Shown: positions 1-64,000 of the stretch, one piece after another | Layout of the letters: every line of letters begins with the position of its first letter | Position numbering within the stretch: the stretch's first letter is position 1 | Assembly: GCF_001429185.1 (NCBI RefSeq) | Contig: NZ_LMIW01000001.1 | Coordinates: 1,081,490-1,145,489, forward strand | From: Terrabacter sp. Root85 | Lineage (GTDB): Bacteria > Actinomycetota > Actinomycetes > Actinomycetales > Dermatophilaceae | Length of the DNA: 64,000 bases | Direction of reading: 5' to 3' | The notes under the pieces: generated by a model | Told to the model about the DNA's origin: nothing | The model's input: only the letters and a program-made list of their open reading frames with translations | Databases searched by the model: none | Made by a program: the position numbers and the translations under genes

Positions 1-2214
1 TCCCCCGGGCAGGGGAATCGTGATCGTCGGCTGCGTCGTCGTCGGCTGGGGCTTCCCGGTGCCGATCGTCTTCGTCGGCTGCTGCGTCGTCGTCGGCGGT
101 GCCGTCGTGGTGGTCGGCGCCTGTGTCGTCGTCGTCGCGGGCGCCTGGGTCGTCGTCTGCGGCGGCGGCGTGAACGTCGTCGTCGGGGTCGGGATCTTGT
201 CGTCGCCGACACCAGCGCGGTTCGGGAAGTCCTGGACCTCCATGTTGTCCGTCACGACCTTCATGAAGTCGTAGAAGACGTCGGCCGGGATCGTGCCACC
301 CGTGAGGTTGGTGTCCTCGGAGCTCGTCAGCGTCTGCGGGTTCCCGTTCGCGTCGGGCTTGTACATGCCGATGGACACCGCGAGCTGCGGGATGAACCCG
401 GAGAACCAGATCGACTTCGCCTCTGAGGAGGTGCCCGTCTTGCCCGCGACCGGGCGGTTCAGGCGCTGGAGCTTCGTCGCGGTGCCGCCGTCCTTGACGG
501 TGTAGGTCATGGCGTCGGTGACGTCGGCGGTCACGTCCTTGTCGAAGGCGCGCTTCGTCTGCGGCTTGGCGTCGTAGGTGAAGTCACCGGTCGTCGAGGT
601 GACCTTCTTGACGAAGTACGGCTTGGCCCGCACTCCCTGCGAGGCGATCGTCGAGTAGGCCGTGGCCATGTCGATGACGTGCGGCGAGGCCGTGCCGAGG
701 ACGTTGGTGAGGGTCTCGTCGAGACCCGGCGTCCGCGCGGGGATGCCGGCGTCGATCGCCGCCTGCCGGGTCAGGGCCGGCGTGATCGTGCTGTTGAGGT
801 TGACGAAGGCCGTGTTGATCGAGCGACCGATCATCCGGCGCATGTCGACCATGCCGTAGGAGCGGTCGCCGAAGTTCGTGATCTTCGTGCCGTCGATCTC
901 CTGGGGCTGGTCGCCGTCGAACTTCGTCTTCGTGGACACGCCGTCGCGGACCGCCGCGAGGACGGCGAACGGCTTGAAGTTCGAGGCGCCCTGCATGATC
1001 GCCTGGGTCGAGGTGTTGAACTGCGACTTGGCGTAGTCGGCGCCGCCGTACATCGCGACCACGGCACCGTCGCCGGGCCGGACCGCGACGAGGCCGCCCT
1101 GCACCTTCTTGGGCAGGTTGTCCTGCATCGCCGCGATCGCCGCGGTCTGGGCCTTCTTGTCGATCGTCGTGACGATGCGCAGGCCGCCGTTGTCGATGTC
1201 CTGCTCCGAGAGGCCGGTCGAGACGAGCTCGCGCTTGACCTGGGCGGTGATGAAGCCGTTGGGGCCCGACGAGAACTTGTTGCCCTTGTAGGCCTGGATC
1301 TTCGGCAGCTCGGTGTACTTGGCCCGCTCGGCCGCGCTGAGCCAGCCCTCCTGCACCATCCCGTCGAGGACGTACGCGTAGCGCTTGGTGAGGTTGGCCT
1401 CGGCCGTGTCACCGTTGGCCGGGTCGTAGAGGGAGGGCGCGTTGATGACCGACGCGAGCACGGCGCCCTCGCCGACGCTGAGCTTGGAGACGTCCTTGCC
1501 GAAGTACGCCTTGGCCGCGCTCTGGATGCCGTAGGCACCGCGGCCGTAGTAGATGGTGTTGAGGTACTTCTCGAGGATCTCGGCCTTGGAGAGCTGGCCG
1601 TCGATCTTGACCGCGATGAGGATCTCCTTGGCCTTGCGGGAGATCGTGCGGTCCTGGGTGAGGAAGTAGTTCTTGACGTACTGCTGGGTGATCGTGGAGC
1701 CACCGACCTGGGTCTCACCGGTGACGCTCGTCTTGACGGCGCGCAGGATGCCGCCGACCGAGATGCCGTTGTTCTGGTAGAACGTGCGGTCCTCGGCGGC
1801 GATGTGGGCGTCCTGGACGAACTTGGGCACCTGCTTGAGCTTGACCGACTCGCGGTTGCCGTCCTGGACGGCGATGCGGTCGAGCTCGGTCTTGCCGTCG
1901 CTGTAGTAGACGATCGAGACCTGCTTGTTGGCCAGCTCGTTGGGCTGCGGGATGGCGGTCTGGTTGTAGGCGATGACGACGCCGACGACGCCGAGCACGA
2001 GCAGCACCGCGGCGGCGATCGAGCCCCACTTGAGCGTGCCGATGGCCCACTTCTTCCAGCCGGTGCGGCCCTCGCCCTCACCGTCGGCGAAGCCGGCGGT
2101 CCCTGCGGACCGGCCGTTGCCGTTGCCATTCCCTGCGCGCTGGGGCCGGCCCTTGTCGGCCGCCAGCTGGGCAGCGCGGATGTCGCGCCTGCTCTGCGTC
2201 ACAACCTGCTCCAT
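1..2214 (-). CDS. Bifunctional penicillin-binding protein (transglycosylase/transpeptidase), C-terminus cut off
   Basis: Class A PBP that polymerises and cross-links peptidoglycan outside the membrane. 738 codons lie in the window and the frame is still open at base 1. A short basic N-terminus precedes one membrane anchor (about residues 55-80). The glycosyltransferase domain shows EDRTFYQNNG, GGSTITQQ and a YLNTIYYG segment. The transpeptidase domain shows SNFK (the SxxK serine), SIN (SxN) and KTGTSS. The visible C-terminus is a Pro/Thr-rich tail, the source of the repetitive gtcgtc sequence at the left edge. The ATG at 2214 has no strong ribosome site; an in-frame GTG at 2202 follows GGAGCAGG and may be the real start. 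It diverges from the sigma gene at 2464. Family certain; ponA-like subtype not resolved. Confidence 0.93.
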   Translation of the reverse strand, partial: MEQVVTQSRRDIRAAQLAADKGRPQRAGNGNGNGRSAGTAGFADGEGEGRTGWKKWAIGTLKWGSIAAAVLLVLGVVGVVIAYNQTAIPQPNELANKQVSIVYYSDGKTELDRIAVQDGNRESVKLKQVPKFVQDAHIAAEDRTFYQNNGISVGGILRAVKTSVTGETQVGGSTITQQYVKNYFLTQDRTISRKAKEILIAVKIDGQLSKAEILEKYLNTIYYGRGAYGIQSAAKAYFGKDVSKLSVGEGAVLASVINAPSLYDPANGDTAEANLTKRYAYVLDGMVQEGWLSAAERAKYTELPKIQAYKGNKFSSGPNGFITAQVKRELVSTGLSEQDIDNGGLRIVTTIDKKAQTAAIAAMQDNLPKKVQGGLVAVRPGDGAVVAMYGGADYAKSQFNTSTQAIMQGASNFKPFAVLAAVRDGVSTKTKFDGDQPQEIDGTKITNFGDRSYGMVDMRRMIGRSINTAFVNLNSTITPALTRQAAIDAGIPARTPGLDETLTNVLGTASPHVIDMATAYSTIASQGVRAKPYFVKKVTSTTGDFTYDAKPQTKRAFDKDVTADVTDAMTYTVKDGGTATKLQRLNRPVAGKTGTSSEAKSIWFSGFIPQLAVSIGMYKPDANGNPQTLTSSEDTNLTGGTIPADVFYDFMKVVTDNMEVQDFPNRAGVGDDKIPTPTTTFTPPPQTTTQAPATTTTQAPTTTTAPPTTTQQPTKTIGTGKPQPTTTQPTITIPLPGG

Positions 2215-2463
2215 TCACTGATCAGGCCCGAGAAACCGTCCCGGGCCGCCACTCAGTATGACCTGACCGGCGCCGTGACGACGAAACGACGGAGGCGGCT
2301 CACACGAGCGGCACAAGCACCCCACAGACTGTTTTCACATACCCGGGGGCGGCGTGCAACCTTTCTCCGGGGTCAGCCGCTCCTGCAGGATGTGACGACA
2401 GTGACAGGCACCGACGCCGGGGCGAGCAGCCTCTCCGCCGGGCCGCTGACAGGGGGACGAGCC

Positions 2464-2976
2464 GTGGACCGAGGGTCCTTCGACGACTTCGTGGCGACGC
2501 GCTCGACCCGACTGCTGCGGACGGCATACCTGCTCACGCACGACCGCGCACTCGCCGAGGACCTCGTGCAGACCTCGCTCGCCAAGGCGTGGTTCGCCTG
2601 GGGTCGCATCGACGGCCAGCCCGACGCGTACGTCCGCCGGGTCATGGTCAACACGTACTCGAGCTGGTGGCGGCGGCGCTGGAACGGCGAGCAGGCCACG
2701 GCCGAGCTGCCCGAGCGCGCCACGGCTGCCGGGCACCGCACCGAGGCCGTACGCGTGGACGACCGCACCGACCTCTGGCGGGCGCTCGCTCGGCTACCGA
2801 GGCGCCAGCGGGCCGTCGTCGTGCTCCGCTTCTACGAGGACCTGTCCGAGATCGAGACCGCCGAGATCCTGCAGTGCTCCGTCGGCACCGTGAAGAGCCA
2901 GGCGAGCCGCGCGCTGGCCAAGCTCCGCATCGACCCCACCCTGAGCCCGACCTCCGACGAGGAGCGTGTCCGATGA
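2464..2976 (+). CDS. ECF sigma factor, SigE-family (SACE-type)
   Basis: Small 170-residue group 4 sigma factor that would redirect RNA polymerase. Region 2 shows TAYLLTHDRALAEDLVQTSL and region 4 shows LPRRQRAVVVLRFYEDLS followed by a helix-turn-helix ending GTVKSQASRAL, the signature of the SigE-family ECF sigmas common in Actinobacteria. The GTG start at 2464 is chosen because AGGGGGA lies about 7 nt upstream and the protein then begins just before region 2. Its stop overlaps the next start (ATGA), so it is translationally coupled to the membrane-anchored protein at 2973, the usual place for a cognate anti-sigma factor. Its target promoters cannot be told from this window. Confidence 0.9.
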   Translation: MDRGSFDDFVATRSTRLLRTAYLLTHDRALAEDLVQTSLAKAWFAWGRIDGQPDAYVRRVMVNTYSSWWRRRWNGEQATAELPERATAAGHRTEAVRVDDRTDLWRALARLPRRQRAVVVLRFYEDLSEIETAEILQCSVGTVKSQASRALAKLRIDPTLSPTSDEERVR

Positions 2977-4064
2977 ACCTCACCGACCTGCGCGACGAGC
3001 TGACCACCCACGCCGACGACCTCGGCACCGCCCCTGACTTCACGGCCGGCGTCGCCGGCCGGGTGCGCACGACGAAGCGCCGTCGCGCCGTCGCCGCAGG
3101 CTCGGTCGCGACGCTCGCCGTCGCCGCCCTCGCCGTCGGGGTCGTGACCTCGCTCGGCCGTCCCGCGCCGACGGTCCCGGCCGGGCCGCCGTCGAGCGCT
3201 GCTCCGATGATCGGGGCCGACGGCATGCCGTTCCGGTCCGTCCCCGACGCGCCCGGCGACGTCGTCAAGGACGGCCTGCGCTACCGAGCCCGGGTCGGCG
3301 ACGACACCCTCGTCGCCGGTTTCATCGGTGACCGCGGCCAGGGTCAGTTCTCGCTCGTCTGGGAGCCCACGACGACCCACGTCTCCATCGGCGCCGAGTG
3401 CTACCTGCCCGGCCTGACCGACGCCGAGGCCGCGACGTACATGGTCACGGTCAGCTTCGGGGGGACCGCCGGCTTCTTCGGCAGCTCGTGCGCGGCCGGC
3501 CGGCCCGCGGAGCGCGACTTCCCGGCCGGGGGAACCGTCCCCGGCGAGCCGGGCCAGGGCTGGACGGAGCTGACGGTCGGGCGCACCGCCTCGGTCCGCA
3601 TCCAGCTCGTCGACGCGAAGACGCGCAAGCCGGCCTCGGTCGACGGCGCCCAGCTGACCGGCGCCATCTACGCGCAGGGCGCACGGGCCCTGATCAGGGA
3701 CCTGTCCGGCACGCCGGTCGCGGCGCTCCCCGACGTCATCGAGCGTGAGGGCTACCGCTACCGCCTCACGGCTTCGATCGCCGGTCCGATAGACGTCGCC
3801 GGTACGCCACTGGAGACGGCAGCCCCGCAGAGCGGGCCGTTCCTCGTCACGTCCGGCACGGTCGTCACCGGCTCCCCTCGCCGCGAGCCAGCCTATTTCC
3901 AGCTCGAGGGCCTGGTCGGGGAGCAGACGCAGTGGATGGAAGGCGGCTCGCAGACCGCACCCCAGCCGTCCGGCGACGGTCGGCCGCTGCAGCTCGTCGT
4001 CGCCGAGGGGTCGGCGCCGCCGCACGGCACGGGCTTCATCGCCATCTACACCCCAGAGCCCTGA
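2973..4064 (+). CDS. Membrane-anchored protein, probable anti-sigma partner of the upstream ECF sigma
   Basis: 363 residues, ATGA-overlapped with the sigma gene. The first ~45 residues (MNLTDLRDELTTHADDLG...) are the short intracellular helix typical of SigE-family partner proteins; a transmembrane helix follows (about residues 45-65, AVAAGSVATLAVAALAVGVV), then an extracytoplasmic domain of about 290 residues. That domain has a few cysteines (CYLPG, SSCAAG) and beta-rich sequence with no family I recognise. Topology and position support an anti-sigma or sigma-coupled sensor role; no zinc-binding HxxxCxxC motif is visible, so it is not a classical ZAS anti-sigma factor. Function inferred from context only. 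Confidence 0.72.
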   Translation: MNLTDLRDELTTHADDLGTAPDFTAGVAGRVRTTKRRRAVAAGSVATLAVAALAVGVVTSLGRPAPTVPAGPPSSAAPMIGADGMPFRSVPDAPGDVVKDGLRYRARVGDDTLVAGFIGDRGQGQFSLVWEPTTTHVSIGAECYLPGLTDAEAATYMVTVSFGGTAGFFGSSCAAGRPAERDFPAGGTVPGEPGQGWTELTVGRTASVRIQLVDAKTRKPASVDGAQLTGAIYAQGARALIRDLSGTPVAALPDVIEREGYRYRLTASIAGPIDVAGTPLETAAPQSGPFLVTSGTVVTGSPRREPAYFQLEGLVGEQTQWMEGGSQTAPQPSGDGRPLQLVVAEGSAPPHGTGFIAIYTPEP

Positions 4065-4110
4065 GCCGCCCACGCGTCGCGTCGCCCAGCCGCTGAGCGC
4101 GACCGCAGGC

Positions 4111-4190
4111 CCGGGTCAACCAACAGGCACGAACCACCAGGACGTCGAACAGACGCCGAAACCTGGGTTCGGTCCTGTTGGTTGACCCGG
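4111..4190. repeat. 80-nt inverted repeat (17-bp perfect outer arms)
   Basis: Bases 4111-4127 are exactly complementary to 4174-4190 (arm begins CCGGGTCAACCAACAGG). Inside, 4129-4140 and about 4162-4171 pair imperfectly, so the whole element can fold into one long hairpin. It lies between the anti-sigma-like gene and padR. It could terminate the upstream operon, though there is no T-run. Confidence 0.7.
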
Positions 4191-4227
4191 CGTCGAGGAA
4201 CGTGTCACGCGATGCGTCGGCGTGATG

Positions 4228-4262
4228 TATCGCAGCGATATATCTGGGTGTACCGTAGTCAC
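4228..4262 (+). promoter_or_regulatory. padR promoter with dyad operator; leaderless start
   Basis: TATCG-CAG-CGATA (4228-4240) is a dyad just upstream of TACCGT (4251-4256), which is a good -10 box placed 6 nt before the GTG at 4263. That geometry predicts a transcript starting at the GTG with no leader. The dyad covers the spacer/-35 zone, the expected position for autorepression by the PadR protein encoded downstream. Confidence 0.55.
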
Positions 4263-4916
4263 GTGCCGAAGTCCGAACGTCCTCAGAGCCGCCGCGCTGC
4301 GCTGCTCGAGTTCGCGGTCCTCGGCCTGCTCCACGACGGCCCGCTGCACGGCTACGAGCTGCGCAAGCGCCTCACCACCGCGCTCGGCATCTTCCGGGCG
4401 CTGTCCTACGGCTCGCTCTACCCGGCGCTGCGCCACCTCGTCGACTCGGGCTGGATCCACGAGACGACCGAGGCGGCCTCGGCCAGCAGCAAGCGGCCCC
4501 GGATCACCTACGAGCTGACCGCCGACGGCAAGGAGCACTTCCAGGACCTCGTCGCGGCCAGCGGCCCCGACGCCTGGGACGACGACGACTTCGACGTCCG
4601 CTTCGCCTTCTTCTCGCGCACCGAGGCGCAGGTGCGCCTGCGCATCCTCGAGGGCCGGCGCTCCCGGCTCGAGGAGCGGCTCGCCAACATCCGCGACGCC
4701 TCCCAGGCCCGCCGCGAGCGGATGGACAGCTACACCCTGGCCCTCCAGCAGCACGGCGAGGAGCGCGCCGAGCGCGAGGTGCGCTGGCTCGAGGAGCTCA
4801 TCGTCGCCGAACGCCGCGCGGCCCTCGACCCGGGCCCGGCGGCCTACGACGAACCCGGCCTGGCCACCACAGACATCACCACCCCCCAGAGCACGACCAC
4901 CAACAACAAGGAGTGA
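4263..4916 (+). CDS. PadR-family transcriptional regulator
   Basis: 217-residue regulator. The N-terminal winged helix carries LLEFAVLGLLHDGPLHGYEL, a recognition region (SYGSLYPALRHLVDSGW) and a wing (PRITYELTADGKEHF), all typical of PadR. The C-terminal half is a charged coiled coil (EERLANIRDASQARRERM) as in PadR-s2/Vir-type members that dimerise through long helices. The GTG start is preferred because a -10 box sits 6 nt upstream and the protein then begins MPKSERPQ; longer in-frame starts would cross the promoter. The stop lies 3 nt before ino1, with the ino1 ribosome site inside the padR tail, so the two are coupled. A PadR-type gene next to ino1 is also found in Mycobacterium. Confidence 0.9.
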   Translation: MPKSERPQSRRAALLEFAVLGLLHDGPLHGYELRKRLTTALGIFRALSYGSLYPALRHLVDSGWIHETTEAASASSKRPRITYELTADGKEHFQDLVAASGPDAWDDDDFDVRFAFFSRTEAQVRLRILEGRRSRLEERLANIRDASQARRERMDSYTLALQQHGEERAEREVRWLEELIVAERRAALDPGPAAYDEPGLATTDITTPQSTTTNNKE

Positions 4917-4919
4917 TCC

Positions 4920-6011
4920 ATGGGATCCGTACGCGTCGCCATCGTCGGCGTCGGCAACTGCGCGAGCTCGCTCGTGCAGGGCGTCGAGTACTACAAGGAC
5001 GCTGACGCCACCACCGGCGTCCCCGGCCTCATGCACGTCAAGTTCGGCGAGTACCACGTCTCTGACGTCGAGTTCGTCGCCGCCTTCGACGTCGACGACA
5101 AGAAGGTCGGCAAGGACCTCTCCGAGGCCATCAACGCCTCGGAGAACAACACCATCAAGATCGCCGACGTCCCCACCACGGGTGTCGAGGTCCAGCGCGG
5201 CCACACGCTCGACGGTCTCGGCAAGTACTACCGCCAGACGATCGACGAGTCCGGCGCCGAGCCGGTCGACGTCGTGCAGATCCTCAAGGACCGCAAGGTC
5301 GACGTCCTCGTCTCCTACCTCCCGGTGGGCTCCGAGCAGGCCGACAAGTTCTACGCCCAGTGCGCCATCGACGCGAAGGTCGCCTTCGTCAACGCGCTCC
5401 CGGTCTTCATCGCCTCCGACCCCGAGTGGGCCGCGAAGTTCGAGGCCGCCGGCGTGCCGATCATCGGTGACGACATCAAGAGCCAGGTCGGCGCGACCAT
5501 CACGCACCGCGTCATGGCCAAGCTCTTCGAGGACCGCGGCGTCGTGCTCGACCGGACGTACCAGCTCAACGTCGGCGGCAACATGGACTTCAAGAACATG
5601 CTCGAGCGCGAGCGCCTCGAGTCCAAGAAGGTCTCCAAGACCCAGGCCGTCACGAGCAACCTCACCGGTCCGCTCTCGGGTCTCGTCGACAGCAAGAACG
5701 TCCACATCGGCCCGTCCGACTACGTCGCGTGGCTCGACGACCGCAAGTGGGCCTACGTCCGCCTCGAGGGTCGCGCCTTCGGCGACGTGCCGCTGAACCT
5801 CGAGTACAAGCTCGAGGTGTGGGACTCCCCCAACTCGGCCGGCATCATCATCGACGCCATCCGTGCGGCGAAGATCGCCAAGGACCGTGGCATCGGCGGC
5901 GCCCTGCTGTCCGCCTCGTCCTACCTCATGAAGTCCCCGCCGGAGCAGCGTCCGGACGACCTCGGTCGCGCCAAGCTCGAGGCCTTCATCGCAGGCACCG
6001 AGGAGCGCTGA
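4920..6011 (+). CDS. ino1: Inositol-3-phosphate synthase
   Basis: Converts glucose-6-phosphate to 1L-myo-inositol-3-phosphate with bound NAD+, the first step to phosphatidylinositol and mycothiol in Actinobacteria. 363 residues, the usual length of the short bacterial form. The Rossmann motif is [16 protein letters not shown] at the N-terminus; the family signatures [30 protein letters not shown] and LNVGGNMDF are intact, as is the C-terminal [19 protein letters not shown] at 4920 follows AAGGAG. It is co-transcribed with padR and followed by a strong terminator. Confidence 0.97.
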
Positions 6012-6038
6012 CCCAACCGGTCAGTCCCGAGCCCGTAT

Positions 6039-6076
6039 GCCATGAGGCCCCTCCCAGCCGGGAGGGGCCTCATGGC
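6039..6076 (+). terminator. Rho-independent-type terminator after ino1
   Basis: Perfect 17-bp stem, 6039-6055 against 6060-6076, with a 4-nt AGCC loop. It lies between the convergent ino1 and the membrane protein gene at 6093 and can serve both. GTATGCC, the window-wide motif, overlaps its left edge (6035-6041). Confidence 0.85.
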
Positions 6077-6092
6077 TGTCGCTCCTCGAGGG

Positions 6093-6545
6093 TCACTCCT
6101 GGCGCCGGACGCGGCTGGACTGGATGACTGCCGTGACTCCCAGGGCCACGAGCACCAGGGCCGGCAGCAGCGCCGGTGACCGCCAGGGCGTGAACTGCGG
6201 GTACGAGGCGACGGCGACGGCGGCACTGACGGCGCACACCAGCCCGGCGAGCACCTCGAGGAGGCCGAGCGCGCGCGAGAGGCCGGCGGCTCGGTGCGGG
6301 TGGTGGGGCGTGGAGCGAACGACGTTGACCGCGACCGCACCGAAGACCAGAGCGACGCCGCAGACCGCCACGCCGATGGGGGTGTAGAGCGTCTCCAGCT
6401 CGGCACCGGACCGCGTGCCAGCCACGACGAGGACGATCCCCGTGCCCAGTGCCGCCGTGGCGACGACGACGTGCCCCATCGCGATGGCCATGGCCTGAGC
6501 GGACGGTGCACGCCTGCGTGAACCGAGGTGCGTGGAGGTTGTCAT
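6093..6545 (-). CDS. Small polytopic membrane protein, unknown function
   Basis: 150 residues with four predicted hydrophobic segments (MGHVVVATAALGTGIVLVVA, GVAVCGVALVFGAVAV, LLEVLAGLVCAVSAAVAV, LLPALVLVALGVTAVI) and a short basic tail. I recognise no family. Start is uncertain: ATG at 6545 gives MTTSTHLG, with a GTG 15 nt further upstream also possible; neither has an ideal ribosome site. It stands alone between ino1 (convergent) and the DedA gene. Confidence 0.65.
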   Translation of the reverse strand: MTTSTHLGSRRRAPSAQAMAIAMGHVVVATAALGTGIVLVVAGTRSGAELETLYTPIGVAVCGVALVFGAVAVNVVRSTPHHPHRAAGLSRALGLLEVLAGLVCAVSAAVAVASYPQFTPWRSPALLPALVLVALGVTAVIQSSRVRRQE

Positions 6546-6671
6546 GCTCCAGCACAGCACCGATCCGGCCGCTGCGGACGAGTATGTCGACTCAGTCGGA
6601 GCCGGTGACCAGGGCGCAGCGCTCGGGTCGCGGTGGAGACGAAGGCCGAGGAGCGACCCCGACGTGCGCGC

Positions 6672-7409
6672 TCAGCCCGCTGACGGCATACGCGAGGGGT
6701 TCCCGCCGCCCTCCGCGTCGGCACCTTCGGCAACCCCCGCACCCTCGGCGCCCTCTGCACCCTCGGCGCCCTCGGTGCCCTCGGCGCCCTCGGCGCCCTC
6801 GGCACGGTGGCGGCGCACCTGCCAGACGACGAGGGCCACCACGACGACGACACCCACGGCGACGGCGGCGCCGCGCCCGAGCCACGTCTCGACCCGGGTG
6901 TACGAGCGGCCCGCGAGGTAGCCGGCCGTGACGACGGCGCTCCCCCAGGCGATGCCGCCGGCGGCGTTCCAGACGAGGAAGGTCGGGTAGTGCATCTTCG
7001 ACATCCCGGCCAGGGCCGGCATGACGGCGCGCAGGAACGCGGTCCAGCGGCCGAGGAAGACGGCGGCGCCGCCGCGGCGGCCGAGGAAGCCCTGCGCCTG
7101 GTCGATGCGCCCGCGGTGCCGGTCGAAGGCGCGCAGGGCCACGACCCGGCCACCGAGATGACGGCCGACCTCGAAACCGACGGTGTCGCCGACGATCGCG
7201 GCCACGACGACGACGACGAGGACCGCGGCGAGCGGCACGTGCCCGAGCGAGGCGGCCACGCCACCGAGGATGGCGACGGTCTCACCGGGCACGACGAAGC
7301 CGACGAAGAGCGCGTCCTCGACGAAGACGATCCCACCGACGACGAGGAGCACGAGCCACACCGGTGCGTGGAGGACCTGGGTGGTGATGGTGTCGAGCAG
7401 GGCGCTCAC
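6672..7409 (-). CDS. DedA-family membrane protein with Glu-Gly-Ala repeat tail
   Basis: DedA (SNARE-associated/VTT) proteins are inner-membrane proteins linked to lipid carrier flipping and membrane homeostasis. Seen here: FVEDALFVGFVVPGETVAI near the N-terminus, the family motif GRHLGGR, then FLGRWTAFLRAVMPALAGMSKM (the conserved F.[GR]R..P.R...G motif) and C-terminal membrane helices. GTG at 7409 (VSALLDT) is chosen because AGGAG stands 8 nt upstream. After the last helix the protein ends in about 45 residues of EGA/EGT tandem repeats encoded by 9-bp repeats, not part of the family fold. 245 residues in all. Confidence 0.9.
   Translation of the reverse strand: MSALLDTITTQVLHAPVWLVLLVVGGIVFVEDALFVGFVVPGETVAILGGVAASLGHVPLAAVLVVVVVAAIVGDTVGFEVGRHLGGRVVALRAFDRHRGRIDQAQGFLGRRGGAAVFLGRWTAFLRAVMPALAGMSKMHYPTFLVWNAAGGIAWGSAVVTAGYLAGRSYTRVETWLGRGAAVAVGVVVVVALVVWQVRRHRAEGAEGAEGTEGAEGAEGAEGAGVAEGADAEGGGNPSRMPSAG
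6740..6803. repeat. 9-bp tandem repeat coding the DedA tail
   Basis: Imperfect tandem copies of GCCCTCGGC, some with T or A substitutions. They encode alternating Glu-Gly-Ala on the minus strand at the DedA C-terminus. Copy-number slippage is likely between strains. Confidence 0.8.
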
Positions 7410-7585
7410 GTCGGGGGCTCCTATGGGTGGCGACAGATTCCACGCGCAGTCTCGGTGAGTCGGCTGGGAGTCCACTGGATGCGCGTCACAACATTTGGAC
7501 ACCCATAACGTGATGCATGGTTCTGTGGTCAGAATGGCATGCAGACCGGGGCGCGCCGTGCGCCCGACCGCGAGAGGACGAGCCA

Positions 7586-8224
7586 ATGGCAACACCGCGA
7601 CTGGGCGAGATCGCCCCCGACTTCGAGGCCACGACGACCGAGGGCCCGATCCGCTTCCACGACTGGAAGGACGCCAGCTGGGCCGTCCTCTTCAGCCACC
7701 CGGCCGACTTCACGCCGGTCTGCACCACAGAGCTCGGCCGCGTCGCCGCCCTCGACGACGAGTGGAACAAGCGCGGCGTCAAGGTGCTCGCCGTCTCGGT
7801 CGACCCGATCGAGCAGCACGAGGAGTGGAAGGGCGACATCGAGGAGGTCAGCGGTGCGACCGTCGGCTACCCGATCATCGCCGACGACTCCCGCCAGGTC
7901 TCCGAGCTCTACGACATGATCCACCCCGGCGAGGGCGACACCTCGGGCGTGCGCTCCGTCTTCATCATCGACCCGGCCAACAAGGTCCGCCTGTCGCTGA
8001 CCTACCCCAAGAGCGTCGGCCGCAACTTCGACGAGATCCTCCGCGCCGTCGACGCGCTCCAGCTCACCGACAGCGGCCCGTTCTCCACGCCGGCCGACTG
8101 GCGCGAGGGCCAGAAGGTCATCGTGGCCCCGACCGTGTCGACCGCCGACGCCCGCGAGCGTTTCGGTGCCGACGCCGTCGACGAGGTCAAGCCCTACCTG
8201 CGCTTCACGACCGCCCCGGCCTGA
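7586..8224 (+). CDS. 1-Cys peroxiredoxin (Prx6-type)
   Basis: Reduces hydrogen peroxide and organic hydroperoxides. 212 residues, the length of the Prx6 subfamily rather than AhpC. The peroxidatic cysteine is Cys46 in PADFTPVCTTE, and the extended C-terminal domain of Prx6 enzymes (TYPKSVGRNFDEILRAVDAL, then FSTPADWREGQKVIVAP) is complete. No resolving CxxC is seen. ATG at 7586 follows GAGAGGA by 9 nt. It is monocistronic, divergent from DedA and convergent with the S8 protease gene. Confidence 0.95.
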   Translation: MATPRLGEIAPDFEATTTEGPIRFHDWKDASWAVLFSHPADFTPVCTTELGRVAALDDEWNKRGVKVLAVSVDPIEQHEEWKGDIEEVSGATVGYPIIADDSRQVSELYDMIHPGEGDTSGVRSVFIIDPANKVRLSLTYPKSVGRNFDEILRAVDALQLTDSGPFSTPADWREGQKVIVAPTVSTADARERFGADAVDEVKPYLRFTTAPA

Positions 8225-8235
8225 GCGGCGGGACG

Positions 8236-8270
8236 GACGGTGGCCGGCCCGTGCGGGGTCGGCCACCGTC
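8236..8270. terminator. Bidirectional terminator between peroxiredoxin and S8 protease genes
   Basis: 11-bp perfect stem (8236-8246 with 8260-8270) and a 13-nt loop between two convergent genes. No T-run on either side. Confidence 0.65.
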
Positions 8271-8317
8271 GACGTACCGATTGTCCTGTCACGACACGGG
8301 TGACGTCAGCACCCGGG

Positions 8318-9634
8318 TCAGGCGGTCGGGCTGGCGTCGCCACTGCCGAGCAGGCGGGCGCCGACGCCGACCCCGGCCTGACCGCGGGCGACGTCCAGCA
8401 GCGCGTCGACCGCGCCGCGGGCGCTCTCGCCGCTCCACGTCATCCGCGACACCGTGAGCCCGGCGACCATGGGGGCCGCGAACGACGTGCCGCTCCAGGC
8501 GGCGAGCCCGTCCGGGAAGTCCTCCTTGCGGCCGACGAGCGGGGGCTCGCGGTAGACGTAGGTCCCCTCGGGGAAGGCGTTCACGACGTCGGTGCCCAAC
8601 GCGTACACGTCGACCCAGCTGCCGTGGTTCGAGAAGCCCGCGCGGGCGCTGCCCTCCTCGTCGGCGAGCGCCCCGACCGACACGGCCCACGGGAAGGCAG
8701 CCGGCCAGAACGGGCCGCGGTCGCCGTCGTTGCCCGCGGCCGCCACGAGCACGGTCCCCTTGAGGTGACGCAACCGTCGCTCCCAGAAGACCTCGAAGGA
8801 CAGCAGGGGCAGGTTGCGCCGGGTCCGCGTGCCGCCCGACAGGTTGATGACGTCCGGCGCGTGCCGGAGGGCCCGGACGAGGCCCCTGACGACGTCCGTC
8901 TCGAAAGCCGCGCCCCCGACCGAGAGCACGGCCTCGACGCGGACCTCGGCCGCGGGCGCGTACGTCCGCACGACGCCCGCGATGAACGTGCCGTGTCCGG
9001 TGTAGTGGCCGACCGTCGGGGGCTCGGGCGGGCCCGTCACACCCTCGAGCCACGAGTGGGCGGCGATGACGTCGCGCAGTGTGCCGGTGTCGACGACGAC
9101 GACCCGTCCGCTGCGGCCGTCCATGTTGTCCGGGACGACGGACTCGTCGAAGGAGTCGACGGACCGGGGCTGGGGCTCCTTGGCCATGCACCACGTCACT
9201 GGCGTCACGTGGATGAGGTGGTCCGGGGTCGCCACCCCCACCCCGAGAGCGTCGTCGAGCTCGGCCACGACCGAGGGCACGTGCGCACGAGCGGGCAGGA
9301 CGAGGGCGTGCAGGCCGACGGTCTGCTGCGGCGTCTCGTCCCCGGCCTTGTCGACCGGGAGGTCGAGGCCGAGGTGCGTCACGACCCTCGGCACGTCCTC
9401 GTCGCGGACGAGGACGACGCCGGGCCGGTAGAGGTAGCGGGCCACGCCGTGCGCGTCGCGCTCGACCCCGAGGTCGCGTCCTGCTCGTCGGAACGCCTTG
9501 ACGATGCGGCGCACCTGGACGTCGGACCGGTCGGTGACCACCCCGTCGTCCCAGGGATCCCACCACTGGATCGCGCGCAGGACGTCATCGCGCCCGCCCA
9601 CGTTCGAGTTGCTGCCATCATCACTGGTAGTCAT
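8318..9634 (-). CDS. Cytosolic subtilisin-like serine protease (S8)
   Basis: 438-residue S8 protease with a complete triad: Asp182 (VVVVDTGT), His214 (GHGTFIAG) and Ser384 (SGTSFAAP), plus oxyanion Asn302 (AAAGNDG). There is no signal peptide or membrane segment, so it should act in the cytosol, unlike mycosins and secreted subtilisins. The first ~170 residues are an unassigned domain rich in Val/Asp/Arg that may act as a prodomain or interaction module. ATG at 9634 has GGAGG 7 nt upstream. It diverges from the TPR-CHAT gene with only 38 nt between starts, so promoters must overlap the coding regions. Its neighbours suggest a proteolytic relay. Confidence 0.9.
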   Translation of the reverse strand: MTTSDDGSNSNVGGRDDVLRAIQWWDPWDDGVVTDRSDVQVRRIVKAFRRAGRDLGVERDAHGVARYLYRPGVVLVRDEDVPRVVTHLGLDLPVDKAGDETPQQTVGLHALVLPARAHVPSVVAELDDALGVGVATPDHLIHVTPVTWCMAKEPQPRSVDSFDESVVPDNMDGRSGRVVVVDTGTLRDVIAAHSWLEGVTGPPEPPTVGHYTGHGTFIAGVVRTYAPAAEVRVEAVLSVGGAAFETDVVRGLVRALRHAPDVINLSGGTRTRRNLPLLSFEVFWERRLRHLKGTVLVAAAGNDGDRGPFWPAAFPWAVSVGALADEEGSARAGFSNHGSWVDVYALGTDVVNAFPEGTYVYREPPLVGRKEDFPDGLAAWSGTSFAAPMVAGLTVSRMTWSGESARGAVDALLDVARGQAGVGVGARLLGSGDASPTA

Positions 9635-9672
9635 GAGTTACCTCCGGGGCGGGGACATGAAACAGGTCCGAC

Positions 9673-12330
9673 ATGAACGCCAGACATGCAGCAGACGAGG
9701 CGGCCGCCGCGGCTGATACACGTCCCCCGAGCCCTGTCGCGGACGACCTGCTCCCTCTCGCAATATCCCAGCCCGGCCTCGCCACCACAACGGCTCTGGA
9801 GCTGCTGGCCGGACCGGCCGGGCCCCACGAGCGTTCGCTCGCACACCACGCCCTCGCCATCGTCGAGCGTGACCGCGGGCGCACGGAGGCCGCCCTCGCC
9901 CAGGCGAGACGGGCCGTGGCGTACGCCCGTCGCGCGGGGCCCGACCGCGAGGCGGAGGTGCGGGCGACGCTCGGCACGACCCTCGTCTTCGCCGGGCGCA
10001 CCGCCCAGGGACTGCTGCAGCTGGAACGCGCGCTGCGGCTCAGCACCGGCCCCACCCGGCACCGGGTGCTCCACCTGCGCGGGTGCACCTTCTGGCTGCT
10101 CGGTCGCTACGACGAGGCCGTGCAAGACCTCACGCGGGCCGTGGAGCTGAGCCGGCGGGCACACGACCGTCTCTGGGAGGGAAGGGCGCTCGGGTCGCGT
10201 GGCGATGCCCGCCGAGCGCTCGGTGACGCCGACGGGTCGAGCGCGGACTACGCCGCCGCCGAGGCCGTCCACCTCGAGATGGGGGCCGTCCTGGAGGCGA
10301 CGCTCTCGGCACGCAACCGGGCCCTCGTCGCCCTCCAGCGCGGCGACGTCGTCGTGGCCCTGACGCTGATGGACCAGGCGGAGGAGCGCTACCGGACGGC
10401 CGGGGTCGACTCGGTCGAGCAGCTCGTCGACCATGCCGAGGCACTGCTCACGGCCCGGTTGGCCGCCGAGGCGGAGGGCCTGCTGGAGGCCGCGCTGGCG
10501 CGCCCCGACCTGGCGCCGGTGTGGCGGGCCGACCTGCTCCTCGCGTCGGCGCGCGCCGCGCTCCTGCAGGGCCGGTGGGAGGCCGCGGCCACGCGCGCCC
10601 GTGAGGCCGAGCTGACCTTCCGCGCTCACCGTCGCCACCGGTGGGCGGCCCGGTCGACGCTGCTCGGGCTCGAGGCGGCGTATGCCGCCGAGCAGGAGGC
10701 TCGCCGGTCCACCGAGGGGGTCAGCGCCCTGCCCCGTCCGTCCTTGCCCGAGCTGCTGCACCGGACACGGACGCTCGTACGGGCGCTGCGCCGACTCGAC
10801 GACCCGTCCCTGCCGGAGGCCCTCCTGCTGCTGGCGCAGGTCGCCGGCGACACCGGCCACGAGCGCCTGCGGTCTCAGTCCCTCCGAGACGCCTCCGACC
10901 GGCGCAGCTACGGCGCGCCCCTGCCCCGTGCCGCGGCCTGGCTCGCCCAGGCGCTCCTCGCCGAGCAGGCCGGCGACCGGCGCGCGCTCCGGCACTCCTG
11001 CCGGCGGGGGCTGGACGCCGTCGACGAGCACCGGTCGCTCATCGGCGACCTCGAGCTGCGCGCCCTCGCGAGCGGTTACGGGCTCGACCTGGTCTCGATC
11101 GCCGTCGCGGACGCGGAGGCGGCCGGTGACGCCCGGGCCGTGCTCTGGTGGACCGACCGTTGGCGCGCGACCGCCCTCACCGGGCCGGCCGTGCGCCCGC
11201 CCGACGACCCGGAGCTGGCGAGCCAGGTCTCGGCGCTGCGTGACGTGACGCGCCGCCTCACCCTCGGCGGGGAGGAGCACCACCTGGTGCGTGAGCGCGC
11301 GCGCCTGGAGTCGGCGGTGCGCAGCCGCTACCGCCGGCTGCGCGCCGGAGGCACCGACCACGTCGGCCGCGACCTCGACCGTCTCACCGACCGTCTAGGT
11401 GAGACGACGCTGCTCTACGTCGCGATCGTGCGCGGGTCGCTCGTCGCGGTCACCGTGGCCGACGGACGGGCTCGGCTGCGACGCCTCGGCGACGCCGCGT
11501 CGGTCGAGCGCGAGGCGACGTACGCCCGCTTCGCCCTGCGCCGGGCCGCCTACGGGCGCGTCGTCGACGTGTCGGCTGCCGGGCAACGGCTCCAGGACGC
11601 CCTGCTCGGGACGCCCGATCCGGCCTGGTGCCGTCCGTCAGTGCTCGTCGTCCCGGCCGCCTCGCTGCTGACCGTGCCCTTCGCGCTGATGCCGGCGCTG
11701 CGGGACGCGGCCCTCACCGTCTCGCCCTCGATCGCCCTGTGGGCTCGGTCGCGCGAGGACGCTCCGCCTCGGTCATCGCACGGGCACGTCGCCCTCGTCA
11801 CGGGCCCGGGCCTCAGCTCCGAGCAGCGCGAGGTCGCCGACCTGCGTCGCCTCCACGGGGACGCCGTGGTGCTCGGCGGCGACGCCGCGACGGTCGAGGC
11901 CACCCTCGGTGTGCTGGAGGGAGCCCGACTGGCCCACCTCGCGGCCCATGGCGACTTCCGGGCGGATGCGCCGCTGTTCTCGTCGCTCCTGCTCGCCGAC
12001 GGGCCCCTCATGGTCCACGACCTCGACCGGCTGAGACGACCCCCACGCTCGGTCGTGCTGTCTGCGTGCGACTCCGGGGGCGTCCACCCGATCGGCGCCG
12101 ACGAGGCGCTCGGTCTCGTGTCGAGCCTGCTCGCCATGGGCACGCGGTCGGTCGTCGCGAGCGTCAACCCGGTCAACGACGCCGCCACGGTGAGGGTCAT
12201 GTCGACCGTCCACGCAACCGTGGCCGCGGGCGGGTCGCTCGCCGACGGCCTTCGTGACGCCCGGGCCGCCGGAGCCGAGGACCCGCTCCTCGCGGCCACG
12301 GCCGCATCGTTCACCGTGTGGGGTGGCTGA
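9673..12330 (+). CDS. TPR-CHAT caspase-like protease
   Basis: 885 residues. The first ~600 are helical repeats of TPR type (for example LERALRLSTG, GRYDEAVQDLTRAVELSRR, AEGLLEAALARPDLAP), a sensing or scaffold array. The last ~270 are a CHAT domain (caspase HetF associated with TPRs) with the catalytic dyad His759 (HLAAHGDF) and Cys799 (VVLSACDSGG) intact. CHAT proteases act in conflict and signalling systems; the type III-E CRISPR effector Csx29 has the same TPR-CHAT architecture. Here no cas gene accompanies it. Partners are the divergent S8 protease and the convergent sigma/161-residue pair 18 nt downstream. The substrate is unknown. Confidence 0.9.
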   Translation: MNARHAADEAAAAADTRPPSPVADDLLPLAISQPGLATTTALELLAGPAGPHERSLAHHALAIVERDRGRTEAALAQARRAVAYARRAGPDREAEVRATLGTTLVFAGRTAQGLLQLERALRLSTGPTRHRVLHLRGCTFWLLGRYDEAVQDLTRAVELSRRAHDRLWEGRALGSRGDARRALGDADGSSADYAAAEAVHLEMGAVLEATLSARNRALVALQRGDVVVALTLMDQAEERYRTAGVDSVEQLVDHAEALLTARLAAEAEGLLEAALARPDLAPVWRADLLLASARAALLQGRWEAAATRAREAELTFRAHRRHRWAARSTLLGLEAAYAAEQEARRSTEGVSALPRPSLPELLHRTRTLVRALRRLDDPSLPEALLLLAQVAGDTGHERLRSQSLRDASDRRSYGAPLPRAAAWLAQALLAEQAGDRRALRHSCRRGLDAVDEHRSLIGDLELRALASGYGLDLVSIAVADAEAAGDARAVLWWTDRWRATALTGPAVRPPDDPELASQVSALRDVTRRLTLGGEEHHLVRERARLESAVRSRYRRLRAGGTDHVGRDLDRLTDRLGETTLLYVAIVRGSLVAVTVADGRARLRRLGDAASVEREATYARFALRRAAYGRVVDVSAAGQRLQDALLGTPDPAWCRPSVLVVPAASLLTVPFALMPALRDAALTVSPSIALWARSREDAPPRSSHGHVALVTGPGLSSEQREVADLRRLHGDAVVLGGDAATVEATLGVLEGARLAHLAAHGDFRADAPLFSSLLLADGPLMVHDLDRLRRPPRSVVLSACDSGGVHPIGADEALGLVSSLLAMGTRSVVASVNPVNDAATVRVMSTVHATVAAGGSLADGLRDARAAGAEDPLLAATAASFTVWGG

Positions 12331-12348
12331 GGGCCTGTGCCGTGCGGG

Positions 12349-12834
12349 TCAGCGGGCGTCGAACCATGGCGTCGACATGACCCGCGCGCCGTCGTGCTCC
12401 AGCACGATGCGAGCCAGGCCGAGCGGCACCCGCTCGAAGGTGAACTGGCCGTCGTCGAGGTCGAGGCGGGTCAGCGACGCGGACGTCTCGAGCAGCACCT
12501 GGGAGCCTGCGGCATACGGCCGCTCTGCCCGCATGACCACGCCGACGACGTTCGAGAAGTCACCACGACGACTCATCTCCAGCTCGATGGACACGCCCTC
12601 GTGCTCGAAGACGATGAGGTGGGAGGCCATGCCCGACCCGTTTGCGTCGCGCACGGCTGCCTCGTCCAGCGTCCCGGTCATCAGGCGCATGAGCGCCGTG
12701 TCGACATGGCGCAGCTCGAAGGCGGCCCGGCCGAGCTCGACGACGGCATCGGGCACGGGGTCGACGACCGCCGCGATCCGTCCCAGACGGTCGAGGAGCT
12801 CGAGGTCGTCCGGGTGCAGCTCCTGGTCAGACAT
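12349..12834 (-). CDS. 161-residue partner of ECF sigma, carboxypeptidase-regulatory-like fold (putative anti-sigma)
   Basis: Starts by TGATG overlap with the sigma stop, so it is made in fixed ratio to the sigma factor. Residues 1-55 are helical and acidic (SDQELHPDDLELLDRLGRI; VVELGRAAFELRHVDTAL); residues 65-161 are beta-rich (LIVFEHEGVSIELEM, QVLLETSASLTRLD, GQFTFERVPLG) resembling a carboxypeptidase regulatory-like beta-sandwich. There is no membrane segment or zinc motif. Such proteins accompany sigma, CHAT and S8 genes in other Actinobacteria as I recall them, but I know of no assigned function. By position it is the best candidate for a soluble anti-sigma factor and a possible protease substrate. 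Confidence 0.75.
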   Translation of the reverse strand: MSDQELHPDDLELLDRLGRIAAVVDPVPDAVVELGRAAFELRHVDTALMRLMTGTLDEAAVRDANGSGMASHLIVFEHEGVSIELEMSRRGDFSNVVGVVMRAERPYAAGSQVLLETSASLTRLDLDDGQFTFERVPLGLARIVLEHDGARVMSTPWFDAR

Positions 12835-13418
12835 CAGGGCCTCCCCCTCGGGTCGAAGATGTAGCCGGAGGCGCCGATGAGGTCGCGCAGCTTGTCGAGG
12901 CACCGCATCCGGGTCGGCCCGATCGAGCCGACCGACATCCCGAGCGCGTCCGAGATGGAACGGTAGTTCGGGCGGTCGCTCGCCATGAGGGCCCGGAGGA
13001 GCACCTGACAGCGCTCGGGCAGGTGGCAGAAACACGTCCAGAGCTCGCCGTCGCGCTCGTCGTCGAGCAGTGCGGCGTCGAGCGCCAGCACCTGGTCGTC
13101 GACGACACGCGTCGCGAGGTCGTCGTCGCGCACGAGGTGCTCGCGGCCCCTCTTGCGCAGGACGGCGAGGCACTCGTAGCGAGCCGTCGTCGAGAGCCAG
13201 CCCGCCAGGGCTTCGGGCTGCGCGATGGTGTCGAGGTGGTCGAGGAGCTTGAGCCACGTGTTCTGCACGACGTCGGCGGCGTCCTCCTGTCGGAGCCGGT
13301 GGCCGCGCGCGACGCCCCACAGCAGTGACGAGAAGCGCTCGACGACGGTGTTCCACGCGGCGGCGTCTCCCTGCGAGGCGCGGGCGACCAGCTCGGTGAG
13401 TTCACCAGGTTCGCCCAT
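12834..13418 (-). CDS. ECF sigma factor of the CHAT/S8 locus
   Basis: 194 residues. Region 2: SSLLWGVARGHRLRQEDAAD, VVQNTWLKLLDHLDTI, then GWLSTTARYECLAVLRKR. Region 4: LPERCQVLLRALMAS followed by the helix-turn-helix YRSISDALGMSVGSIGPTRM. The SVGSIGPTR recognition helix is the form seen in sigma factors placed beside CHAT/S8 genes. ATG at 13418 follows a purine-rich AGAGGAGGGG site. A possible -10 (TAGACT, minus strand 13448-13443) lies about 25 nt upstream. The stop overlaps the start of the 161-residue partner gene. Its promoter targets are unknown; the S8 and CHAT genes are obvious candidates. Confidence 0.9.
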   Translation of the reverse strand: MGEPGELTELVARASQGDAAAWNTVVERFSSLLWGVARGHRLRQEDAADVVQNTWLKLLDHLDTIAQPEALAGWLSTTARYECLAVLRKRGREHLVRDDDLATRVVDDQVLALDAALLDDERDGELWTCFCHLPERCQVLLRALMASDRPNYRSISDALGMSVGSIGPTRMRCLDKLRDLIGASGYIFDPRGRP

Positions 13419-13523
13419 GCGTCGCCCCTCCTCTGGGTGCTCAGTCTAGGTCTCACACCGGGCAGACGCGGCTGTCAAGCGAATTGATACGTCCCAGGGG
13501 GCACGCGTGGCCCGGGCATGCGA

Positions 13524-13564
13524 AAGGGTGGCCGCTCCTCCCCTGTCCGGGAGCGACCACCCTT
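13524..13564 (-). terminator. Terminator downstream of the WXG100 genes
   Basis: 15-bp stem with one mismatch (13524-13538 with 13550-13564) about 45 nt after the stop of the second WXG100 gene. It ends the minus-strand T7SS transcript and separates it from the sigma gene. Confidence 0.75.
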
Positions 13565-13606
13565 CGCGTCGGGTGCTGCGGAGCCGTGCTCACGCGGCAG
13601 CCGGGC

Positions 13607-13882
13607 TCACTTCGACGACGTCTGCTTCTGCGACTCGGCGTTGGTCTTGCACTTCTTGCCCATGGCGTCGAGCTTGTCGCCGGCGGCCGAGACGACCTGG
13701 CGCTGGCCGTGCCAGTCGCTCTGGAAGCGGTCGGCGTCGGTGCCGCCCCAGTTGCCCTTGATCGTGGAGACGGCGCCGTTGACGGCCTCGACGATGCCGT
13801 CGAGCTCGCCCTTGTAGCCGACGAGCTTGTCACCGGACGCGGACACCGCGTCGGCGTTCATACCCTTCTTGTAAACAGCCAT
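13607..13882 (-). CDS. WXG100 (ESAT-6-like) protein, second of the pair
   Basis: 91 residues with the W-x-G turn at GNWGGTDADRF near the middle and flanking amphipathic helices, the fold of small type VII secretion substrates. The C-terminal half (DWHGQRQVVSAAGDKLDAMG) is helical. A C-terminal YxxxD/E signal is not obvious. ATG at 13882 follows AAGGGG. It lies 54 nt after the other WXG100 gene and probably forms a heterodimer with it, as EsxA/EsxB do; the heterodimer is inference. Confidence 0.93.
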   Translation of the reverse strand: MAVYKKGMNADAVSASGDKLVGYKGELDGIVEAVNGAVSTIKGNWGGTDADRFQSDWHGQRQVVSAAGDKLDAMGKKCKTNAESQKQTSSK

Positions 13883-13936
13883 GTCAGTTCCCCTTCAGGA
13901 GTGAAGCGTGTGTAGGTCGTGGTGAGATGAGGTGGA

Positions 13937-14212
13937 TCAGTACTGCGACGAGGTGCTGCGCTGCTGCTGGACCTCGTGGTCGATCGTCGACTTCATCTCG
14001 GTGAGCAGCTTCTGGGCCTTCTGGAGCTCGGGACGGTGCGTGCCGGTCCACTCCTGCTCGAACTGCTTGGAGTCGTCACCCTGCCAGTTCTGCTTCAGGG
14101 ACTCGACCTCCTGGTCGACCTTCGTGATGAGCTTCTGGATGGCCTCCGCCTGCTGCTGCAGGACGTTGCCCTGAGCGTTGACCTCATCGTCGTTCATTCC
14201 GAGCCAAGCCAT
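13937..14212 (-). CDS. WXG100 (ESAT-6-like) protein, first of the pair
   Basis: 91 residues with W-x-G at QNWQGDDSKQF. The N-terminal helix is MAWLGMNDDEVNAQGNVLQQ; the C-terminal helix (LQKAQKLLTEMKSTIDHEVQ) is charged. ATG at 14212 has AAGGAGAAGG a few nt upstream, one of the strongest ribosome sites in the window, in line with high expression. Cotranscribed with the second WXG100 gene and preceded by its own candidate promoter region and a palindromic element at 14387-14405. Confidence 0.93.
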   Translation of the reverse strand: MAWLGMNDDEVNAQGNVLQQQAEAIQKLITKVDQEVESLKQNWQGDDSKQFEQEWTGTHRPELQKAQKLLTEMKSTIDHEVQQQRSTSSQY

Positions 14213-14386
14213 GACCTTCTCCTTTGCCTGTGTTCCCCCGACTGATTCGGGAAGTTCTCTTCCGGACCAACCGTGCAGGCCCGCGCTGTGCCAACTCCTC
14301 GACGTCCGCTGGGCCCTTCGGGCAGTTCGTCCCGATGGGCGGCATTCGTCGACATGCAGAAACCTATGTCAGCCCTCGGGGGGTGT

Positions 14387-14405
14387 CGATGGGGAGCACT
14401 CCCCA
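14387..14405. promoter_or_regulatory. Palindromic element upstream of the WXG100 genes (copy 1)
   Basis: CGATGGGGAGCACTCCCCA, a near-perfect palindrome about 186 bp before the first WXG100 start. It matches 18 of 19 bases of the element at 37579-37597 upstream of the T7SS operon head. On the minus strand TAGGTT lies about 28 nt further towards the gene and could be the -10. Function as a shared operator is inference. Confidence 0.6.
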
Positions 14406-14480
14406 TGATTCGTGACCCTGTCGGGCACCGATGGCGTATGCCGTGTCGTGGCGCGAGTTCGCCTGTGCCCCAAAGCGTCT

Positions 14481-14561
14481 CCCCCGCAACACACCGTGAA
14501 GGTCGCAACTCACCGGCATCCGATCCCGGTGTGTCGTGACCTACTCGGTGTGTTGCGGGGG
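14481..14561. repeat. 81-nt inverted repeat between eccC and the WXG100 genes
   Basis: Perfect 16-bp outer arms (14481-14496 with 14546-14561) and imperfect inner arms (about 14500-14515 with 14526-14542). It starts 7 nt after the eccC stop. It probably forms a terminator that uncouples the abundant WXG100 mRNA from the long upstream operon. The rest of 14213-14567 holds the palindromic element and probable promoter. Confidence 0.72.
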
Positions 14562-14567
14562 GAAGGG

Positions 14568-17500
14568 TCACGGGCGGGCTACCTGGAGCAGCTCGAACTT
14601 GCCCTTCTCGATGATGAAACCGCGGCCCGGGGGGAGCTCTGCCCGGTTGAGGGCGGGGAGGTTGGCCTTGAAGACGGAGAGCCCCTCGTTGCCGTCGGGG
14701 TGCAGGGCGAGGCCGGAGCGCGACGTCTTGAGCAGGGCCTGGAGGCCGAAGTTGCTGCTGAAGAACGCTGCCTCACCCTCGGCGACGACGAGCTGGTCGT
14801 TGTCGACGCAGGCCTTGGCGAGGGTCGTCAGGGCGTTCTCGGCGCCCGACGGCGCGAGGTCGTCGATGCGTTCGACGAAGACGGCGATCGGCCTCGTGAC
14901 GCGCCCCTCCTCGATCTCGGCAGCGAGCCGGCTCGCGAGCGCCGACGTGGCCTCGCCGCCGACGGCGGTCTCGGCCCAGATGCCGAGGTCGAGCAGCTCC
15001 GAGGTGCGGCGCGGGGTCATGAGGTAGAGCGCCGAGCCGGAGCTGAACCGGAAGAGGCCGGCGGCGGTCGTCGCGACGGCGGTCGTGCGTCCCGACCCGG
15101 ACGGGCCGGTGATGATGAACGTGCCCTTCGGGTCGAAGCCGATCGGCTCGAGCGTCGAGGACGCGACCCCGACGACGGGACGCCCGCCGAACTCCGACGG
15201 GAGGTCGCCGAGGGGGATGACCTCGGCGAGGCTCTCGATCGGCGGGGCCTGGCTGACGCCGGCCTTGCGGGTCGCGTCGGCGAAGGCCTCGATCGCGGCG
15301 GCCTGCACGGTGACGTCGGACGAGCCGCCGAGCACCGCGACCTGCACCTCGGACCCGGACATGAGCCCGCGCCCCGGGGGTGACGCCATCGTCAGGACGT
15401 CACCCGGCACGCCGAAGACGGAGTAGTCGTCGACGTTGCTCATGCGCAGGATGATCCGGCCCTGCACGGCCGCGGCGAGGTTCGTCGGCAGGCCGGTGCG
15501 CTGGTCGGACGCGATGATGAAGTGGACCCCGACCGGTCGGCCGTCCGCGGCGAGGCCGGCGAGCAGGTCGAGCCACTGGAAGCGGCCGCCGACCTCGTAG
15601 GCCTGGCGGAACGCCGTCATGTTGTCGATGAGGACGATGACGCGCGGCTCGTCGGGGCGGCCGGCGAGGCGGCGGTAGTCGGTGATCGTCGCGGCACTGA
15701 CGGCCGAGTAGCGCGAGGCGCGCTCGTCGATCGTGGACCGGAGCGTGCGGAGGAGGCGGATGACGCGCTCGTGGTCGCCGCCGGGGATGATCGAGCCGAC
15801 GTGCGGCAGGGCCTCGAGCATCGCGAGACCACGGTTGCCGAAGTCGAGTCCGTAGACGTGGCAGGGACCGCCGCGCACCGTGTAGCCGGCCGCGACGGCC
15901 ATCGAGCGGAGGAAGACGGACTTGCCGGAGCCCGACGTGCCGTAGATCGCGATGTTGCCCTCCTTGTCGGGGCGGAACGCGATCTCGGGCTGGGCCTGGT
16001 TGTCGGGGTCGTCGGCGACGCCGAAGACGAGCTCGTCGTCGCGGCGCTGCGTCGGGAGGGTCGCGAGGTCGTAGACCGAGCGCATGTCCGGCAGCCACGG
16101 CTTGCGAGGCTTGGGCAGCTCGGCCACGCGGGCGGCCCGACCGAGCGTGCTGACGAGACGCTGGATGTCGGTGGGCCCGAGGTCCGCGGCGTCGTCGGCG
16201 CCCTCGACGCGCGGCGGCTCCCACTCGACGCCTCGGCCGAAGGTGAGCGTCTCGACCTTCATGTCGGGGGGCGGCGGGACGTCGGAGGTCCACCCACCGG
16301 CATACCCCGTCTGGAAGGGGACGAGCCGGCCGGGGCCGGTCTTGGACACGGCACGGCCGGGCAGCGCTGGGTCGAAGAAGGCGGCCTCCTTGGACCCGAG
16401 CACGTCGTCGGAGTCGTTCTCGTCGGCCATCCGCAGCGCCATGCGGAGGTTGGTGTTGGCGCGGAGGTTGTCCTTGATGACACCCGCGGGACGCTGCGTC
16501 GCGAGGATGAGGTGCAGCCCGAGCGAACGACCGCGCTGCGCGACGTTGACGACGCCGTCGACGAACTCCGGCACCTCCTGGACGAGCGCGGCGAACTCGT
16601 CGACGACGAGGATGAGCGACGGCGGGGCGTCCACCTCTCCGCGACGCTCGAGCTCGAGGAGGTCCTTCGCCTTGTGCCGGGCGAGCAGGTGCTCGCGGTA
16701 GTGCAGCTCGGCCGCGAGGGAGGCGAGAGCGCGGCGGACGAGGTGCGGCGAGAGGTCGGTGACGAGACCGACGGTGTGCGGCAGCTTGACGCAGTCGCGG
16801 AAGGCCGAGCCACCCTTGTAGTCGACGAGCAGGAAGGTGACGCGCTGCGGCGAGTGGGCCGCGGCCATGCCGAGGATCCAGGCCTGGAGCAGCTCGGACT
16901 TGCCGGCGCCGGTCGTGCCGCCGACGAGGGCGTGCGGGCCGTCGGAGCGGATGTCGACGGAGAAGGTGCCCTGGCTCGACTGGCCGACGATGGCACGCAG
17001 GTTGCCGGGCTTGCGGGGCAGCACTGCGGGCGCGTAGGGACCGGTGAGGATCGAGCGCGACTCGCCCCACTTCTCGATGACGGCCTCCTCGGAGCTCGCG
17101 AGGTCGGTGCCGGCGAGGGTGAGGAGCGAGACGGCACGCGGCAGGTCGCTCGCGTCGTCGACGGGGACGCCGGCGTCGACGACCGGTGCGAGCTGGCGGG
17201 CGCAGGCCATCGCCTCGTCGTAGCCGATGCGGTCGACGGCGACGGGCTGGACCTCCTCGCCGGCGTGGACGTAGCCGGCGAGCGAGCTCTGGTCGTCGCT
17301 GACGACGAGGAAGGTGTGGCAGGCCGCCGGGAGCAGCTGCTGGGTCTCGGCGACCCAGAGCACGAGCACGCCCTGGCGGTGGCCGCGCTCAGCGATGGCG
17401 ACGAGGCGGCTGCGGTCGATGGGCGCGTCGCGCTCGACGAGCACGAGGACGGTCGGGCGCTCGGCGCTGGCCTGCTCGCGCTCTTTCGCAGTGCCCTTGG

Positions 17501-18968
17501 CCTCGATGATGTCCTCGAGGGCGTCGGCGAGCGCCGAGCAGGCCGGGGCGCTGGCAGCGAGGTGGTCGGTGCCGATCGGGCTGTGCGGCGACGTCGTGTG
17601 CGGCAGCCACTTGAGGAAGTCCCAGTCGCGGGCCGAGCTGCCCGAGGCGAAGGAGCAGATGGCGAGCTCGGCGGGCGAGTGCAGCGCCGCGGTCTGGAGC
17701 ACGACCGAGCGTGCTGCGCCGAGGGCGTTGGCGCGCTGGCCGGCGACGCCGATGGCCCCGTCGGCGAGCGGGCTCGCGACGATCGGCACGTCGTGCACGA
17801 CCTCGAGGCCGTGCAGCTGCTCGGAGACCTCGAGCCAGGCCTCGGCCTTGGAGCGGCCGACGGCCGGCATCTTGATCGCCGAGCGGGACGGACGGGTGCC
17901 GAGGCCGAGCCGGAGCTCGGCGTAGCCGTTGCCGTCGCGACGACGGGTCCAGAGCAGGGCGCTCCGGTCGCGCACCGCGGTCAGGCAGTCGACGCCGCTC
18001 GGGTGCTCGCCGCGACGGGTATGGCCCTCGACCTCGAGGGAGCCGCGGATGCGCTGCGAGAGCAGGGCGAGGTCCTCCTTGAAGTCCTCCATCGCCTGCG
18101 TGAAGTCCTTCTTCTGCTGGCGGCGGGCCTCGTAGTAGGTGCCCGCCATCATCATCGGCATCATCAGCATGAAGATGATCGAGAAGGCGCTGCGGGTGAT
18201 GAGGTACATGACGATGCCCATGAGCAGCGGCACGATCATCGCGACGAGCGGCATCGGGTTGGGCTTGCCGCGCTCGGGCAGGTCCGGGACCTGGAACTCC
18301 TGGCCGGAGAAGAGCGGCGCCACGCGCGGAGAGCGCGAGAAGGCCACGGTGCCGGCGTCGCCCGACAGCACGCCGCTGCCGGGTCGCGTCACGACGCCGT
18401 CGCCCTGGAGGTGCACCTCGAGCTCGGTGTCGCCGATGCGCACGACGTCACCGCTCTTGAGGTGGGCGCGGGTGACCTGCTGCCCCCCGGCGGTGATGCC
18501 GTTGGCCGAGCCGAGGTCGACGACCTCGACGACCTCCTGGATGACGAGCTTGGCGTGCTTGCGCGAGACCGACTCGTCGGACAGCTGCACCTCGCTGCCG
18601 CGTCCGCGGCCGATGTATGCCGTCCCGCGGGCGAGCGGGAACTCGCGCCCCGCGTCCGGTCCCGACCGGATGTAGGCGACGGCCGCGGGACGGCCGCGGT
18701 CGACGAAGCCCTCACCGGCGCGGGTCGTCGAGACGCGCATGCCGGACTGGAGGCCGCTCTCGGCGACGGTCGCGCGGGGGTCGAGGCCGCGCATGTCCTG
18801 GTCGACGAGGGCGAGCGTCATCGGCGCGTCGACCCCGAGCACGGTCGAGCGGTGCGGGTCGGCCGCGGCGAGGTAGGCGGCGAGGTCCCCGACCGTGGTC
18901 GCGGAGTCCGTCGTCGCGACGAGGTCGGTCTCACGGTCTCCCGACCGGAGGACGAACTTCAGCTTCAC
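14568..18968 (-). CDS. eccC: FHA-EccC type VII secretion FtsK/SpoIIIE ATPase
   Basis: 1466-residue motor of type VII secretion. N-terminal ubiquitin-like stretch, then an FHA domain (about 95-165: AYIGRGRGSEVQLSDESVSR, SANGI) that would bind phosphothreonine. Two membrane helices lie near 235-285. Three FtsK-type ATPase domains follow: Walker A GTTGAGKS near residue 683 with VVDEFA; GTSGSGKS near 1010 with LIDNMT; and a third near 1290 with GPSGSGRT, where Lys is replaced by Arg and Walker B is VERIDD, so ATP hydrolysis there is doubtful. GTG start at 18968 overlaps the transglutaminase-like stop (GTGA). The FHA fits control by the kinase of the same operon. Confidence 0.95.
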   Translation of the reverse strand: MKLKFVLRSGDRETDLVATTDSATTVGDLAAYLAAADPHRSTVLGVDAPMTLALVDQDMRGLDPRATVAESGLQSGMRVSTTRAGEGFVDRGRPAAVAYIRSGPDAGREFPLARGTAYIGRGRGSEVQLSDESVSRKHAKLVIQEVVEVVDLGSANGITAGGQQVTRAHLKSGDVVRIGDTELEVHLQGDGVVTRPGSGVLSGDAGTVAFSRSPRVAPLFSGQEFQVPDLPERGKPNPMPLVAMIVPLLMGIVMYLITRSAFSIIFMLMMPMMMAGTYYEARRQQKKDFTQAMEDFKEDLALLSQRIRGSLEVEGHTRRGEHPSGVDCLTAVRDRSALLWTRRRDGNGYAELRLGLGTRPSRSAIKMPAVGRSKAEAWLEVSEQLHGLEVVHDVPIVASPLADGAIGVAGQRANALGAARSVVLQTAALHSPAELAICSFASGSSARDWDFLKWLPHTTSPHSPIGTDHLAASAPACSALADALEDIIEAKGTAKEREQASAERPTVLVLVERDAPIDRSRLVAIAERGHRQGVLVLWVAETQQLLPAACHTFLVVSDDQSSLAGYVHAGEEVQPVAVDRIGYDEAMACARQLAPVVDAGVPVDDASDLPRAVSLLTLAGTDLASSEEAVIEKWGESRSILTGPYAPAVLPRKPGNLRAIVGQSSQGTFSVDIRSDGPHALVGGTTGAGKSELLQAWILGMAAAHSPQRVTFLLVDYKGGSAFRDCVKLPHTVGLVTDLSPHLVRRALASLAAELHYREHLLARHKAKDLLELERRGEVDAPPSLILVVDEFAALVQEVPEFVDGVVNVAQRGRSLGLHLILATQRPAGVIKDNLRANTNLRMALRMADENDSDDVLGSKEAAFFDPALPGRAVSKTGPGRLVPFQTGYAGGWTSDVPPPPDMKVETLTFGRGVEWEPPRVEGADDAADLGPTDIQRLVSTLGRAARVAELPKPRKPWLPDMRSVYDLATLPTQRRDDELVFGVADDPDNQAQPEIAFRPDKEGNIAIYGTSGSGKSVFLRSMAVAAGYTVRGGPCHVYGLDFGNRGLAMLEALPHVGSIIPGGDHERVIRLLRTLRSTIDERASRYSAVSAATITDYRRLAGRPDEPRVIVLIDNMTAFRQAYEVGGRFQWLDLLAGLAADGRPVGVHFIIASDQRTGLPTNLAAAVQGRIILRMSNVDDYSVFGVPGDVLTMASPPGRGLMSGSEVQVAVLGGSSDVTVQAAAIEAFADATRKAGVSQAPPIESLAEVIPLGDLPSEFGGRPVVGVASSTLEPIGFDPKGTFIITGPSGSGRTTAVATTAAGLFRFSSGSALYLMTPRRTSELLDLGIWAETAVGGEATSALASRLAAEIEEGRVTRPIAVFVERIDDLAPSGAENALTTLAKACVDNDQLVVAEGEAAFFSSNFGLQALLKTSRSGLALHPDGNEGLSVFKANLPALNRAELPPGRGFIIEKGKFELLQVARP

Positions 18969-21730
18969 GCGTCACCCTTCGTGCTGTTCGAGGCGTTCGA
19001 GGTCGAGCCCGCTCCGCGACGGCTGCCGCCCCGGCGTCCTGCGTCCCCGGTGGTCGGCGCGGTCGTGCCGATCCCGGCCTTGGTTGACTTGCCCCGACGG
19101 GTGGGCTGCTGGGGCCGACCCTGGCGACGGGACGTGCGCGCGAGGGCAGGTCCGAGTCCGGCCCCGGTGGGCAGGTGGTCTCGGAAGGTGCGCAGCGACA
19201 CGTCGCCCCGCAGCTTCTGCCAGAAGCCCTGCCCGCTGCGGATCCGCTTGCGCGCCGTCTCGACGTCGGCCCAGAAGGCCTCGACCTCCTCGGGCGTCGG
19301 CTCGGCGACGTCGAAGACGTGGCCGTTGGCGGCGGCCGCGAGCGGCACGAGCGCCAAGTTCGGCGCCGGGGCCCCGTCCGGGGTCGCCCCCGTCTGCGAG
19401 GGCTCGCCGGGGCGGAGGGGCTCGGTGCGCCCGGGGTCGGCCGGCTCCGAGACCGAGGAGGTCACGCGGACCGGGGCGCCCATGAGGGCGCCGTCGACGA
19501 CCGGGCTCGGCTTCTCGGGCGGCGGCCCGAAGACGTGCTCCTCGAGGGCGCGCGCCTGTTCGAGGCGAGTTCCCTTGACCGGCAGCGGCATCCGCAGGTC
19601 GCGGGCCGTATCGACGACCTCGCGCCACCCGCCGCTGACACGGCTCGCCGTCTCACCGGTCGTGCGCCGTCGGCGACGCCGCAGCCACTTGGCGAGTCGG
19701 ATCGCGCCGTAGACGACGAGCAGGACGAGCAGCGGCACGGCGACGAAGAAGATGAGCCAGCGCAGCCAGTCGGGCCAGTTGTCGGGGTCGAGCGGGTTCT
19801 TGTCGTCCTTGGGCGGGTTCTTCAGCTGCGTCGCGTTCTGCGCTTGGTCGGGACCCTGGAGGACGCTCGGTGGGTTGTTGGCCGCGGGCGGCGGCACCTG
19901 GGCGCCGGTCTTCTTCTCCTCGGACTTCTGGATCAGCTGCTGCGGCTTCTTGTTGCGGTCTGGGACGAACTGCTTCCAGTAGATCGGCTGCCACGAGCCG
20001 TCGGTCTTGGCGACCTCGACCCAGGCATGGACGTCCTTGCCCTTGATCGCGCCGGTCGCGTCGGGCTCGGCGCCGAGCACGACGCGGGCCGGCACGCCGA
20101 GGCGGTTGGCCGCGAGGGCGAGCGCCGACGCGTACTGCTCGTCGTTGCCGGCGAGCTGGGTGGCCTTCATGAACTGGGTCATCCGCCGGAGGCTGTGGCC
20201 GGGGAGGAAGACGTTCTGGTAGTCACCGGGGGCGCCGCCGTCGGTGTAGGCGCCGTCCTGCATGGCCTTGGCCACGGCGACGACCTTCTGCCACTGGCCG
20301 TCGACGCGCTCGGTCCACGGCGAGATCTTGTCGTCGATGAAGGTGAGGTTCTGGCTGTCGACGACGGTGCCGTCGGCCACGTCGACGTCCTTGGGCAGCT
20401 GCGCGTCGACCTTCTGCGCCAGGGCGCTGACGGAGTACGTGTCGCCGGCCTGCAGCTTCTCGGGCAGGACGCCGGTGTCGGTGTCGACGTTGAAGCGCAG
20501 GTCGTCGGCGAGCTGGTCCCCCCGGGATCCACCGAAGTCGAGACCCGTGACGGTGCCGAAGGTCGGCAGCCACACGTCGCTGTAGCCACCGGCCGGCACG
20601 CCGACGGTCGCGGTGACCGGGTCACCGGCCCCCTCCGCGGCGATGTGGCTGCCGACCTTGCGGAAGCTCGTGCCCTCCGGGTCCTCGCCCGTGCCGAGGT
20701 TGGCGATGTTGCCGGCGCCCCACACGAAGTCGTCGTAGGAGTCGAGCGCCGCGATGCGCACCGGGACACCGGCCGGCAGTCCCTTGACCGTGAGCAGCGT
20801 CTTGTCGAAGAGCTCGGAGCCGTTGGGCTCGGTGTACTGGCGGAAGCCGGCGAGCGGGGAGGCGTACTGCGTCACGTCGAAGGGCGGCTGGAGGCCCGTG
20901 CGGAACACCGTGCGGTCACCGGGATCGGCACCCGGCAGCATCGGACCGACGAAGAAGCCACCCACGGTCGCGACGGCGAGCAGGGCCGCGGTGGTGACCG
21001 CGCGCGTCGCACGGCCCGCGCCGTTCTGCAGCGCGGGTCGGTTGCGGTTGCTGCGCAACGCCGTCCACCCGATGGCGACGAGGGCGAAGAGGGCGCCCTG
21101 GAGCAGCACGCCTGCCGGCGTCAGCGTGCCGAGCACGATCGACGCGACGAGCAGCACCACCGGTGCGACGAGCGCCGTCACCGCGCCGGTCCACCGGCGC
21201 GCCACGCCGTAGGTCAGCGACCCACCGACGAGCGCGAAGAGGAACGGCAGGGCCATGTAGGGGCCCTCGGAGTCGACGGGCGGGAGCGCAGTGAGCAGCT
21301 CCTTCCAGCCGGGCACGGCCATGTGCACGAGGGTCGCGAACGTCTCGCCCGACGGGATGAACCCGGCGATGAGGTCCTCGCGGACCGCGAGCGGACCACC
21401 GAGGAGGAGGTATGCCGCCGCGACCGCGAGCAGCGTGAGCACCCCGGGTGCCCGGAAGGTCGCGGTCACGTGGGCGACGAGCAGGCCGATGACGAGACCG
21501 GCCAGGCCGACCCAGAGCCAGCCGAGGCCGAAGAACGTCGTGCGGAATCCGACGAGCGCCAGGCCGACGAGCACGACGGTGAAGCCGGCGTCCACGAGGT
21601 GGGCGGTGCTGGGCCGCAGGCGGGCCAGCTGGGCGCGCGCTCGCTCGCCCGCGGTCGGCGGCGTGACCAGCGCGGAGGGCGGCGGGGCCGGGATCGAGCC
21701 GGCAGCCCCGGCGGACGTCGGAGAGCTCAT
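18965..21730 (-). CDS. Transglutaminase-like polytopic membrane protein, catalytic residues lost
   Basis: 921 residues of the TgpA/DUF3488 architecture: about seven N-terminal membrane helices (residues 50-280), an extracytoplasmic domain carrying the transglutaminase-like core, a C-terminal helix (near 690) and a Pro/Arg-rich cytoplasmic tail. In the core, the position normally GxCE(Y/F)A reads GNDEQYASA, so the nucleophilic Cys is Asp (about residue 531). The His survives in HAWVEV (about 568), and the third residue (usually WxPxD) reads WQPIYW. The enzyme is therefore probably inactive and structural. ATGA overlap with the DUF58 gene; GTGA overlap with eccC. Confidence 0.88.
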   Translation of the reverse strand: MSSPTSAGAAGSIPAPPPSALVTPPTAGERARAQLARLRPSTAHLVDAGFTVVLVGLALVGFRTTFFGLGWLWVGLAGLVIGLLVAHVTATFRAPGVLTLLAVAAAYLLLGGPLAVREDLIAGFIPSGETFATLVHMAVPGWKELLTALPPVDSEGPYMALPFLFALVGGSLTYGVARRWTGAVTALVAPVVLLVASIVLGTLTPAGVLLQGALFALVAIGWTALRSNRNRPALQNGAGRATRAVTTAALLAVATVGGFFVGPMLPGADPGDRTVFRTGLQPPFDVTQYASPLAGFRQYTEPNGSELFDKTLLTVKGLPAGVPVRIAALDSYDDFVWGAGNIANLGTGEDPEGTSFRKVGSHIAAEGAGDPVTATVGVPAGGYSDVWLPTFGTVTGLDFGGSRGDQLADDLRFNVDTDTGVLPEKLQAGDTYSVSALAQKVDAQLPKDVDVADGTVVDSQNLTFIDDKISPWTERVDGQWQKVVAVAKAMQDGAYTDGGAPGDYQNVFLPGHSLRRMTQFMKATQLAGNDEQYASALALAANRLGVPARVVLGAEPDATGAIKGKDVHAWVEVAKTDGSWQPIYWKQFVPDRNKKPQQLIQKSEEKKTGAQVPPPAANNPPSVLQGPDQAQNATQLKNPPKDDKNPLDPDNWPDWLRWLIFFVAVPLLVLLVVYGAIRLAKWLRRRRRRTTGETASRVSGGWREVVDTARDLRMPLPVKGTRLEQARALEEHVFGPPPEKPSPVVDGALMGAPVRVTSSVSEPADPGRTEPLRPGEPSQTGATPDGAPAPNLALVPLAAAANGHVFDVAEPTPEEVEAFWADVETARKRIRSGQGFWQKLRGDVSLRTFRDHLPTGAGLGPALARTSRRQGRPQQPTRRGKSTKAGIGTTAPTTGDAGRRGGSRRGAGSTSNASNSTKGDA

Positions 21731-23202
21731 CGGGCCACCCCTGAGACGAGAAGTGTGCGGAGGTCCTCGAGCGCGGCGAGCGTGAGGATGACGAGGCCGC
21801 CGCCTCGACGGATGCCGTGGTCGGCCTGCGGGTCGAGGACGACGATGACGCGCGTCACCTCGGGCGGGAACTGCCCGGCCGCGCGCTGCAGCTCGATGAA
21901 CGGCCGGTGCGGACCGGTGACGATGAAGCACGTGCTCGTGTCGGGCGCGAGGTCGGCGGCGTCGAGCGAGGTGGTGAAGAGGTCGACGGGCCCGGGCTCG
22001 ACCCGGGACATCGCGTCGAGGCCGACCTGCGGCACCGACTTCGTGACCTTCTGCGACCCGCAGACGATGGTGCAGTCCTGCTCGTCGAGCATGACGCGGA
22101 CCATGATCGAGGAGCCGACCGAGATGGCCGTCTCGACGTCGGCCTGGATCGCCGTCGGCGCGTTCGCCGCCATGACGTCCCGCTCGACGTCGCGGTCGCT
22201 CCGGCCGGTCTTGCCGTGACCCGAGCGGTACTGCTCCGGGTCGGGGTCGACGATGATCGTCACGTGCGACCGGCGCGTGTCGAGGAACTGGCGCACGAGG
22301 AGCTTGCCGGCCTTGGCCGAGCTGCGCCAGTGGATGTATCGGCGGTCGTCGCCGGGCTGGTACTCGCGCAACGCGTGGAAGGCGAGGTCGCTCATCGACA
22401 CGTCCTCGGTGGTGCTGCCCTCGAGGTCGCGCAGCAGACCGGCGCCGAGCGACTCGAGCGCGACGGTGCGGGGGTGGACGAAGAGCTCGGTGCGCTCGGT
22501 CCACGTCAGGGTGCGGCGCATGAGACCGAGCGGGTCACCCTGGACCGTCGTCGCGGGACCGACCTGGATGACGCCGCGGCGCGACGTCGGCACGACGAAG
22601 AGCTCCTCGTGGGCGTTGCCCGGGGTCAGGGCCGGGAGCACGAATCGCGCCGCCGACAGACCCACCGGCAGCTCGACGAGGATCGGCAGCATGGGGGTGC
22701 GGGCCTCGTTGGTGACGAGGATGCGCCCGGTCGCGGGGTCGCCGACGACGACGCGGCGCGGGTCGACCTCGGCGAGGATGCGCACCTTGGTGCGACCGAG
22801 GGCGAGGACGAAGCAGATCGCGAAGAGGAGCAGGGCCGCCGCGGCCACCATGAGCAGCTCGGTCCAGCCCCCGCGGGCCCCGACGAACCAGCAGACGAGG
22901 CCGAGCGCGAGGATCGTCCAGCCGAGCGGTGAGATCCACCGGAGGATGCCGGCGACCGGGCGCCACACGCCCTCGGTCCGACCCGCGACCTGCTCGATGG
23001 ATCGCGTGATCGGCTGGGTGATCTGACGGATCCCCCGGCTCGTCGTGCCCGGGACGGCGCGCGCCCGACCGCCGGTCGTGGTCGCCGTGGGGGCGGACGC
23101 CGCCACGGGCGCACCGGCACCGGCCGGCGCTCCCTTGCGTGACGGCATACGGAAGCGGCCGCCGCGACGCGACGACGTGGCCCCCTGGTCCTGCTGGGTC
23201 AT
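21727..23202 (-). CDS. DUF58 (von Willebrand-like) membrane protein
   Basis: 491 residues: basic N-terminus, two membrane helices (about 110-155), then the DUF58 domain with its hallmark REYQPGDDRRYIHWRSSAK. DUF58 proteins usually pair with MoxR ATPases, as here (the MoxR gene ends 32 nt upstream), and with transglutaminase-like proteins, and are thought to assemble or remodel envelope complexes. ATG at 23202 has AAGGGGA 5 nt upstream. Its stop overlaps the transglutaminase-like start. Confidence 0.93.
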   Translation of the reverse strand: MTQQDQGATSSRRGGRFRMPSRKGAPAGAGAPVAASAPTATTTGGRARAVPGTTSRGIRQITQPITRSIEQVAGRTEGVWRPVAGILRWISPLGWTILALGLVCWFVGARGGWTELLMVAAAALLLFAICFVLALGRTKVRILAEVDPRRVVVGDPATGRILVTNEARTPMLPILVELPVGLSAARFVLPALTPGNAHEELFVVPTSRRGVIQVGPATTVQGDPLGLMRRTLTWTERTELFVHPRTVALESLGAGLLRDLEGSTTEDVSMSDLAFHALREYQPGDDRRYIHWRSSAKAGKLLVRQFLDTRRSHVTIIVDPDPEQYRSGHGKTGRSDRDVERDVMAANAPTAIQADVETAISVGSSIMVRVMLDEQDCTIVCGSQKVTKSVPQVGLDAMSRVEPGPVDLFTTSLDAADLAPDTSTCFIVTGPHRPFIELQRAAGQFPPEVTRVIVVLDPQADHGIRRGGGLVILTLAALEDLRTLLVSGVAR

Positions 23203-23234
23203 GCGGTCCCCTTGGTTGCTTCTGCGGTTCGCGG

Positions 23235-24227
23235 TCAGGCCGAGGCGCGCTCGGCCGGCGGCGCGATGTCGCCGAGGATCTGGTCGACGCACTGCTCGAC
23301 GGTCGTCCCGGCGAACTGCGCCTCGGCGTTGAGCAGGAGGCGATGGCTGAGGATCGGCTCGGCGAGCAGCTTGATGTCGTCGGGCACGACGTAGGTGCGG
23401 CCCTGGCTCGCGGCCCACGTCTTGGCGCAGCGGACGTAGGCGAGGCAGCCACGGACCGAGAGGCCGAGCTTGAGCGACGGGTGACGGCGCGACTCCTCGG
23501 CGATCCGGCTGACGTAGCCGAGGATCGCCGGGTCGACGTGCACCTCGTCGGCGAGCTTGGACATCTCGACGATGACGTTGCTCGCGATGAGCGGGCTCAG
23601 CGTCTTGGCGCGGTCACGCGTCTTGGCGTCGGCGAGGACGGCGATCGTCGCCTCGTGGTCGGGGTAGCCGACGCTCGCCTTCATGAGGAAGCGGTCGAGC
23701 TGCGCCTCGGGCAGGCGATAGGTGCCGGCCTGCTCGATGGGGTTCTGGGTCGCGATGACCATGAACGGCTCACCGACGGAGTGGGGCTTGCCGTCGATGG
23801 TGACCCGCCCCTCCTCCATGACCTCGAGCAGCGCCGACTGCGTCTTCGGCGAGGCGCGGTTGATCTCGTCGGCGAGCACGATGGTCGCGAAGATCGGGCC
23901 CGGGTGGAACTCGAAGCTCTGCTTCGTCGGCTCGTAGATCGTGACGCCCGTGACGTCGCTCGGGAGCAGGTCGGGCGTGAACTGGATGCGGCTGTGCGTG
24001 CCCTGCACCGTGGCCGAGAGGGCGCGGGCGAGCTGCGTCTTGCCGGTGCCCGGGAAGTCCTCGAGGAGCATGTGGCCCTCGGAGAGCAGGCAGGTCAGCG
24101 CGAGCCGCGTCACGTGCTGCTTGCCGAGGACCGCCTTCTCGATGTTGCCGACGAGCTGGTCGAAGGTGTGCGCGAACCAGGTGACCTGCTCCTGCGTGAT
24201 GCGACCTGTGGTGGGAGTGGCCGTCAT
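23235..24227 (-). CDS. MoxR-family AAA+ ATPase
   Basis: 330 residues, full length. Walker A DFPGTGKT, Walker [10 protein letters not shown], sensor 1 [20 protein letters not shown] and the C-terminal lid are complete. MoxR ATPases act as chaperones with DUF58 or VWA partners; the DUF58 gene follows directly. It begins 93 nt after the giant FN3 protein gene. In Bifidobacterium a kinase, FN3 protein, MoxR ATPase, DUF58 and transglutaminase set has been described as the PFNA cluster; the order here is the same. Confidence 0.95.
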
Positions 24228-24320
24228 GGGTGTCGTTCTCCTGTCATGTGTTTCATCGATCGTGGGGTATGCCGTGTGGCTGGGTCGGGGCGCGGCCGGC
24301 TCCCTCGCGGGAGCGGACCG

Positions 24321-27300
24321 TCACCCCCAGGGATTGCGTTGCGCGGAGTCGGACCCGTTCGACGACGAGCAGGTCACGCGGACCCAGCCGTTGGGGAACC
24401 CGAAGAACTTGTTGGAGTCGTTGCCGCCGTTGCTCGGGCGGTGCGACCCGCCGGAGCCGTTGTCGGGGTTGGACCAGCCGCCGTCGGAGCTGTCGACGGT
24501 GCAGCTGATGGCGCCGATGTAGTTCGACAGGTTGTAGCCGATGTGGTTGCAGTTGGAGCCGCACTGGGTGCCGTCCGGCTTCAGACACCCGGTCGCGCCG
24601 CAGCCGCTGCCCTTGTAGACCGAGTTCACCTTGGGCTTGGGCGCGGCGTTCGTCGTGCCCGAGATCGAGGTGTACGGACCCCAGCCCGAGTCGGTCGCGA
24701 AGGCGCGGACCCGGATGGTGCGGGTGTCGCTGTAGCCGAGGCCACCGATCGTCGTCGACTCCCGGCCGGCGCCGAACGTCTCGTTCTTGTCGCCGGTCAC
24801 CTGGTACTGCGTGATCGGGCGGCCGTTGTTGGTCGGCGCGTTCCACGTGAACGTGATGCTGTTGTTGTCGTGGTTCTCGCCCGGGTTGCGGATGGCGTTG
24901 GTCGGCCCGTAGGGGTGCACCCGGATCGCGTTGGACATCGGCGAGCAGTAGCCGGCGGAGTTGCAGGCCCGGATGGCGATGGTCCTCGACGTCGTGTCGA
25001 GCGGCCGTGTCGTCCCGGCAGTCGGGCAGCTGGTGCCCGAGCAGGGGAACGAGCCGGTGACCCCGTCGGTCGTCCAGTGGATCCGGTCGTAGCCGCCGGC
25101 GTGCGCGCTCCCGACCCGGAAGGTGACGTCGATCGTCTTGTCGGCGCGGGGGGTCGTGGCCGTGAGGAGGGTCGGGGTGTCCGGGTAGCCGTTGGCCGTG
25201 TAGCTCGAGAAGTTGGCCTTGTCGGAGGTTGCCGGACCGCCGTTTGTGGCGGTCACGACGTACTGCACCGTCTGGCCCTCGTAGGGGATCGTGTCGCTCG
25301 CGACGCGCGAGTCACCACCGGAGCGGGTCGCGATGAGGCTCCAGGCGCCACCACCGGTGCGACGGAACACGTCGTACTTCGTGATGGGCGGACCGTTCGG
25401 GTCCGTCGCCGCCCAGGCGATGGAGACCTGGGCGTTGGTCTCGCCGGGCACCGGGTCGCGCGGGCTCAGCGTCGGAGCGGGCACGGCAGCCGGCTTGCCG
25501 AAGGACTGGGCCTTGACCTGGACCCCGAAGGGACCCCAGCCGGCCTCGTTGTTGGCCTGGACGCGGACGTTGTAGGCGTCGTTGTTGATCAGGCCGCTGA
25601 TGACCTTGGTCAGACCAGGGGCCGCGACCTCCGCCTGTCCGGTGGCGCCGGCGCTGCCGCCGATGTTGACCCACTGGACGCGGTACTTGAGCACCTTGCT
25701 GCCCTCGTTGGGCGGCTCGCTCCAGCGCACCGTCAGCTTGCGGTCGCCCGGCGTGATGTCGGTGATCGACGTCGCCTTCGGCTTGGTGTCGGGCCGCACC
25801 GTGTTGCTGCGCGGGCTCTGGTCGGACCAGCCGACCGGGTTGCGGCTGCGGACGGTGAACGAGTAGTCCTGACCGTTGGTCAGACCCGTGATGGTGCACG
25901 GTGACGACGAGCAGGCCTTGGTGCCGCCGCCCGGTCCGATGGTTGTGACCTCGTAGGCCTGGATCGGCAGGCCGCCGTCGTAGGCCGGCGGGCGGAAGTC
26001 GACCCGCGCGCTGCTGCCGAGGATGCGGTCGGCGACCGCGGTCGGGGCAGCCATGGGGTCGGGCTTGCTGCGGACGCTGACGGAGACCTGGCCGAGCGCC
26101 GAGGGTCGACCGGGAGCGTCGACGGCCTGCACCGTGATGCGGGCGTCACCGCGACCCTTGTCGGAGGCCGAGACCGTGAGCTGGCACCCGCTCTGGGTGA
26201 CGCTGACGCCCGTGCCCGAGACGACCCGGGCCGACTGCACCTGGCAGCGAGGGGCCGTCAGCGGGCTGTCGAGGTACTGCGAGAGGTTCACCGTGCGGCT
26301 CGTCCCGGCGATGAGACCCTCGATCCGGACCGGACGCAGGGTCGCGGCGGGTGGGGCGCTGACGACCCGGACCATGATCTTGTAGGACTCCGCCCCGCCC
26401 TTGGCCTTGACGGTGACCGCACCGGTGGAGCCCTCCTGGGCGGCCGGCTGGGCCCTGAGCACGACCTGGCGCCCACCGGCGCCGGCCTGGCTGAGGTCGA
26501 CACGGTCGATGGCCGGGTCCCACGTCGCTTCGTACTGCGCGGTGTTGGCGTCCATCCCGGTGGGCAGCCACGCGTGGCAGAGCCTCGGGATGTCGAAGGT
26601 GCGGGCCGGGCCGTCGGCGACGAGGCGGACCTCGTGGTCGGGGCAGCGCAGCACCGGCACGTCGGGCCCGATCTGGACCGGGATCGTGACGTAGGCCGTC
26701 TGGGCAGTCTTGTCGGCCGGACCTGTCGCGTTCGTGACCTCGAGCATGACCGCGGCCGGACCGACGTAGCCGTTGGTCGCGGTCAGCTTGAGTGCGGTGG
26801 CCGACGTCACCGACGACTGGAGGTCATCTTCCGGCGACGTCGAGACCGTCTCGGGCGAGGTGACCGCGATCCTGCCGCCGCGCGGGTCGACGACGTAGTC
26901 GGCAAGGTCGACGTCGACCGTCGAGTCGGCGCCCATCTTGATGGTCTTGCCGTCGACGACGTAGGGCACACCGTTGGTGCCGGCCGGCACGTAGATGAGG
27001 GCCATCGCCGAGGCGCCGTCGGCGTCCTCGATGACGTACGGGACGACGCGGGCCTGCGGTCGCAGCTGGATGCGCAGCTTGCGGCCCTCGCGGGCGACGC
27101 CGTCGCCGATGAACTTCGTGATCTTGAGACTCGCCTGGTCACCGTCGAGGTCGCGGTCGTTGGCGAGCGCGTCGACGAGGATCGAGGTCTCGCCCTGCTT
27201 GGCGAGGCCGGTGTCGTCGACGGCGATCGGCGGGTTGTTGAAGTCCTTCTGGCCGCGGACGGTCAACGTCGACTTCGACGCGTCGAAGAGCCCGTCGGTG

Positions 27301-30300
27301 ATGCCGTAGGTCAGCACCTTGGCCGGGCCGTCCTCGGGGGCGACGACCTTGAAGGTGTCGTCCTTCTGCTTCTGGAAGTCCTTGAGCACGTCGGCGTCGT
27401 TGAGCGTCGACAGGTCGACGAACGACACCGAGTCACCCGCCGCGATGAGGTCGTTGGACAGGACGTCGGCGTGGACCGTGCGCCCGGGGGCGGCGACGAC
27501 GTCGTCCTCGACGGCGACCGGCGGCTGCGGGTCGCCCGGCTGGACGACGCCGACGCGGACGAAGCCCTCGCTCGTCAGGCCGAAGCGGTCGCGCAGCTGG
27601 TAGCGGATGACCTCCGTGCCGGCGCTGCGGGGGTAGGCCTCGTAGCGGATCGTCGCGGCACCGAAGCCGAGGACACGACCGAGCTTGAGGTCGACGGCCT
27701 TGCCGTCCTCGCCGACGATCCCGCTGACGAAGGTGAGGTCACCGTCGGGGTCGACGCCGCTCGTCGGCACCGTGATGGCCAGGGTGTCACCGGCCGTCAC
27801 GCTGGCCGAGAAGCTGCGCGCCGACGGGGGCTGGTTGGGGTACTTCACCGCATCGGGCAGCGGGTTGATCGTGACGTTGATGCGCCCGGTCACCGCCCGG
27901 GCGCGCAAGCCCTCCGGGTAGGTGGCGTACTCGAGGATGGCCGACGTCGGGCCCTTGAGGGTCTCCTGGTCGGGGACGTAGCGCACGACGGTGCCGGAGG
28001 CGAAGGCCTGACCGCCGCCGGAGAGCACCTTGACGCCGGCGGGGTCGAGCTTGAGCGGGATGCCCTCGCTCATGGAGTCGTTGTCGAGCGCCGGGATCGT
28101 CACGGCGTCACCGACGCGCACGGTCGCGACGTCGTCGACGACCGTCGGGAGCACCTTGTCCTTGGGCTCCGGCTTCTGCACGACCGACAGCTGTCCGACC
28201 GCGGTCTTCGTGCCGTCGCTGATCGTGTAGCTGACGGTGCCGCGGCGCGGCGTGTCACCGTCGAGCGGGGCCGTGGCCTCGGCGCGGACCCACCGGCCCT
28301 GCACGACCGAGACGCGCAGCCACGCGTCACCGGTGACGACGCGCTGGACCACGAGGACGTCGCTGCGCGGGCTGTAGTCGTTGGAGAGCACGTCGGCGAT
28401 GACCGGCGTCTGACCACGGAGCACGGCGGCGTCCGGCGTCGCGACGGGCGGCAGGTCGACCGACGGGTTCGGCAGGATGTCGACGCGGATCCGGCCGACG
28501 CTGACGCCGGAACCGACCTGGGCGGCATACGTCACCGTCGAGGTGCCGGGGGTCTGCCCCGTCACCGTGAGGACGCTCGTGTCGAGGTTGGTGTCGAGCT
28601 TGAGCTGGCCCGGGCCCTTGACCGACTGCGCGAGGCGCATGCGGGCCTGCGGGTCGGTCGGGTCGGCGCCGGCGATGTCGTTGCCGAGCGGCTGGAGCTG
28701 CACCGGCTTGCCGACGACCGCGCGCACGACGTCGGGCTGCGTCTTCGGCGGGACGGCCTTGCTGTCCTGCTCGCTCAGCACGTCGAGCGTGACCGACGCC
28801 TTCTGGGTGCCGCCGCGGCCGTCGTCGACGACGTAGTCGACGACCTGGTCGCCCTTGTCGCCCTGGGCCTTGACCGTGAGCGCGCCGGAGCCGTCGACGC
28901 CCGTGGTCGTCGGGTCGACCGCCGAGACCTGGATCGGGTCGTTCTCGGCGTCGCGCCAGTCGGCGATGACGCCGATGCGCACCGAGCCACTCGCCACGAC
29001 GGGGTACTTCGCCTGGGCGAGCTTGGCCTGACCCGTACGGATCTTCGGCGGGGTGTTGGTGTCGGCGCCGACGATGCGGACGTTGACCTTGGCCGTGGCC
29101 CGGCCGTTCTTGGCGGTCGTGCCGTTGTTGACGGTGTAGTCGAAGGAGAACGAGCCGCTGGCCTCCTCCGGCACGGTCACCTGGACGGTCTGGCCGTCGG
29201 CCGAGGCGCTCGAGGAGATGCCCTCGACGCCGGGCTGGGTGACGTCCCCCGGGGAGATCGCGAGGATCGAACCCTGCGAGTCGGAGTCGTTGTCGAGCAC
29301 GTGCAGGGTCGAGGTGCGCCCGGCACGGACCTGGAGGTTGTCCGGCTGCGCCTTGGGCGGCGTGCGGCTCACCTCGTCGTCGACGAGGTTCTCGTCCTTC
29401 TTCTTGTTCTTGTCGTCGGTCTGCGGCGGCGGGATGACCGAGTTCCAGTTGTCGATCTTGACGCGGTTGCGGTCGATGTCCCAGACGTCACCGGAGTCGA
29501 GGTCGTTGAGGACGATGAGCCCACGGTTGACGCGCAGCTTGACGCCGTCGGTGCGCACGCCCTTCTTCATCGCTCCGAGGTCGACCGTGTCGGCGTCGGT
29601 GGGCGACCCGCAGTTGCGGCCGTAGTAGACGTTGGAGGCCCCCGCCCACGCCGCGTGGATGCAGCTCGCGAGACGCACGGGCGCGGAGAGGAAGAGCCGC
29701 TGGCCCGGAGCGCCCTGGCTCAGCTTCACGCCACCGGTCGTCGGGCTGTCGCCGGTCAGGGAGACCTGCGTCAGCTGCGCCTCGTCCTGGATGAGGACGG
29801 ACGCCGCGTCGGGGCCCGGCTGCTGGAGGGCGGCGAAGGCGGGGTTGCCGGGCTCGGCGTTGCCGAGCGAGAGCTGCTCCGGCTCGGTGAGCGCGTCGGA
29901 GTAGAGCTTGCCGGTGGCGGAGTCCCAGACGACCCAGTGGCTGCCGACCGCCGTCACCTGCGCCGACTTCGACGTGAAGCCGAGCTTCGTCGTGACCGGC
30001 TTGGCGAAGGCGTTGCCCTCGGGCCTCAGCAGGGTGACCGTGCCCACCTCGGCGGACACGGCATACACCGTGCCGTCGACGCCGACGGCGACGGCGGAGT
30101 TGCCGCCCACCTTCGCGAGCGGCTTGGCCTGGGTCTGGAGGGCGTCGAGGCCGGTGATGCCGCTCCGGTCGTCGACCCGCTGGGCCCGCAGCTCGCCCTT
30201 GGCCGGGTCGATCATCGCGATCGTCCCGCCGCGCACGTCGACGAGGGGGGTGGTGAAGACGCGGTTGCCGGTGGCCGTGCTCGGCTTCGGCACGACGATC

Positions 30301-30644
30301 GACTGCTCAGGAGCGAGGGTGCCCTCGGCCGGGTTGATCGGGACGATCTGGTTGCTCGCCTTGGAGTAGCCGACGATCGCGGCGCCGTCCTGGAAGATGT
30401 CGAGACCCGAGCCGGTCGAGCCGTCGGACAGGACGCCGGCGTCGAGCTGCCCCGCCGGCTTGTTGATGCGGCCGAAACGCGCCTGCTCGGAGTTGGTGAC
30501 CCAGATGCCACCGTCGTTGAGGTCGGCCTTGCGCGCCACCTCGCCCTCGCTGCGGGCGGCGAGCCACACGAGCAGGCTCGCGACGAGGGCGACGACGACG
30601 GTGGAGATGACTCCGACCCGTCGCTTGGTGGCGGCGGTGCTCAT
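24321..30644 (-). CDS. Giant Ig-like/fibronectin type III surface protein
   Basis: 2107 residues with one N-terminal membrane helix (about 10-30) after a short basic cytoplasmic end, so nearly all of it is outside the cell. Residues ~40-400 look like a beta-propeller-type region. Then come many Ig-like/cadherin-like repeats with the recurring element LDNDS or LSNDY (about 430-1520), followed by several FN3 domains (about 1530-2000; for example YEVTTIGPGG, YRVQWVNIGG). The C-terminal ~100 residues hold several cysteines. No LPXTG sortase signal. ATGA overlap with the FHA-HTH gene upstream. It is probably the adhesion or scaffold component of the operon. Confidence 0.92.
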   Translation of the reverse strand: MSTAATKRRVGVISTVVVALVASLLVWLAARSEGEVARKADLNDGGIWVTNSEQARFGRINKPAGQLDAGVLSDGSTGSGLDIFQDGAAIVGYSKASNQIVPINPAEGTLAPEQSIVVPKPSTATGNRVFTTPLVDVRGGTIAMIDPAKGELRAQRVDDRSGITGLDALQTQAKPLAKVGGNSAVAVGVDGTVYAVSAEVGTVTLLRPEGNAFAKPVTTKLGFTSKSAQVTAVGSHWVVWDSATGKLYSDALTEPEQLSLGNAEPGNPAFAALQQPGPDAASVLIQDEAQLTQVSLTGDSPTTGGVKLSQGAPGQRLFLSAPVRLASCIHAAWAGASNVYYGRNCGSPTDADTVDLGAMKKGVRTDGVKLRVNRGLIVLNDLDSGDVWDIDRNRVKIDNWNSVIPPPQTDDKNKKKDENLVDDEVSRTPPKAQPDNLQVRAGRTSTLHVLDNDSDSQGSILAISPGDVTQPGVEGISSSASADGQTVQVTVPEEASGSFSFDYTVNNGTTAKNGRATAKVNVRIVGADTNTPPKIRTGQAKLAQAKYPVVASGSVRIGVIADWRDAENDPIQVSAVDPTTTGVDGSGALTVKAQGDKGDQVVDYVVDDGRGGTQKASVTLDVLSEQDSKAVPPKTQPDVVRAVVGKPVQLQPLGNDIAGADPTDPQARMRLAQSVKGPGQLKLDTNLDTSVLTVTGQTPGTSTVTYAAQVGSGVSVGRIRVDILPNPSVDLPPVATPDAAVLRGQTPVIADVLSNDYSPRSDVLVVQRVVTGDAWLRVSVVQGRWVRAEATAPLDGDTPRRGTVSYTISDGTKTAVGQLSVVQKPEPKDKVLPTVVDDVATVRVGDAVTIPALDNDSMSEGIPLKLDPAGVKVLSGGGQAFASGTVVRYVPDQETLKGPTSAILEYATYPEGLRARAVTGRINVTINPLPDAVKYPNQPPSARSFSASVTAGDTLAITVPTSGVDPDGDLTFVSGIVGEDGKAVDLKLGRVLGFGAATIRYEAYPRSAGTEVIRYQLRDRFGLTSEGFVRVGVVQPGDPQPPVAVEDDVVAAPGRTVHADVLSNDLIAAGDSVSFVDLSTLNDADVLKDFQKQKDDTFKVVAPEDGPAKVLTYGITDGLFDASKSTLTVRGQKDFNNPPIAVDDTGLAKQGETSILVDALANDRDLDGDQASLKITKFIGDGVAREGRKLRIQLRPQARVVPYVIEDADGASAMALIYVPAGTNGVPYVVDGKTIKMGADSTVDVDLADYVVDPRGGRIAVTSPETVSTSPEDDLQSSVTSATALKLTATNGYVGPAAVMLEVTNATGPADKTAQTAYVTIPVQIGPDVPVLRCPDHEVRLVADGPARTFDIPRLCHAWLPTGMDANTAQYEATWDPAIDRVDLSQAGAGGRQVVLRAQPAAQEGSTGAVTVKAKGGAESYKIMVRVVSAPPAATLRPVRIEGLIAGTSRTVNLSQYLDSPLTAPRCQVQSARVVSGTGVSVTQSGCQLTVSASDKGRGDARITVQAVDAPGRPSALGQVSVSVRSKPDPMAAPTAVADRILGSSARVDFRPPAYDGGLPIQAYEVTTIGPGGGTKACSSSPCTITGLTNGQDYSFTVRSRNPVGWSDQSPRSNTVRPDTKPKATSITDITPGDRKLTVRWSEPPNEGSKVLKYRVQWVNIGGSAGATGQAEVAAPGLTKVISGLINNDAYNVRVQANNEAGWGPFGVQVKAQSFGKPAAVPAPTLSPRDPVPGETNAQVSIAWAATDPNGPPITKYDVFRRTGGGAWSLIATRSGGDSRVASDTIPYEGQTVQYVVTATNGGPATSDKANFSSYTANGYPDTPTLLTATTPRADKTIDVTFRVGSAHAGGYDRIHWTTDGVTGSFPCSGTSCPTAGTTRPLDTTSRTIAIRACNSAGYCSPMSNAIRVHPYGPTNAIRNPGENHDNNSITFTWNAPTNNGRPITQYQVTGDKNETFGAGRESTTIGGLGYSDTRTIRVRAFATDSGWGPYTSISGTTNAAPKPKVNSVYKGSGCGATGCLKPDGTQCGSNCNHIGYNLSNYIGAISCTVDSSDGGWSNPDNGSGGSHRPSNGGNDSNKFFGFPNGWVRVTCSSSNGSDSAQRNPWG

Positions 30645-31426
30645 GCGTTCCCCTGTTCGGCGACGACCATGCGGTCCTCGGGCCGGTTCTCTTCAGCTGG
30701 CGTGGTGTCGGTGGTGGCCGGGTCGTCGATGAGGGCGAGGTCGTCCTCGGTGACGAGCTTCGTCGAGAGCGCGTGCTCGACGAGTCGGGCCTTGCGGTTG
30801 GTCGCGAGCTTGCCGACGCCGCCGTGCAGGCCGCGCGTGCCGGCGTCGGCGAGCTTCTGGCAGACGTTGTCGAGCTTGCGGTTGAAACGGGTGATGGTCC
30901 AGCCGAGCCGGTCGGCGGCAGCGGCCGAGGAGGGTATCTGGCTCGTACCCGCTTCCCGGCGGCGGAGGAACGGCTCGCAGAGCGCGACGATGAGCAGCTT
31001 CTGGTCGGGGGTGAACGAGACGCGCCCGACCGTGGCCGCGCCGACCTCCTCGTCGTCGGAGTCGGCGGGTGGGTCGGCCGTCACCGACGTGAAGGCGGGG
31101 CTCGCGACGTGGATCTCGAAGTCGTAGGTCGTGGGGCCGGCCGTGAACCAGACGATGAGCTGCTTCATCGCGAGCGGGATCTTCGCGCCCGGGTTGAGCC
31201 ACGCCTGGAAGAGGCCCTGCTCGTCGGCGACCGTGGCCGTCAGCGTCGAGCCGGTGTTGCTCAGCCACCAGAAGCCGTTCTCGAAGGACACGACGAGGAA
31301 GGTGCGGTGCAGGTAGGGGTTGTCGTCCACCTCGATGTCGCCGGTGCGACCGATGGTCAGGCCGGTGTCGGGTGACACGGAGTACTCCTCGCCGCAGAAC
31401 ACGACGGTCACCTTGCTGTGGATCAC
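30641..31426 (-). CDS. FHA-domain protein with helix-turn-helix-like C-terminus
   Basis: 261 residues. N-terminus resembles an FHA sandwich (GLTIGRTGDIEVDDNPYLHR, VVSFENGFWWLSNTGST), a phosphothreonine reader. The middle and C-terminal part (FTPDQKLLIVALCEPFLRRR, ADRLGWTITRFNRKLDNVC) reads like a winged helix, so it may link phosphorylation to DNA or protein binding. GTG at 31426 follows GGGGA by 8 nt. It lies between the kinase gene (177-nt gap) and the FN3 gene (4-nt overlap). Confidence 0.82.
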   Translation of the reverse strand: MIHSKVTVVFCGEEYSVSPDTGLTIGRTGDIEVDDNPYLHRTFLVVSFENGFWWLSNTGSTLTATVADEQGLFQAWLNPGAKIPLAMKQLIVWFTAGPTTYDFEIHVASPAFTSVTADPPADSDDEEVGAATVGRVSFTPDQKLLIVALCEPFLRRREAGTSQIPSSAAAADRLGWTITRFNRKLDNVCQKLADAGTRGLHGGVGKLATNRKARLVEHALSTKLVTEDDLALIDDPATTDTTPAEENRPEDRMVVAEQGNA

Positions 31427-31603
31427 GATCAGGTCCCCTAATTCCTGTCGACACGCTCTCGCGCGGGTGCTCGCGGCTAACGATGTCCGGCCGCGCGGCG
31501 TTACGGACGTCTGTGGTGGTTTGGTGGTGTCTGCGTCGAGGTTGCCGGTCCGACCGTTTCGTGTCCACCCGCCGGCATACTCAGCAGCTGGTGCCGCCCG
31601 CCC

Positions 31604-33301
31604 TCACTGCGCGGTCTCGCACTGGACGTCGGCCCCCGGGGAGGCCTGGCCAGCGCGGGCCACGACGACGGTGGCACACACCTTGGCGCCCTTCGGTGCC
31701 TTGACGGTGTAGGTCCTGGCCGTGACGGAGACGAGCCTGGCCCGCTCCGGGTTCCCCGCGTCGGACGGCGTCGGTCCGTAGGACACCCGGAAGGTGTCCT
31801 TCGTGGAGGGCTGCGGGTAGTTCCACGTGAAACGGACACTGCCCCGGCCCGACGTCGCCGAGATGGTGGGCTTGTCGAAGACACCGTCGCCGATCGCGCT
31901 GTCGTCACCGGGCATCGAGACGGTGGCGCTCGGCGTGGGCGTCGCCGGACCCGGACCGGACCCGGACCGGAGCACGAGGAAGACGACGAGACCGACGAGC
32001 ACGACGACCGAGGCGGCCAGACCCCAGAGCACCGCGGGCTTCGCGAGCGGGGACGTCGGTGCCGGCGCGGAAGCCGGAAGTGCTTGTGTCCCTTGCGTGC
32101 TCGCGGCGCGACGGACCGTCGCCTCCTCAGCGGAGTCGCTCCCGAGCGGAGCGGTCTGGCTCCTCACCGGGTCGGTCACGGCGGACGGACGAACCGGGGC
32201 CGCTGCGGCCGCGACGCTCGGGCTCGGCATCGGTGCGGGCGACCACCGCTGCCCGCCGGCCTCGGAGCGGCGGCGCGTCTCGTCGTCGAGCATCGTCGGC
32301 GACGGACCGACGGGTTGGGCGACCACGGTCTGCGGCGCCTTGATCCGGGTCCGGTCGTCGTCGTCACCGCCGCGTCCGGTCGGCGAGCCCTGGGTCTGGC
32401 TGACGAGCGTCGTGTGACCCTGCTCGTCGAGGACGACGATCGGCGTGCGGCCCAACCGCTGCTGCTGCTCGACCGCCTGCAGCGCCCGGGCGAACTCGAG
32501 CGCCGACGCCGGTCGGTGCGCGGGGTCCTTGGCCATCGCCTGGGCCAGCAGGCGCTCGAGACCGGCCGGCACGTCCTGGCGACCCGTCGCGGGCGGCGCG
32601 GTGCTCCGGATCCGCGGCATCAACGCATACGCCGAGTTGTCACCGCCCGGGATCTCGAACGGCGAACGGCCCACGAGCAGCTGCCACAGCGTCGCGGCGA
32701 GCGAGTAGACGTCGGAGCGCTCGTCGCCGTTGCTCTGGCCGTAGAGCACCTCCGGCGGGGCCCACGGCACCGAGACGCCGACGTCGTCGGTGGTCTCGGC
32801 CGGGGCGTCGCCCTCGCGGGCGCCGCGACCGGCGATGCCGAAGTCGGTCAGGCCAGGAGCGCCGTAGGCGCTGATGAGGACGTTGGCCGGCTTGATGTCG
32901 CGGTGCGTGATGTGGGCGCGGTGCGCCGTCTCGACGGCACTCGCGAGCTGGATGCCGGTGCGCAGGACGTCCTCGACGGAGAAGCGCTCGGCCCGGGCCC
33001 GCATCGCCAGGTTGGGCGGCGGGTAGTACTTCATGACGAGGTAGGGCCGGCCGTCGTCGGACGCACCGGAACGGAAGACCTGCACGATGTACGGGTGGTC
33101 GCCCAGGGCGGCCATGGTGTCGGCCTCCTCGACGAACTGCTGGCGCAGCGCGTCGGTCAGGCCCTCGGACTTGAGCACCTTGACCGCGACCGGCATGCGG
33201 GGGCTCTGCTGCTCGTAGAGGAAGACGTCGGCGTAGCCGCCGGAGCCGAGCGGCTGGACGAAGACGAGACCCGGGATCTTCGGGGGCGCACCCTTCTTCA
33301 C
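31604..33301 (-). CDS. Transmembrane Ser/Thr protein kinase with extracellular FN3-like domain
   Basis: 565 residues. Hanks-type kinase domain at about 8-275: GSGGYADVFL loop, catalytic Lys in VAVKVLK, HRDIKPANVLI, DFGIAG, PEVLYGQ. All key residues are present, so it should be active. A Pro/Ala-rich linker with possible phosphosites, one membrane helix (about 440-462) and a ~90-residue extracellular FN3-like domain (SVRFTWNYPQ) follow. PASTA repeats are absent, unlike PknB. GTG at 33301 has GGAG 7 nt upstream. Likely substrates are the FHA proteins and EccC of the operon; the PP2C gene is the counter-enzyme. A parS-like site lies within it at 31820. Confidence 0.94.
   Translation of the reverse strand: MKKGAPPKIPGLVFVQPLGSGGYADVFLYEQQSPRMPVAVKVLKSEGLTDALRQQFVEEADTMAALGDHPYIVQVFRSGASDDGRPYLVMKYYPPPNLAMRARAERFSVEDVLRTGIQLASAVETAHRAHITHRDIKPANVLISAYGAPGLTDFGIAGRGAREGDAPAETTDDVGVSVPWAPPEVLYGQSNGDERSDVYSLAATLWQLLVGRSPFEIPGGDNSAYALMPRIRSTAPPATGRQDVPAGLERLLAQAMAKDPAHRPASALEFARALQAVEQQQRLGRTPIVVLDEQGHTTLVSQTQGSPTGRGGDDDDRTRIKAPQTVVAQPVGPSPTMLDDETRRRSEAGGQRWSPAPMPSPSVAAAAAPVRPSAVTDPVRSQTAPLGSDSAEEATVRRAASTQGTQALPASAPAPTSPLAKPAVLWGLAASVVVLVGLVVFLVLRSGSGPGPATPTPSATVSMPGDDSAIGDGVFDKPTISATSGRGSVRFTWNYPQPSTKDTFRVSYGPTPSDAGNPERARLVSVTARTYTVKAPKGAKVCATVVVARAGQASPGADVQCETAQ
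31820..31833. promoter_or_regulatory. parS-like site inside the kinase gene
   Basis: GTTCCACGTGAAAC differs from the consensus GTTTCACGTGAAAC at one base. It lies 22 kb from the next such site and about 25 kb from the main cluster, within the codons for FTWN. It may be a bona fide outlying ParB site or chance. Confidence 0.45.
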
Positions 33302-33344
33302 GAGGCATCTCCGTCCGCGGCCGGCAGGTGGTCGGGCGTGCGGG

Positions 33345-36056
33345 TCACGACGCCGCCTCGAAGGTGAAGGAGACCTCGTCGGCCATGGACACGAGCGACC
33401 CGGGCTCGAGGACCTGCTGGTCGTTGGCACGCAGTCGGAGCGGGCTCTCGCCGGGCAGCGTCACCGTCGTGCCGTTCGTCGTCCCGAGGTCGCGGATGAG
33501 CACGTGCCAGCCCTCCAGGATGACCTCGACGTGGTTGCGCGAGACGTCGCGCTCGGGGCTCGGGACCTTGACCACGTGCGGTCGGTCGTGGACGGCCAGG
33601 CCGTCGCCGAGCTTCGGGGCGCGGCCGAGCAGCACGCTGCGGTCGAGGGTCACGACGTCACCCGTCGACAGGCGGAGCACGCCCAGCGGCGGTCGCGGCA
33701 TCGTGAACGGCTCCTGCGGCGGGATGCTCGCGCCGCACACCCGGCAGCGATCACTGTGCGGAGGCGTCGGGTGGCCTGCTGAGCAGAGGACGGCGAGGAC
33801 GCTGGGTCCGGAGAAGGTCTGGTTCTGCGCGGCGTTGCGGGCCTCGAGGAGAGCGCTTCGGTCGACGGTCAGCTCCGTCTCGTCGTCGTCCGTCCCCGCG
33901 CCGATGTCGGCGGTGTGTGCGGGCGGGTCCGCGACGGGTTCCGTGCCCGTGGCCGCCGGGGGGACCGGGGGCAGGGCGACGGGGAGCGAGACGGGCACGT
34001 CGAAGGTGGGCTCGGCAGGCGGCTGCGCCGCGCTCGCGTATGCCGTCGCGGCCGTCGGTGCGGATGGCGCGGTCTGCGCGGGGGCGGGGGCGGGGGCGGT
34101 GCTCGCCGGCGGCGGTCCGGTCGAGATGAGCGGGGTCGCCTCTGGTGCGCGGACGCCGGGGGGCGGGGTGTTCATCGGGGGGAGCAGGCTCGGGGCCGGC
34201 GGCGGCGTGTGCCGCCCCGAGAAGGTCGGGACCTCCGGCTCCGGCTTGGGCACCTCGGCGGCCGGGGTGGACCGAGCCCACGGCACGGAGGAGATGAGCC
34301 CACCCTCGGGCACGACAGGCGCCGACGGGATGGGCCGCGCCGGCACCTCGGGCGCCGGGGCAGCGTTCGTGACCGGCGCGTCGGACGCGTCGGCGACGGA
34401 CGGGACGAACGGGACGGACGGGACGGACGGGTTGGGAAGGTGGTCGTCCTCGTCGTGCCCGGCCTCGTCCTCGTCGGACCGCGTCAGTGACGCGAGCACC
34501 TTGCGGTGCTCGTCGGCGGCCGTGGTGTGGCCGAAGAGGTAGTCGTAGCTCGGGGGCGCAGCGGGCTGGTCGTCGTCCGCGTCGTCCGTCTCGTCAGGGT
34601 CGTCGAGTGCGGAGGTGGTGGGCCCCGCGGCCGGACGACGGACTGCTCCGGCGACGGGGGCGGACGGAGCCGTCGACGTCGGGGACGCGTCGGGCTCGAG
34701 CACCGGGCGGGCGGCCCACGTCGAGTCGACGTCACGCGGCGCCGCCGCGGGCAGGTCGTCGGCCACGGGCGCCGGCGCTGTTGGCCCTGTCGGCGCTGTC
34801 GGCCCTGTCGGCGCTGTCGGCGCTGGCGGCGCTGTCGGTGTCGGTACGGGTGTCGTCGCCGGTGCCGTCGTGGCGACGGGTGGCGGGGACGTCGGCGCCA
34901 CGGGCGCGGTCAGCGGCGAGGGCGCCGGAGCAACGGCCTCGGTCGGCGAGGAGGCCGACGGCTGAGTCGGCGACGTCACCGGCTCGGACGGCACGGACGT
35001 GTCGTGACCGGATGCAGGGGCGGGGGCGGGTGTCTCGCCGGACGCACCTACCCCGTCGCCCAGGAGGTCGCTCGACGGGGTGGCACGCACCGGCACGGCC
35101 GGGGTGACCGAGGTCCACGAGCGGAGCGCCGGCAGCGGAGCGGGGAGAGGCTCTGTGGCGACGACCTCCGGCGTGCGGGACGGCTCGGCCGCACTCTTGG
35201 AATGACCTTGCGCTGCAGGCTCTTCCGCACCCGACGTGTCGGACGTCGCTGCAGCAGAGGTGGATTCGTCGTTCGAGGTGCCGACATCGGATGTCGTCGG
35301 CGGAGTGCCACCCTGGGCCCAGCTGCGTTTCCACGTCGAGCGGCCAGGCAGGCTCCGTGCGTCAGGACGGTCCGAGGCCGCACTGCCGTCCGCTGTCGAC
35401 GTGGCGAAGGTCGGGATGCCCGGCCCCATGGCGTCTTCGCGCCCGGGCGCCACCTCCGGCTCGGACACGGCCGCTGCGTCGGGAGGGTCCACGTGCTCCT
35501 CGCTCACCACCGGCGCACCGGCCCCACCGGTGGACGCCGCGGTCTGCGGCGGGGTCGCGTCGGCGGCCTCGTCCGGCACGGTGGGCTGCGCCGACTCGAC
35601 GCCGAGCGCTGCAGGGGATGCGGTGCCGGGCGACGGCGATCCGGCCGCGAGGCCCTGCGTGGGCACGGGCTGCGCCCGCTCGGCCTCCTCGAGCACGCGG
35701 AGCACGACCCGGTCGGGATGGTCGGGCAGCTCGAGGTCCGTCCAGACCTTGCTGCTCGTGGCTCGCACGTCGTGCTCGGTGCCGTCAGCGAGGGTCACGA
35801 GGGCCGAGACCGGCCCGAAGGCGACGATGCGCGTGCGGGGCTGCCAGTGCACGCCGACGAAGTGGTGCGCCTTGCGCATCCCGCCGACCGTCAGCACCTC
35901 GACGACGTCGTCGATGTCACCGCCGTCGGCAGCGTCGCTCGCGGCGATGGTGCGCTCGTCGTCCTCGTCGAGTCCGATGAGCAGGTGCATGCCGGGGCCC
36001 CCGATGTGCGTCCACCCTTCGGGGGCCCGGTCGACAACCACGGACGGGCCACTCAC
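33345..36056 (-). CDS. Pro/Thr-rich protein with zinc-ribbon-like motif and C-terminal FHA domain
   Basis: 903 residues. Residues 1-130 form a folded domain (VVVDRAPEGWTHIGG, VGVHWQPRTRIVAFG) that I do not recognise. A ~620-residue low-complexity region follows, rich in Pro, Thr, Ser, Ala and Glu, including a PTAPTGP repeat. Next is a C-x3-H ... C-x2-C element (CSAGH, CRVCG) and then an FHA domain at the C-terminus (SVLLGRAP, SRNHVEV, LGTTNGT). GTG at 36056 lies 2 nt after the PP2C stop. The FHA and long disordered region suggest a phospho-dependent scaffold for the T7SS; that is inference. Confidence 0.85.
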   Translation of the reverse strand: MSGPSVVVDRAPEGWTHIGGPGMHLLIGLDEDDERTIAASDAADGGDIDDVVEVLTVGGMRKAHHFVGVHWQPRTRIVAFGPVSALVTLADGTEHDVRATSSKVWTDLELPDHPDRVVLRVLEEAERAQPVPTQGLAAGSPSPGTASPAALGVESAQPTVPDEAADATPPQTAASTGGAGAPVVSEEHVDPPDAAAVSEPEVAPGREDAMGPGIPTFATSTADGSAASDRPDARSLPGRSTWKRSWAQGGTPPTTSDVGTSNDESTSAAATSDTSGAEEPAAQGHSKSAAEPSRTPEVVATEPLPAPLPALRSWTSVTPAVPVRATPSSDLLGDGVGASGETPAPAPASGHDTSVPSEPVTSPTQPSASSPTEAVAPAPSPLTAPVAPTSPPPVATTAPATTPVPTPTAPPAPTAPTGPTAPTGPTAPAPVADDLPAAAPRDVDSTWAARPVLEPDASPTSTAPSAPVAGAVRRPAAGPTTSALDDPDETDDADDDQPAAPPSYDYLFGHTTAADEHRKVLASLTRSDEDEAGHDEDDHLPNPSVPSVPFVPSVADASDAPVTNAAPAPEVPARPIPSAPVVPEGGLISSVPWARSTPAAEVPKPEPEVPTFSGRHTPPPAPSLLPPMNTPPPGVRAPEATPLISTGPPPASTAPAPAPAQTAPSAPTAATAYASAAQPPAEPTFDVPVSLPVALPPVPPAATGTEPVADPPAHTADIGAGTDDDETELTVDRSALLEARNAAQNQTFSGPSVLAVLCSAGHPTPPHSDRCRVCGASIPPQEPFTMPRPPLGVLRLSTGDVVTLDRSVLLGRAPKLGDGLAVHDRPHVVKVPSPERDVSRNHVEVILEGWHVLIRDLGTTNGTTVTLPGESPLRLRANDQQVLEPGSLVSMADEVSFTFEAAS
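34771..34837. repeat. 9-bp tandem repeats in the FHA protein gene
   Basis: Repeated TCGGCGCTG/TCGGCCCTG units encode alternating PTA and PTG on the minus strand. Low-complexity, probably length-variable. Confidence 0.75.
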
Positions 36057-36058
36057 GT

Positions 36059-36871
36059 CTACGACCTGCTCTCCCCTGATGAGCCGTTCACGTTCTCGCG
36101 CGGGGTCGTGTCCTCGTCGACGTCCGAGTCGGAGTCCTCGCCCTGTACGGCGACGACGATAGCAGTGACGTTGTCGCGGCCACCGGCTGCGACACCACGT
36201 CGCACGAGCTCCTCGGCGGCCTCGTGGGCGTCGGGGTGATCGGCGAGGACGGCCTCGATCTCCTCCCGGGTGAGCTCGTTGGACAGACCGTCGGAGCAGA
36301 TGACGAACGCCTCGCCGGGGTAGGGCGGGAAGACCCACGTGTCGACGACACCCATCGGGTCGCGCCCGAGCGAGCGCGTGACGACGTTGCGCCCGGGGTG
36401 GCGGTGCGCCTGCTCCGGGGTGAGGAGGCCCCGCTCGACGAGCTCCCAGACCTCCGAGTGGTCGACGGTCACCTGCGAGAGCCGGCCGTCGAGGCAGCGG
36501 TAGACGCGGGAGTCGCCGATGTTGAAGACCGCCCAGTGACGCGACCCTCCGACGGACACGAGGGCGAGGCCGGCGACGGTCGTGCCCATCCCGGTCTGCT
36601 CGGGGTGTCGCGCTGCCGACGCGAGGATGCGGCGGTTGGCCTCGCCGACCTGGGCGACGATGTCGCGCACCTGCACGACGGGCCGGTCGGCGAGCTCGGC
36701 GACGGTCTCGGCGGCGATCCGGCTCGCGACCTCGCCCGCAGCATGGCCACCCATGCCGTCGGCGACGACGTAGACGGTGCCCCGCGTGCACGCGGAGTCC
36801 TCGTTGTGCGCCCGGACCCGACCGACATCGGTGGCCAGGCCTGCCGAGATGGCCGGCAGCGTCGTGCTCAT
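36059..36871 (-). CDS. PP2C-type Ser/Thr phosphatase
   Basis: 270 residues, soluble. Metal-binding motifs are intact: ADGMGGHAAGE, GMGTTV, NIGDSRVYR, ICSDGLSNEL and GRDNVTAIVV. It would dephosphorylate the targets of the Ser/Thr kinase two genes downstream. It differs from the PstP gene of the main cell-wall cluster in lacking a membrane helix. Start overlaps the stop of the LpqN-like gene (ATGA). Confidence 0.95.
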   Translation of the reverse strand: MSTTLPAISAGLATDVGRVRAHNEDSACTRGTVYVVADGMGGHAAGEVASRIAAETVAELADRPVVQVRDIVAQVGEANRRILASAARHPEQTGMGTTVAGLALVSVGGSRHWAVFNIGDSRVYRCLDGRLSQVTVDHSEVWELVERGLLTPEQAHRHPGRNVVTRSLGRDPMGVVDTWVFPPYPGEAFVICSDGLSNELTREEIEAVLADHPDAHEAAEELVRRGVAAGGRDNVTAIVVAVQGEDSDSDVDEDTTPRENVNGSSGESRS

Positions 36872-37419
36872 GCGTCCACGTCCAGGTCGGTGGCAGTGGT
36901 GGCAGCGCCGGCGTCCGTGCGGTCAGCGGAGCCCCACGGGGTGACGCGCGCCGTCGTCAGCACCCGGCGGATGAGCTCGTAGTCGGCCACGGCGTCGGTG
37001 CCACCCACGGCGCCGGTCAGCTGGACGAGGTGTGCCGGGGCATCGGCCGCGGCGGACGCCCCGGAGGTCACGAGGTGGAAGAGGTTGGCCTGCAGGACGG
37101 TCTCGACGTCTGCGTCCGGCCACGTCGCGTCGCAGCCGACGAACTGCGCGCCCCCGAGGTCGGCGGCATACGGCTCGGAGACGGCTCCGCCCCGCGAGGT
37201 GGCCAGGGAGGCGATCTGCTCGAGGGAGTCCTCGATGCGGAAGGACGGCCCGCACTGCTCGATCGTGACGACGACGTTGGGTGCGAAGGCCCCCTCGCGC
37301 GGGAGTCGCGCCGCCATCGTCGTGCCCGGCGCGTGCGCGGGCTCCCAGCCCTCCGGCACCTCGAGGGCCACCGACGGCTGGCCCGGGAAGTCGGCGCTCG
37401 GGTAGGCGAGGGTGCTCAT
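36868..37419 (-). CDS. LpqN/DUF1795-like soluble protein, first gene of the T7SS operon
   Basis: 183 residues with the beta-rich pattern of LpqN/LpqT-like proteins (YPSADFPGQPSVALEVPEGW; FAPNVVVTIEQCG). It has no signal peptide or lipobox, so it should be cytoplasmic. ATG at 37419 follows GAAAGGAACGAG. As the leader of an operon of twelve minus-strand genes it marks the promoter side. Function is unknown; a chaperone-like role for secretion would be a guess. Confidence 0.75.
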   Translation of the reverse strand: MSTLAYPSADFPGQPSVALEVPEGWEPAHAPGTTMAARLPREGAFAPNVVVTIEQCGPSFRIEDSLEQIASLATSRGGAVSEPYAADLGGAQFVGCDATWPDADVETVLQANLFHLVTSGASAAADAPAHLVQLTGAVGGTDAVADYELIRRVLTTARVTPWGSADRTDAGAATTATDLDVDA

Positions 37420-37686
37420 GGGCTCGTTCCTTTCGGTCGTTCCCGCGGGGGTCGGGGACGGCGCGGTCAGTCAATCATTCACGGCATGCCGTGTCAGATC
37501 GGGTGACGCACCGTCACGGCGGCGATGGCGGCGCGGGAACGAGGTCCCGTCGAGCGTACGACCGCACCACCGGCGCCGCGATGGGGAGAACTCCCCACCG
37601 CACGATGGGCGGCCGCTCAGGCGCAGCCCACGCGGCGCAGCCCGCTCAGGCGCGGACACAAGGGGAAGCCCGACGGCCGCGAACCG
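37420..37686 (-). promoter_or_regulatory. Promoter region of the T7SS/kinase operon with three palindromes
   Basis: This 267-nt gap between pcnA and the operon head holds a 14-bp perfect palindrome at 37480-37493 (CACGGCATGCCGTG), a GTGACG-CAC-CGTCAC dyad at 37503-37517, and the TGGGGAGAACTCCCCA element (37582-37597; extended 37579-37597) shared with the WXG100 promoter region. The density of dyads suggests control by more than one regulator. Confidence 0.55.
37579..37597. promoter_or_regulatory. Palindromic element upstream of the T7SS operon head (copy 2)
   Basis: CGATGGGGAGAACTCCCCA, about 170 bp before the LpqN-like gene start. Differs from the WXG100 copy by one base at the centre. Confidence 0.6.
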
Positions 37687-39186
37687 TCAGCCCACCGACT
37701 CGCGGGCGGCCCACCAGGCGAGCAGCTTCTCGCGGGCGGCGTCCTTGCCGATGGGTCCGTCGTCGAGGCGGACCGACAGGAGGAAGTCGTAGGCCTCCCC
37801 CAGCACCGGACCGGGACGGATGGCCAGGGCCTCGGCGATCTCGTTGCCGTCGAGCTCGGGACGGACGCTCGCCAGCTCCTCCTCGGCCGCGAGGCGCTCG
37901 ATGCGCTTCTCGAGGTCGTCGTAGGCCCGCGACAGCCGCTGCGCCTTGCGGGCGTTGCGCGTCGTGCAGTCCGACCGCGTCAGCCGGTGCAGGCGCGTGA
38001 GCAGTGGCCCGGCGTCGTTGACGTAGCGCCGCACGGCCGAGTCGGTCCACTGCCCGTCGCCGTAGCCGTGGAAGCGCAGGTGCAGCTCGACGAGGCGCGC
38101 GACCTGCTTGGTCGTGTCCTTGTCGAAGCGCATCGCCTTCATCCGCTTGCTCGCGAGCTTGGCGCCGACGAGCTCGTGGTGGTGGAAGGAGACGCCGCCG
38201 CCGTCCTCGAAGCGCCGGGTGGCCGGCTTGCCGATGTCGTGGAGGAGGGCGGCGAGACGCAGCACGAGGTCGGGGCCCGGCACCGACTCCGGCGGACCGT
38301 CGGCGGGGCCCTCGAGGTCGATCGCCTGCTCGAGGACGATGAGCGAGTGGTCGTAGACGTCCTTGTGCCGGTGGTGCTCGTCGAGCTCGAGGCGCAGCGC
38401 GGGCAGCTCGGGCAGGAAGACCTCGGCGAGGCCGGTGTCGACGAGGAGGGTCAGACCGAGCCGGGGCCGGGGCGACAGGAGCAGCTTGGTGAACTCGTCG
38501 CGGACCCGTTCGGCCGAGATGATCGAGAGCGTGCCGGCCCGCTCGACCATCGCGGCACGCACCTCGGGCGCGACGTCGAAGCCGAGCTGCGAGGCGAAGC
38601 GCGCCGCCCGCATCATCCGCAGCGGGTCGTCGGCGAAGGACTCCTCCGGCGCGGCCGGTGTCATGAGGCGCTGCCGCACGAGGTCGGAGAGCCCGCCGTG
38701 GACGTCGACGAACTCGAGGCTCGGCAGCCGGATCGCCATGGCGTTGACGGTGAAGTCGCGCCGGACGAGGTCGCCCTCGAGGTGGTCGCCGAACATCACC
38801 TCGGGCTTGCGTGACGTGCGGTCGTAGGTGTCGGCGCGGTAGGTCGTGATCTCGATGACGTGCGCACCCTTGCGCAGGCCGATCGTGCCGAACTCGCGAC
38901 CGATGTCCCAGTGCGCGTCGGCCCATCCGACGACGAGCGCCAGGATGTCGTCGGGACGGGCGTCGGAGGTGAGGTCGAGGTCGGGTGAGACACGCCCGAG
39001 GAAGGCGTCGCGCACCGGGCCGCCGACGAGGGCCAGCTCGTGCCCGGCGGCGGCGAACCGCTCCCCCAGCTCGGTCAGCATGGGCAGGACGGGTGCGAGC
39101 CGGGCGACGGCGGCCCGCAGGAGCGGGAGTCCGGCGTCGACCGGCTCGTGGCTGTCGGCGAGGGGCGTGTCGGAACGGTCAGGCAC
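37687..39186 (-). CDS. pcnA: CCA tRNA nucleotidyltransferase
   Basis: Adds or repairs the 3'-CCA end of tRNAs. 499 residues. Head domain: LVGGPVRDAFLGR and the catalytic DLDLTSDARP; neck: ADDPLRMMRAARFASQLGF; then an HD domain (LLHDIGKP, HHHELVGAK) usual in the actinobacterial enzyme. GTG at 39186 is selected because TAGGCT (minus strand 39198-39193), a good -10 box, lies exactly 6 nt upstream, predicting a leaderless transcript. Divergent from the NUDIX gene, as in Mycobacterium (Rv3907c/Rv3908). Confidence 0.96.
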   Translation of the reverse strand: MPDRSDTPLADSHEPVDAGLPLLRAAVARLAPVLPMLTELGERFAAAGHELALVGGPVRDAFLGRVSPDLDLTSDARPDDILALVVGWADAHWDIGREFGTIGLRKGAHVIEITTYRADTYDRTSRKPEVMFGDHLEGDLVRRDFTVNAMAIRLPSLEFVDVHGGLSDLVRQRLMTPAAPEESFADDPLRMMRAARFASQLGFDVAPEVRAAMVERAGTLSIISAERVRDEFTKLLLSPRPRLGLTLLVDTGLAEVFLPELPALRLELDEHHRHKDVYDHSLIVLEQAIDLEGPADGPPESVPGPDLVLRLAALLHDIGKPATRRFEDGGGVSFHHHELVGAKLASKRMKAMRFDKDTTKQVARLVELHLRFHGYGDGQWTDSAVRRYVNDAGPLLTRLHRLTRSDCTTRNARKAQRLSRAYDDLEKRIERLAAEEELASVRPELDGNEIAEALAIRPGPVLGEAYDFLLSVRLDDGPIGKDAAREKLLAWWAARESVG

Positions 39187-39398
39187 CCGACCAGCCTAGT
39201 GAGCGTTCGCGCTGCTCCTGACCGCGCGCGTACGCGAGGGGTGGGCCACGCATACGCGCCCGGGAATCGCCCGGGAATCGCCCGGGACCCGACGGGGACC
39301 CGACCGACCCCGCCCCGGGCCCGCCGGTCGGCACCCCTCGCGTGCGGGGTCTCCCCGACGACGAGAGCGCTCCGGGCCTTGCCCGTTATGGTGGCGAT
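39187..39398. promoter_or_regulatory. Divergent leaderless promoters of pcnA and the NUDIX gene
   Basis: TAGGCT at 39198-39193 (minus) stands 6 nt before the pcnA GTG, and TATGGT at 39387-39392 (plus) stands 6 nt before the NUDIX GTG. Between them an 11-bp unit (GCCCGGGAATC) is repeated about 2.5 times at 39258-39285. Confidence 0.55.
39258..39285. repeat. 11-bp tandem repeat in the pcnA-nudix intergenic region
   Basis: GCCCGGGAATC is repeated two and a half times head to tail in the non-coding gap. Possible operator array or slippage product. Confidence 0.7.
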
Positions 39399-39884
39399 GT
39401 GAGCGCGCAGCCCGTCCCCAGCCCCGTGCCGGGGAGGCGTCTGCCCGCCGTCGAGGAGCGTTCTGCGGGCGGCATCGTCGTGGACGTGCAGGAGGGCCTG
39501 GCCCTCATCGCGATCATCGCTCGCCGCAACCGGGCCGGCCGCGTCGAGTGGTGTCTGCCCAAGGGCCACGTCGAGCCGGGCGAGACGCTCGTCGAGACGG
39601 CCGCGCGCGAGGTGGCCGAGGAGACCGGCATCGTGGGCCGCGTGCTCGTCGAGCTCGGCACCATCGACTACTGGTTCGCGACGTCCAACAAGCGCGTCCA
39701 CAAGTTCGTGCACCACTACCTCCTCGAGGCCACGGGCGGTGAGCTCTCCATCGAGAACGACCCCGACCACGAGGCCATCGACGTCGCCTGGATGCGTCTC
39801 GACGAGGTGCACCGCAGGCTCACCTTCCCCAATGAGCGCCGCATCGCGCAGGCGGCGTGGAACCGGCTGGCGGGGACGGCGTGA
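39399..39884 (+). CDS. NUDIX hydrolase (MutT4-like position)
   Basis: 161 residues. The NUDIX box GHVEPGETLVETAAREVAEE is complete (Gx5Ex7REUxEExGU). The gene occupies the place of mutT4 in Mycobacterium, between pcnA and the DUF6049 gene. Substrate unknown: nucleotide or dinucleoside polyphosphate hydrolysis is typical. GTG at 39399 (VSAQPVPSP) follows TATGGT by 6 nt, a leaderless arrangement; no ribosome site is seen. The stop overlaps the next start (GTGA). Confidence 0.93.
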   Translation: MSAQPVPSPVPGRRLPAVEERSAGGIVVDVQEGLALIAIIARRNRAGRVEWCLPKGHVEPGETLVETAAREVAEETGIVGRVLVELGTIDYWFATSNKRVHKFVHHYLLEATGGELSIENDPDHEAIDVAWMRLDEVHRRLTFPNERRIAQAAWNRLAGTA

Positions 39885-42322
39885 TCCTTGGAGGGTCGCG
39901 GCGTCCCGACACGAGGGGGCGCCGCGGGAGCCACCTCGTGCGCCGGCTGACCGCCACGGCAGCGACGCTCGCGGCAATCGGCCTGTCCGTCGGCCCGGCC
40001 GCGAGCGCCGTCCCGTCCCCGGCCGGGCCGAGCACGTATGCCGCCGGGCCCGGTTCGTCCGCCACCCACCGAGCCGCCGTGGTGCCCGCCAAGGACGTCG
40101 CCGTCGTCGTGCTCGACACGCTGACACCCGCTGTCGTCGGACCCGGCACGGACGTCACGATCACGGGCACGGTCACCGCACCGCTCACCGGACCGCTCTC
40201 GGGCCCGGAGGTCCGGGTCGTGCGCGGCGACGTGACGGTCAACCAGCGCAGCGCCCTCGACGACTGGGCCACGGGCCGCACCGAGACGTCCGGCCGCACC
40301 GTCGACACGACGTCGCTGGCCACGGTCGCCGCCGGTCAGACGCAGCCCTTCACCGCGACGGTCCCGTGGGAGCGGCTGCGGTCCGACGATGCGTTCGCGG
40401 CGCTGCCGATCTCCGTCGAGGTCGTCCAGGAGGGCGCGAGCGAGCCCACCGGCATGACGCGCACCTTCATCGCCTGGAACGGCCGCAAGGAGTACGTCCC
40501 GCTCAAGGTCGCGACGGTCCTGCCCGTGACCCTCCCCCCCACCGTCGCGCTCGCCGCGCGCGACGACGCGGCCCGCCTGGCGGCCTGGGAGCAGGCGATC
40601 GGCCCCGACTCGCGGGTGGCCCGCATCCTCGAGGGCACGCGTGGCACGCCGGTCGACCTCGCCGTCGACCCGTCGGTGCTCGGTCCCGATCTGGGCGCCG
40701 GCTCCGGGACGACCGGTCCGACGCCGAGCGGTACGTCGACTCCCGGCGGCACCGGCACCACCGCTCCAGCGCCCTCCGGCACCTCGGGCACTCCCGCCCC
40801 GTCCGCCTCGGGAGCCACGGGCACCACGGGCACCCCGGCCCCGGCAGCCGGGACGAGCGCCCCCGCCCCCGATGGCACCACCCAGACCCCGTCGACCCCG
40901 CCGACGACGTCGACCCCGCCGCCGGCCGGCACCCCGTCCGAGGCCACGCTGGCCATCGCGCGCCTCGGCGACGACGTCGTCACGCAGCTGAGCGGGCGGA
41001 GCGTCTGGGCCCTGCCGTACGCCGACGCCGACGTCGCCGCCACGGTCGGCGTCGACCCGGTGAACTCCCTCGTGCGCGACCTCGTCAGCCGGGCGTCCAC
41101 CCTCGCGGGCCGCCTCGGGCAGCCGGCCCGGGCCGACATCGTCTGGCCCGTCGACGGCCTCCTCCCCGCCGGGCGCGAGCAGGGCATCAAGACGCTGCTG
41201 TCCGGCACGACGGTCAAGAAGCCCGCCGGCATCGTCGTCAACGCCGCGGCTGTGACGAAGGAGACGGCATACACCCCGACCGCGCGGCGGGTCACGGCGA
41301 GCGGGACGCGGCTGCTCGCGTACAACACGCGTCTGTCCGCACTGCTCCCGAAGCGCACCGACCCCAGCCCCGTCCTGTCGGTGCAGCGCTACCTCGCCGA
41401 GACGCTCGTGCTGCTCGGCGAGCGCGCCGGCACGCCGCGCTCCGTGCTCGTCACCGCGCCGCGCACCTACGACCCCGACGCCGCCGACCTCGCGACCTTC
41501 CTCGCGGCCACGTCGAGCGCGCCCTGGCTCGAGACCGTCGACGCCGCGTCGCTGCTCACCGACAGCGGCAACGACAAGGCCGTGCCGCAGACGAGGCCGA
41601 CCACCGCCGTGGCCTCCGCCGCCCCGAAGCCCGTGCTCAACGCGCGCCGGCTCGCCCGGATGGCCGACCAGCGCGACACGCTCCTCAGCGTCTCGTCGGT
41701 GCTGCGCGACGGCGAGGAGTTCGAGCGCACCTACCGCGAGGTGCTCGACGGGCTCGCAAGCGCCCGGTGGCGCTGGAACCCTGCCGGGTGGGTCACCCTG
41801 GCCAACTCGGTGGACGCCGACATCAAGGCCGCGACGAGCGCCATCCGGGTCGTGCCGCGCACGAGCACGATCAACCTGCTCGCCGAGAACGGCACGTTGC
41901 GCATCACGGTCGAGAACGGTCTCGACTACACCGTCGAAAACATCCGCCTGCGGCTCGTGCCCGACAACCCCCGGATCCGGATCGTCGAGCAGCCCGACCC
42001 CGTGACGATCGGGCCGTCCTCGCGCACCAACGTCCCCGTCGAGGTCGCCGCGGTGGCCGCGGGGCGCGCCGAGATCCGTGCCTTCCTCACGACCGCCGAC
42101 GGCACCCAGATCGGCTCGCCCGCCACGATCCCCGTGTCGGCCAACCCGCTCGACGCCGCCATCTACTGGGTCGGCGGCATCCTCGTCGGGCTCGTCCTGC
42201 TGGCCGGCGTCATCCGCGCCGTGGTCAAGGGCACCTCGCGTGTCGACGAGATCGCCGACATCGAGGCCGTCACCGCGGCACACGAGGCGCTCGGCGATGC
42301 GGACGACCGGGATCACGACTGA
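39881..42322 (+). CDS. DUF6049-family envelope protein
   Basis: 813 residues with an N-terminal signal/anchor (TATAATLAAIGLSVGPAASA) and a C-terminal membrane helix (about 760-785, WVGGILVGLVLLAGVIRAVV). Most of the protein is therefore extracytoplasmic. Around residues 280-350 there is a Gly/Thr/Pro/Ala-rich stretch. It corresponds to Rv3909 of Mycobacterium, always next to murJ, and is probably part of the cell-wall precursor machinery; its biochemical role is not known. GTG at 39881 overlaps the NUDIX stop; a longer in-frame GTG at 39857 would overlap more. Confidence 0.85.
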   Translation: MILGGSRRPDTRGRRGSHLVRRLTATAATLAAIGLSVGPAASAVPSPAGPSTYAAGPGSSATHRAAVVPAKDVAVVVLDTLTPAVVGPGTDVTITGTVTAPLTGPLSGPEVRVVRGDVTVNQRSALDDWATGRTETSGRTVDTTSLATVAAGQTQPFTATVPWERLRSDDAFAALPISVEVVQEGASEPTGMTRTFIAWNGRKEYVPLKVATVLPVTLPPTVALAARDDAARLAAWEQAIGPDSRVARILEGTRGTPVDLAVDPSVLGPDLGAGSGTTGPTPSGTSTPGGTGTTAPAPSGTSGTPAPSASGATGTTGTPAPAAGTSAPAPDGTTQTPSTPPTTSTPPPAGTPSEATLAIARLGDDVVTQLSGRSVWALPYADADVAATVGVDPVNSLVRDLVSRASTLAGRLGQPARADIVWPVDGLLPAGREQGIKTLLSGTTVKKPAGIVVNAAAVTKETAYTPTARRVTASGTRLLAYNTRLSALLPKRTDPSPVLSVQRYLAETLVLLGERAGTPRSVLVTAPRTYDPDAADLATFLAATSSAPWLETVDAASLLTDSGNDKAVPQTRPTTAVASAAPKPVLNARRLARMADQRDTLLSVSSVLRDGEEFERTYREVLDGLASARWRWNPAGWVTLANSVDADIKAATSAIRVVPRTSTINLLAENGTLRITVENGLDYTVENIRLRLVPDNPRIRIVEQPDPVTIGPSSRTNVPVEVAAVAAGRAEIRAFLTTADGTQIGSPATIPVSANPLDAAIYWVGGILVGLVLLAGVIRAVVKGTSRVDEIADIEAVTAAHEALGDADDRDHD

Positions 42323-42386
42323 GTCGGCCTAGGATGGGTGGCGAGCCACGCATCCGCGCACGACATGACGAGGGAGGGTGACGCAC

Positions 42387-44336
42387 GTGCAGGGAGTCGG
42401 ACCCGGATCCGTCCTGGGCGGCCGCTATGCGGTCACGCTGCGCACCTCCGAGGGCACCCACCACGAACGCTGGCGTGCCAACGACCACACCCTCGAGCGC
42501 GAGGTCGTTCTCGTCTGCTTCCCGGCCGGTTCGTCGGTCGCCGCCGCCGCCCTCGATGCGGCCCGCCGCGCCGCCGGCATCGAGGACTCCCGTCTCGTGC
42601 GGGTCCTCGACGTGGGCACCGACCAGGGCGTCGGCTTCATCGTCGAGGAGCCGCTGACCGGCGCCGCGCCCCTCTCGCACCTGCTGCAGAGCGGTGGCCT
42701 GTCACCCGACGAGGTGCGCCGCCTGACGGGCGAGGCCGCCACCGCCCTCGACAAGGCGACCCATCGCGGCCTGCACCACCTGGCCCTGACGCCGAGCTCG
42801 CTCCTGCGCATGTCCGACGGCGCCGTCAAGGTGCGCGGCCTCGCCACCGAGGCCGCCCTCACCGACGCCGACCGGCTCTCCGACGAGCGGGCGTCCCGCG
42901 CCGACGCGGTCGGCCTCGTCAAGATCGCGTATGCCGGCCTCACCGGTCGCTGGCCGATGGTGTCCGTCGACGACGGGCTGATCCCCGCCGGCGGGCCGGT
43001 CGGGCTCGAGGCCGCCCCGACGATCGTCGGCGGCGTGGCCGCCCCCTCGGAGATCGCCGTGGGCGTGCCCAACGACCTCGACCTCATCTGCCGGATGACC
43101 CTGGGCAGCGGCCGGCGTGGACCGGTCTCGCCCGGCGACCTCGCCCTGCAGATCGCGCCGTGGCCCAGTGAGCAGGCGTCGTCCGACGGCGCCACCGGCA
43201 TCGGCCTGCGCAGTCGTGACGACCGCGAGTCCCTCGAGCCGACGCGCGTCATGCCGTCGGTGCGCGCCGGCGCCGCCGCGGTCGGCGCTGCAGGCGCAGC
43301 CGGTGTGGCCGGTGTGGCCGGGGGATCGATGGCGGGCGCTGCCGGCGACTCCGGCCCGTCCAGCACGATCTTCTTCGACAGCGTCCCCGACGCACAGTCA
43401 GGCACGACGCCCGCCCGCGGCGCCACCACCGAGCGGCTCCAGGGCGGCGTCGCCGCGGCCGGGGCGGCAGCAGCCGGCGTGGCCGGAGCCATCGGCGACA
43501 AGGTCGGCTCGTTCGCCCGCGCCGCCGCCGACAAGGCCGCCTCCCGGGCCGCCGAGCGCCGTTCAGCGCACGACGACGACTTCGACGGCGAGGACATCGG
43601 CCTCGTCGACGCGCTCGACGAGGCCCCCGCGACCCGCCTCGAGCCGCCCCTGCCCGTCTTCGGCCGCGAGGCCCCTGAGGCCCCCAGCGGTGCCCAGTCC
43701 CGCATCGCGCTCGCGATCGTCGGGGTGCTCGTGCTCATCGCGCTCTTCATCGGCATCAACAACGTCATGAAGATCGGCCAGCACGACGGCCCGGCTCCCG
43801 CCGTCACGGTGACCAAGACGCGCACCCCCGCCGCCACGCAGACGCAGGGCACGACCACCCAGGCGCCGCCGAGCACGACCCAGGCGCCGCCTGCCGCCGC
43901 GGTCAGCGTCGTCGGCGGCACGGGCTTCGACCCCGAGGACGGCACCGAGGCCGACCAGAACGTCAAGCTGACCTTCGACGGCGACCCGAGCACCCAGTGG
44001 CGCTCCCGCTGGTACGGCACTGCCTCCTTCAACGGGAACAAGGACGGCGTCGGGGTCCTGCTCGACCTCAGCGCGCCCACCGTCGTCAAGGAGGTGGAGC
44101 TCGTCCTGCCCGCCGAGCAGAACGTCACCGTCTACGCCACCGACTCCGGCTCGACGAAGTCGCTCGACGGCGCGCAGAAGATCGGCTCGATGAAGAAGGC
44201 CAACGGCACCGTCGTCATCAAGACCAGCGGCCAGCTCCAGCCGGCGAGCAAGATCCTCGTCATCGTCACCAAGGCGGCGCCCGCCGAGGCCGCGAACCAC
44301 TACCGCGCGCAGATCAGCGAAGTGACGGTGCGCTGA
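42387..44336 (+). CDS. Pseudokinase with extracellular discoidin/jelly-roll-like domain (MviN C-terminal homologue, no MurJ part)
   Basis: 649 residues. Residues 1-250 fold like a Ser/Thr kinase but lack its catalysis: the HRDxKPxN loop reads HHLALTPSSLLRM and DFG reads RGLATEAAL. A long Ala/Gly-rich linker, a membrane helix (about 450-470) and a Thr/Pro stalk lead to an extracellular beta-sandwich (FDGDPSTQWRSRWYG). In M. tuberculosis this unit is the C-terminal half of MviN/MurJ (Rv3910), phosphorylated by PknB and read by FhaA. Here the flippase half is missing. GTG at 42387 follows AGGGAGGG by 8-9 nt; a GTG at 42378 is the alternative. Confidence 0.9.
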   Translation: MQGVGPGSVLGGRYAVTLRTSEGTHHERWRANDHTLEREVVLVCFPAGSSVAAAALDAARRAAGIEDSRLVRVLDVGTDQGVGFIVEEPLTGAAPLSHLLQSGGLSPDEVRRLTGEAATALDKATHRGLHHLALTPSSLLRMSDGAVKVRGLATEAALTDADRLSDERASRADAVGLVKIAYAGLTGRWPMVSVDDGLIPAGGPVGLEAAPTIVGGVAAPSEIAVGVPNDLDLICRMTLGSGRRGPVSPGDLALQIAPWPSEQASSDGATGIGLRSRDDRESLEPTRVMPSVRAGAAAVGAAGAAGVAGVAGGSMAGAAGDSGPSSTIFFDSVPDAQSGTTPARGATTERLQGGVAAAGAAAAGVAGAIGDKVGSFARAAADKAASRAAERRSAHDDDFDGEDIGLVDALDEAPATRLEPPLPVFGREAPEAPSGAQSRIALAIVGVLVLIALFIGINNVMKIGQHDGPAPAVTVTKTRTPAATQTQGTTTQAPPSTTQAPPAAAVSVVGGTGFDPEDGTEADQNVKLTFDGDPSTQWRSRWYGTASFNGNKDGVGVLLDLSAPTVVKEVELVLPAEQNVTVYATDSGSTKSLDGAQKIGSMKKANGTVVIKTSGQLQPASKILVIVTKAAPAEAANHYRAQISEVTVR

Positions 44337-44338
44337 CC

Positions 44339-44911
44339 GTGAGCCCGGGGGTTGCCGCCCCGATCGCTGATCTGAGCGACCGGGAGTTGCTGGCACTGCA
44401 CGTCGACGGCGACGACCATGCCTTCGCCGAGCTCTTCCGCCGGCACAAGGACCGGATGTGGGCCGTGGCGCTGCGTACCGTGCGTGATCCCGAGCTCGCG
44501 GCCGACTGCGTCCAGGACGGCTTCATCGCGGCCTTCCGCCGTGCCGAGTCCTACCGCGGCGAGGCTGCCGTCACGACGTGGCTGCACCGCATCATCGTCA
44601 ACGCCTGCCTCGACCGGCTCCGTCGGCGCAAGCCGACCGCCGAGCTGCCCGAGTACGAGCTCGCCGACCGGCACGACCACCACGCCTCGACGGAGGTCCG
44701 CCTCGACATCCAGGAGGCCCTCGCCAGGCTCCCCGAGGGGCAGCGGGCGGCGCTCGTGCTCGTCGACATGCACGCCGTTCCCGTGGCCGAGGCCGCCGTC
44801 ATCCTCGGCGTGGCCGAGGGGACCATCAAGTCGCGGTGCGCCCGCGGACGCGCGGCCCTGGCCCAGCACCTCGGGCTCACGCCGGGCGTCCGTCCCGTCG
44901 AGCAGGACTGA
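44339..44911 (+). CDS. sigM: ECF sigma factor SigM
   Basis: 190 residues. Region 2: AFAELFRRHKDRMWAVALRT, ELAADCVQDGFIAAFR. Region 4: LPEGQRAALVLVDMHAVPV followed by AEAAVILGVAEGTIKSRCAR. Position after the MviN-like gene and before trxB is that of sigM in Mycobacterium (Rv3911) and Streptomyces. GTG at 44339 lies 2 nt after the pseudokinase stop and both are probably co-transcribed. Confidence 0.93.
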   Translation: MSPGVAAPIADLSDRELLALHVDGDDHAFAELFRRHKDRMWAVALRTVRDPELAADCVQDGFIAAFRRAESYRGEAAVTTWLHRIIVNACLDRLRRRKPTAELPEYELADRHDHHASTEVRLDIQEALARLPEGQRAALVLVDMHAVPVAEAAVILGVAEGTIKSRCARGRAALAQHLGLTPGVRPVEQD

Positions 44912-45121
44912 CGGCGGTCCACGTCCGGCCCCCATGGGGTACGGGACGACCGGTGACCGGTCGGCCCCTGGGCTCGCTGGGCCACCGCTCGGGCACCGGC
45001 CTAAGAATGGTTGAATCCGGTGGAACCCGACGGCCACAGGGGGCCGTCGAAACCACGGCGACCGGCATACCCCTGCCCTGCCCGTACGACCACCGCACGC
45101 TCTGCCCGAAGGACCACATCC

Positions 45122-46021
45122 GTGGACGAGTCCGCGCACACCCCTGAGCACGACCCTCGCGTCCGTGACCCCGACGGACGTGCGGCGACGGAGCCGGCAC
45201 CTCCCGCCCATCTCGACGGGCTCTACGGGCTCGACGGGCACGAGGTCGCGGACGACGCCCCTCTGACCCGCCTCGACGCGGACGTCGAGCAGCACGTGCG
45301 CACGCTGCTCGCCGGCGCGGCCGACCCGGGACCGATGCCCGACGCCGTGTCCGAGCGCATCTCGGGCGCCCTGCTCGACGCGGCCCGGCTGCGGGTCGAC
45401 CCCGGACCGCTGTCCGCCTCACGTTCCGGCTCGGACGCCATGGGGACGGACGACGCGGACCACGACACCGTGCTCGCGATGCCGACTCGCGCCGTCCGTC
45501 CCAAGCCGATCTACCTCGTGGCCGCGGTCGCCGCGGCTGCCGCCGTCGTCGCCGTGGGCGCCTCGGCCCTGCACGTGACCAAGCGTCCCAACGGCGCGGC
45601 GGTCGTCGGCGACACGTACGCCTCGGGGGCCACGACGTCCCCGCCCAGCCCGCCGGGGACCTCCGGCGGGCTGCACATCCAGCTCAGCACGACGGCATAC
45701 ACCGCCGGCACGCTCGCCACGCAGGCCCGAGCGCTGCTCGACCACCCCGGCCAGCCGATCCGCGACCTGGCGGCCGAGTCTCCGGGTATCGGGCCGATCG
45801 CGACGCCGATCGGGCTGGAGGCGTGCCTCGAGGAGATCGGCGCGGTCGGTGCGGCCGACCCGGCGCCCGATGCCGTGTCGGCAGACCTCGCCACGTTCGC
45901 CGGACGTCCAGCGGTCGTCGTCGTCGTCACGAGGGCCGGCGCCAGCACTGCCTGGGCCGTCGAGCGCAGCTGCACGACCGGGGCGCCGGGCCTGCTCGCG
46001 GGTGCCACGCCGGTCCCCTGA
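45122..46021 (+). CDS. Membrane-anchored putative anti-SigM protein
   Basis: 299 residues: a ~135-residue cytoplasmic part with the short helical segment ADVEQHVRTLLAGAADPGPM, a membrane helix (YLVAAVAAAAAVVAVGASAL, about 137-160), then a ~135-residue outside domain. It corresponds to Rv3912 of Mycobacterium. No HxxxCxxC zinc motif is present. GTG at 45122 has AAGGA 8 nt upstream. It lies 210 nt after sigM, a gap with no other visible gene. Confidence 0.82.
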   Translation: MDESAHTPEHDPRVRDPDGRAATEPAPPAHLDGLYGLDGHEVADDAPLTRLDADVEQHVRTLLAGAADPGPMPDAVSERISGALLDAARLRVDPGPLSASRSGSDAMGTDDADHDTVLAMPTRAVRPKPIYLVAAVAAAAAVVAVGASALHVTKRPNGAAVVGDTYASGATTSPPSPPGTSGGLHIQLSTTAYTAGTLATQARALLDHPGQPIRDLAAESPGIGPIATPIGLEACLEEIGAVGAADPAPDAVSADLATFAGRPAVVVVVTRAGASTAWAVERSCTTGAPGLLAGATPVP

Positions 46022-46106
46022 GCCCCACGAGCGCACTCGCACCACGCGCTGTCCCGCCACGCGGGCGCACCCGCGCAGGCTGACAAGCGCGGGAACAACA
46101 ACCGCC

Positions 46107-46112
46107 TAGGAT
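46107..46112 (+). promoter_or_regulatory. Candidate -10 of the trxB-trxA promoter
   Basis: TAGGAT with GGGAAC (46091-46096) upstream, 105 nt before trxB. GGGAAC is the -35 form favoured by ECF sigmas, but the spacing to TAGGAT is short, so which sigma uses it is open. Confidence 0.35.
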
Positions 46113-46216
46113 CGGTTGAGGCCTATGCGGCTCGCGGCCTCCCGCCGTACCGGTTCCAGTCGGTCACCGGGCAGGGACGAGCGGCCACGACACGAGTTTC
46201 ACGAGGAGCAGCCCAC

Positions 46217-47263
46217 ATGTCCGACGTCCGCAACGTCATCATCATCGGCTCAGGCCCGGCGGGATACACCGCCGCCGTCTACGCCGCGCGCGCGAACCTC
46301 GCGCCCCTCGTCTTCGAGGGCGCTGTGACCGCCGGTGGCGCGTTGATGAACACGACCGAGGTCGAGAACTTCCCCGGCTTCAAGGACGGCATCATGGGGC
46401 CCGACCTCATGGACGGCATGCGCGCCCAGGCCGAGCGCTTCGGCGCCGAGCTCGTCACCGACGACGTCACGGCCGTCGACCTGACCGGCGAGGTCAAGAC
46501 CGTCACCGACGGCGAGGGCACCGTCCACCGCGCCCGCTCGGTCATCCTCGCCATGGGCTCGGCCTACCGCGAGCTCGGCCTGCCCCGCGAGAAGGAGCTC
46601 TCCGGCCACGGCGTCTCGTGGTGCGCGACCTGCGACGGCTTCTTCTTCCGCGACCAGGACATCGCCGTCGTCGGCGGCGGCGACTCCGCCATCGAGGAGG
46701 CGACCTTCCTGACGAAGTTCGCCCGCACGGTCACGATCATCCACCGCCGCGAGGAGCTGCGCGCCAGCAAGATCATGGCCGACCGCGCCTTCGCCAACGA
46801 CAAGATCCGCTTCGCCTGGAACTCCGAGGTCGCCGAGATCCACGGCGAGGGCAAGCTCTCCGGCATCACGCTGCGCGACACCGTCACCGGTGAGACCCGC
46901 GAGCTGCCCATCACCGGACTCTTCGTCGCCATCGGTCACGACCCCCGCAACGAGCTCCTCGCGGCCGGCGACGGCGTCACGGTGTCTCTCGACGACGCCG
47001 GATACGTCCTCGTCGACGGCCGGTCGACCCGCACCAACGTGCCGGGCGTCTTCGCCTGCGGCGACCTCGTCGACCACACCTACCGCCAGGCCATCACCGC
47101 GGCCGGGTCCGGCTGCGCCGCTGCCCTCGACGCCGAGCACTACCTCGCCGCGCTCGAGGACACCACGTCACCCGCCGAGGCCGCTGCCGAGGCCGCCGTC
47201 ATCGACGAGACGGACTCGGGCGAGATCCCCGACCCGCGCGTCACCGTCGGCGCCGACGCCTAA
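46217..47263 (+). CDS. trxB: Thioredoxin reductase
   Basis: FAD/NADPH enzyme that reduces thioredoxin. 348 residues. FAD motif [15 protein letters not shown], redox centre Cys136-Ala-Thr-Cys139, NADPH motif [10 protein letters not shown], and the C-terminal FAD motif [10 protein letters not shown]. The last ~35 residues are an Ala/Glu extension. ATG at 46217 follows GAGGAG. With trxA it forms the cytosolic disulfide-reducing pair; SigM neighbours suggest oxidative-stress induction. Confidence 0.97.
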
Positions 47264-47333
47264 CGTCGATCCCGACGCCCGAACTCACGACCCAGCCCCG
47301 CCGCCCCCGCGCCAACCACGAGAAGGAATCTCC

Positions 47334-47657
47334 ATGGCACTGAAGAACACGACCGACGCCACCTTCGCCGACGACGTCCTCATGAGCGACAAGCCCGTGC
47401 TCGTCGACTTCTGGGCGACGTGGTGCGGCCCGTGCCGCAAGGTCGCCCCGATCCTCGAGGAGATCAACGAGCAGTACGGCGACAAGATCGAGGTCGTCAA
47501 GCTCGACACCGACGCCAACGTCGACACCGCCGCCCGCTACGGCGTCGTCTCTATCCCGACGCTCAACGTCTACGTCAAGGGCGAGGTCGTCAAGACGATC
47601 GTCGGCGCGCACCCGAAGCCGAAGCTCCTGCGTGAGCTCGAGGAGTTCATCGCCTGA
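47334..47657 (+). CDS. trxA: Thioredoxin
   Basis: 107-residue thioredoxin with the WCGPC active site (Cys31, Cys34), the conserved DFWATW before it and cis-Pro in SIPTL. ATG at 47334 has AGAAGGA upstream. It follows trxB by 70 nt and ends at a strong terminator. Confidence 0.97.
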   Translation: MALKNTTDATFADDVLMSDKPVLVDFWATWCGPCRKVAPILEEINEQYGDKIEVVKLDTDANVDTAARYGVVSIPTLNVYVKGEVVKTIVGAHPKPKLLRELEEFIA

Positions 47658-47670
47658 CCGGCAAACGTCG

Positions 47671-47703
47671 AAGGGGTGGTCCACCGTCACGGTGCCACCC
47701 CTT
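47671..47703 (+). terminator. Terminator after trxA
   Basis: AAGGGGTGG (47671-47679) pairs with CCACCCCTT (47695-47703), and the intervening CACCG/CGGTG also pairs, giving one continuous hairpin ending in TTT. Confidence 0.85.
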
Positions 47704-47797
47704 TCGCGTACTACGCTGCTGACGGCGCCCGACCGCTCCGGACTGACGCACAGCCACCCGCGACCCCCTCCGGAGCCCCTCAAGGAAAGGAGCCGAG

Positions 47798-49015
47798 ATG
47801 ACCCCACAGCAGTCAGTCGTGCTCCGGCGCGGTGACTCCGGCCCGGCCGTGGCCGCCGTGTGCGAACGCCTCGTCCTCTCGGGCGACCTTCCCGGCGGCT
47901 CGGGGCACAGCGACCGCTTCGGCGACGCGGTCTACGACGAACGCGTCGAGCAGGCCGTCAAGTCCTTCCAGCAGCGTCGTGGCCTCATCGTCGACGGCAT
48001 CGTCGGTCGCTCCACGTATGCCGTCCTCGACGGCGCCCGCTGGGCGCTCGGTGACCGGGTGCTGCGCTACGTCCCCGAGCACTTCGTCGAGGGTGACGAC
48101 GTCGTGGCCCTCCAGTCCCGGCTCGTCGAGCTCGGCTTCACGCCCGGCAAGGTCGACGGCCTCCACGGACCGAGCACCGACGCCGCGCTGCGCGCCTTCC
48201 AGGCCGCGGTCGGGCTCGTCCCCGACGGCACCGTCGGACCCGAGACGATGCGGGCCTTCGCGGGGCTGCGCCGCTCGGTCAGTGGCGGATCGGCCAACGC
48301 CCTGCGCGAGCGCGAGCAGATCCGTCGCAGCGGCTACAGCCTCAGCGGGCGCACCATCGTGCTCGACCCCGGACACGGCGGCGGCGACGTGGGTGCCCAG
48401 GGCCTGCGTGGGCTGGCCGAGGACCGGCTCGCGCTCGACCTCGCCCGACGCATCGAGGGCCGGCTCTCCGCCCACGGCGTCAGCGTCGTCTTCACCCACA
48501 CCGAGGCCACCGACGGCGGCACCGACGAGGAGCGGGCGGCCTTCGCCAACTCCTGCGAGGCCGACCTCGTGCTCTCGCTCCACACCGACCACTCCGTCAC
48601 GGGCTCGGCCCACGGAGCGGCCACCTACTTCTACGGCCACCCCGACAACGCCGCGCATGCCGACTGGTCGGTCATCGGCGAGAGCTTTGCCGACCTGCTC
48701 CTGCGCGAGGTCGTGGCCCGCACCGGCCTGACCGACTGCCGCGCTCACGCTCGCACGTGGCCGCTGCTGCGACGCACGCGGATGCCCGCGGTCCGCCTCG
48801 ACTTCGGCTACCTCAGCCACGAGGGCGACGCCTCGGCCCTGGCCAGCGCGCAGACCCTCGACCATGTGGCCGAGGCCGTCGTCGTGGCCCTCCAGCGCGT
48901 CTACCTCGGCGAGGCCGACACGTCGCGCACCGGGGTCCTGCGTCTCGACGACCTGCGTCGCCACCTCGAGACCATGCGCGCGCAGCAGGTGGGAGCCGAG
49001 CGCACGGTCGGCTGA
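47798..49015 (+). CDS. cwlM: CwlM-type peptidoglycan regulator (amidase_3-like, probably non-catalytic)
   Basis: 405 residues: two PG_binding_1 repeats (VKSFQQRRGLIVDGIVG; LRAFQAAVGLVPDGTVG) and an amidase_3 domain. No signal peptide. In M. tuberculosis CwlM (Rv3915) is a cytoplasmic activator of MurA rather than a hydrolase. The zinc residues His (DPGHGGGD) and Glu (LAEDRL) are present, but the catalytic Glu expected before GFLS reads Asp (RLDFGYLS). That agrees with a regulatory role. ATG at 47798 follows AAGGAAAGGAG. Convergent with the acetyltransferase gene. Confidence 0.92.
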   Translation: MTPQQSVVLRRGDSGPAVAAVCERLVLSGDLPGGSGHSDRFGDAVYDERVEQAVKSFQQRRGLIVDGIVGRSTYAVLDGARWALGDRVLRYVPEHFVEGDDVVALQSRLVELGFTPGKVDGLHGPSTDAALRAFQAAVGLVPDGTVGPETMRAFAGLRRSVSGGSANALREREQIRRSGYSLSGRTIVLDPGHGGGDVGAQGLRGLAEDRLALDLARRIEGRLSAHGVSVVFTHTEATDGGTDEERAAFANSCEADLVLSLHTDHSVTGSAHGAATYFYGHPDNAAHADWSVIGESFADLLLREVVARTGLTDCRAHARTWPLLRRTRMPAVRLDFGYLSHEGDASALASAQTLDHVAEAVVVALQRVYLGEADTSRTGVLRLDDLRRHLETMRAQQVGAERTVG

Positions 49016-49038
49016 CGCGCGGCAGCCGTCTCGACGGC

Positions 49039-49695
49039 TCAGCGGCGGTCGGTCACGTGCGCGTGGCTCGACCCGTTGGGATGCGTCTCGGGCACCGGCC
49101 GCACCCGGGGCACCCGGTCCAGGGCCCGGACGATCGCTGCCGCCGCCCCGTCGCGCAACGTGACGACCGTGCGCAGGTCGATCCGCAGCCGCGGGTATGC
49201 CGGGTGGTCGCGCTCGACCCGGAAGCCGACCTTCTCGAGGAAGGCGACGTCGAGCACGCAGGTGTGCCTCGAGACGGCGAGCGGGCGCGCCGCCACCGCC
49301 TCGAGGGATCGCGTGCGGTGCCGCAGGGCGTCCTTCGCGGCCGACTGCACGAGGGCCTTGCGCAGTCCCCGGCCTGCGTACCCGGGCCTCGTGACCGCCG
49401 TGACGAGCATGAGCGTCGACGGGTCCTGCGGCGACGTCGGGAACGCCGCGAGCCGCGCGACGTGTCGCGCCGGGGCGAGGACGACGTGACCAGCCGGGGT
49501 GCCGTCGACGTAGGCGATCCGACCCGGAGGTCCCCAGTCGGCCGTCACCGTCTCGACCCACTCGGCCAGCGCGTCGAGCGGGTCGTCCGCGTCGGAGTGG
49601 CCGTTGCGCGGCACCGTCTGCCAGAACGTGCACGGCGCACACGCACCGACCAGGTCGCCGACGACGTCGGGCGTCAGGGGCCGGAGCTCACGCAT
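49039..49695 (-). CDS. GNAT-family acetyltransferase
   Basis: 218 residues. The acetyl-CoA motif A (VTRPGYAGRGLRKALVQSA) is clear in the second half. It holds the position of Rv3916c between cwlM and parB in Mycobacterium, so it is an old member of this block. N-terminal CxxC (GACAPCTFWQ) is a peculiarity of this family. Acceptor substrate unknown. ATG at 49695. Confidence 0.85.
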   Translation of the reverse strand: MRELRPLTPDVVGDLVGACAPCTFWQTVPRNGHSDADDPLDALAEWVETVTADWGPPGRIAYVDGTPAGHVVLAPARHVARLAAFPTSPQDPSTLMLVTAVTRPGYAGRGLRKALVQSAAKDALRHRTRSLEAVAARPLAVSRHTCVLDVAFLEKVGFRVERDHPAYPRLRIDLRTVVTLRDGAAAAIVRALDRVPRVRPVPETHPNGSSHAHVTDRR

Positions 49696-49887
49696 CGCGT
49701 CTCCTCACAGCCCTCATGCTCCCCATTCTGACCCGCCGCCCCCCGGTCGGCAGCATGACCACGAGAACCGCCGTGTCGAGGTGGTGTGGACGCGGTGTCG
49801 AGGTGGCTCGGGGGTGGTGGTGAGTTCGCCACGTGGCCCTGCCGAGAGTGCCGGTGGGCGCTCCCCGAGCCACGCGGCATACCGAAT

Positions 49888-49900
49888 TAGGGTGGGCAGC
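49888..49900 (+). promoter_or_regulatory. Leaderless promoter of the GST gene
   Basis: TAGGGT (49888-49893) stands 7 nt before the ATG at 49901, which would put the transcript start at or next to the ATG. Confidence 0.45.
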
Positions 49901-50923
49901 ATGAGCGAGCCGGGCACCTACGTCGAGAAGAACTTCAAGCGCGACACGAACTACATCACGACCCGCATCACGGCCGACGCTCGGGACGGCTTCCCCGTCG
50001 AGGCGGGCCGCTACCGCCTCGTCGTCTCCCGGGCGTGCCCGTGGGCCAACCGCGCGATCATCGTGCGGCGCCTCCTCGGGCTCGAGGACGCCCTGTCGAT
50101 GGGGATCTGCGGCCCGACCCACGACCGGCGCAGCTGGACCTTCGACCTCGACCCCGGCGGCCTCGACCCGGTGCTGCAGATCCCCCGCATCCAGGACGCC
50201 TACTTCACGCGCGACCCCGAATACCCCCGCGGCATCACCGTTCCCGCGATCATCGACGTGCCGACCGGCGCCGTGGTGACCAACGACTTCAAGCAGATCA
50301 CCGTCGACCTCGAGACCCAGTGGCGCGACTTCCACCGCGAGGGTGCACCCGACCTCTACCCCGAGGCCCTCGCCGACGAGATCGAGTCGGTGAGCGAGCC
50401 GATCTACCGTTACGTCAACAACGGCGTCTACCGCTGCGGCTTCGCCGGCACCCAGGACGCCTACGACAAGGCCTACCGCCGGCTCTGGGAGAACCTCGAC
50501 CTGCTCGAGGAGCGCCTGTCGACGCGCCGCTACCTCGTCGGCGACCACATCACCGAGGCCGACGTGCGCCTCTTCACGACGCTCGTGCGCTTCGACCCCG
50601 TCTACCACGGCCACTTCAAGTGCAACCGGAGCAAGCTCATCGAGATGCCGGCTCTGTGGGGCTACGCGCGTGACCTCTTCCAGACGCCCGGTTTCGGCGA
50701 CACGGTCGACTTCACGCACATCAAACGGCACTACTACGTCGTGCACAGCGACGTGAACCCGACAGGAGTCGTGCCCCTCGGCCCGTCCCTCGAGAACTGG
50801 GCGACGCCGCACGGCCGTGAGGAGCTCGGCGGTTCGCCCTTCGGTGACAGCACGCCGCCGGGGCCGCCGCGTGAGGTCGTGCCGCCGGAGCACAACCCCG
50901 TGCTCGCCCTGCTCGCCGGCTGA
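49901..50923 (+). CDS. Xi-class glutathione transferase-like protein (hydroquinone reductase family)
   Basis: 340 residues of the YqjG/ECM4 family, which reduce glutathionyl-hydroquinones; in Actinobacteria mycothiol is the likely thiol. N-terminal thioredoxin-like domain with the active-site SRACPWANR (Cys in CPW), then the helical C-terminal domain with the family block YVNNGVYRCGFAGTQDAYDKA and tail IKRHYYVVHSDVNPTGVVP. It stands alone and convergent with the hydrolase gene. Confidence 0.92.
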   Translation: MSEPGTYVEKNFKRDTNYITTRITADARDGFPVEAGRYRLVVSRACPWANRAIIVRRLLGLEDALSMGICGPTHDRRSWTFDLDPGGLDPVLQIPRIQDAYFTRDPEYPRGITVPAIIDVPTGAVVTNDFKQITVDLETQWRDFHREGAPDLYPEALADEIESVSEPIYRYVNNGVYRCGFAGTQDAYDKAYRRLWENLDLLEERLSTRRYLVGDHITEADVRLFTTLVRFDPVYHGHFKCNRSKLIEMPALWGYARDLFQTPGFGDTVDFTHIKRHYYVVHSDVNPTGVVPLGPSLENWATPHGREELGGSPFGDSTPPGPPREVVPPEHNPVLALLAG

Positions 50924-50937
50924 CGAGTCCCTCGACG

Positions 50938-50988
50938 GCGTATGCCGTTGGGTTGCCTTGTCACACAAGGCAACCCAACGGCATACGC
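50938..50988. terminator. 24-bp perfect hairpin between convergent genes, built on CGGCATAC
   Basis: Bases 50938-50961 pair perfectly with 50965-50988 around a 3-nt loop. It lies between the stops of the GST gene (50923) and the alpha/beta hydrolase gene (50992), so it can end transcription from both sides. Each arm carries CGGCATAC, the octamer over-represented in this window, in opposite orientations. Confidence 0.85.
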
Positions 50989-50991
50989 GCG

Positions 50992-51795
50992 TCAGGAGCG
51001 ATAGAAGTCCGCGAGGACCGGGGCGAGCACCGCCGCGGGGACCTGGTGGAACTCGCCGGGGAGCTCGACCGCCCGGGCGTCAGGCAGCGCGTCGGCGAGG
51101 ACTACGGCCGAGTCGTGCAGGGCCGGCATCATCGTGCCGCTGCTGCAGACCGAGAGGAAGGGCACCGTCACGCGGCCCAGGGTCTCGGTGGGCAGGTTCT
51201 GGTCGTCACCCCCCAGGCAGAGGCCGTCGTACTTGACCGTGTAGGTCATCGCGAGCATCGGATCCCACATCGGTGTGCCCTTCATCCCCTCGACCATCTC
51301 GTCGGGCATCCCGACGACGATGTTGTTGAAGTAGCGCAGGATGCCCTCGCGGTCACCCGCCGCCTCGAAGCGCTCGAGGGTGCCGATGTAGTCGTCCGGT
51401 GCCGGCCAGGCGTCGCTGCGGTAGGGCACCTCGATGGCCGACCCCTTGGCGATCGGTGCGCCCGCGGCGATGGCCTCGACGACGAGCGCGCCGCCAGACG
51501 AGGCGCCGAAAGCGTAGGCGGGAGAGGCGGATTCACCTGCTGCCGCGATGACGGCGTTGAGATCCTCGACCTCGCGCGCAACCGCGTACGGCTGCGTGTC
51601 TCCACTGTCGCCGCGTCCACGACGGTCGTACGTCACGCCCGTCAGTCCCAGCTCGCCCAGCGCCTGGGCGAGGTCCCGGAACGCGCCGCGGTCACAGAAG
51701 GCGCCACCGACGACGACCGCGACGGGTCCCGTGCCGTAGGCCTCGAAGGCGATGGTCGTGCCGTCTGCGGATGTGGCCTTCTCGACCTGGCTCAT
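50992..51795 (-). CDS. Alpha/beta hydrolase
   Basis: 267 residues. Nucleophile elbow FGASSGGA, with the DRRGRGDSG segment after strand 4 and a C-terminal His in GEFHQVP; an oxyanion Gly pair (VVVGGAF) is present. No signal peptide. Substrate unknown. Its stop borders the 24-bp hairpin. Confidence 0.88.
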   Translation of the reverse strand: MSQVEKATSADGTTIAFEAYGTGPVAVVVGGAFCDRGAFRDLAQALGELGLTGVTYDRRGRGDSGDTQPYAVAREVEDLNAVIAAAGESASPAYAFGASSGGALVVEAIAAGAPIAKGSAIEVPYRSDAWPAPDDYIGTLERFEAAGDREGILRYFNNIVVGMPDEMVEGMKGTPMWDPMLAMTYTVKYDGLCLGGDDQNLPTETLGRVTVPFLSVCSSGTMMPALHDSAVVLADALPDARAVELPGEFHQVPAAVLAPVLADFYRS

Positions 51796-51897
51796 GTCTG
51801 ACTCCTGGCTGCGTGCGGCCCGCGTGTCGGACCCTCACTCCCATGTCGATCGGGGGTCACCCTTCTCGACACTTCGATTTTCGAAAGGGACACCTGG

Positions 51898-52791
51898 TCA
51901 CGTGCGCTTCCGGGAGAAGACCTCGCGGCGGTCGGCCTCCGGCACCGTCTCCATGAACTCCGTGACGGCCGCCGAGAGCGCGGGCCACGTCTCGTGTTGC
52001 TCGATCGGCACCACGGTGGCGACGACCTGGTCGGCGTGCACCTCGACGAGGTTCCACGACTGGGGACCGTCGACGCCCATGAGCAGCTCACGCGGCGCTC
52101 CGACGTCGTCGACGTAGCTGACGCCACCCGCGACGATGACCGGGACCGAGCCGAGCGTCCCGAAGCTCGTGACGTGGAGGTGGCCGCTGAGGACCGCGCG
52201 GACGTCGCTGCCCTCCACGACCGCGCGCAGTCGATCCACGTCGTCGAAGTCGAGCAGCTGCATCACCGGAGATCGGTAGGTGATGGGGGCGTGGTGGATG
52301 ACGAGAATCGTGCCGTGCTCCGCCGGTGTGGCCAGTTCGTTTGCCAGCCAAGCATATTGGTCGTCGGTGAAGCCCCCGTGGTGATAGCCCGGCACCGCGG
52401 AGTCGATGGCGATGACACGCAGCCCCTCGCAGTCGGTCACGGTGTCCTGCGGGGCATCCGTGTCGATGCCGTGGAGCGTGCGGGCCATCGGGCGACGCTC
52501 GTCGTGGTTGCCGCCGGTCAGGACGAGGGCGCAGCCGAGCCGCGCGACGACGGGGTCGACGATGTCGCGCAGCAGCTCGTACGCCGCGGGGTCACCGCTG
52601 TCGGCGAGGTCACCCGAGAGGACGAGGGCGTCGACCCGCTCCCCCGACGACTCGACCCGCGCAAGAGCCTTGCGCAGCTGCGCCTCGGTGTCGATGTGGC
52701 CGGCGAGCAGTCCGCCGGCGGCGATGAGGTGCGTGTCGGACAGGTGGGCGAGCACGTGGGTCGGCGCCGGCCGCGATCCGGTGAGGGCCAT
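51898..52791 (-). CDS. Metallophosphoesterase (CpdA-type 3',5'-cyclic nucleotide phosphodiesterase family)
   Basis: 297 residues. All five metal motifs are visible: LSDTH, LSGDLADSG, TGGNHDE, VIHHAP and LSGHLH. This spacing is that of class III cyclic nucleotide phosphodiesterases (Rv0805/CpdA). ATG at 52791 lies 6 nt after TAGGCT (minus 52803-52798), predicting a leaderless message. Cyclic AMP as substrate is a family-based inference. Confidence 0.9.
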   Translation of the reverse strand: MALTGSRPAPTHVLAHLSDTHLIAAGGLLAGHIDTEAQLRKALARVESSGERVDALVLSGDLADSGDPAAYELLRDIVDPVVARLGCALVLTGGNHDERRPMARTLHGIDTDAPQDTVTDCEGLRVIAIDSAVPGYHHGGFTDDQYAWLANELATPAEHGTILVIHHAPITYRSPVMQLLDFDDVDRLRAVVEGSDVRAVLSGHLHVTSFGTLGSVPVIVAGGVSYVDDVGAPRELLMGVDGPQSWNLVEVHADQVVATVVPIEQHETWPALSAAVTEFMETVPEADRREVFSRKRT

Positions 52792-52918
52792 GGCGCCAGC
52801 CTAGGCGGGCGTGGGCCCGGCAGGGACAGGTGGAGTGTCTCTCTGTCGTCAGGCCCGTGGGAGACGTTCCGGGGTGCCGGCAGGCGTCGCGGGTGCGAGG
52901 CTGGAGGCGGAGGTCCCG

Positions 52919-53317
52919 ATGCCGATCCCTCGTGCGGTCACGCAGCTGAACAAGAAGCTCAACAAGGCCCTCGTCCACCTCGCCGGCCATGGCTGGTTCG
53001 TCGAGCTCGAGCACGTCGGCCGACGGTCGGGGCGCACCTTCCGGGTGCCGATGATGGCCTTCGACCGCGGCGGTGTCGTCACGGTCGCCCTGACCTACGG
53101 TCGCAGGGTCGACTGGCTCGCCAATCTCGGGGCCGCAGGCGGCGGGCGCATGCACCTGGGTGACGAGGTGCTGACCCTGGGCGCCCCCGTCGACCTCGCC
53201 GAGGACGAGGGCCGGTCCCGGATGCCCCAGCCGCCCCGGATGATGCTGCCGGTGCTCGGTTGCCACGACTACGTCGAGATCCCCGTCCTGGCGCGTGCGC
53301 CGTTCAGGGGCTGGTGA
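52919..53317 (+). CDS. Deazaflavin-dependent (DDN-type) nitroreductase family protein
   Basis: 132 residues with the family layout: N-terminal helix, HVGRRSGRTFRVPMM, the glycine turn with VALTYGRRVDWLANL, and GAAGGGRMHLGDE. These split-barrel proteins bind F420, FMN or haem. ATG at 52919 follows GGAGG by 5 nt. It is convergent with the Nei-like gene (12-nt gap). Confidence 0.85.
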   Translation: MPIPRAVTQLNKKLNKALVHLAGHGWFVELEHVGRRSGRTFRVPMMAFDRGGVVTVALTYGRRVDWLANLGAAGGGRMHLGDEVLTLGAPVDLAEDEGRSRMPQPPRMMLPVLGCHDYVEIPVLARAPFRGW

Positions 53318-53329
53318 GTCGCGCGGGTC

Positions 53330-54190
53330 TCAGTGCCGCACCTGGCACGCCAGGCACCAGTAGAGTCGACGTCCCGCAATCTCCCTCTCCTGCAAGGGAT
53401 TCGAGCACCTCGGGCACGGTTCTCCGGTGCGCTTGTAGACGAGGAACCTCCGGTCGAAGGTGTCACCGAGCCGCTCCCCCGTCAGCCGTCGGCTGATCTC
53501 CCGAGCCCGCCCCGAGCGCTTGGCGCGGGCGGCGGCCTCCACCTGGTCCGGGACGGTGAGGATCTGCGAGAACACCCGACCGAGCGGCATGAGGAGGACG
53601 AGGTCGGCCCAGATCTCGCGCCAGACCTCCTCGGACACATCGACGCCTCGCGTGAGCGGGTCGACGGCGAGACGATGGAGCACCTCACAGCGGTAGACGT
53701 TGCCGACCCCGGCCACGACGGACTGGTCCATGAGCAGCTCCGCCACGGTGCGACGGCTCCGTCGCACCCGGTCCCACCCGGTATCTGCACGTTGGCCACG
53801 CCGCAAGGGGTCGGGTCCGAGCGTCCCGACGATCTCGCGTTGTCTCGCCCGGTCGACGAGGGTGCAGATCATCGGCCCGCGGAGGTCGGCCCAGTGCCCG
53901 GGACCCACGAGCCGCAGCCGGACGGCTCCCACCGGGGCCGGTGGGACGGCAGCGTCGAGATGTTTCACGGGAAACATGCCGATCAGTCCGAGGTGGACGT
54001 GCAGCGTCGCATCCCCGATCTCGACGAAGAGGTGCTTGCCCCAGGCCTGGGCCCGCTCGAACACCCGTCCGTCCAGGCGCTCGGCGTCGGCCGCGAACCG
54101 GCCCTGCGGACTCGACGCCTCGACCTCGTGGCCCCGGAAGGCCCGGTCGAGGCGGTCGGCGAGCGCGTGGATGGTGTGACCCTCGGGCAT
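53330..54190 (-). CDS. Fpg/Nei-family DNA glycosylase (Nei2-like)
   Basis: 286 residues. It starts MPEGHT, with the N-terminal catalytic Pro-Glu of Nei enzymes (PE after removal of Met). The helix-two-turn-helix lies at LMDQSVVAGVGNVYR, and the C-terminal zinc finger is CPRC...CLAC. It excises oxidised bases. ATG at 54190 has AGGGAGG 7 nt upstream. It contains a parS-like site at 53962. Confidence 0.94.
   Translation of the reverse strand: MPEGHTIHALADRLDRAFRGHEVEASSPQGRFAADAERLDGRVFERAQAWGKHLFVEIGDATLHVHLGLIGMFPVKHLDAAVPPAPVGAVRLRLVGPGHWADLRGPMICTLVDRARQREIVGTLGPDPLRRGQRADTGWDRVRRSRRTVAELLMDQSVVAGVGNVYRCEVLHRLAVDPLTRGVDVSEEVWREIWADLVLLMPLGRVFSQILTVPDQVEAAARAKRSGRAREISRRLTGERLGDTFDRRFLVYKRTGEPCPRCSNPLQEREIAGRRLYWCLACQVRH
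53962..53975. promoter_or_regulatory. parS-like site in the Nei-like gene
   Basis: GTTTCACGGGAAAC, one mismatch from the parS consensus, 2 kb beyond parB. Confidence 0.5.
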
Positions 54191-54377
54191 CCTCGACCTC
54201 CCTGTGCCCCTCGTTGCCCCGGTGGCTCGATCCTGCAGGACGTACCCGATCCGCGACGCACCGGGTCCTGGCATCGACGTACCAGTGACCGTGCAGGTGC
54301 TGGGGCTACCGTGGTGCGGGAGAGCAGAGTCAGGGGCTGTGCCCGTATGTTCGACCCCACCGGACCCAGGGGGCCGC

Positions 54378-55817
54378 ATGACCCACACCGCCAGCGTGAC
54401 GGCGGAGCCGGCGACGAGGGAGCGCTCGTCGTGGCGCCCTCGGCGCACACTGCCCGACTGGCTCGTGGTCCTCGGCGCCCTGTGCCTCGCCCTGGTCGTC
54501 ACCGGAGCGGTGCTGCAGGTGGCACACCCGTTCATCCGGCACGACGACTGGTCGTTCACTCTTGGTCGCCACGAGCCGGGATCAACGGCACAGCTCATCC
54601 GCAACCTCTACGAGGGCCGCTGGGTGAACACCGTCTACTGGTACGTGATCGGACAGCGCACCTCGATCGTCGTGGCCTCCACGGTCTTCGTCGTGGCCTA
54701 CTCCGCCTTCGTGTGGGGGTTCGTCCGCGCGCTGGCGCCGCCCACCCGGCTCTCGACGTTCGTCCTGACCTTCGCCGTGTTCGTGTCGGCGATCTGGATC
54801 CGCCTCATCTACTGGCCCGGCACGCTCTCGGCCTCGATGATCGTCGCCGCCACGGCCGTGTGGACGCTCCCCTGGGCCCGGAGACGCCGCTGGATGCTCG
54901 CGGTCTGGATGGTGGTCTTCGTCGTCCTGTCGATCCTGTCCTACCCGCCGGTGGCCGCCCTCGTGTTCCTCACGTTCGTCGTCACGGAGCTCGGTGAGTC
55001 CACGCGCCGCCTGCTCGTCGGGGCCGTCGCCTTCGTCGCGTCGTACGGCATCGGTGTCCTGACGGTGTACGCCCTCAACTGGCTCGCGTTCGGCACGTTC
55101 GGCCTGACCATCTCGGCCTGGCGTCGGCCGAACCCGCTCAGGAGCCTCGACGACCTCACGACCAACGTCGGGCGCTACGGCACCCAGTTCGCCTCCCTCG
55201 TGGCTCTTCTCGGATGGGCGGCCGTCGTCGCGGCCGTCTGCGTCGTCTGGGCGCTCGTCGACTCCACGACGCGACGCGCGGCCGTCATCGTGCTCGGCGC
55301 CGTCGTCATCGTCGTGGGACTCGAGGCGGGGCTCACCGTCTACTCCGGCGTGGTCACCGGCACGAGGGCATCGCTCTGGGCCTGGCCCGCCGTGTGTTTG
55401 CCGGCAGCCTTGCTGCTCAAAGGAATTCGGCCGTCACGGATCGCCGGCCTGGTGGCGCTGGCGCTCATCGCCGTCGTCGGCGTCGTCTCTTGGCGCACCG
55501 ACCTCGGGGCGCACCGGGTGACGCGTGACCAGTACGACGTCATCGTCAGCGACACGGCAGCCCTCGTGGGCCAGCACCCCGGCGACACCGTCGTCATGTG
55601 GATGGAGCCGCGCTGGAAGGCGACGGCCCGGGGCTCGATGACCGCCGTCACCGTGCGGTCCATGCTCTACGACCAGCAGGGTCTCTACCCGCGGTGGTGC
55701 CAGCCGGCCGAGTGCGCGTCCATCGCCCAAGCCGTGCAGCAGGATCCCCACGCCGACGTGCTGCGCGTCGGCGGTCTCACCGTCGTGCGCATCCCCCGTC
55801 CGCCGGCCTGGCTCTGA
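54378..55817 (+). CDS. Polytopic membrane protein, GtrII/glucosyltransferase-like
   Basis: 479 residues with about ten membrane helices, beginning VVLGALCLALVVTGAVLQVA, and a loop after the first helix with HPFIRHDDWSF, an acidic pair typical of GT-C glycosyltransferases. The C-terminal ~90 residues are outside. Resemblance to GtrII-type glucosyltransferases is by pattern only. ATG at 54378 has AGGGGG just upstream. Convergent with parB. Confidence 0.65.
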   Translation: MTHTASVTAEPATRERSSWRPRRTLPDWLVVLGALCLALVVTGAVLQVAHPFIRHDDWSFTLGRHEPGSTAQLIRNLYEGRWVNTVYWYVIGQRTSIVVASTVFVVAYSAFVWGFVRALAPPTRLSTFVLTFAVFVSAIWIRLIYWPGTLSASMIVAATAVWTLPWARRRRWMLAVWMVVFVVLSILSYPPVAALVFLTFVVTELGESTRRLLVGAVAFVASYGIGVLTVYALNWLAFGTFGLTISAWRRPNPLRSLDDLTTNVGRYGTQFASLVALLGWAAVVAAVCVVWALVDSTTRRAAVIVLGAVVIVVGLEAGLTVYSGVVTGTRASLWAWPAVCLPAALLLKGIRPSRIAGLVALALIAVVGVVSWRTDLGAHRVTRDQYDVIVSDTAALVGQHPGDTVVMWMEPRWKATARGSMTAVTVRSMLYDQQGLYPRWCQPAECASIAQAVQQDPHADVLRVGGLTVVRIPRPPAWL

Positions 55818-55830
55818 CGGACGGTGTGCG

Positions 55831-56937
55831 TCAGTCGCGCGCCGGGGACGACATGCCCATGAGCCCGAGGATGCGGCGCAGGTCCTCCATCGAGGCGAAC
55901 TCGACCGTGATCTTGCCCTTGCGCTGACCCAGCGCGATCGCGACCCGGGTCTCGAGGTGGTCCGAGAGTCCCGAGGTGAAGTCGTCGAGCTGCGGGTGGC
56001 GGCTCCCTGCACGCGGCCGACGGGGCTTGGGGGCGTCATTGCCCTCGCCGAGCGCGACGAGCTCCTCGACGTTGCGCACGGACAGGCCCTCGGCCACGAT
56101 GCGCTGGGCCATCCGCTCCATAGCCGCACCGTCGGCCATGCCGAGCAGGGCGCGAGCGTGGCCAGCACTCAGGACACCGGCCGCCAGGCGTCGCTGCACG
56201 AGTGGCGGGAGCTTGAGCAGCCGCAGGGTGTTGGAGATCTGCGGTCGGGAGCGACCGATGCGCGTGGCGAGCTCCTCGTGGGAGCACCCGAAGTCGTCGA
56301 GCAGCTGCTGGTAGGCCGCGGCCTCCTCGAGCGGGTTCAGCTGGCTGCGGTGCAGGTTCTCGAGCAGTGCGTCGCGCAGGAGGTCGTCATCGCTCGTGTC
56401 CTTGATGATGGCCGGGATGACGCCCAGGTCCGCAGCCTGCGAGGCACGCCAGCGGCGCTCACCCATGATGAGCTCGAAGGTCTTGCCCTCGGCCTCGTCG
56501 AGCTGGTCGGCGGGGATGCGCCGCACGACGATGGGCTGGAGCACGCCGATCTCACGGATGGAGTGCACCAGCTCGCCCATGTGGTCCTCGTCGAAGACCG
56601 TGCGCGGCTGCTTGGGGTTCGGGCGGATCGAGTCGATGTCGAGCTCGGCGAACTCGGCGCCGGGGACGACGGCGAGTCCACTGCTCGTCGTCTCCGCTTC
56701 CTGGACCGGAGCGTCACTGCTGGATGTCGACGTGCTCGGGGCGGCCGTGCTCGGCGGCGTGGTCAGATCGGCAGCCCCGTCGGGACCGGCCGGTGCACCC
56801 GGCGCCTCGGCCGTGGTGAGCCCTGCCTGCTTCTGCTCGGTGAAGAAGACGTCCACGGGTCGACCGGCGCCTCCGCTCGGCGCGCTCGGGATGAGTGCCC
56901 CGAGGCCTCGACCCAGTGCTCGACGCTTCTCCGCCAT
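55831..56937 (-). CDS. parB: Chromosome partitioning protein ParB
   Basis: CTP-dependent clamp that binds parS and organises the origin. 368 residues. Start [18 protein letters not shown] is preferred at 56937 (GAGGGG 7 nt upstream) over ATG 56970. After an acidic linker come the ParB N-domain ([23 protein letters not shown]), the helix-turn-helix ([20 protein letters not shown]) and the C-terminal dimer domain. A -10 (TAGACT, minus 56990-56985) suggests its own promoter just below the parS cluster. Confidence 0.97.
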
Positions 56938-57061
56938 TCGCCAACCCCTCGCCATCTCCGACGCGGCCATCGCGTCCGTCGGTCAGTCTAGGTGCACGTG
57001 ACCACTCCGCCCGCGCACCTGACCTCATGTCGCGCTATCACGTCGACACGCCAGCGGCGAC

Positions 57062-57075
57062 GTTCCACGTGAAAC
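57062..57075. promoter_or_regulatory. parS site (1 mismatch)
   Basis: GTTCCACGTGAAAC in the parA-parB intergenic region. Confidence 0.8.
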
Positions 57076-57102
57076 GACGCCGGTCGCTCCGAGTCTCACG
57101 AT

Positions 57103-57116
57103 GTTTCACGTGGAAC
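57103..57116. promoter_or_regulatory. parS site (1 mismatch)
   Basis: GTTTCACGTGGAAC, 41 bp from the preceding site; the mismatch is the mirror image of that one. Confidence 0.8.
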
Positions 57117-57204
57117 GGTGGGTGGCCGTGACAGGCCCGTCGTCCCCCTGCTGGAGAGTGCGCCTGGACGCCCGAGTCCTCTGACGCCGAGCCGCGTCCG
57201 TCTC

Positions 57205-57218
57205 GTTTCACGTGAAAC
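57205..57218. promoter_or_regulatory. parS site (perfect)
   Basis: GTTTCACGTGAAAC, the 14-bp actinobacterial consensus, between parA and parB. A degenerate half-like copy follows at 57286-57299. Confidence 0.93.
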
Positions 57219-57371
57219 GAGCGTCGACGGGACTGGCAGTGACACGCCTACCCCACCCTGTCGAGCCGCTCAGCGACTTCCTCTTGTTTCACCTGGACTC
57301 TGCGACGTCTCGAGGTGCATCGAGCGGCCGCCGGGCGCAGCGCTCCTCAGCTCAAACGGATGCGAGTGCGC

Positions 57372-57385
57372 GTTTCACGTGAAAC
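57372..57385. promoter_or_regulatory. parS site (perfect), overlapping the parA terminator
   Basis: GTTTCACGTGAAAC; its last 5 bases form the start of the terminator stem at 57381. Confidence 0.93.
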
Positions 57386-57418
57386 GGGGCCGTCACCAGA
57401 CGATGACGGCCCCGTTTC
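57381..57418 (-). terminator. Terminator after parA
   Basis: Perfect 15-bp stem (57381-57395 with 57404-57418) and an 8-nt loop, 21 nt past the parA stop. It explains why parB has a promoter of its own. With the parS sites it fills most of the 500-nt parA-parB gap; no gene is seen there. Confidence 0.85.
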
Positions 57419-57439
57419 GGGACGAGGATCGTGTCGAGG

Positions 57440-59128
57440 TCAGGTGCGACCGGCGGCTCCGCGGTCGGCGATCTCACCCGCCGCCTCGAGGTACGCGAGA
57501 GCCCCACTGCTTGCCGGGTCGTAGGTCATCACGGTCTCGCCGAAGCTCGGCGCCTCCGACACCCGGACCGAGCGGGGCACCGACGTCCGGAGCACTTCCG
57601 TGGGGAAGTGCTCGCGGACCTCGTCGGCGACCTGGGCCGACAGGCGCGTCCGGCCGTCGTACATCGTCAGCAGGATCGTGGAGACGTGCAGCGCCGGGTT
57701 GAGGTGACGCTTGACGAGGTCGATGTTCTTGAGCAGCTGCGAGAGACCCTCGAGGGCGTAGTACTCGCACTGAATGGGGATGAAGACCTCGCTGGCGGCG
57801 ACCATGGCATTGACGGTGAGCAGGCCCAGACTGGGCGGGCAGTCGATGAGGATGTAGTCGAACTCGTGTCCGGCCTCAGCTGCGGCAGTGATCGCCTTCT
57901 GGAGGCGCGACTCACGCGCCACGAGCGAGACCAGCTCGATCTCGGCACCGGCGAGGTCGATCGTCGCCGGTGCGCAGTAGAGGTTCTCCACCGTGGTGCA
58001 GCGCTGCACGACATCGAGCAGCGGGGTCCCCTCGACGAGCACGTCGTAGATCGACGGCACCTCGGCGTGGTGGTCGATCCCCAGGGCCGTGCTGGCATTG
58101 CCCTGCGGGTCGAGGTCGATGACGAGGGCCTTGAGTCCCGACTGCGCGAGGGCGGCCGCGACGTTGACCGTCGTCGTCGTCTTGCCGACGCCGCCCTTCT
58201 GGTTGGCCACGGTGAGGACCCGTGGACCCACCGGCTTCGGGAACGGACGACCGGTCAGCTGGATGCGGCGACGGGCGTTCTCGGCGAGCTCCATCGCCAG
58301 CGGCGTGTCCTGGCCGGCGGTCGGGATGGCCGCTGCGAGGGCCTCACGATCGGCATGGTCGGCCCTGAGCTCGGAGGCGCGTCGGGCTTCGTCCACAGCG
58401 TTGTCCCCAGCCTCGGTCGACGTGATTTCCCGTTCAACAGAGGCATTTCCCGGAGCGTCATCCACCGCGTTGTCCACAGGGGCCGGCAGCTCGTCGTGCG
58501 CCGCTTCGACCCCCGGAACCTCGGCCTCCGAGGGTGTGAGACCCGAGTCCTCGACCGGCCGGTCGTCGGGTGCCGCTCCTGCAGCGGGCTCGATCACCTG
58601 ACCCTCACCGAAGGCCGCGGCCTCGTCGGCGAGCGGCTGCTCGGTCGACGGCAGCGGCTCGTCGGAGGCCGAAAGGTCGTGCCCGAGCTCGAGGGGATCG
58701 GGCTGCGCGCCCGGCGCCTCGGTGTCGGAGGACATGGGCTCGACGTGCGCTTCCACCGTCCCGGGGCCACGCTCGCCGGCCCCGTCATCCGAAGCGATGT
58801 CGTCGCCGGGCTCCGTGGCGCCGGGCTCCGTGTCGACGGTGCTCTCGTCGACCGCACCCTCGTCGTGCGTCCCCGCCCCGTCATCGGTTCGGGACGTGGC
58901 GTCCGCCGGAGACAGGGTATCCGCGACCTCGCCGGTGCCGGAGTGCGCCGCCTCGGCAGCGTTCGCTGCCTGCGTCTCGTCGCCCGACGTCTCGCGTCCC
59001 GACTCTGCCTGCTGCCCGTCACTCGTTTCACGTGAAACGCCCAACATGCGCGCGAGCCACCCGAGACGTCGGTGCTCCGGTCCCGGTTCGGGTTCACTCG
59101 GCCAGCCCAGGTTGGTCGACATCGTCAC
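57440..59128 (-). CDS. parA: Chromosome partitioning ATPase ParA with long acidic N-terminal extension
   Basis: Walker-type ATPase that moves ParB-parS. The core occupies the last ~260 residues: deviant Walker A (NQKGGVGKTTTTVNVAAAL), VIDLDPQGNAST, and IDCPPSLGLLTVNA. It is preceded by about 270 residues rich in Glu, Asp, Ala and Ser, whose coding DNA contains a perfect parS and DnaA-box-like sites. Usual ParA is 300-350 residues, so the start is uncertain. GTG at 59128 follows GGAGG by 10 nt; ATG 59122 is next, and shorter starts near the core (MELAENARRR) are possible. Starts beyond 59208 would overlap rsmG. Confidence 0.9.
   Translation of the reverse strand: MTMSTNLGWPSEPEPGPEHRRLGWLARMLGVSRETSDGQQAESGRETSGDETQAANAAEAAHSGTGEVADTLSPADATSRTDDGAGTHDEGAVDESTVDTEPGATEPGDDIASDDGAGERGPGTVEAHVEPMSSDTEAPGAQPDPLELGHDLSASDEPLPSTEQPLADEAAAFGEGQVIEPAAGAAPDDRPVEDSGLTPSEAEVPGVEAAHDELPAPVDNAVDDAPGNASVEREITSTEAGDNAVDEARRASELRADHADREALAAAIPTAGQDTPLAMELAENARRRIQLTGRPFPKPVGPRVLTVANQKGGVGKTTTTVNVAAALAQSGLKALVIDLDPQGNASTALGIDHHAEVPSIYDVLVEGTPLLDVVQRCTTVENLYCAPATIDLAGAEIELVSLVARESRLQKAITAAAEAGHEFDYILIDCPPSLGLLTVNAMVAASEVFIPIQCEYYALEGLSQLLKNIDLVKRHLNPALHVSTILLTMYDGRTRLSAQVADEVREHFPTEVLRTSVPRSVRVSEAPSFGETVMTYDPASSGALAYLEAAGEIADRGAAGRT
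58389..58478. promoter_or_regulatory. DnaA-box group inside the parA extension
   Basis: A perfect TTGTCCACA at 58470-58478 and two one-mismatch boxes, TCGTCCACA (58389-58397) and TTGTCCCCA (58401-58409), all in one orientation. Confidence 0.45.
59025..59038. promoter_or_regulatory. parS site (perfect) within parA
   Basis: GTTTCACGTGAAAC, read as Val-Ser-Arg-Glu-Thr in the parA extension. Confidence 0.93.
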
Positions 59129-59207
59129 AGGGAGTGCACCTCCGGGTTTGAGGGACGGCCCGCGGCTGGATCCGCGAGGGTCGTCCATCGAAATGGTCTG
59201 GACACGA

Positions 59208-59999
59208 TCATGGCTGATGGCGCGGACGCCCGCCCGCTTCCGGGTCGGAGCGTCGCGAACCGCGCGGCCGATCAGCCCGACGGCGGGCCGAACCGGCACT
59301 GGACGGCTGGCGCGAGCGGAACCGTCGACGGTCCACGACCTCGCCGATCGTCGCCCGGAGCACGATGGTGGGGTCACCCAGGAGGTCCCCACCGTACTCG
59401 TGCACCTCGGCGTCGATCACGCCGAGACGCGTGAGTGCCGTACGTCCTTCGGCCAGCTCGTCGACGGCGCTGCTCCCCTTCAGGGCGAGCAGGCTGCCGC
59501 CCGACTCGAGCAGCGGGAGCGTCCATTCGGCGAGCTGCACGATGCGTGACACCGCCCGGGCCGTGACCCACGGGGCGTGCAGCCGGTCCCACATGGTCTC
59601 GGCCCGCGCCGTGTGCACCGTGACGTTCGTCAGACCGAGCTGGGCGACGGTGCCCGACAGCCACCCGGTGCGCCGGGCGAGCGGCTCGACGAGGTGCAGG
59701 TCCAGGTCGGGACGCGCGATGGCCAGAGCCAGACCGGGGAGACCGGCACCCGACCCCACGTCGATGACCTGCTGCGTCTCCCCGCTCCGGGGGATCGCCT
59801 CGTGGACGACGCCGCAGTTGAGCACGTGACGGTCCCAGAGCCGCGGTGTCTCACGAGGGCCGATCAGGCCGTGGCTGATCCCGGTGTCCGCCAAAACCGC
59901 CACGAAGTGCTCGGCCAGCGCGAGCCGGTCCCCGAAGACCGCGGATGCCGCGGCCGGCGTCGCGGGCAGCTCCGCCGGGTCGAGAGCATCGTGGGTCAC
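59208..59999 (-). CDS. rsmG: 16S rRNA (guanine-N7)-methyltransferase
   Basis: Methylates G527 of 16S rRNA. 263 residues. SAM motif VIDVGSGAGLPGLALAIARP, LVEPLARRTGWL, and ARAVSRIVQLAEW are typical; the C-terminal ~45 residues are a basic Arg-rich tail beyond the family length. Conserved neighbour of parA and jag. ATG at 59999. Loss is linked to streptomycin resistance in other species. Confidence 0.96.
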   Translation of the reverse strand: MTHDALDPAELPATPAAASAVFGDRLALAEHFVAVLADTGISHGLIGPRETPRLWDRHVLNCGVVHEAIPRSGETQQVIDVGSGAGLPGLALAIARPDLDLHLVEPLARRTGWLSGTVAQLGLTNVTVHTARAETMWDRLHAPWVTARAVSRIVQLAEWTLPLLESGGSLLALKGSSAVDELAEGRTALTRLGVIDAEVHEYGGDLLGDPTIVLRATIGEVVDRRRFRSRQPSSAGSARRRADRPRGSRRSDPEAGGRPRHQP

Positions 60000-60048
60000 G
60001 CGCTCTCACTCCTCGTGGATGCCGTCTCGGATGCAGCGGTCGATTCCC

Positions 60049-60062
60049 GTTTCACGTGAAAC
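60049..60062. promoter_or_regulatory. parS site (perfect) between rsmG and jag
   Basis: GTTTCACGTGAAAC in the 72-nt gap between the two genes, closest of all to dnaA. Confidence 0.93.
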
Positions 60063-60071
60063 GGGGGGTGG

Positions 60072-60797
60072 TCAGGCAGGAAGGATGACGATGTGACGGT
60101 GCGGGTCGACACCCTCGGACTCGGACACGAGACCGGCGGCTGCGACCTCGTCGTGAACGACCTTGCGCTCGAAAGCGGTCATCGGCTCGAGCGCGCGCTT
60201 CGTCCCCGACTCCTGCACTTCGGCAATGGCGACCTTGGCCAGCTCGACGAGAGCCGAACGACGCTGCGCGCGGTGGCCGGCGATGTCGAGCATGAGGCGG
60301 CTCCGCTCGCCGGTCTCGACCTGCACGGCCAGTCGGGTCAGCTCCTGCAGGGCCTCGAGCACCTTGCCGTCGGTCCCGACGAGGCGACGCGGGACGCGGC
60401 CCTCGTCGGAGTCGACGATGGCGATCGCGGCTCGGTCGCCGTCGACGTCGACGTCGATGTCCCCATCGAGGTCGGCGATGTCGAGGAGGGTCTCGAGGAA
60501 GTCGGCCGCCACCTCACCCTCGCGCTCGAGCATCCGGACCCGCGACTTCTTCTCGCCCTTGTCGGCCTTGTTGCCCTGGTCCTCGACCTCGGGCTCGTCG
60601 GAGTCCACAGTCGCGTCCGAGCTCTCGGCCGACGAGGCGGTCTCCACCGCCTCGTCGCTCCGGGAAACCTCGACCGACGGGGTGGACTCGGGCACCTCGG
60701 TGACCTGCTCGGTGGTCTCGCCGGTGGTCTTTCCGGTGATGGGCTCGGCAGTGGCGTCAGTGGGCGTCTCGACGTCCGTGGCCTGGGTGTCGCTCAT
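60072..60797 (-). CDS. jag: Jag/KhpB RNA-binding protein
   Basis: 241 residues: an acidic Thr/Glu/Ser N-terminus (~90 residues), then KH (RLVGTDGKVLEALQELTRL) and R3H (MTAFERKVVHDEV, HRHIVI) domains. With YidC and the RNase P genes it belongs to the ancient rpmH-rnpA-yidD-yidC-jag block. ATG at 60797 (MSDTQATDV) follows GGAG-like purines. In other bacteria it binds RNA in cell-division control. Confidence 0.95.
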   Translation of the reverse strand: MSDTQATDVETPTDATAEPITGKTTGETTEQVTEVPESTPSVEVSRSDEAVETASSAESSDATVDSDEPEVEDQGNKADKGEKKSRVRMLEREGEVAADFLETLLDIADLDGDIDVDVDGDRAAIAIVDSDEGRVPRRLVGTDGKVLEALQELTRLAVQVETGERSRLMLDIAGHRAQRRSALVELAKVAIAEVQESGTKRALEPMTAFERKVVHDEVAAAGLVSESEGVDPHRHIVILPA

Positions 60798-60829
60798 TGG
60801 AAACTCCTTCGTTCACCGGGGGGCAGATC

Positions 60830-60893
60830 TGTGGACAACTCACGTCTTCGCAGGTCAGAGGCCCCAAGGCAGTGTGGACAAGTGTGTGGATGA
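60830..60893. promoter_or_regulatory. DnaA-box group between yidC and jag
   Basis: TGTGGACAA (reverse of TTGTCCACA) at 60830-60838 and 60873-60881, plus a one-mismatch TGTGGATGA at 60885-60893. All face the same way in the 99-nt gap. Confidence 0.65.
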
Positions 60894-60896
60894 ACC

Positions 60897-61889
60897 TCAG
60901 CGGCGGTTCTTGGTCGGCTGCGTGCGGGCACGCTTCTTGCCCTTCGGCTGCTGGCGCTGACCCGACTTGACCGCGTCGTCGGGGACGGTCTCGGTCGACT
61001 CGAGGCCCGGCACGGTCAGCTCCTGCATGTCCTTGCCCTTGCGCTTCATCCGCTCACGGCGGGCGCGCTCGGCCTCGGACCCGGGCGCCGGCATGTTGCG
61101 GATGACGTAGAACTGCTGGCCCATGGTCCACAGGTTGGTGGTCAGCCAGTAGATCAGGACGCCGATCGGGAAGTTGACGCCCGAGATCGCGAAGAAGATC
61201 GGCATCAGGTACAGCAGGACCTTCTGCTGCTTCGCAAACGGGTTGTCCAGAGCGGCTGCGGGCATGTTCTTGCGCATCAGCTGGTACTGCGTCGTGAACG
61301 TCGTGGCCGACATGAGGATGATGAGGACGGCCGTGAGGATCTTGACGTTGAGGGAGGCTCCCGGCGTCAGGAAAGAGTCCGACAGCTTGGCGCCGAAGAT
61401 CGTCGAGCTCTCGATCTGCGCCGCCACCTCGCGGGTGATCGGGCCGATCGCGTCGTGGCCGGGCACCCCCTCGGCCTGGGCCTTGAGGTTGTTGAGCAGC
61501 TGGAAGAGCGCGAAGAAGAAGGGGCTCTGGATGAGGATCGGCAGGCAGCTGCTGAACGGGTTGGTCCCGGTGCGCCGGTAGAGATCCATGATCTCCGCCT
61601 GCTGGGCCTTCTGGGACTCAGGGTCTCGCTTGCCCTTGTACTTCTTCTGGATCTTCTGCATCTCCGGCTGGATGAGCTGCATCCGGCGGGAGGAGTGGAT
61701 CTGGCGCACGAAGAGCGGGATGAGCAGGAGTCGGACGACGACCGTGAGGCCGACGATCGACATGGCCCAGGCCCAGCCGGCCAGGTCACCGTTGAGGCCG
61801 ATCTTGTCGAAGAGCCAGTGCCAGCCGTACATGACCCAGGCTTCACCGAGCTTGATCGGATAGAGCAGGGTGTTGAAGAAGTCGATCAC
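60897..61889 (-). CDS. yidC: YidC/Oxa1 membrane protein insertase
   Basis: 330 residues, Gram-positive type without the large periplasmic domain. Helices are seen at the N-terminus (WAWAMSIVGLTVVVRLLLIP), followed by the cytoplasmic hairpin (EMQKIQKKYKGKRDPESQKA), FSSCLPILIQSPFFFALFQL, and later helices around VLLYLMPIFFAISGVNFPIG. The tail is Lys/Arg-rich (PKGKKRARTQ) for ribosome contact. GTG at 61889 follows AGAGGAAAC. Confidence 0.96.
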   Translation of the reverse strand: MIDFFNTLLYPIKLGEAWVMYGWHWLFDKIGLNGDLAGWAWAMSIVGLTVVVRLLLIPLFVRQIHSSRRMQLIQPEMQKIQKKYKGKRDPESQKAQQAEIMDLYRRTGTNPFSSCLPILIQSPFFFALFQLLNNLKAQAEGVPGHDAIGPITREVAAQIESSTIFGAKLSDSFLTPGASLNVKILTAVLIILMSATTFTTQYQLMRKNMPAAALDNPFAKQQKVLLYLMPIFFAISGVNFPIGVLIYWLTTNLWTMGQQFYVIRNMPAPGSEAERARRERMKRKGKDMQELTVPGLESTETVPDDAVKSGQRQQPKGKKRARTQPTKNRR

Positions 61890-61983
61890 GTGTTTCCTCT
61901 GTGGTCTGGTGGGCCGGCCGGTTCAGCTCGGGCTCGAGGTGTCTGGGCCACTCACCACTGATCGGCAACCATATGCCGGTTGG

Positions 61984-62358
61984 TCAGGTCGTGGGTTCGC
62001 GGTGGGAGACCGCGTGCGGGACTGCGTGCGGGGCGTGCTCGTCGTGCTGGTGGTCGTGCTCGTCCTCGGCGGTTCCGGCCGGACGGAAGTCCTCCGGCCG
62101 CACGTCGTTTCGCGTCGCCCACGTCTGGGGAACGGGGTCGACCCCGCCCGGGTTCCACGGGTTGCAGCGGCCGAGCCGGCGGATCGCGAGCCAACCACCA
62201 CGTAACGGTCCGAACCGGGTCAGCGCGGTGACGGCATACGCCGAGCAGCTGGGGTAGAAGCGGCAGCTGGGTCCGGAGAGTGGGGAGACGAACCGCTGGT
62301 AGAAGCGGACCGCCAGCAGCAGGGGCGCCGCGAGCACCTGGTTGACCGTGGGGCTCAT
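61984..62358 (-). CDS. yidD: YidD membrane protein insertion efficiency factor
   Basis: 124 residues: amphipathic N-terminus ([19 protein letters not shown]), the three-cysteine core [15 protein letters not shown] and [13 protein letters not shown], then a His/Asp/Glu-rich tail of ~45 residues. ATG at 62358 overlaps the rnpA stop (ATGA). Confidence 0.95.
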
Positions 62359-62705
62359 GGCCGACACGCCTTCTCGAGCTGGCGCCCGACGGCGAGGTCG
62401 AGCTCGTCCCACGTCGCCTCCGCCGCGGCCGGGTTGGCGCGCACGACGAGGTCGAGGCCGGTCGGCATGCCGGTCAGCCGGGTCGCGACGCTGGCGCGCA
62501 GCCGGCGCTTGGTCCGGTTGCGCACGACGGCGTTGCCGACGGCCTTGGACACAACAAAACCGACGCGCGGCGGAAGTTCCGCACGCGCATCGGTCCGGTT
62601 GGCATGCACGACGATGAGTCGCCCGCCTGCTCTGCTGGCGCCGGGCCCGCGTACTGCCGTCGTGAAGTCCGTCCGCTCACGCAGTCGGTGACGTGCCGGC
62701 AGCAC
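62355..62705 (-). CDS. rnpA: Ribonuclease P protein component
   Basis: 116 residues. The RNR signature reads [13 protein letters not shown], and the N-terminal [13 protein letters not shown] and [12 protein letters not shown] blocks are conserved. It binds the RNase P RNA to process tRNA 5' ends. GTG at 62705 lies 18 nt after rpmH. Confidence 0.95.
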
Positions 62706-62723
62706 GCCGCGGCCTCCGGCTGC

Positions 62724-62861
62724 TCAGGCCGAGAGCTCGGCGCGGCCCTTGCTGCGGCGGCGGGCGAGGATGGCGCGGCCGGCGCGGGTGCGCATGCGCA
62801 GGCGGAAGCCGTGCGTCTTGGCGCGGCGACGGTTGTTCGGCTGGAAGGTGCGCTTGCTCAC
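62724..62861 (-). CDS. rpmH: 50S ribosomal protein L34
   Basis: 45 residues, complete: [41 protein letters not shown] at 62861 follows GGAG by 8 nt. First gene of the minus-strand block and divergent from dnaA. Confidence 0.97.
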
Positions 62862-63403
62862 GAGGTTCTCCGTAGGTTGCAGGGGCCCGTCCGACGTCAC
62901 GACGACGTCGGTCCGGCTCCCGTTGTGGGGCTGTCGGTGGCCGATGCGACCGCAATCGGCAAGCCCGTGGAGGGCCGAGGGGGTCCGGCTGGGCCGGGCT
63001 CGGGGCCATGGGCATGCGAAAGAGGTCGCAGACACGCTCGGTCAACGATACGGGAGCCGTCGAGAGAGGGTCAAACCGACGGAGCCGCCCCGGGCGAGCA
63101 GACCAAAACTCACGATCCTCGAAGGTCCCACGGCGATTGCAAGCCGACACGCCGTCCGGCCGGAGATCTGTGGACGACTCGATTGTCACCGGCGAGCCTG
63201 CGGCTGTAGGTTTTCGACTCTCACGATCCTCGCCACCCCATGCACAGGCTGTGGACAAACGTGTGGACAACAGGGCATCGTTCACCAGGACACGGACGGA
63301 CCCCGCAGGTCCGACCCCGGCGCACTCGAGCCCTTGCTCGAGACGAACCGAGCCGGGATCGCAACAGGTGCAACGGAATTGACTCAGGGGCAGGTGGGAT
63401 CAG
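62862..63403. promoter_or_regulatory. rpmH-dnaA intergenic region with DnaA boxes
   Basis: 542-nt gap between divergent genes. It holds two perfect DnaA boxes in tandem, TGTGGACAA at 63250-63258 and 63262-63270 (12-bp repeat distance), and a one-mismatch TGTGGACGA at 63169-63177. The rpmH promoter should lie in the left part and the dnaA promoter near the boxes, giving DnaA autoregulation. The main oriC is expected beyond the window between dnaA and dnaN. Confidence 0.7.
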
Positions 63404-64000
63404 GTGGCCGAGACAGGCGTCGATTACGCGCAGATCTGGCAGCAGACGCTCGGCACTCTCGACTCGGTGGGCCTGTCGAACCAGGAGCGCGCCTTCGTCC
63501 GGCTGTGCCGCCTCGTCGGCGTGCTCGACCAGACGGCGCTCGTGCGTGCACCCAACACGTTCACCAAGGACTTTCTCGAGCAGCGGGTGCGTGAGCAGAT
63601 CCACGAGGCCCTCGCGAGCCAGCTCGGCCACCCGGTCCAGCTCGCGGTCTCGGTCGACGAGAGCCTCGAGACGGACCTCGGCATGATCAGCGACGAGCCG
63701 AGTGGTCAGGTCCACGACGGCTCGCGCAGCGGTCCGGGCGCCGGACAGATCGGGGGCGCCGGCTCCGGCTCCCCGTCCGGCAACGGCTCCGGGGCCATCG
63801 GCGGCCACCAGAACGGCGGCTACGGCCAGGCCGCCCACAACCCGCTGCGCGACCTCGCCGAGAGCGCACCAGCGCTCAACGGCGCCGACCTCGACGAGCC
63901 ACGGCAGCCGACCTACGAGTCGCAGACGCGGATGGAGCTCGGCCCCGACCCGCTCAGCGGTGGCGAGAGCGGGCCGCTGCGCCTCCAGCAGCGGCCCGAG
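63404..64000 (+). CDS. dnaA: Chromosomal replication initiator DnaA, N-terminal part
   Basis: 199 codons before the window ends. Domain I: ETGVDYAQIWQQTLGTLDSV, PNTFTKDFLEQRVREQIHEAL, a classic DnaA interaction domain. It is followed by a long Gly/Ser/Pro-rich domain II (GSGSPSGNGSGAIGGHQNGG) as in Streptomyces. The AAA+ domain lies outside the window. GTG at 63404 is chosen because GGGGCAGGTGGG lies just upstream and translation begins at domain I. Confidence 0.95.
   Translation, partial: MAETGVDYAQIWQQTLGTLDSVGLSNQERAFVRLCRLVGVLDQTALVRAPNTFTKDFLEQRVREQIHEALASQLGHPVQLAVSVDESLETDLGMISDEPSGQVHDGSRSGPGAGQIGGAGSGSPSGNGSGAIGGHQNGGYGQAAHNPLRDLAESAPALNGADLDEPRQPTYESQTRMELGPDPLSGGESGPLRLQQRPE

Follow-up and report, generated by a model that had tools for sequence, protein, structure and literature searches.

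A described partnership of a TPR-CHAT protease with an ECF sigma factor is the type III-E CRISPR system CASP or Craspase, composed of Csx29, Csx30 and CASP-sigma, in which Cas7-11 and its guide RNA trigger Csx29 (PMC10028731). The cut in Csx30 falls within a C-terminal loop, in the interval from residue 427 to residue 429, and an alanine scan revealed no residue essential for it (PMC10028731). A second context is that of the sigma factor group ECF54, which is found with conserved carboxypeptidase, subtilase and CHAT genes and for which proteolytic control without an anti-sigma factor has been proposed (PMC8999054, summarising Casas-Pastor 2021 and Huang 2015). This class of mechanism is assigned mainly to Actinobacteria (PMC8999054). 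Caspase-like proteins have also been described in other neighbourhoods that contain an ECF sigma factor and a TPR protein (PMC8195603). Among clan CD proteases more broadly, separase cuts Scc1 after arginine, and according to a modelling study P1 is bound by a pair of acidic residues that includes an Asp in helix 4 (PMC4626109). All of these sources are cited here from the portions of their text available to us.

The stretch of DNA analysed here, a 64-kb window from the genome of Terrabacter sp. Root85, carries four neighbouring genes of related composition. The features referred to below are as follows.

8318-9634, minus strand: S8 protease (subtilase); Pfam Peptidase_S8, E=5.9e-18; triad D182/H214/S384.
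9673-12330, plus strand: TPR-CHAT cysteine protease; CHAT (PF12770), E=1.5e-29, with TPR matches; dyad H759/C799 and conserved D836; relatives in the PDB.
12349-12834, minus strand: P161 (161 aa), a two-domain soluble protein; proposed anti-sigma factor and protease substrate.
12834-13418, minus strand: ECF sigma factor SIG; Sigma70_r2, E=1.1e-11; NCBIfam sigma70-ECF, E=1.3e-18.
12646..12654, minus strand: codons of V61-R62-D63, the proposed cleavage site (P2-P1-P1'), from the translation (VRD) and conservation.
13463..13490, minus strand: promoter motif GTATC-N17-CGTCTG upstream of SIG, from locus comparison.
9692..9719, minus strand: promoter motif GTATC-N17-CGTCTG upstream of S8, overlapping the first codons of the listed CHAT ORF.

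Pfam and NCBIfam matches place all four genes where a preliminary description of this DNA had put them, and the fusion of the sigma gene to that of the 161-residue protein through a TGATG overlap (12836-12832), in which the ATG of P161 overlaps the sigma stop codon, was correctly recognised there. The catalytic residues it reported as intact are indeed conserved: among 50 aligned CHAT sequences (37 in alignment A3, 26 in A5) H759 is found in 47/47 and C799 in 48/48 rows with a residue at that position, and D182, H214 and S384 are kept in all 43 S8 proteins, 28 of which make up alignment A4. A cytosolic location of S8 also fits, as none of the 43 proteins has a hydrophobic stretch (Kyte-Doolittle at least 1.8) in its first 60 residues, a soft test with script-guessed start codons. 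The statement that such loci have no assigned function calls for revision, since both the gene association and the idea of proteolysis had been published as ECF54 in the part of the review available to us (PMC8999054). Literature searches, judged from their listings, brought up no other publication about such loci.

The module apparently works without CRISPR. No array was detected in the 64-kb window in a search for direct repeats of at least 22 nt with copies no more than 120 bases apart, and none of seven proteins scanned around the locus matched a Cas family in Pfam or NCBIfam. The sole close direct repeat in the window at those settings is one of 9-base period at 6718-6805. Directly upstream of the sigma gene, at 13607-18968, lies a pair of WXG100 genes together with a gene for an EccC-type ATPase of type VII secretion; these were rejected as part of the module, an EccC match being present in 5/133 other module loci (L100, L114, L115, L117 and L154; stretches of about 3-20 kb). 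Membership in a defence system was also rejected, given weak PADLOC matches (CHAT to BovA in 10/37, best 1.5e-9; the window S8 to 'subtilase', 5.7e-8).

The reading that we favour, with a probability of roughly 0.55, is a protease-gated sigma switch in which CHAT would cut P161 at R62 and thereby free SIG to induce itself and S8. The preliminary description had already cast P161 as the protein that restrains the sigma factor and serves as substrate for a CHAT protease acting without CRISPR, and this predicted role gains support from three observations treated below, namely the invariant arginine in the P161 linker, the near-constant adjacency of the sigma and P161 genes, and the company that CHAT keeps with P161.

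The four genes form a conserved and widespread module of Actinomycetota. P161 as query finds matches in 18 of the 149 genomes of the order, and a P161 profile in 49 of 396 genomes of the phylum, a rough figure obtained with nine candidates scored per genome and including 15 matches, all of family f34, to the C-terminal part only. Models of the four families applied to 57 P161-query loci identified the sigma gene in 54, CHAT in 45 and S8 in 40, the complete set of four also being present in 40. The best 80 loci of a sigma-query search of named genomes contain P161 in 76, CHAT in 65, S8 in 60 and all four in 57; for the 52 of these loci of at least 18 kb the counts are 51, 46, 45 and 42. Co-occurrence of the four genes, set beforehand as a test of the preliminary description, is strong and exceeds chance with either of two separate queries (40/57 and 57 of the best 80). 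One apparent P161 locus (L040 in G015), with neither a sigma gene nor a profile match, was discarded as a false match. The subtilase and CHAT neighbours that characterise ECF54 are found together with SIG and P161 in the window and in those same 57 sigma-query loci, and SIG probably belongs to this group. Its closest named relatives, among the best matches listed, are from Terracoccus (82% identity), Terrabacter (81%) and Humibacillus (71%). In an alignment of 29 of 57 sigma sequences (A2) the C-terminal signature GSIGPTRxRCL is evident, with G164, S165, G167, R172, C173 and L174 invariant.

Gene order within the module is shuffled from locus to locus, the near-constant element being sigma followed by P161. 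SIG lies directly upstream of P161 on the same strand in 51/60 copies from the P161 query and in 76/77 rows from the best 80 sigma-query loci, and the most common arrangement is a 4-base overlap between the nearest P161 start codon and the sigma stop codon (27/51 and 22/76). The Terrabacter genome itself holds a second full module (L043, G000:C9:149000-168000) in the order S8-sigma-P161-CHAT, with GTATCA before S8, and P161 of this second type is present in 9/9 genus genomes searched. In two loci (L095 and L105) repeated P161-S8-CHAT units adjoin a single sigma gene, perhaps providing several inputs to one sigma factor.

P161 from the window has no Pfam or NCBIfam match of its own. Within its family, 10 of the 15 members match PF13620 (CarboxypepD_reg) weakly, with a best E=6.1e-5; these 15 sequences, drawn from 17 at order level and including the window copy, constitute alignment A1, from which the near copies L034 and L035 were left out. 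No known anti-sigma domain was matched and no sequence relative was found in the PDB. P161 appears, judged by its sequence, to be a CarboxypepD_reg-like protein that nothing marks as an enzyme. The weak PF13620 match is the probable source of the published 'carboxypeptidase' label, and the ECF54 'carboxypeptidase' is probably P161. An AlphaFold2 model (mean pLDDT 83) comprises helices at residues 8-23 and 29-53 and beta strands between 71 and 154, joined by a linker (54-66) that is predicted to be disordered. This linker contains R62, which sits in the sole stretch of at least three residues with pLDDT below 50.

R62 is kept in 137/137 P161 copies, comprising 61/61 of the P161-query set and all of the sigma-query set. 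The alignments hold 138 rows at this position, the one gapped row being half of a copy (L192) split by unread bases, whose other half has the arginine. As some genomes occur in both locus sets (e.g., L104/L188 and L108/L185), counts were also made on clusters, and the arginine is invariant in 64/64 clusters at 50% identity. The preceding residue is mostly V (45/61 and 50/76 in the two sets), with G, S, A or T following in 60/61 and 73/76 copies; the window P161 itself has D there. The distance of R62 to landmarks in the flanking domains varies, from 6 to 23 residues on one side and from 3 to 16 on the other. The pattern [VATILM]R[GSAT] occurs within the linker in 132/137 P161 sequences, against 51 +/- 5.6 after shuffling of each linker. 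As a control on over-reading, a VRG-type motif is also found outside the linker in 103/137 sequences, so that nothing follows from its mere occurrence, only from its constant position. A short motif fixed within a flexible linker looks like a protease site.

Other roles for P161 and its arginine can be envisaged. Instead of being cut, R62 might serve for docking or be modified. P161 might act as a chaperone or co-activator of SIG, or as an adaptor presenting SIG to a protease, in which case R62 would be a binding residue and any cutting would switch the system off. Translational coupling suits a stabilising partner as well as an inhibitor, and the sequence data leave the sign of regulation free. 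The setting of R62, in predicted disorder, mostly followed by a small residue and at variable spacing from both domains, suits cleavage over docking, and we regard a chaperone or adaptor as unlikely. In the favoured switch P161 would bind SIG, and cutting would activate the system rather than inactivate it.

Which protease would cut P161 is a separate matter. The best solved relative of the CHAT protein, PDB 8rot_B / 8rw5 (E=1.4e-15), is labelled just 'CHAT domain-containing protein', and a literature search found no paper on it; Csx29 (7y9x, 8eex) was also matched in the profile comparison with the PDB. D836 is conserved in 46/48 CHAT rows and aligns with Asp in 8rot. The four near-identical chains whose alignments extend over this position and which we take to be type III-E (8d9f, 8d9g, 7x8a and 7y83) have serine where the module CHATs have D836. 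By analogy, D836 may read R62 and correspond to the separase Asp. CHAT also mostly follows P161 across genomes. Twelve P161 loci have no CHAT gene in the stretch examined, three of them having no sigma gene either, and in nine genomes of such loci that were searched (eight with sigma at the locus) a family CHAT is encoded elsewhere in 8/9. In G524 (97% complete) sigma and P161 are present and a CHAT match is absent, which counts against CHAT as the cutter. Among the best 80 sigma-query loci, four have no P161; the genomes of two of these (L133 and L155) have no CHAT match, and those of the other two (L171 and L173) have one.

It has to be considered that S8, rather than CHAT, cuts P161 at R62, with CHAT merely activating S8 in a two-step protease cascade. 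S8 is present in 60 of the best 80 sigma-query loci and, being sigma-induced as judged by the motif described below, is a possible amplifier. Seven genomes whose locus includes CHAT and lacks S8 were searched for S8. In three of these a strong match to the S8 family (E 1e-82 or better) lies elsewhere, as a cascade would allow, one has a middling match (3.6e-16) and one, a MAG, a marginal match. Against this, SIG, CHAT and a P161 that has R62 are all retained in the remaining two, G130 and G144 (both 99% complete), the former having no S8-family match and the latter a marginal one (E=2.7e-5), and S8 must thus be dispensable in at least some genomes. Moreover, three Dactylosporangium loci with S8 and no nearby CHAT (L140, L154 and L169) have family CHATs elsewhere in the genome. 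A cascade through S8 is accordingly improbable, and CHAT is the preferred candidate for the protease that would cut at R62.

A promoter motif, GTATCA-N16-CTC, precedes the S8 and sigma genes of module loci. Over 245 gene or operon starts in these loci, no 6-mer ranks above GTATCA (78 occurrences vs 5.0 expected). With near copies removed, it is present in sense orientation at 40/83 S8 and 32/70 SIG starts (together 72/153) and at 0/60 CHAT starts, against a background of 1.9%; the two-block motif is found at 34 S8, 31 SIG and 0 CHAT starts, against 1.5%. About half of the S8 and SIG starts are without the motif. CHAT starts have it on the opposite strand in 29/60, which is expected from the divergence of CHAT from S8. 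Aligned sites consist of GTATCA, 16 bases, and then C-T-C-C at 60-75% per base.

Within the genus a stricter form, GTATC-N17-CGTCTG, can be followed. Before the sigma gene it is identical in the window, L114 and L115, with a spacer one base shorter in L116 and a variant block in L117; before S8 it occurs in the window, L114 and L116, and as CATCTG in L115. The strict motif has three sites in its own genome vs 1.2 expected, which is not striking alone, and two of them lie in the module from which the motif was derived and are circular, as the test on 245 starts is not. Relaxation to GTATC-N16,17-CGTC yields 23 sites in the same genome vs 10 for a reversed control; this form was rejected as a phylum-wide motif, being upstream of 9/501 module features and too genus-specific. 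Strict sites occur in 5/9 genus genomes, the same five that carry window-type P161. The third site in the Terrabacter genome precedes a gene for a 350-aa protein (L222:5587-6719) with C-terminal hydrophobic segments and no confident Pfam match, a candidate regulon gene whose sole ortholog in the nine genus genomes (G540, 78-80% identity) also has the site, in a form with an altered spacer. In Terrabacter sp. Root181 (L115) the strict motif recurs past the first S8 gene; an ATG 68 bases further on, counted from start to start, begins a frame of 461 codons in which the second S8 match lies. In two genus relatives (L248 and L250) strict sites precede frames whose N-termini, on our own reading, are lipoprotein-like or look secreted.

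The preliminary description had left S8 as either a second protease or an effector. This can be narrowed: the motif points to a sigma-induced gene, and CHAT, P161 and sigma persist without S8 in some genomes. Taken as a whole, the favoured switch would operate as follows. SIG would be kept inactive by its co-translated partner P161 until a trigger that the TPR array probably senses switches on CHAT, the standing sensor. CHAT would then cleave P161 in the flexible linker after the invariant R62 (V-R|G/S type), the two halves would separate or be degraded, and the freed SIG would read GTATCA-N16-CTC promoters, transcribing its own sigma-P161 unit, S8 and a few other genes. S8 would be an induced output or a feedback protease and not the sensor. 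The published view of ECF54, in which proteases degrade the sigma factor itself and keep the system off, with no anti-sigma and with P161 as an accessory, is stated in section 3.3 of the review beside the example of AntA-ClpXP (PMC8999054, in the portion available to us), and is unlikely for this locus given that the 'carboxypeptidase' is probably P161, that a weak match to a regulatory-like domain (PF13620, 10/15) does not justify classing it as a protease, and that the near-constant partner of SIG is P161, which holds the site-like invariant residue, and not a protease.

If the favoured switch is correct, a large orphan ECF group would acquire a mechanism and its 'carboxypeptidase' would be recast as substrate and switch; CHAT-to-sigma signalling would exist without CRISPR. 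A single residue, R62, would make the switch testable, with the GTATCA promoter serving as reporter. More tentatively, CHAT-driven cleavage of anti-sigma factors may be an ancient and general form of actinobacterial signalling, in which the cut, as with separase, is specific for arginine and falls at one fixed position of the linker, and type III-E CRISPR may represent a similar protease-to-sigma logic to which an RNA-guided trigger was added.

Of the described systems, ECF54 shares with the module a sigma gene neighboured by subtilase, CHAT and, probably, 'carboxypeptidase' genes and a proposal of proteolysis (PMC8999054). The published neighbours were taken to be proteolytic enzymes acting with no anti-sigma factor, whereas our reading makes the 'carboxypeptidase' both the substrate and the anti-sigma factor. 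The co-occurrence of the four genes was thus already known; P161 as the switch was not encountered in the literature searched, and the arginine that never varies in its linker, the promoter motif and the two genomes that keep CHAT, P161 and sigma with no S8-family match or a marginal one go beyond the ECF54 account as available to us. The systems of PMC8195603 also bring together a caspase-superfamily protease, an ECF sigma factor and a TPR protein, with proteolytic activation and sigma-driven transcription proposed; compared by description only, they differ in having the TPR in a separate DUF1822 protein and a caspase with EACC2, and the text available to us mentions neither S8 nor P161. Separase resembles the module CHAT in joining a helical N-terminal region to a caspase-like catalytic domain and in the arginine at P1, which is proposed for the module (PMC4626109), but it acts on a eukaryotic cohesin substrate and its profile similarity to the module CHAT is weak (E about 0.002 to 0.02). 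With Craspase the module shares a TPR-CHAT protease, an ECF sigma factor and sigma sites, putative in the module, in its own locus (PMC10028731), and the two-domain, sigma-binding substrate Csx30 finds its counterpart in the two-domain P161, for which sigma binding is proposed. Csx30, of which residues up to 565 are named, is larger than P161 (PMC10028731); the module differs from Craspase in its 161-aa partner, whose linker contains an arginine that is invariant, in an added S8 protease and in that no repeat array was detected in the window.
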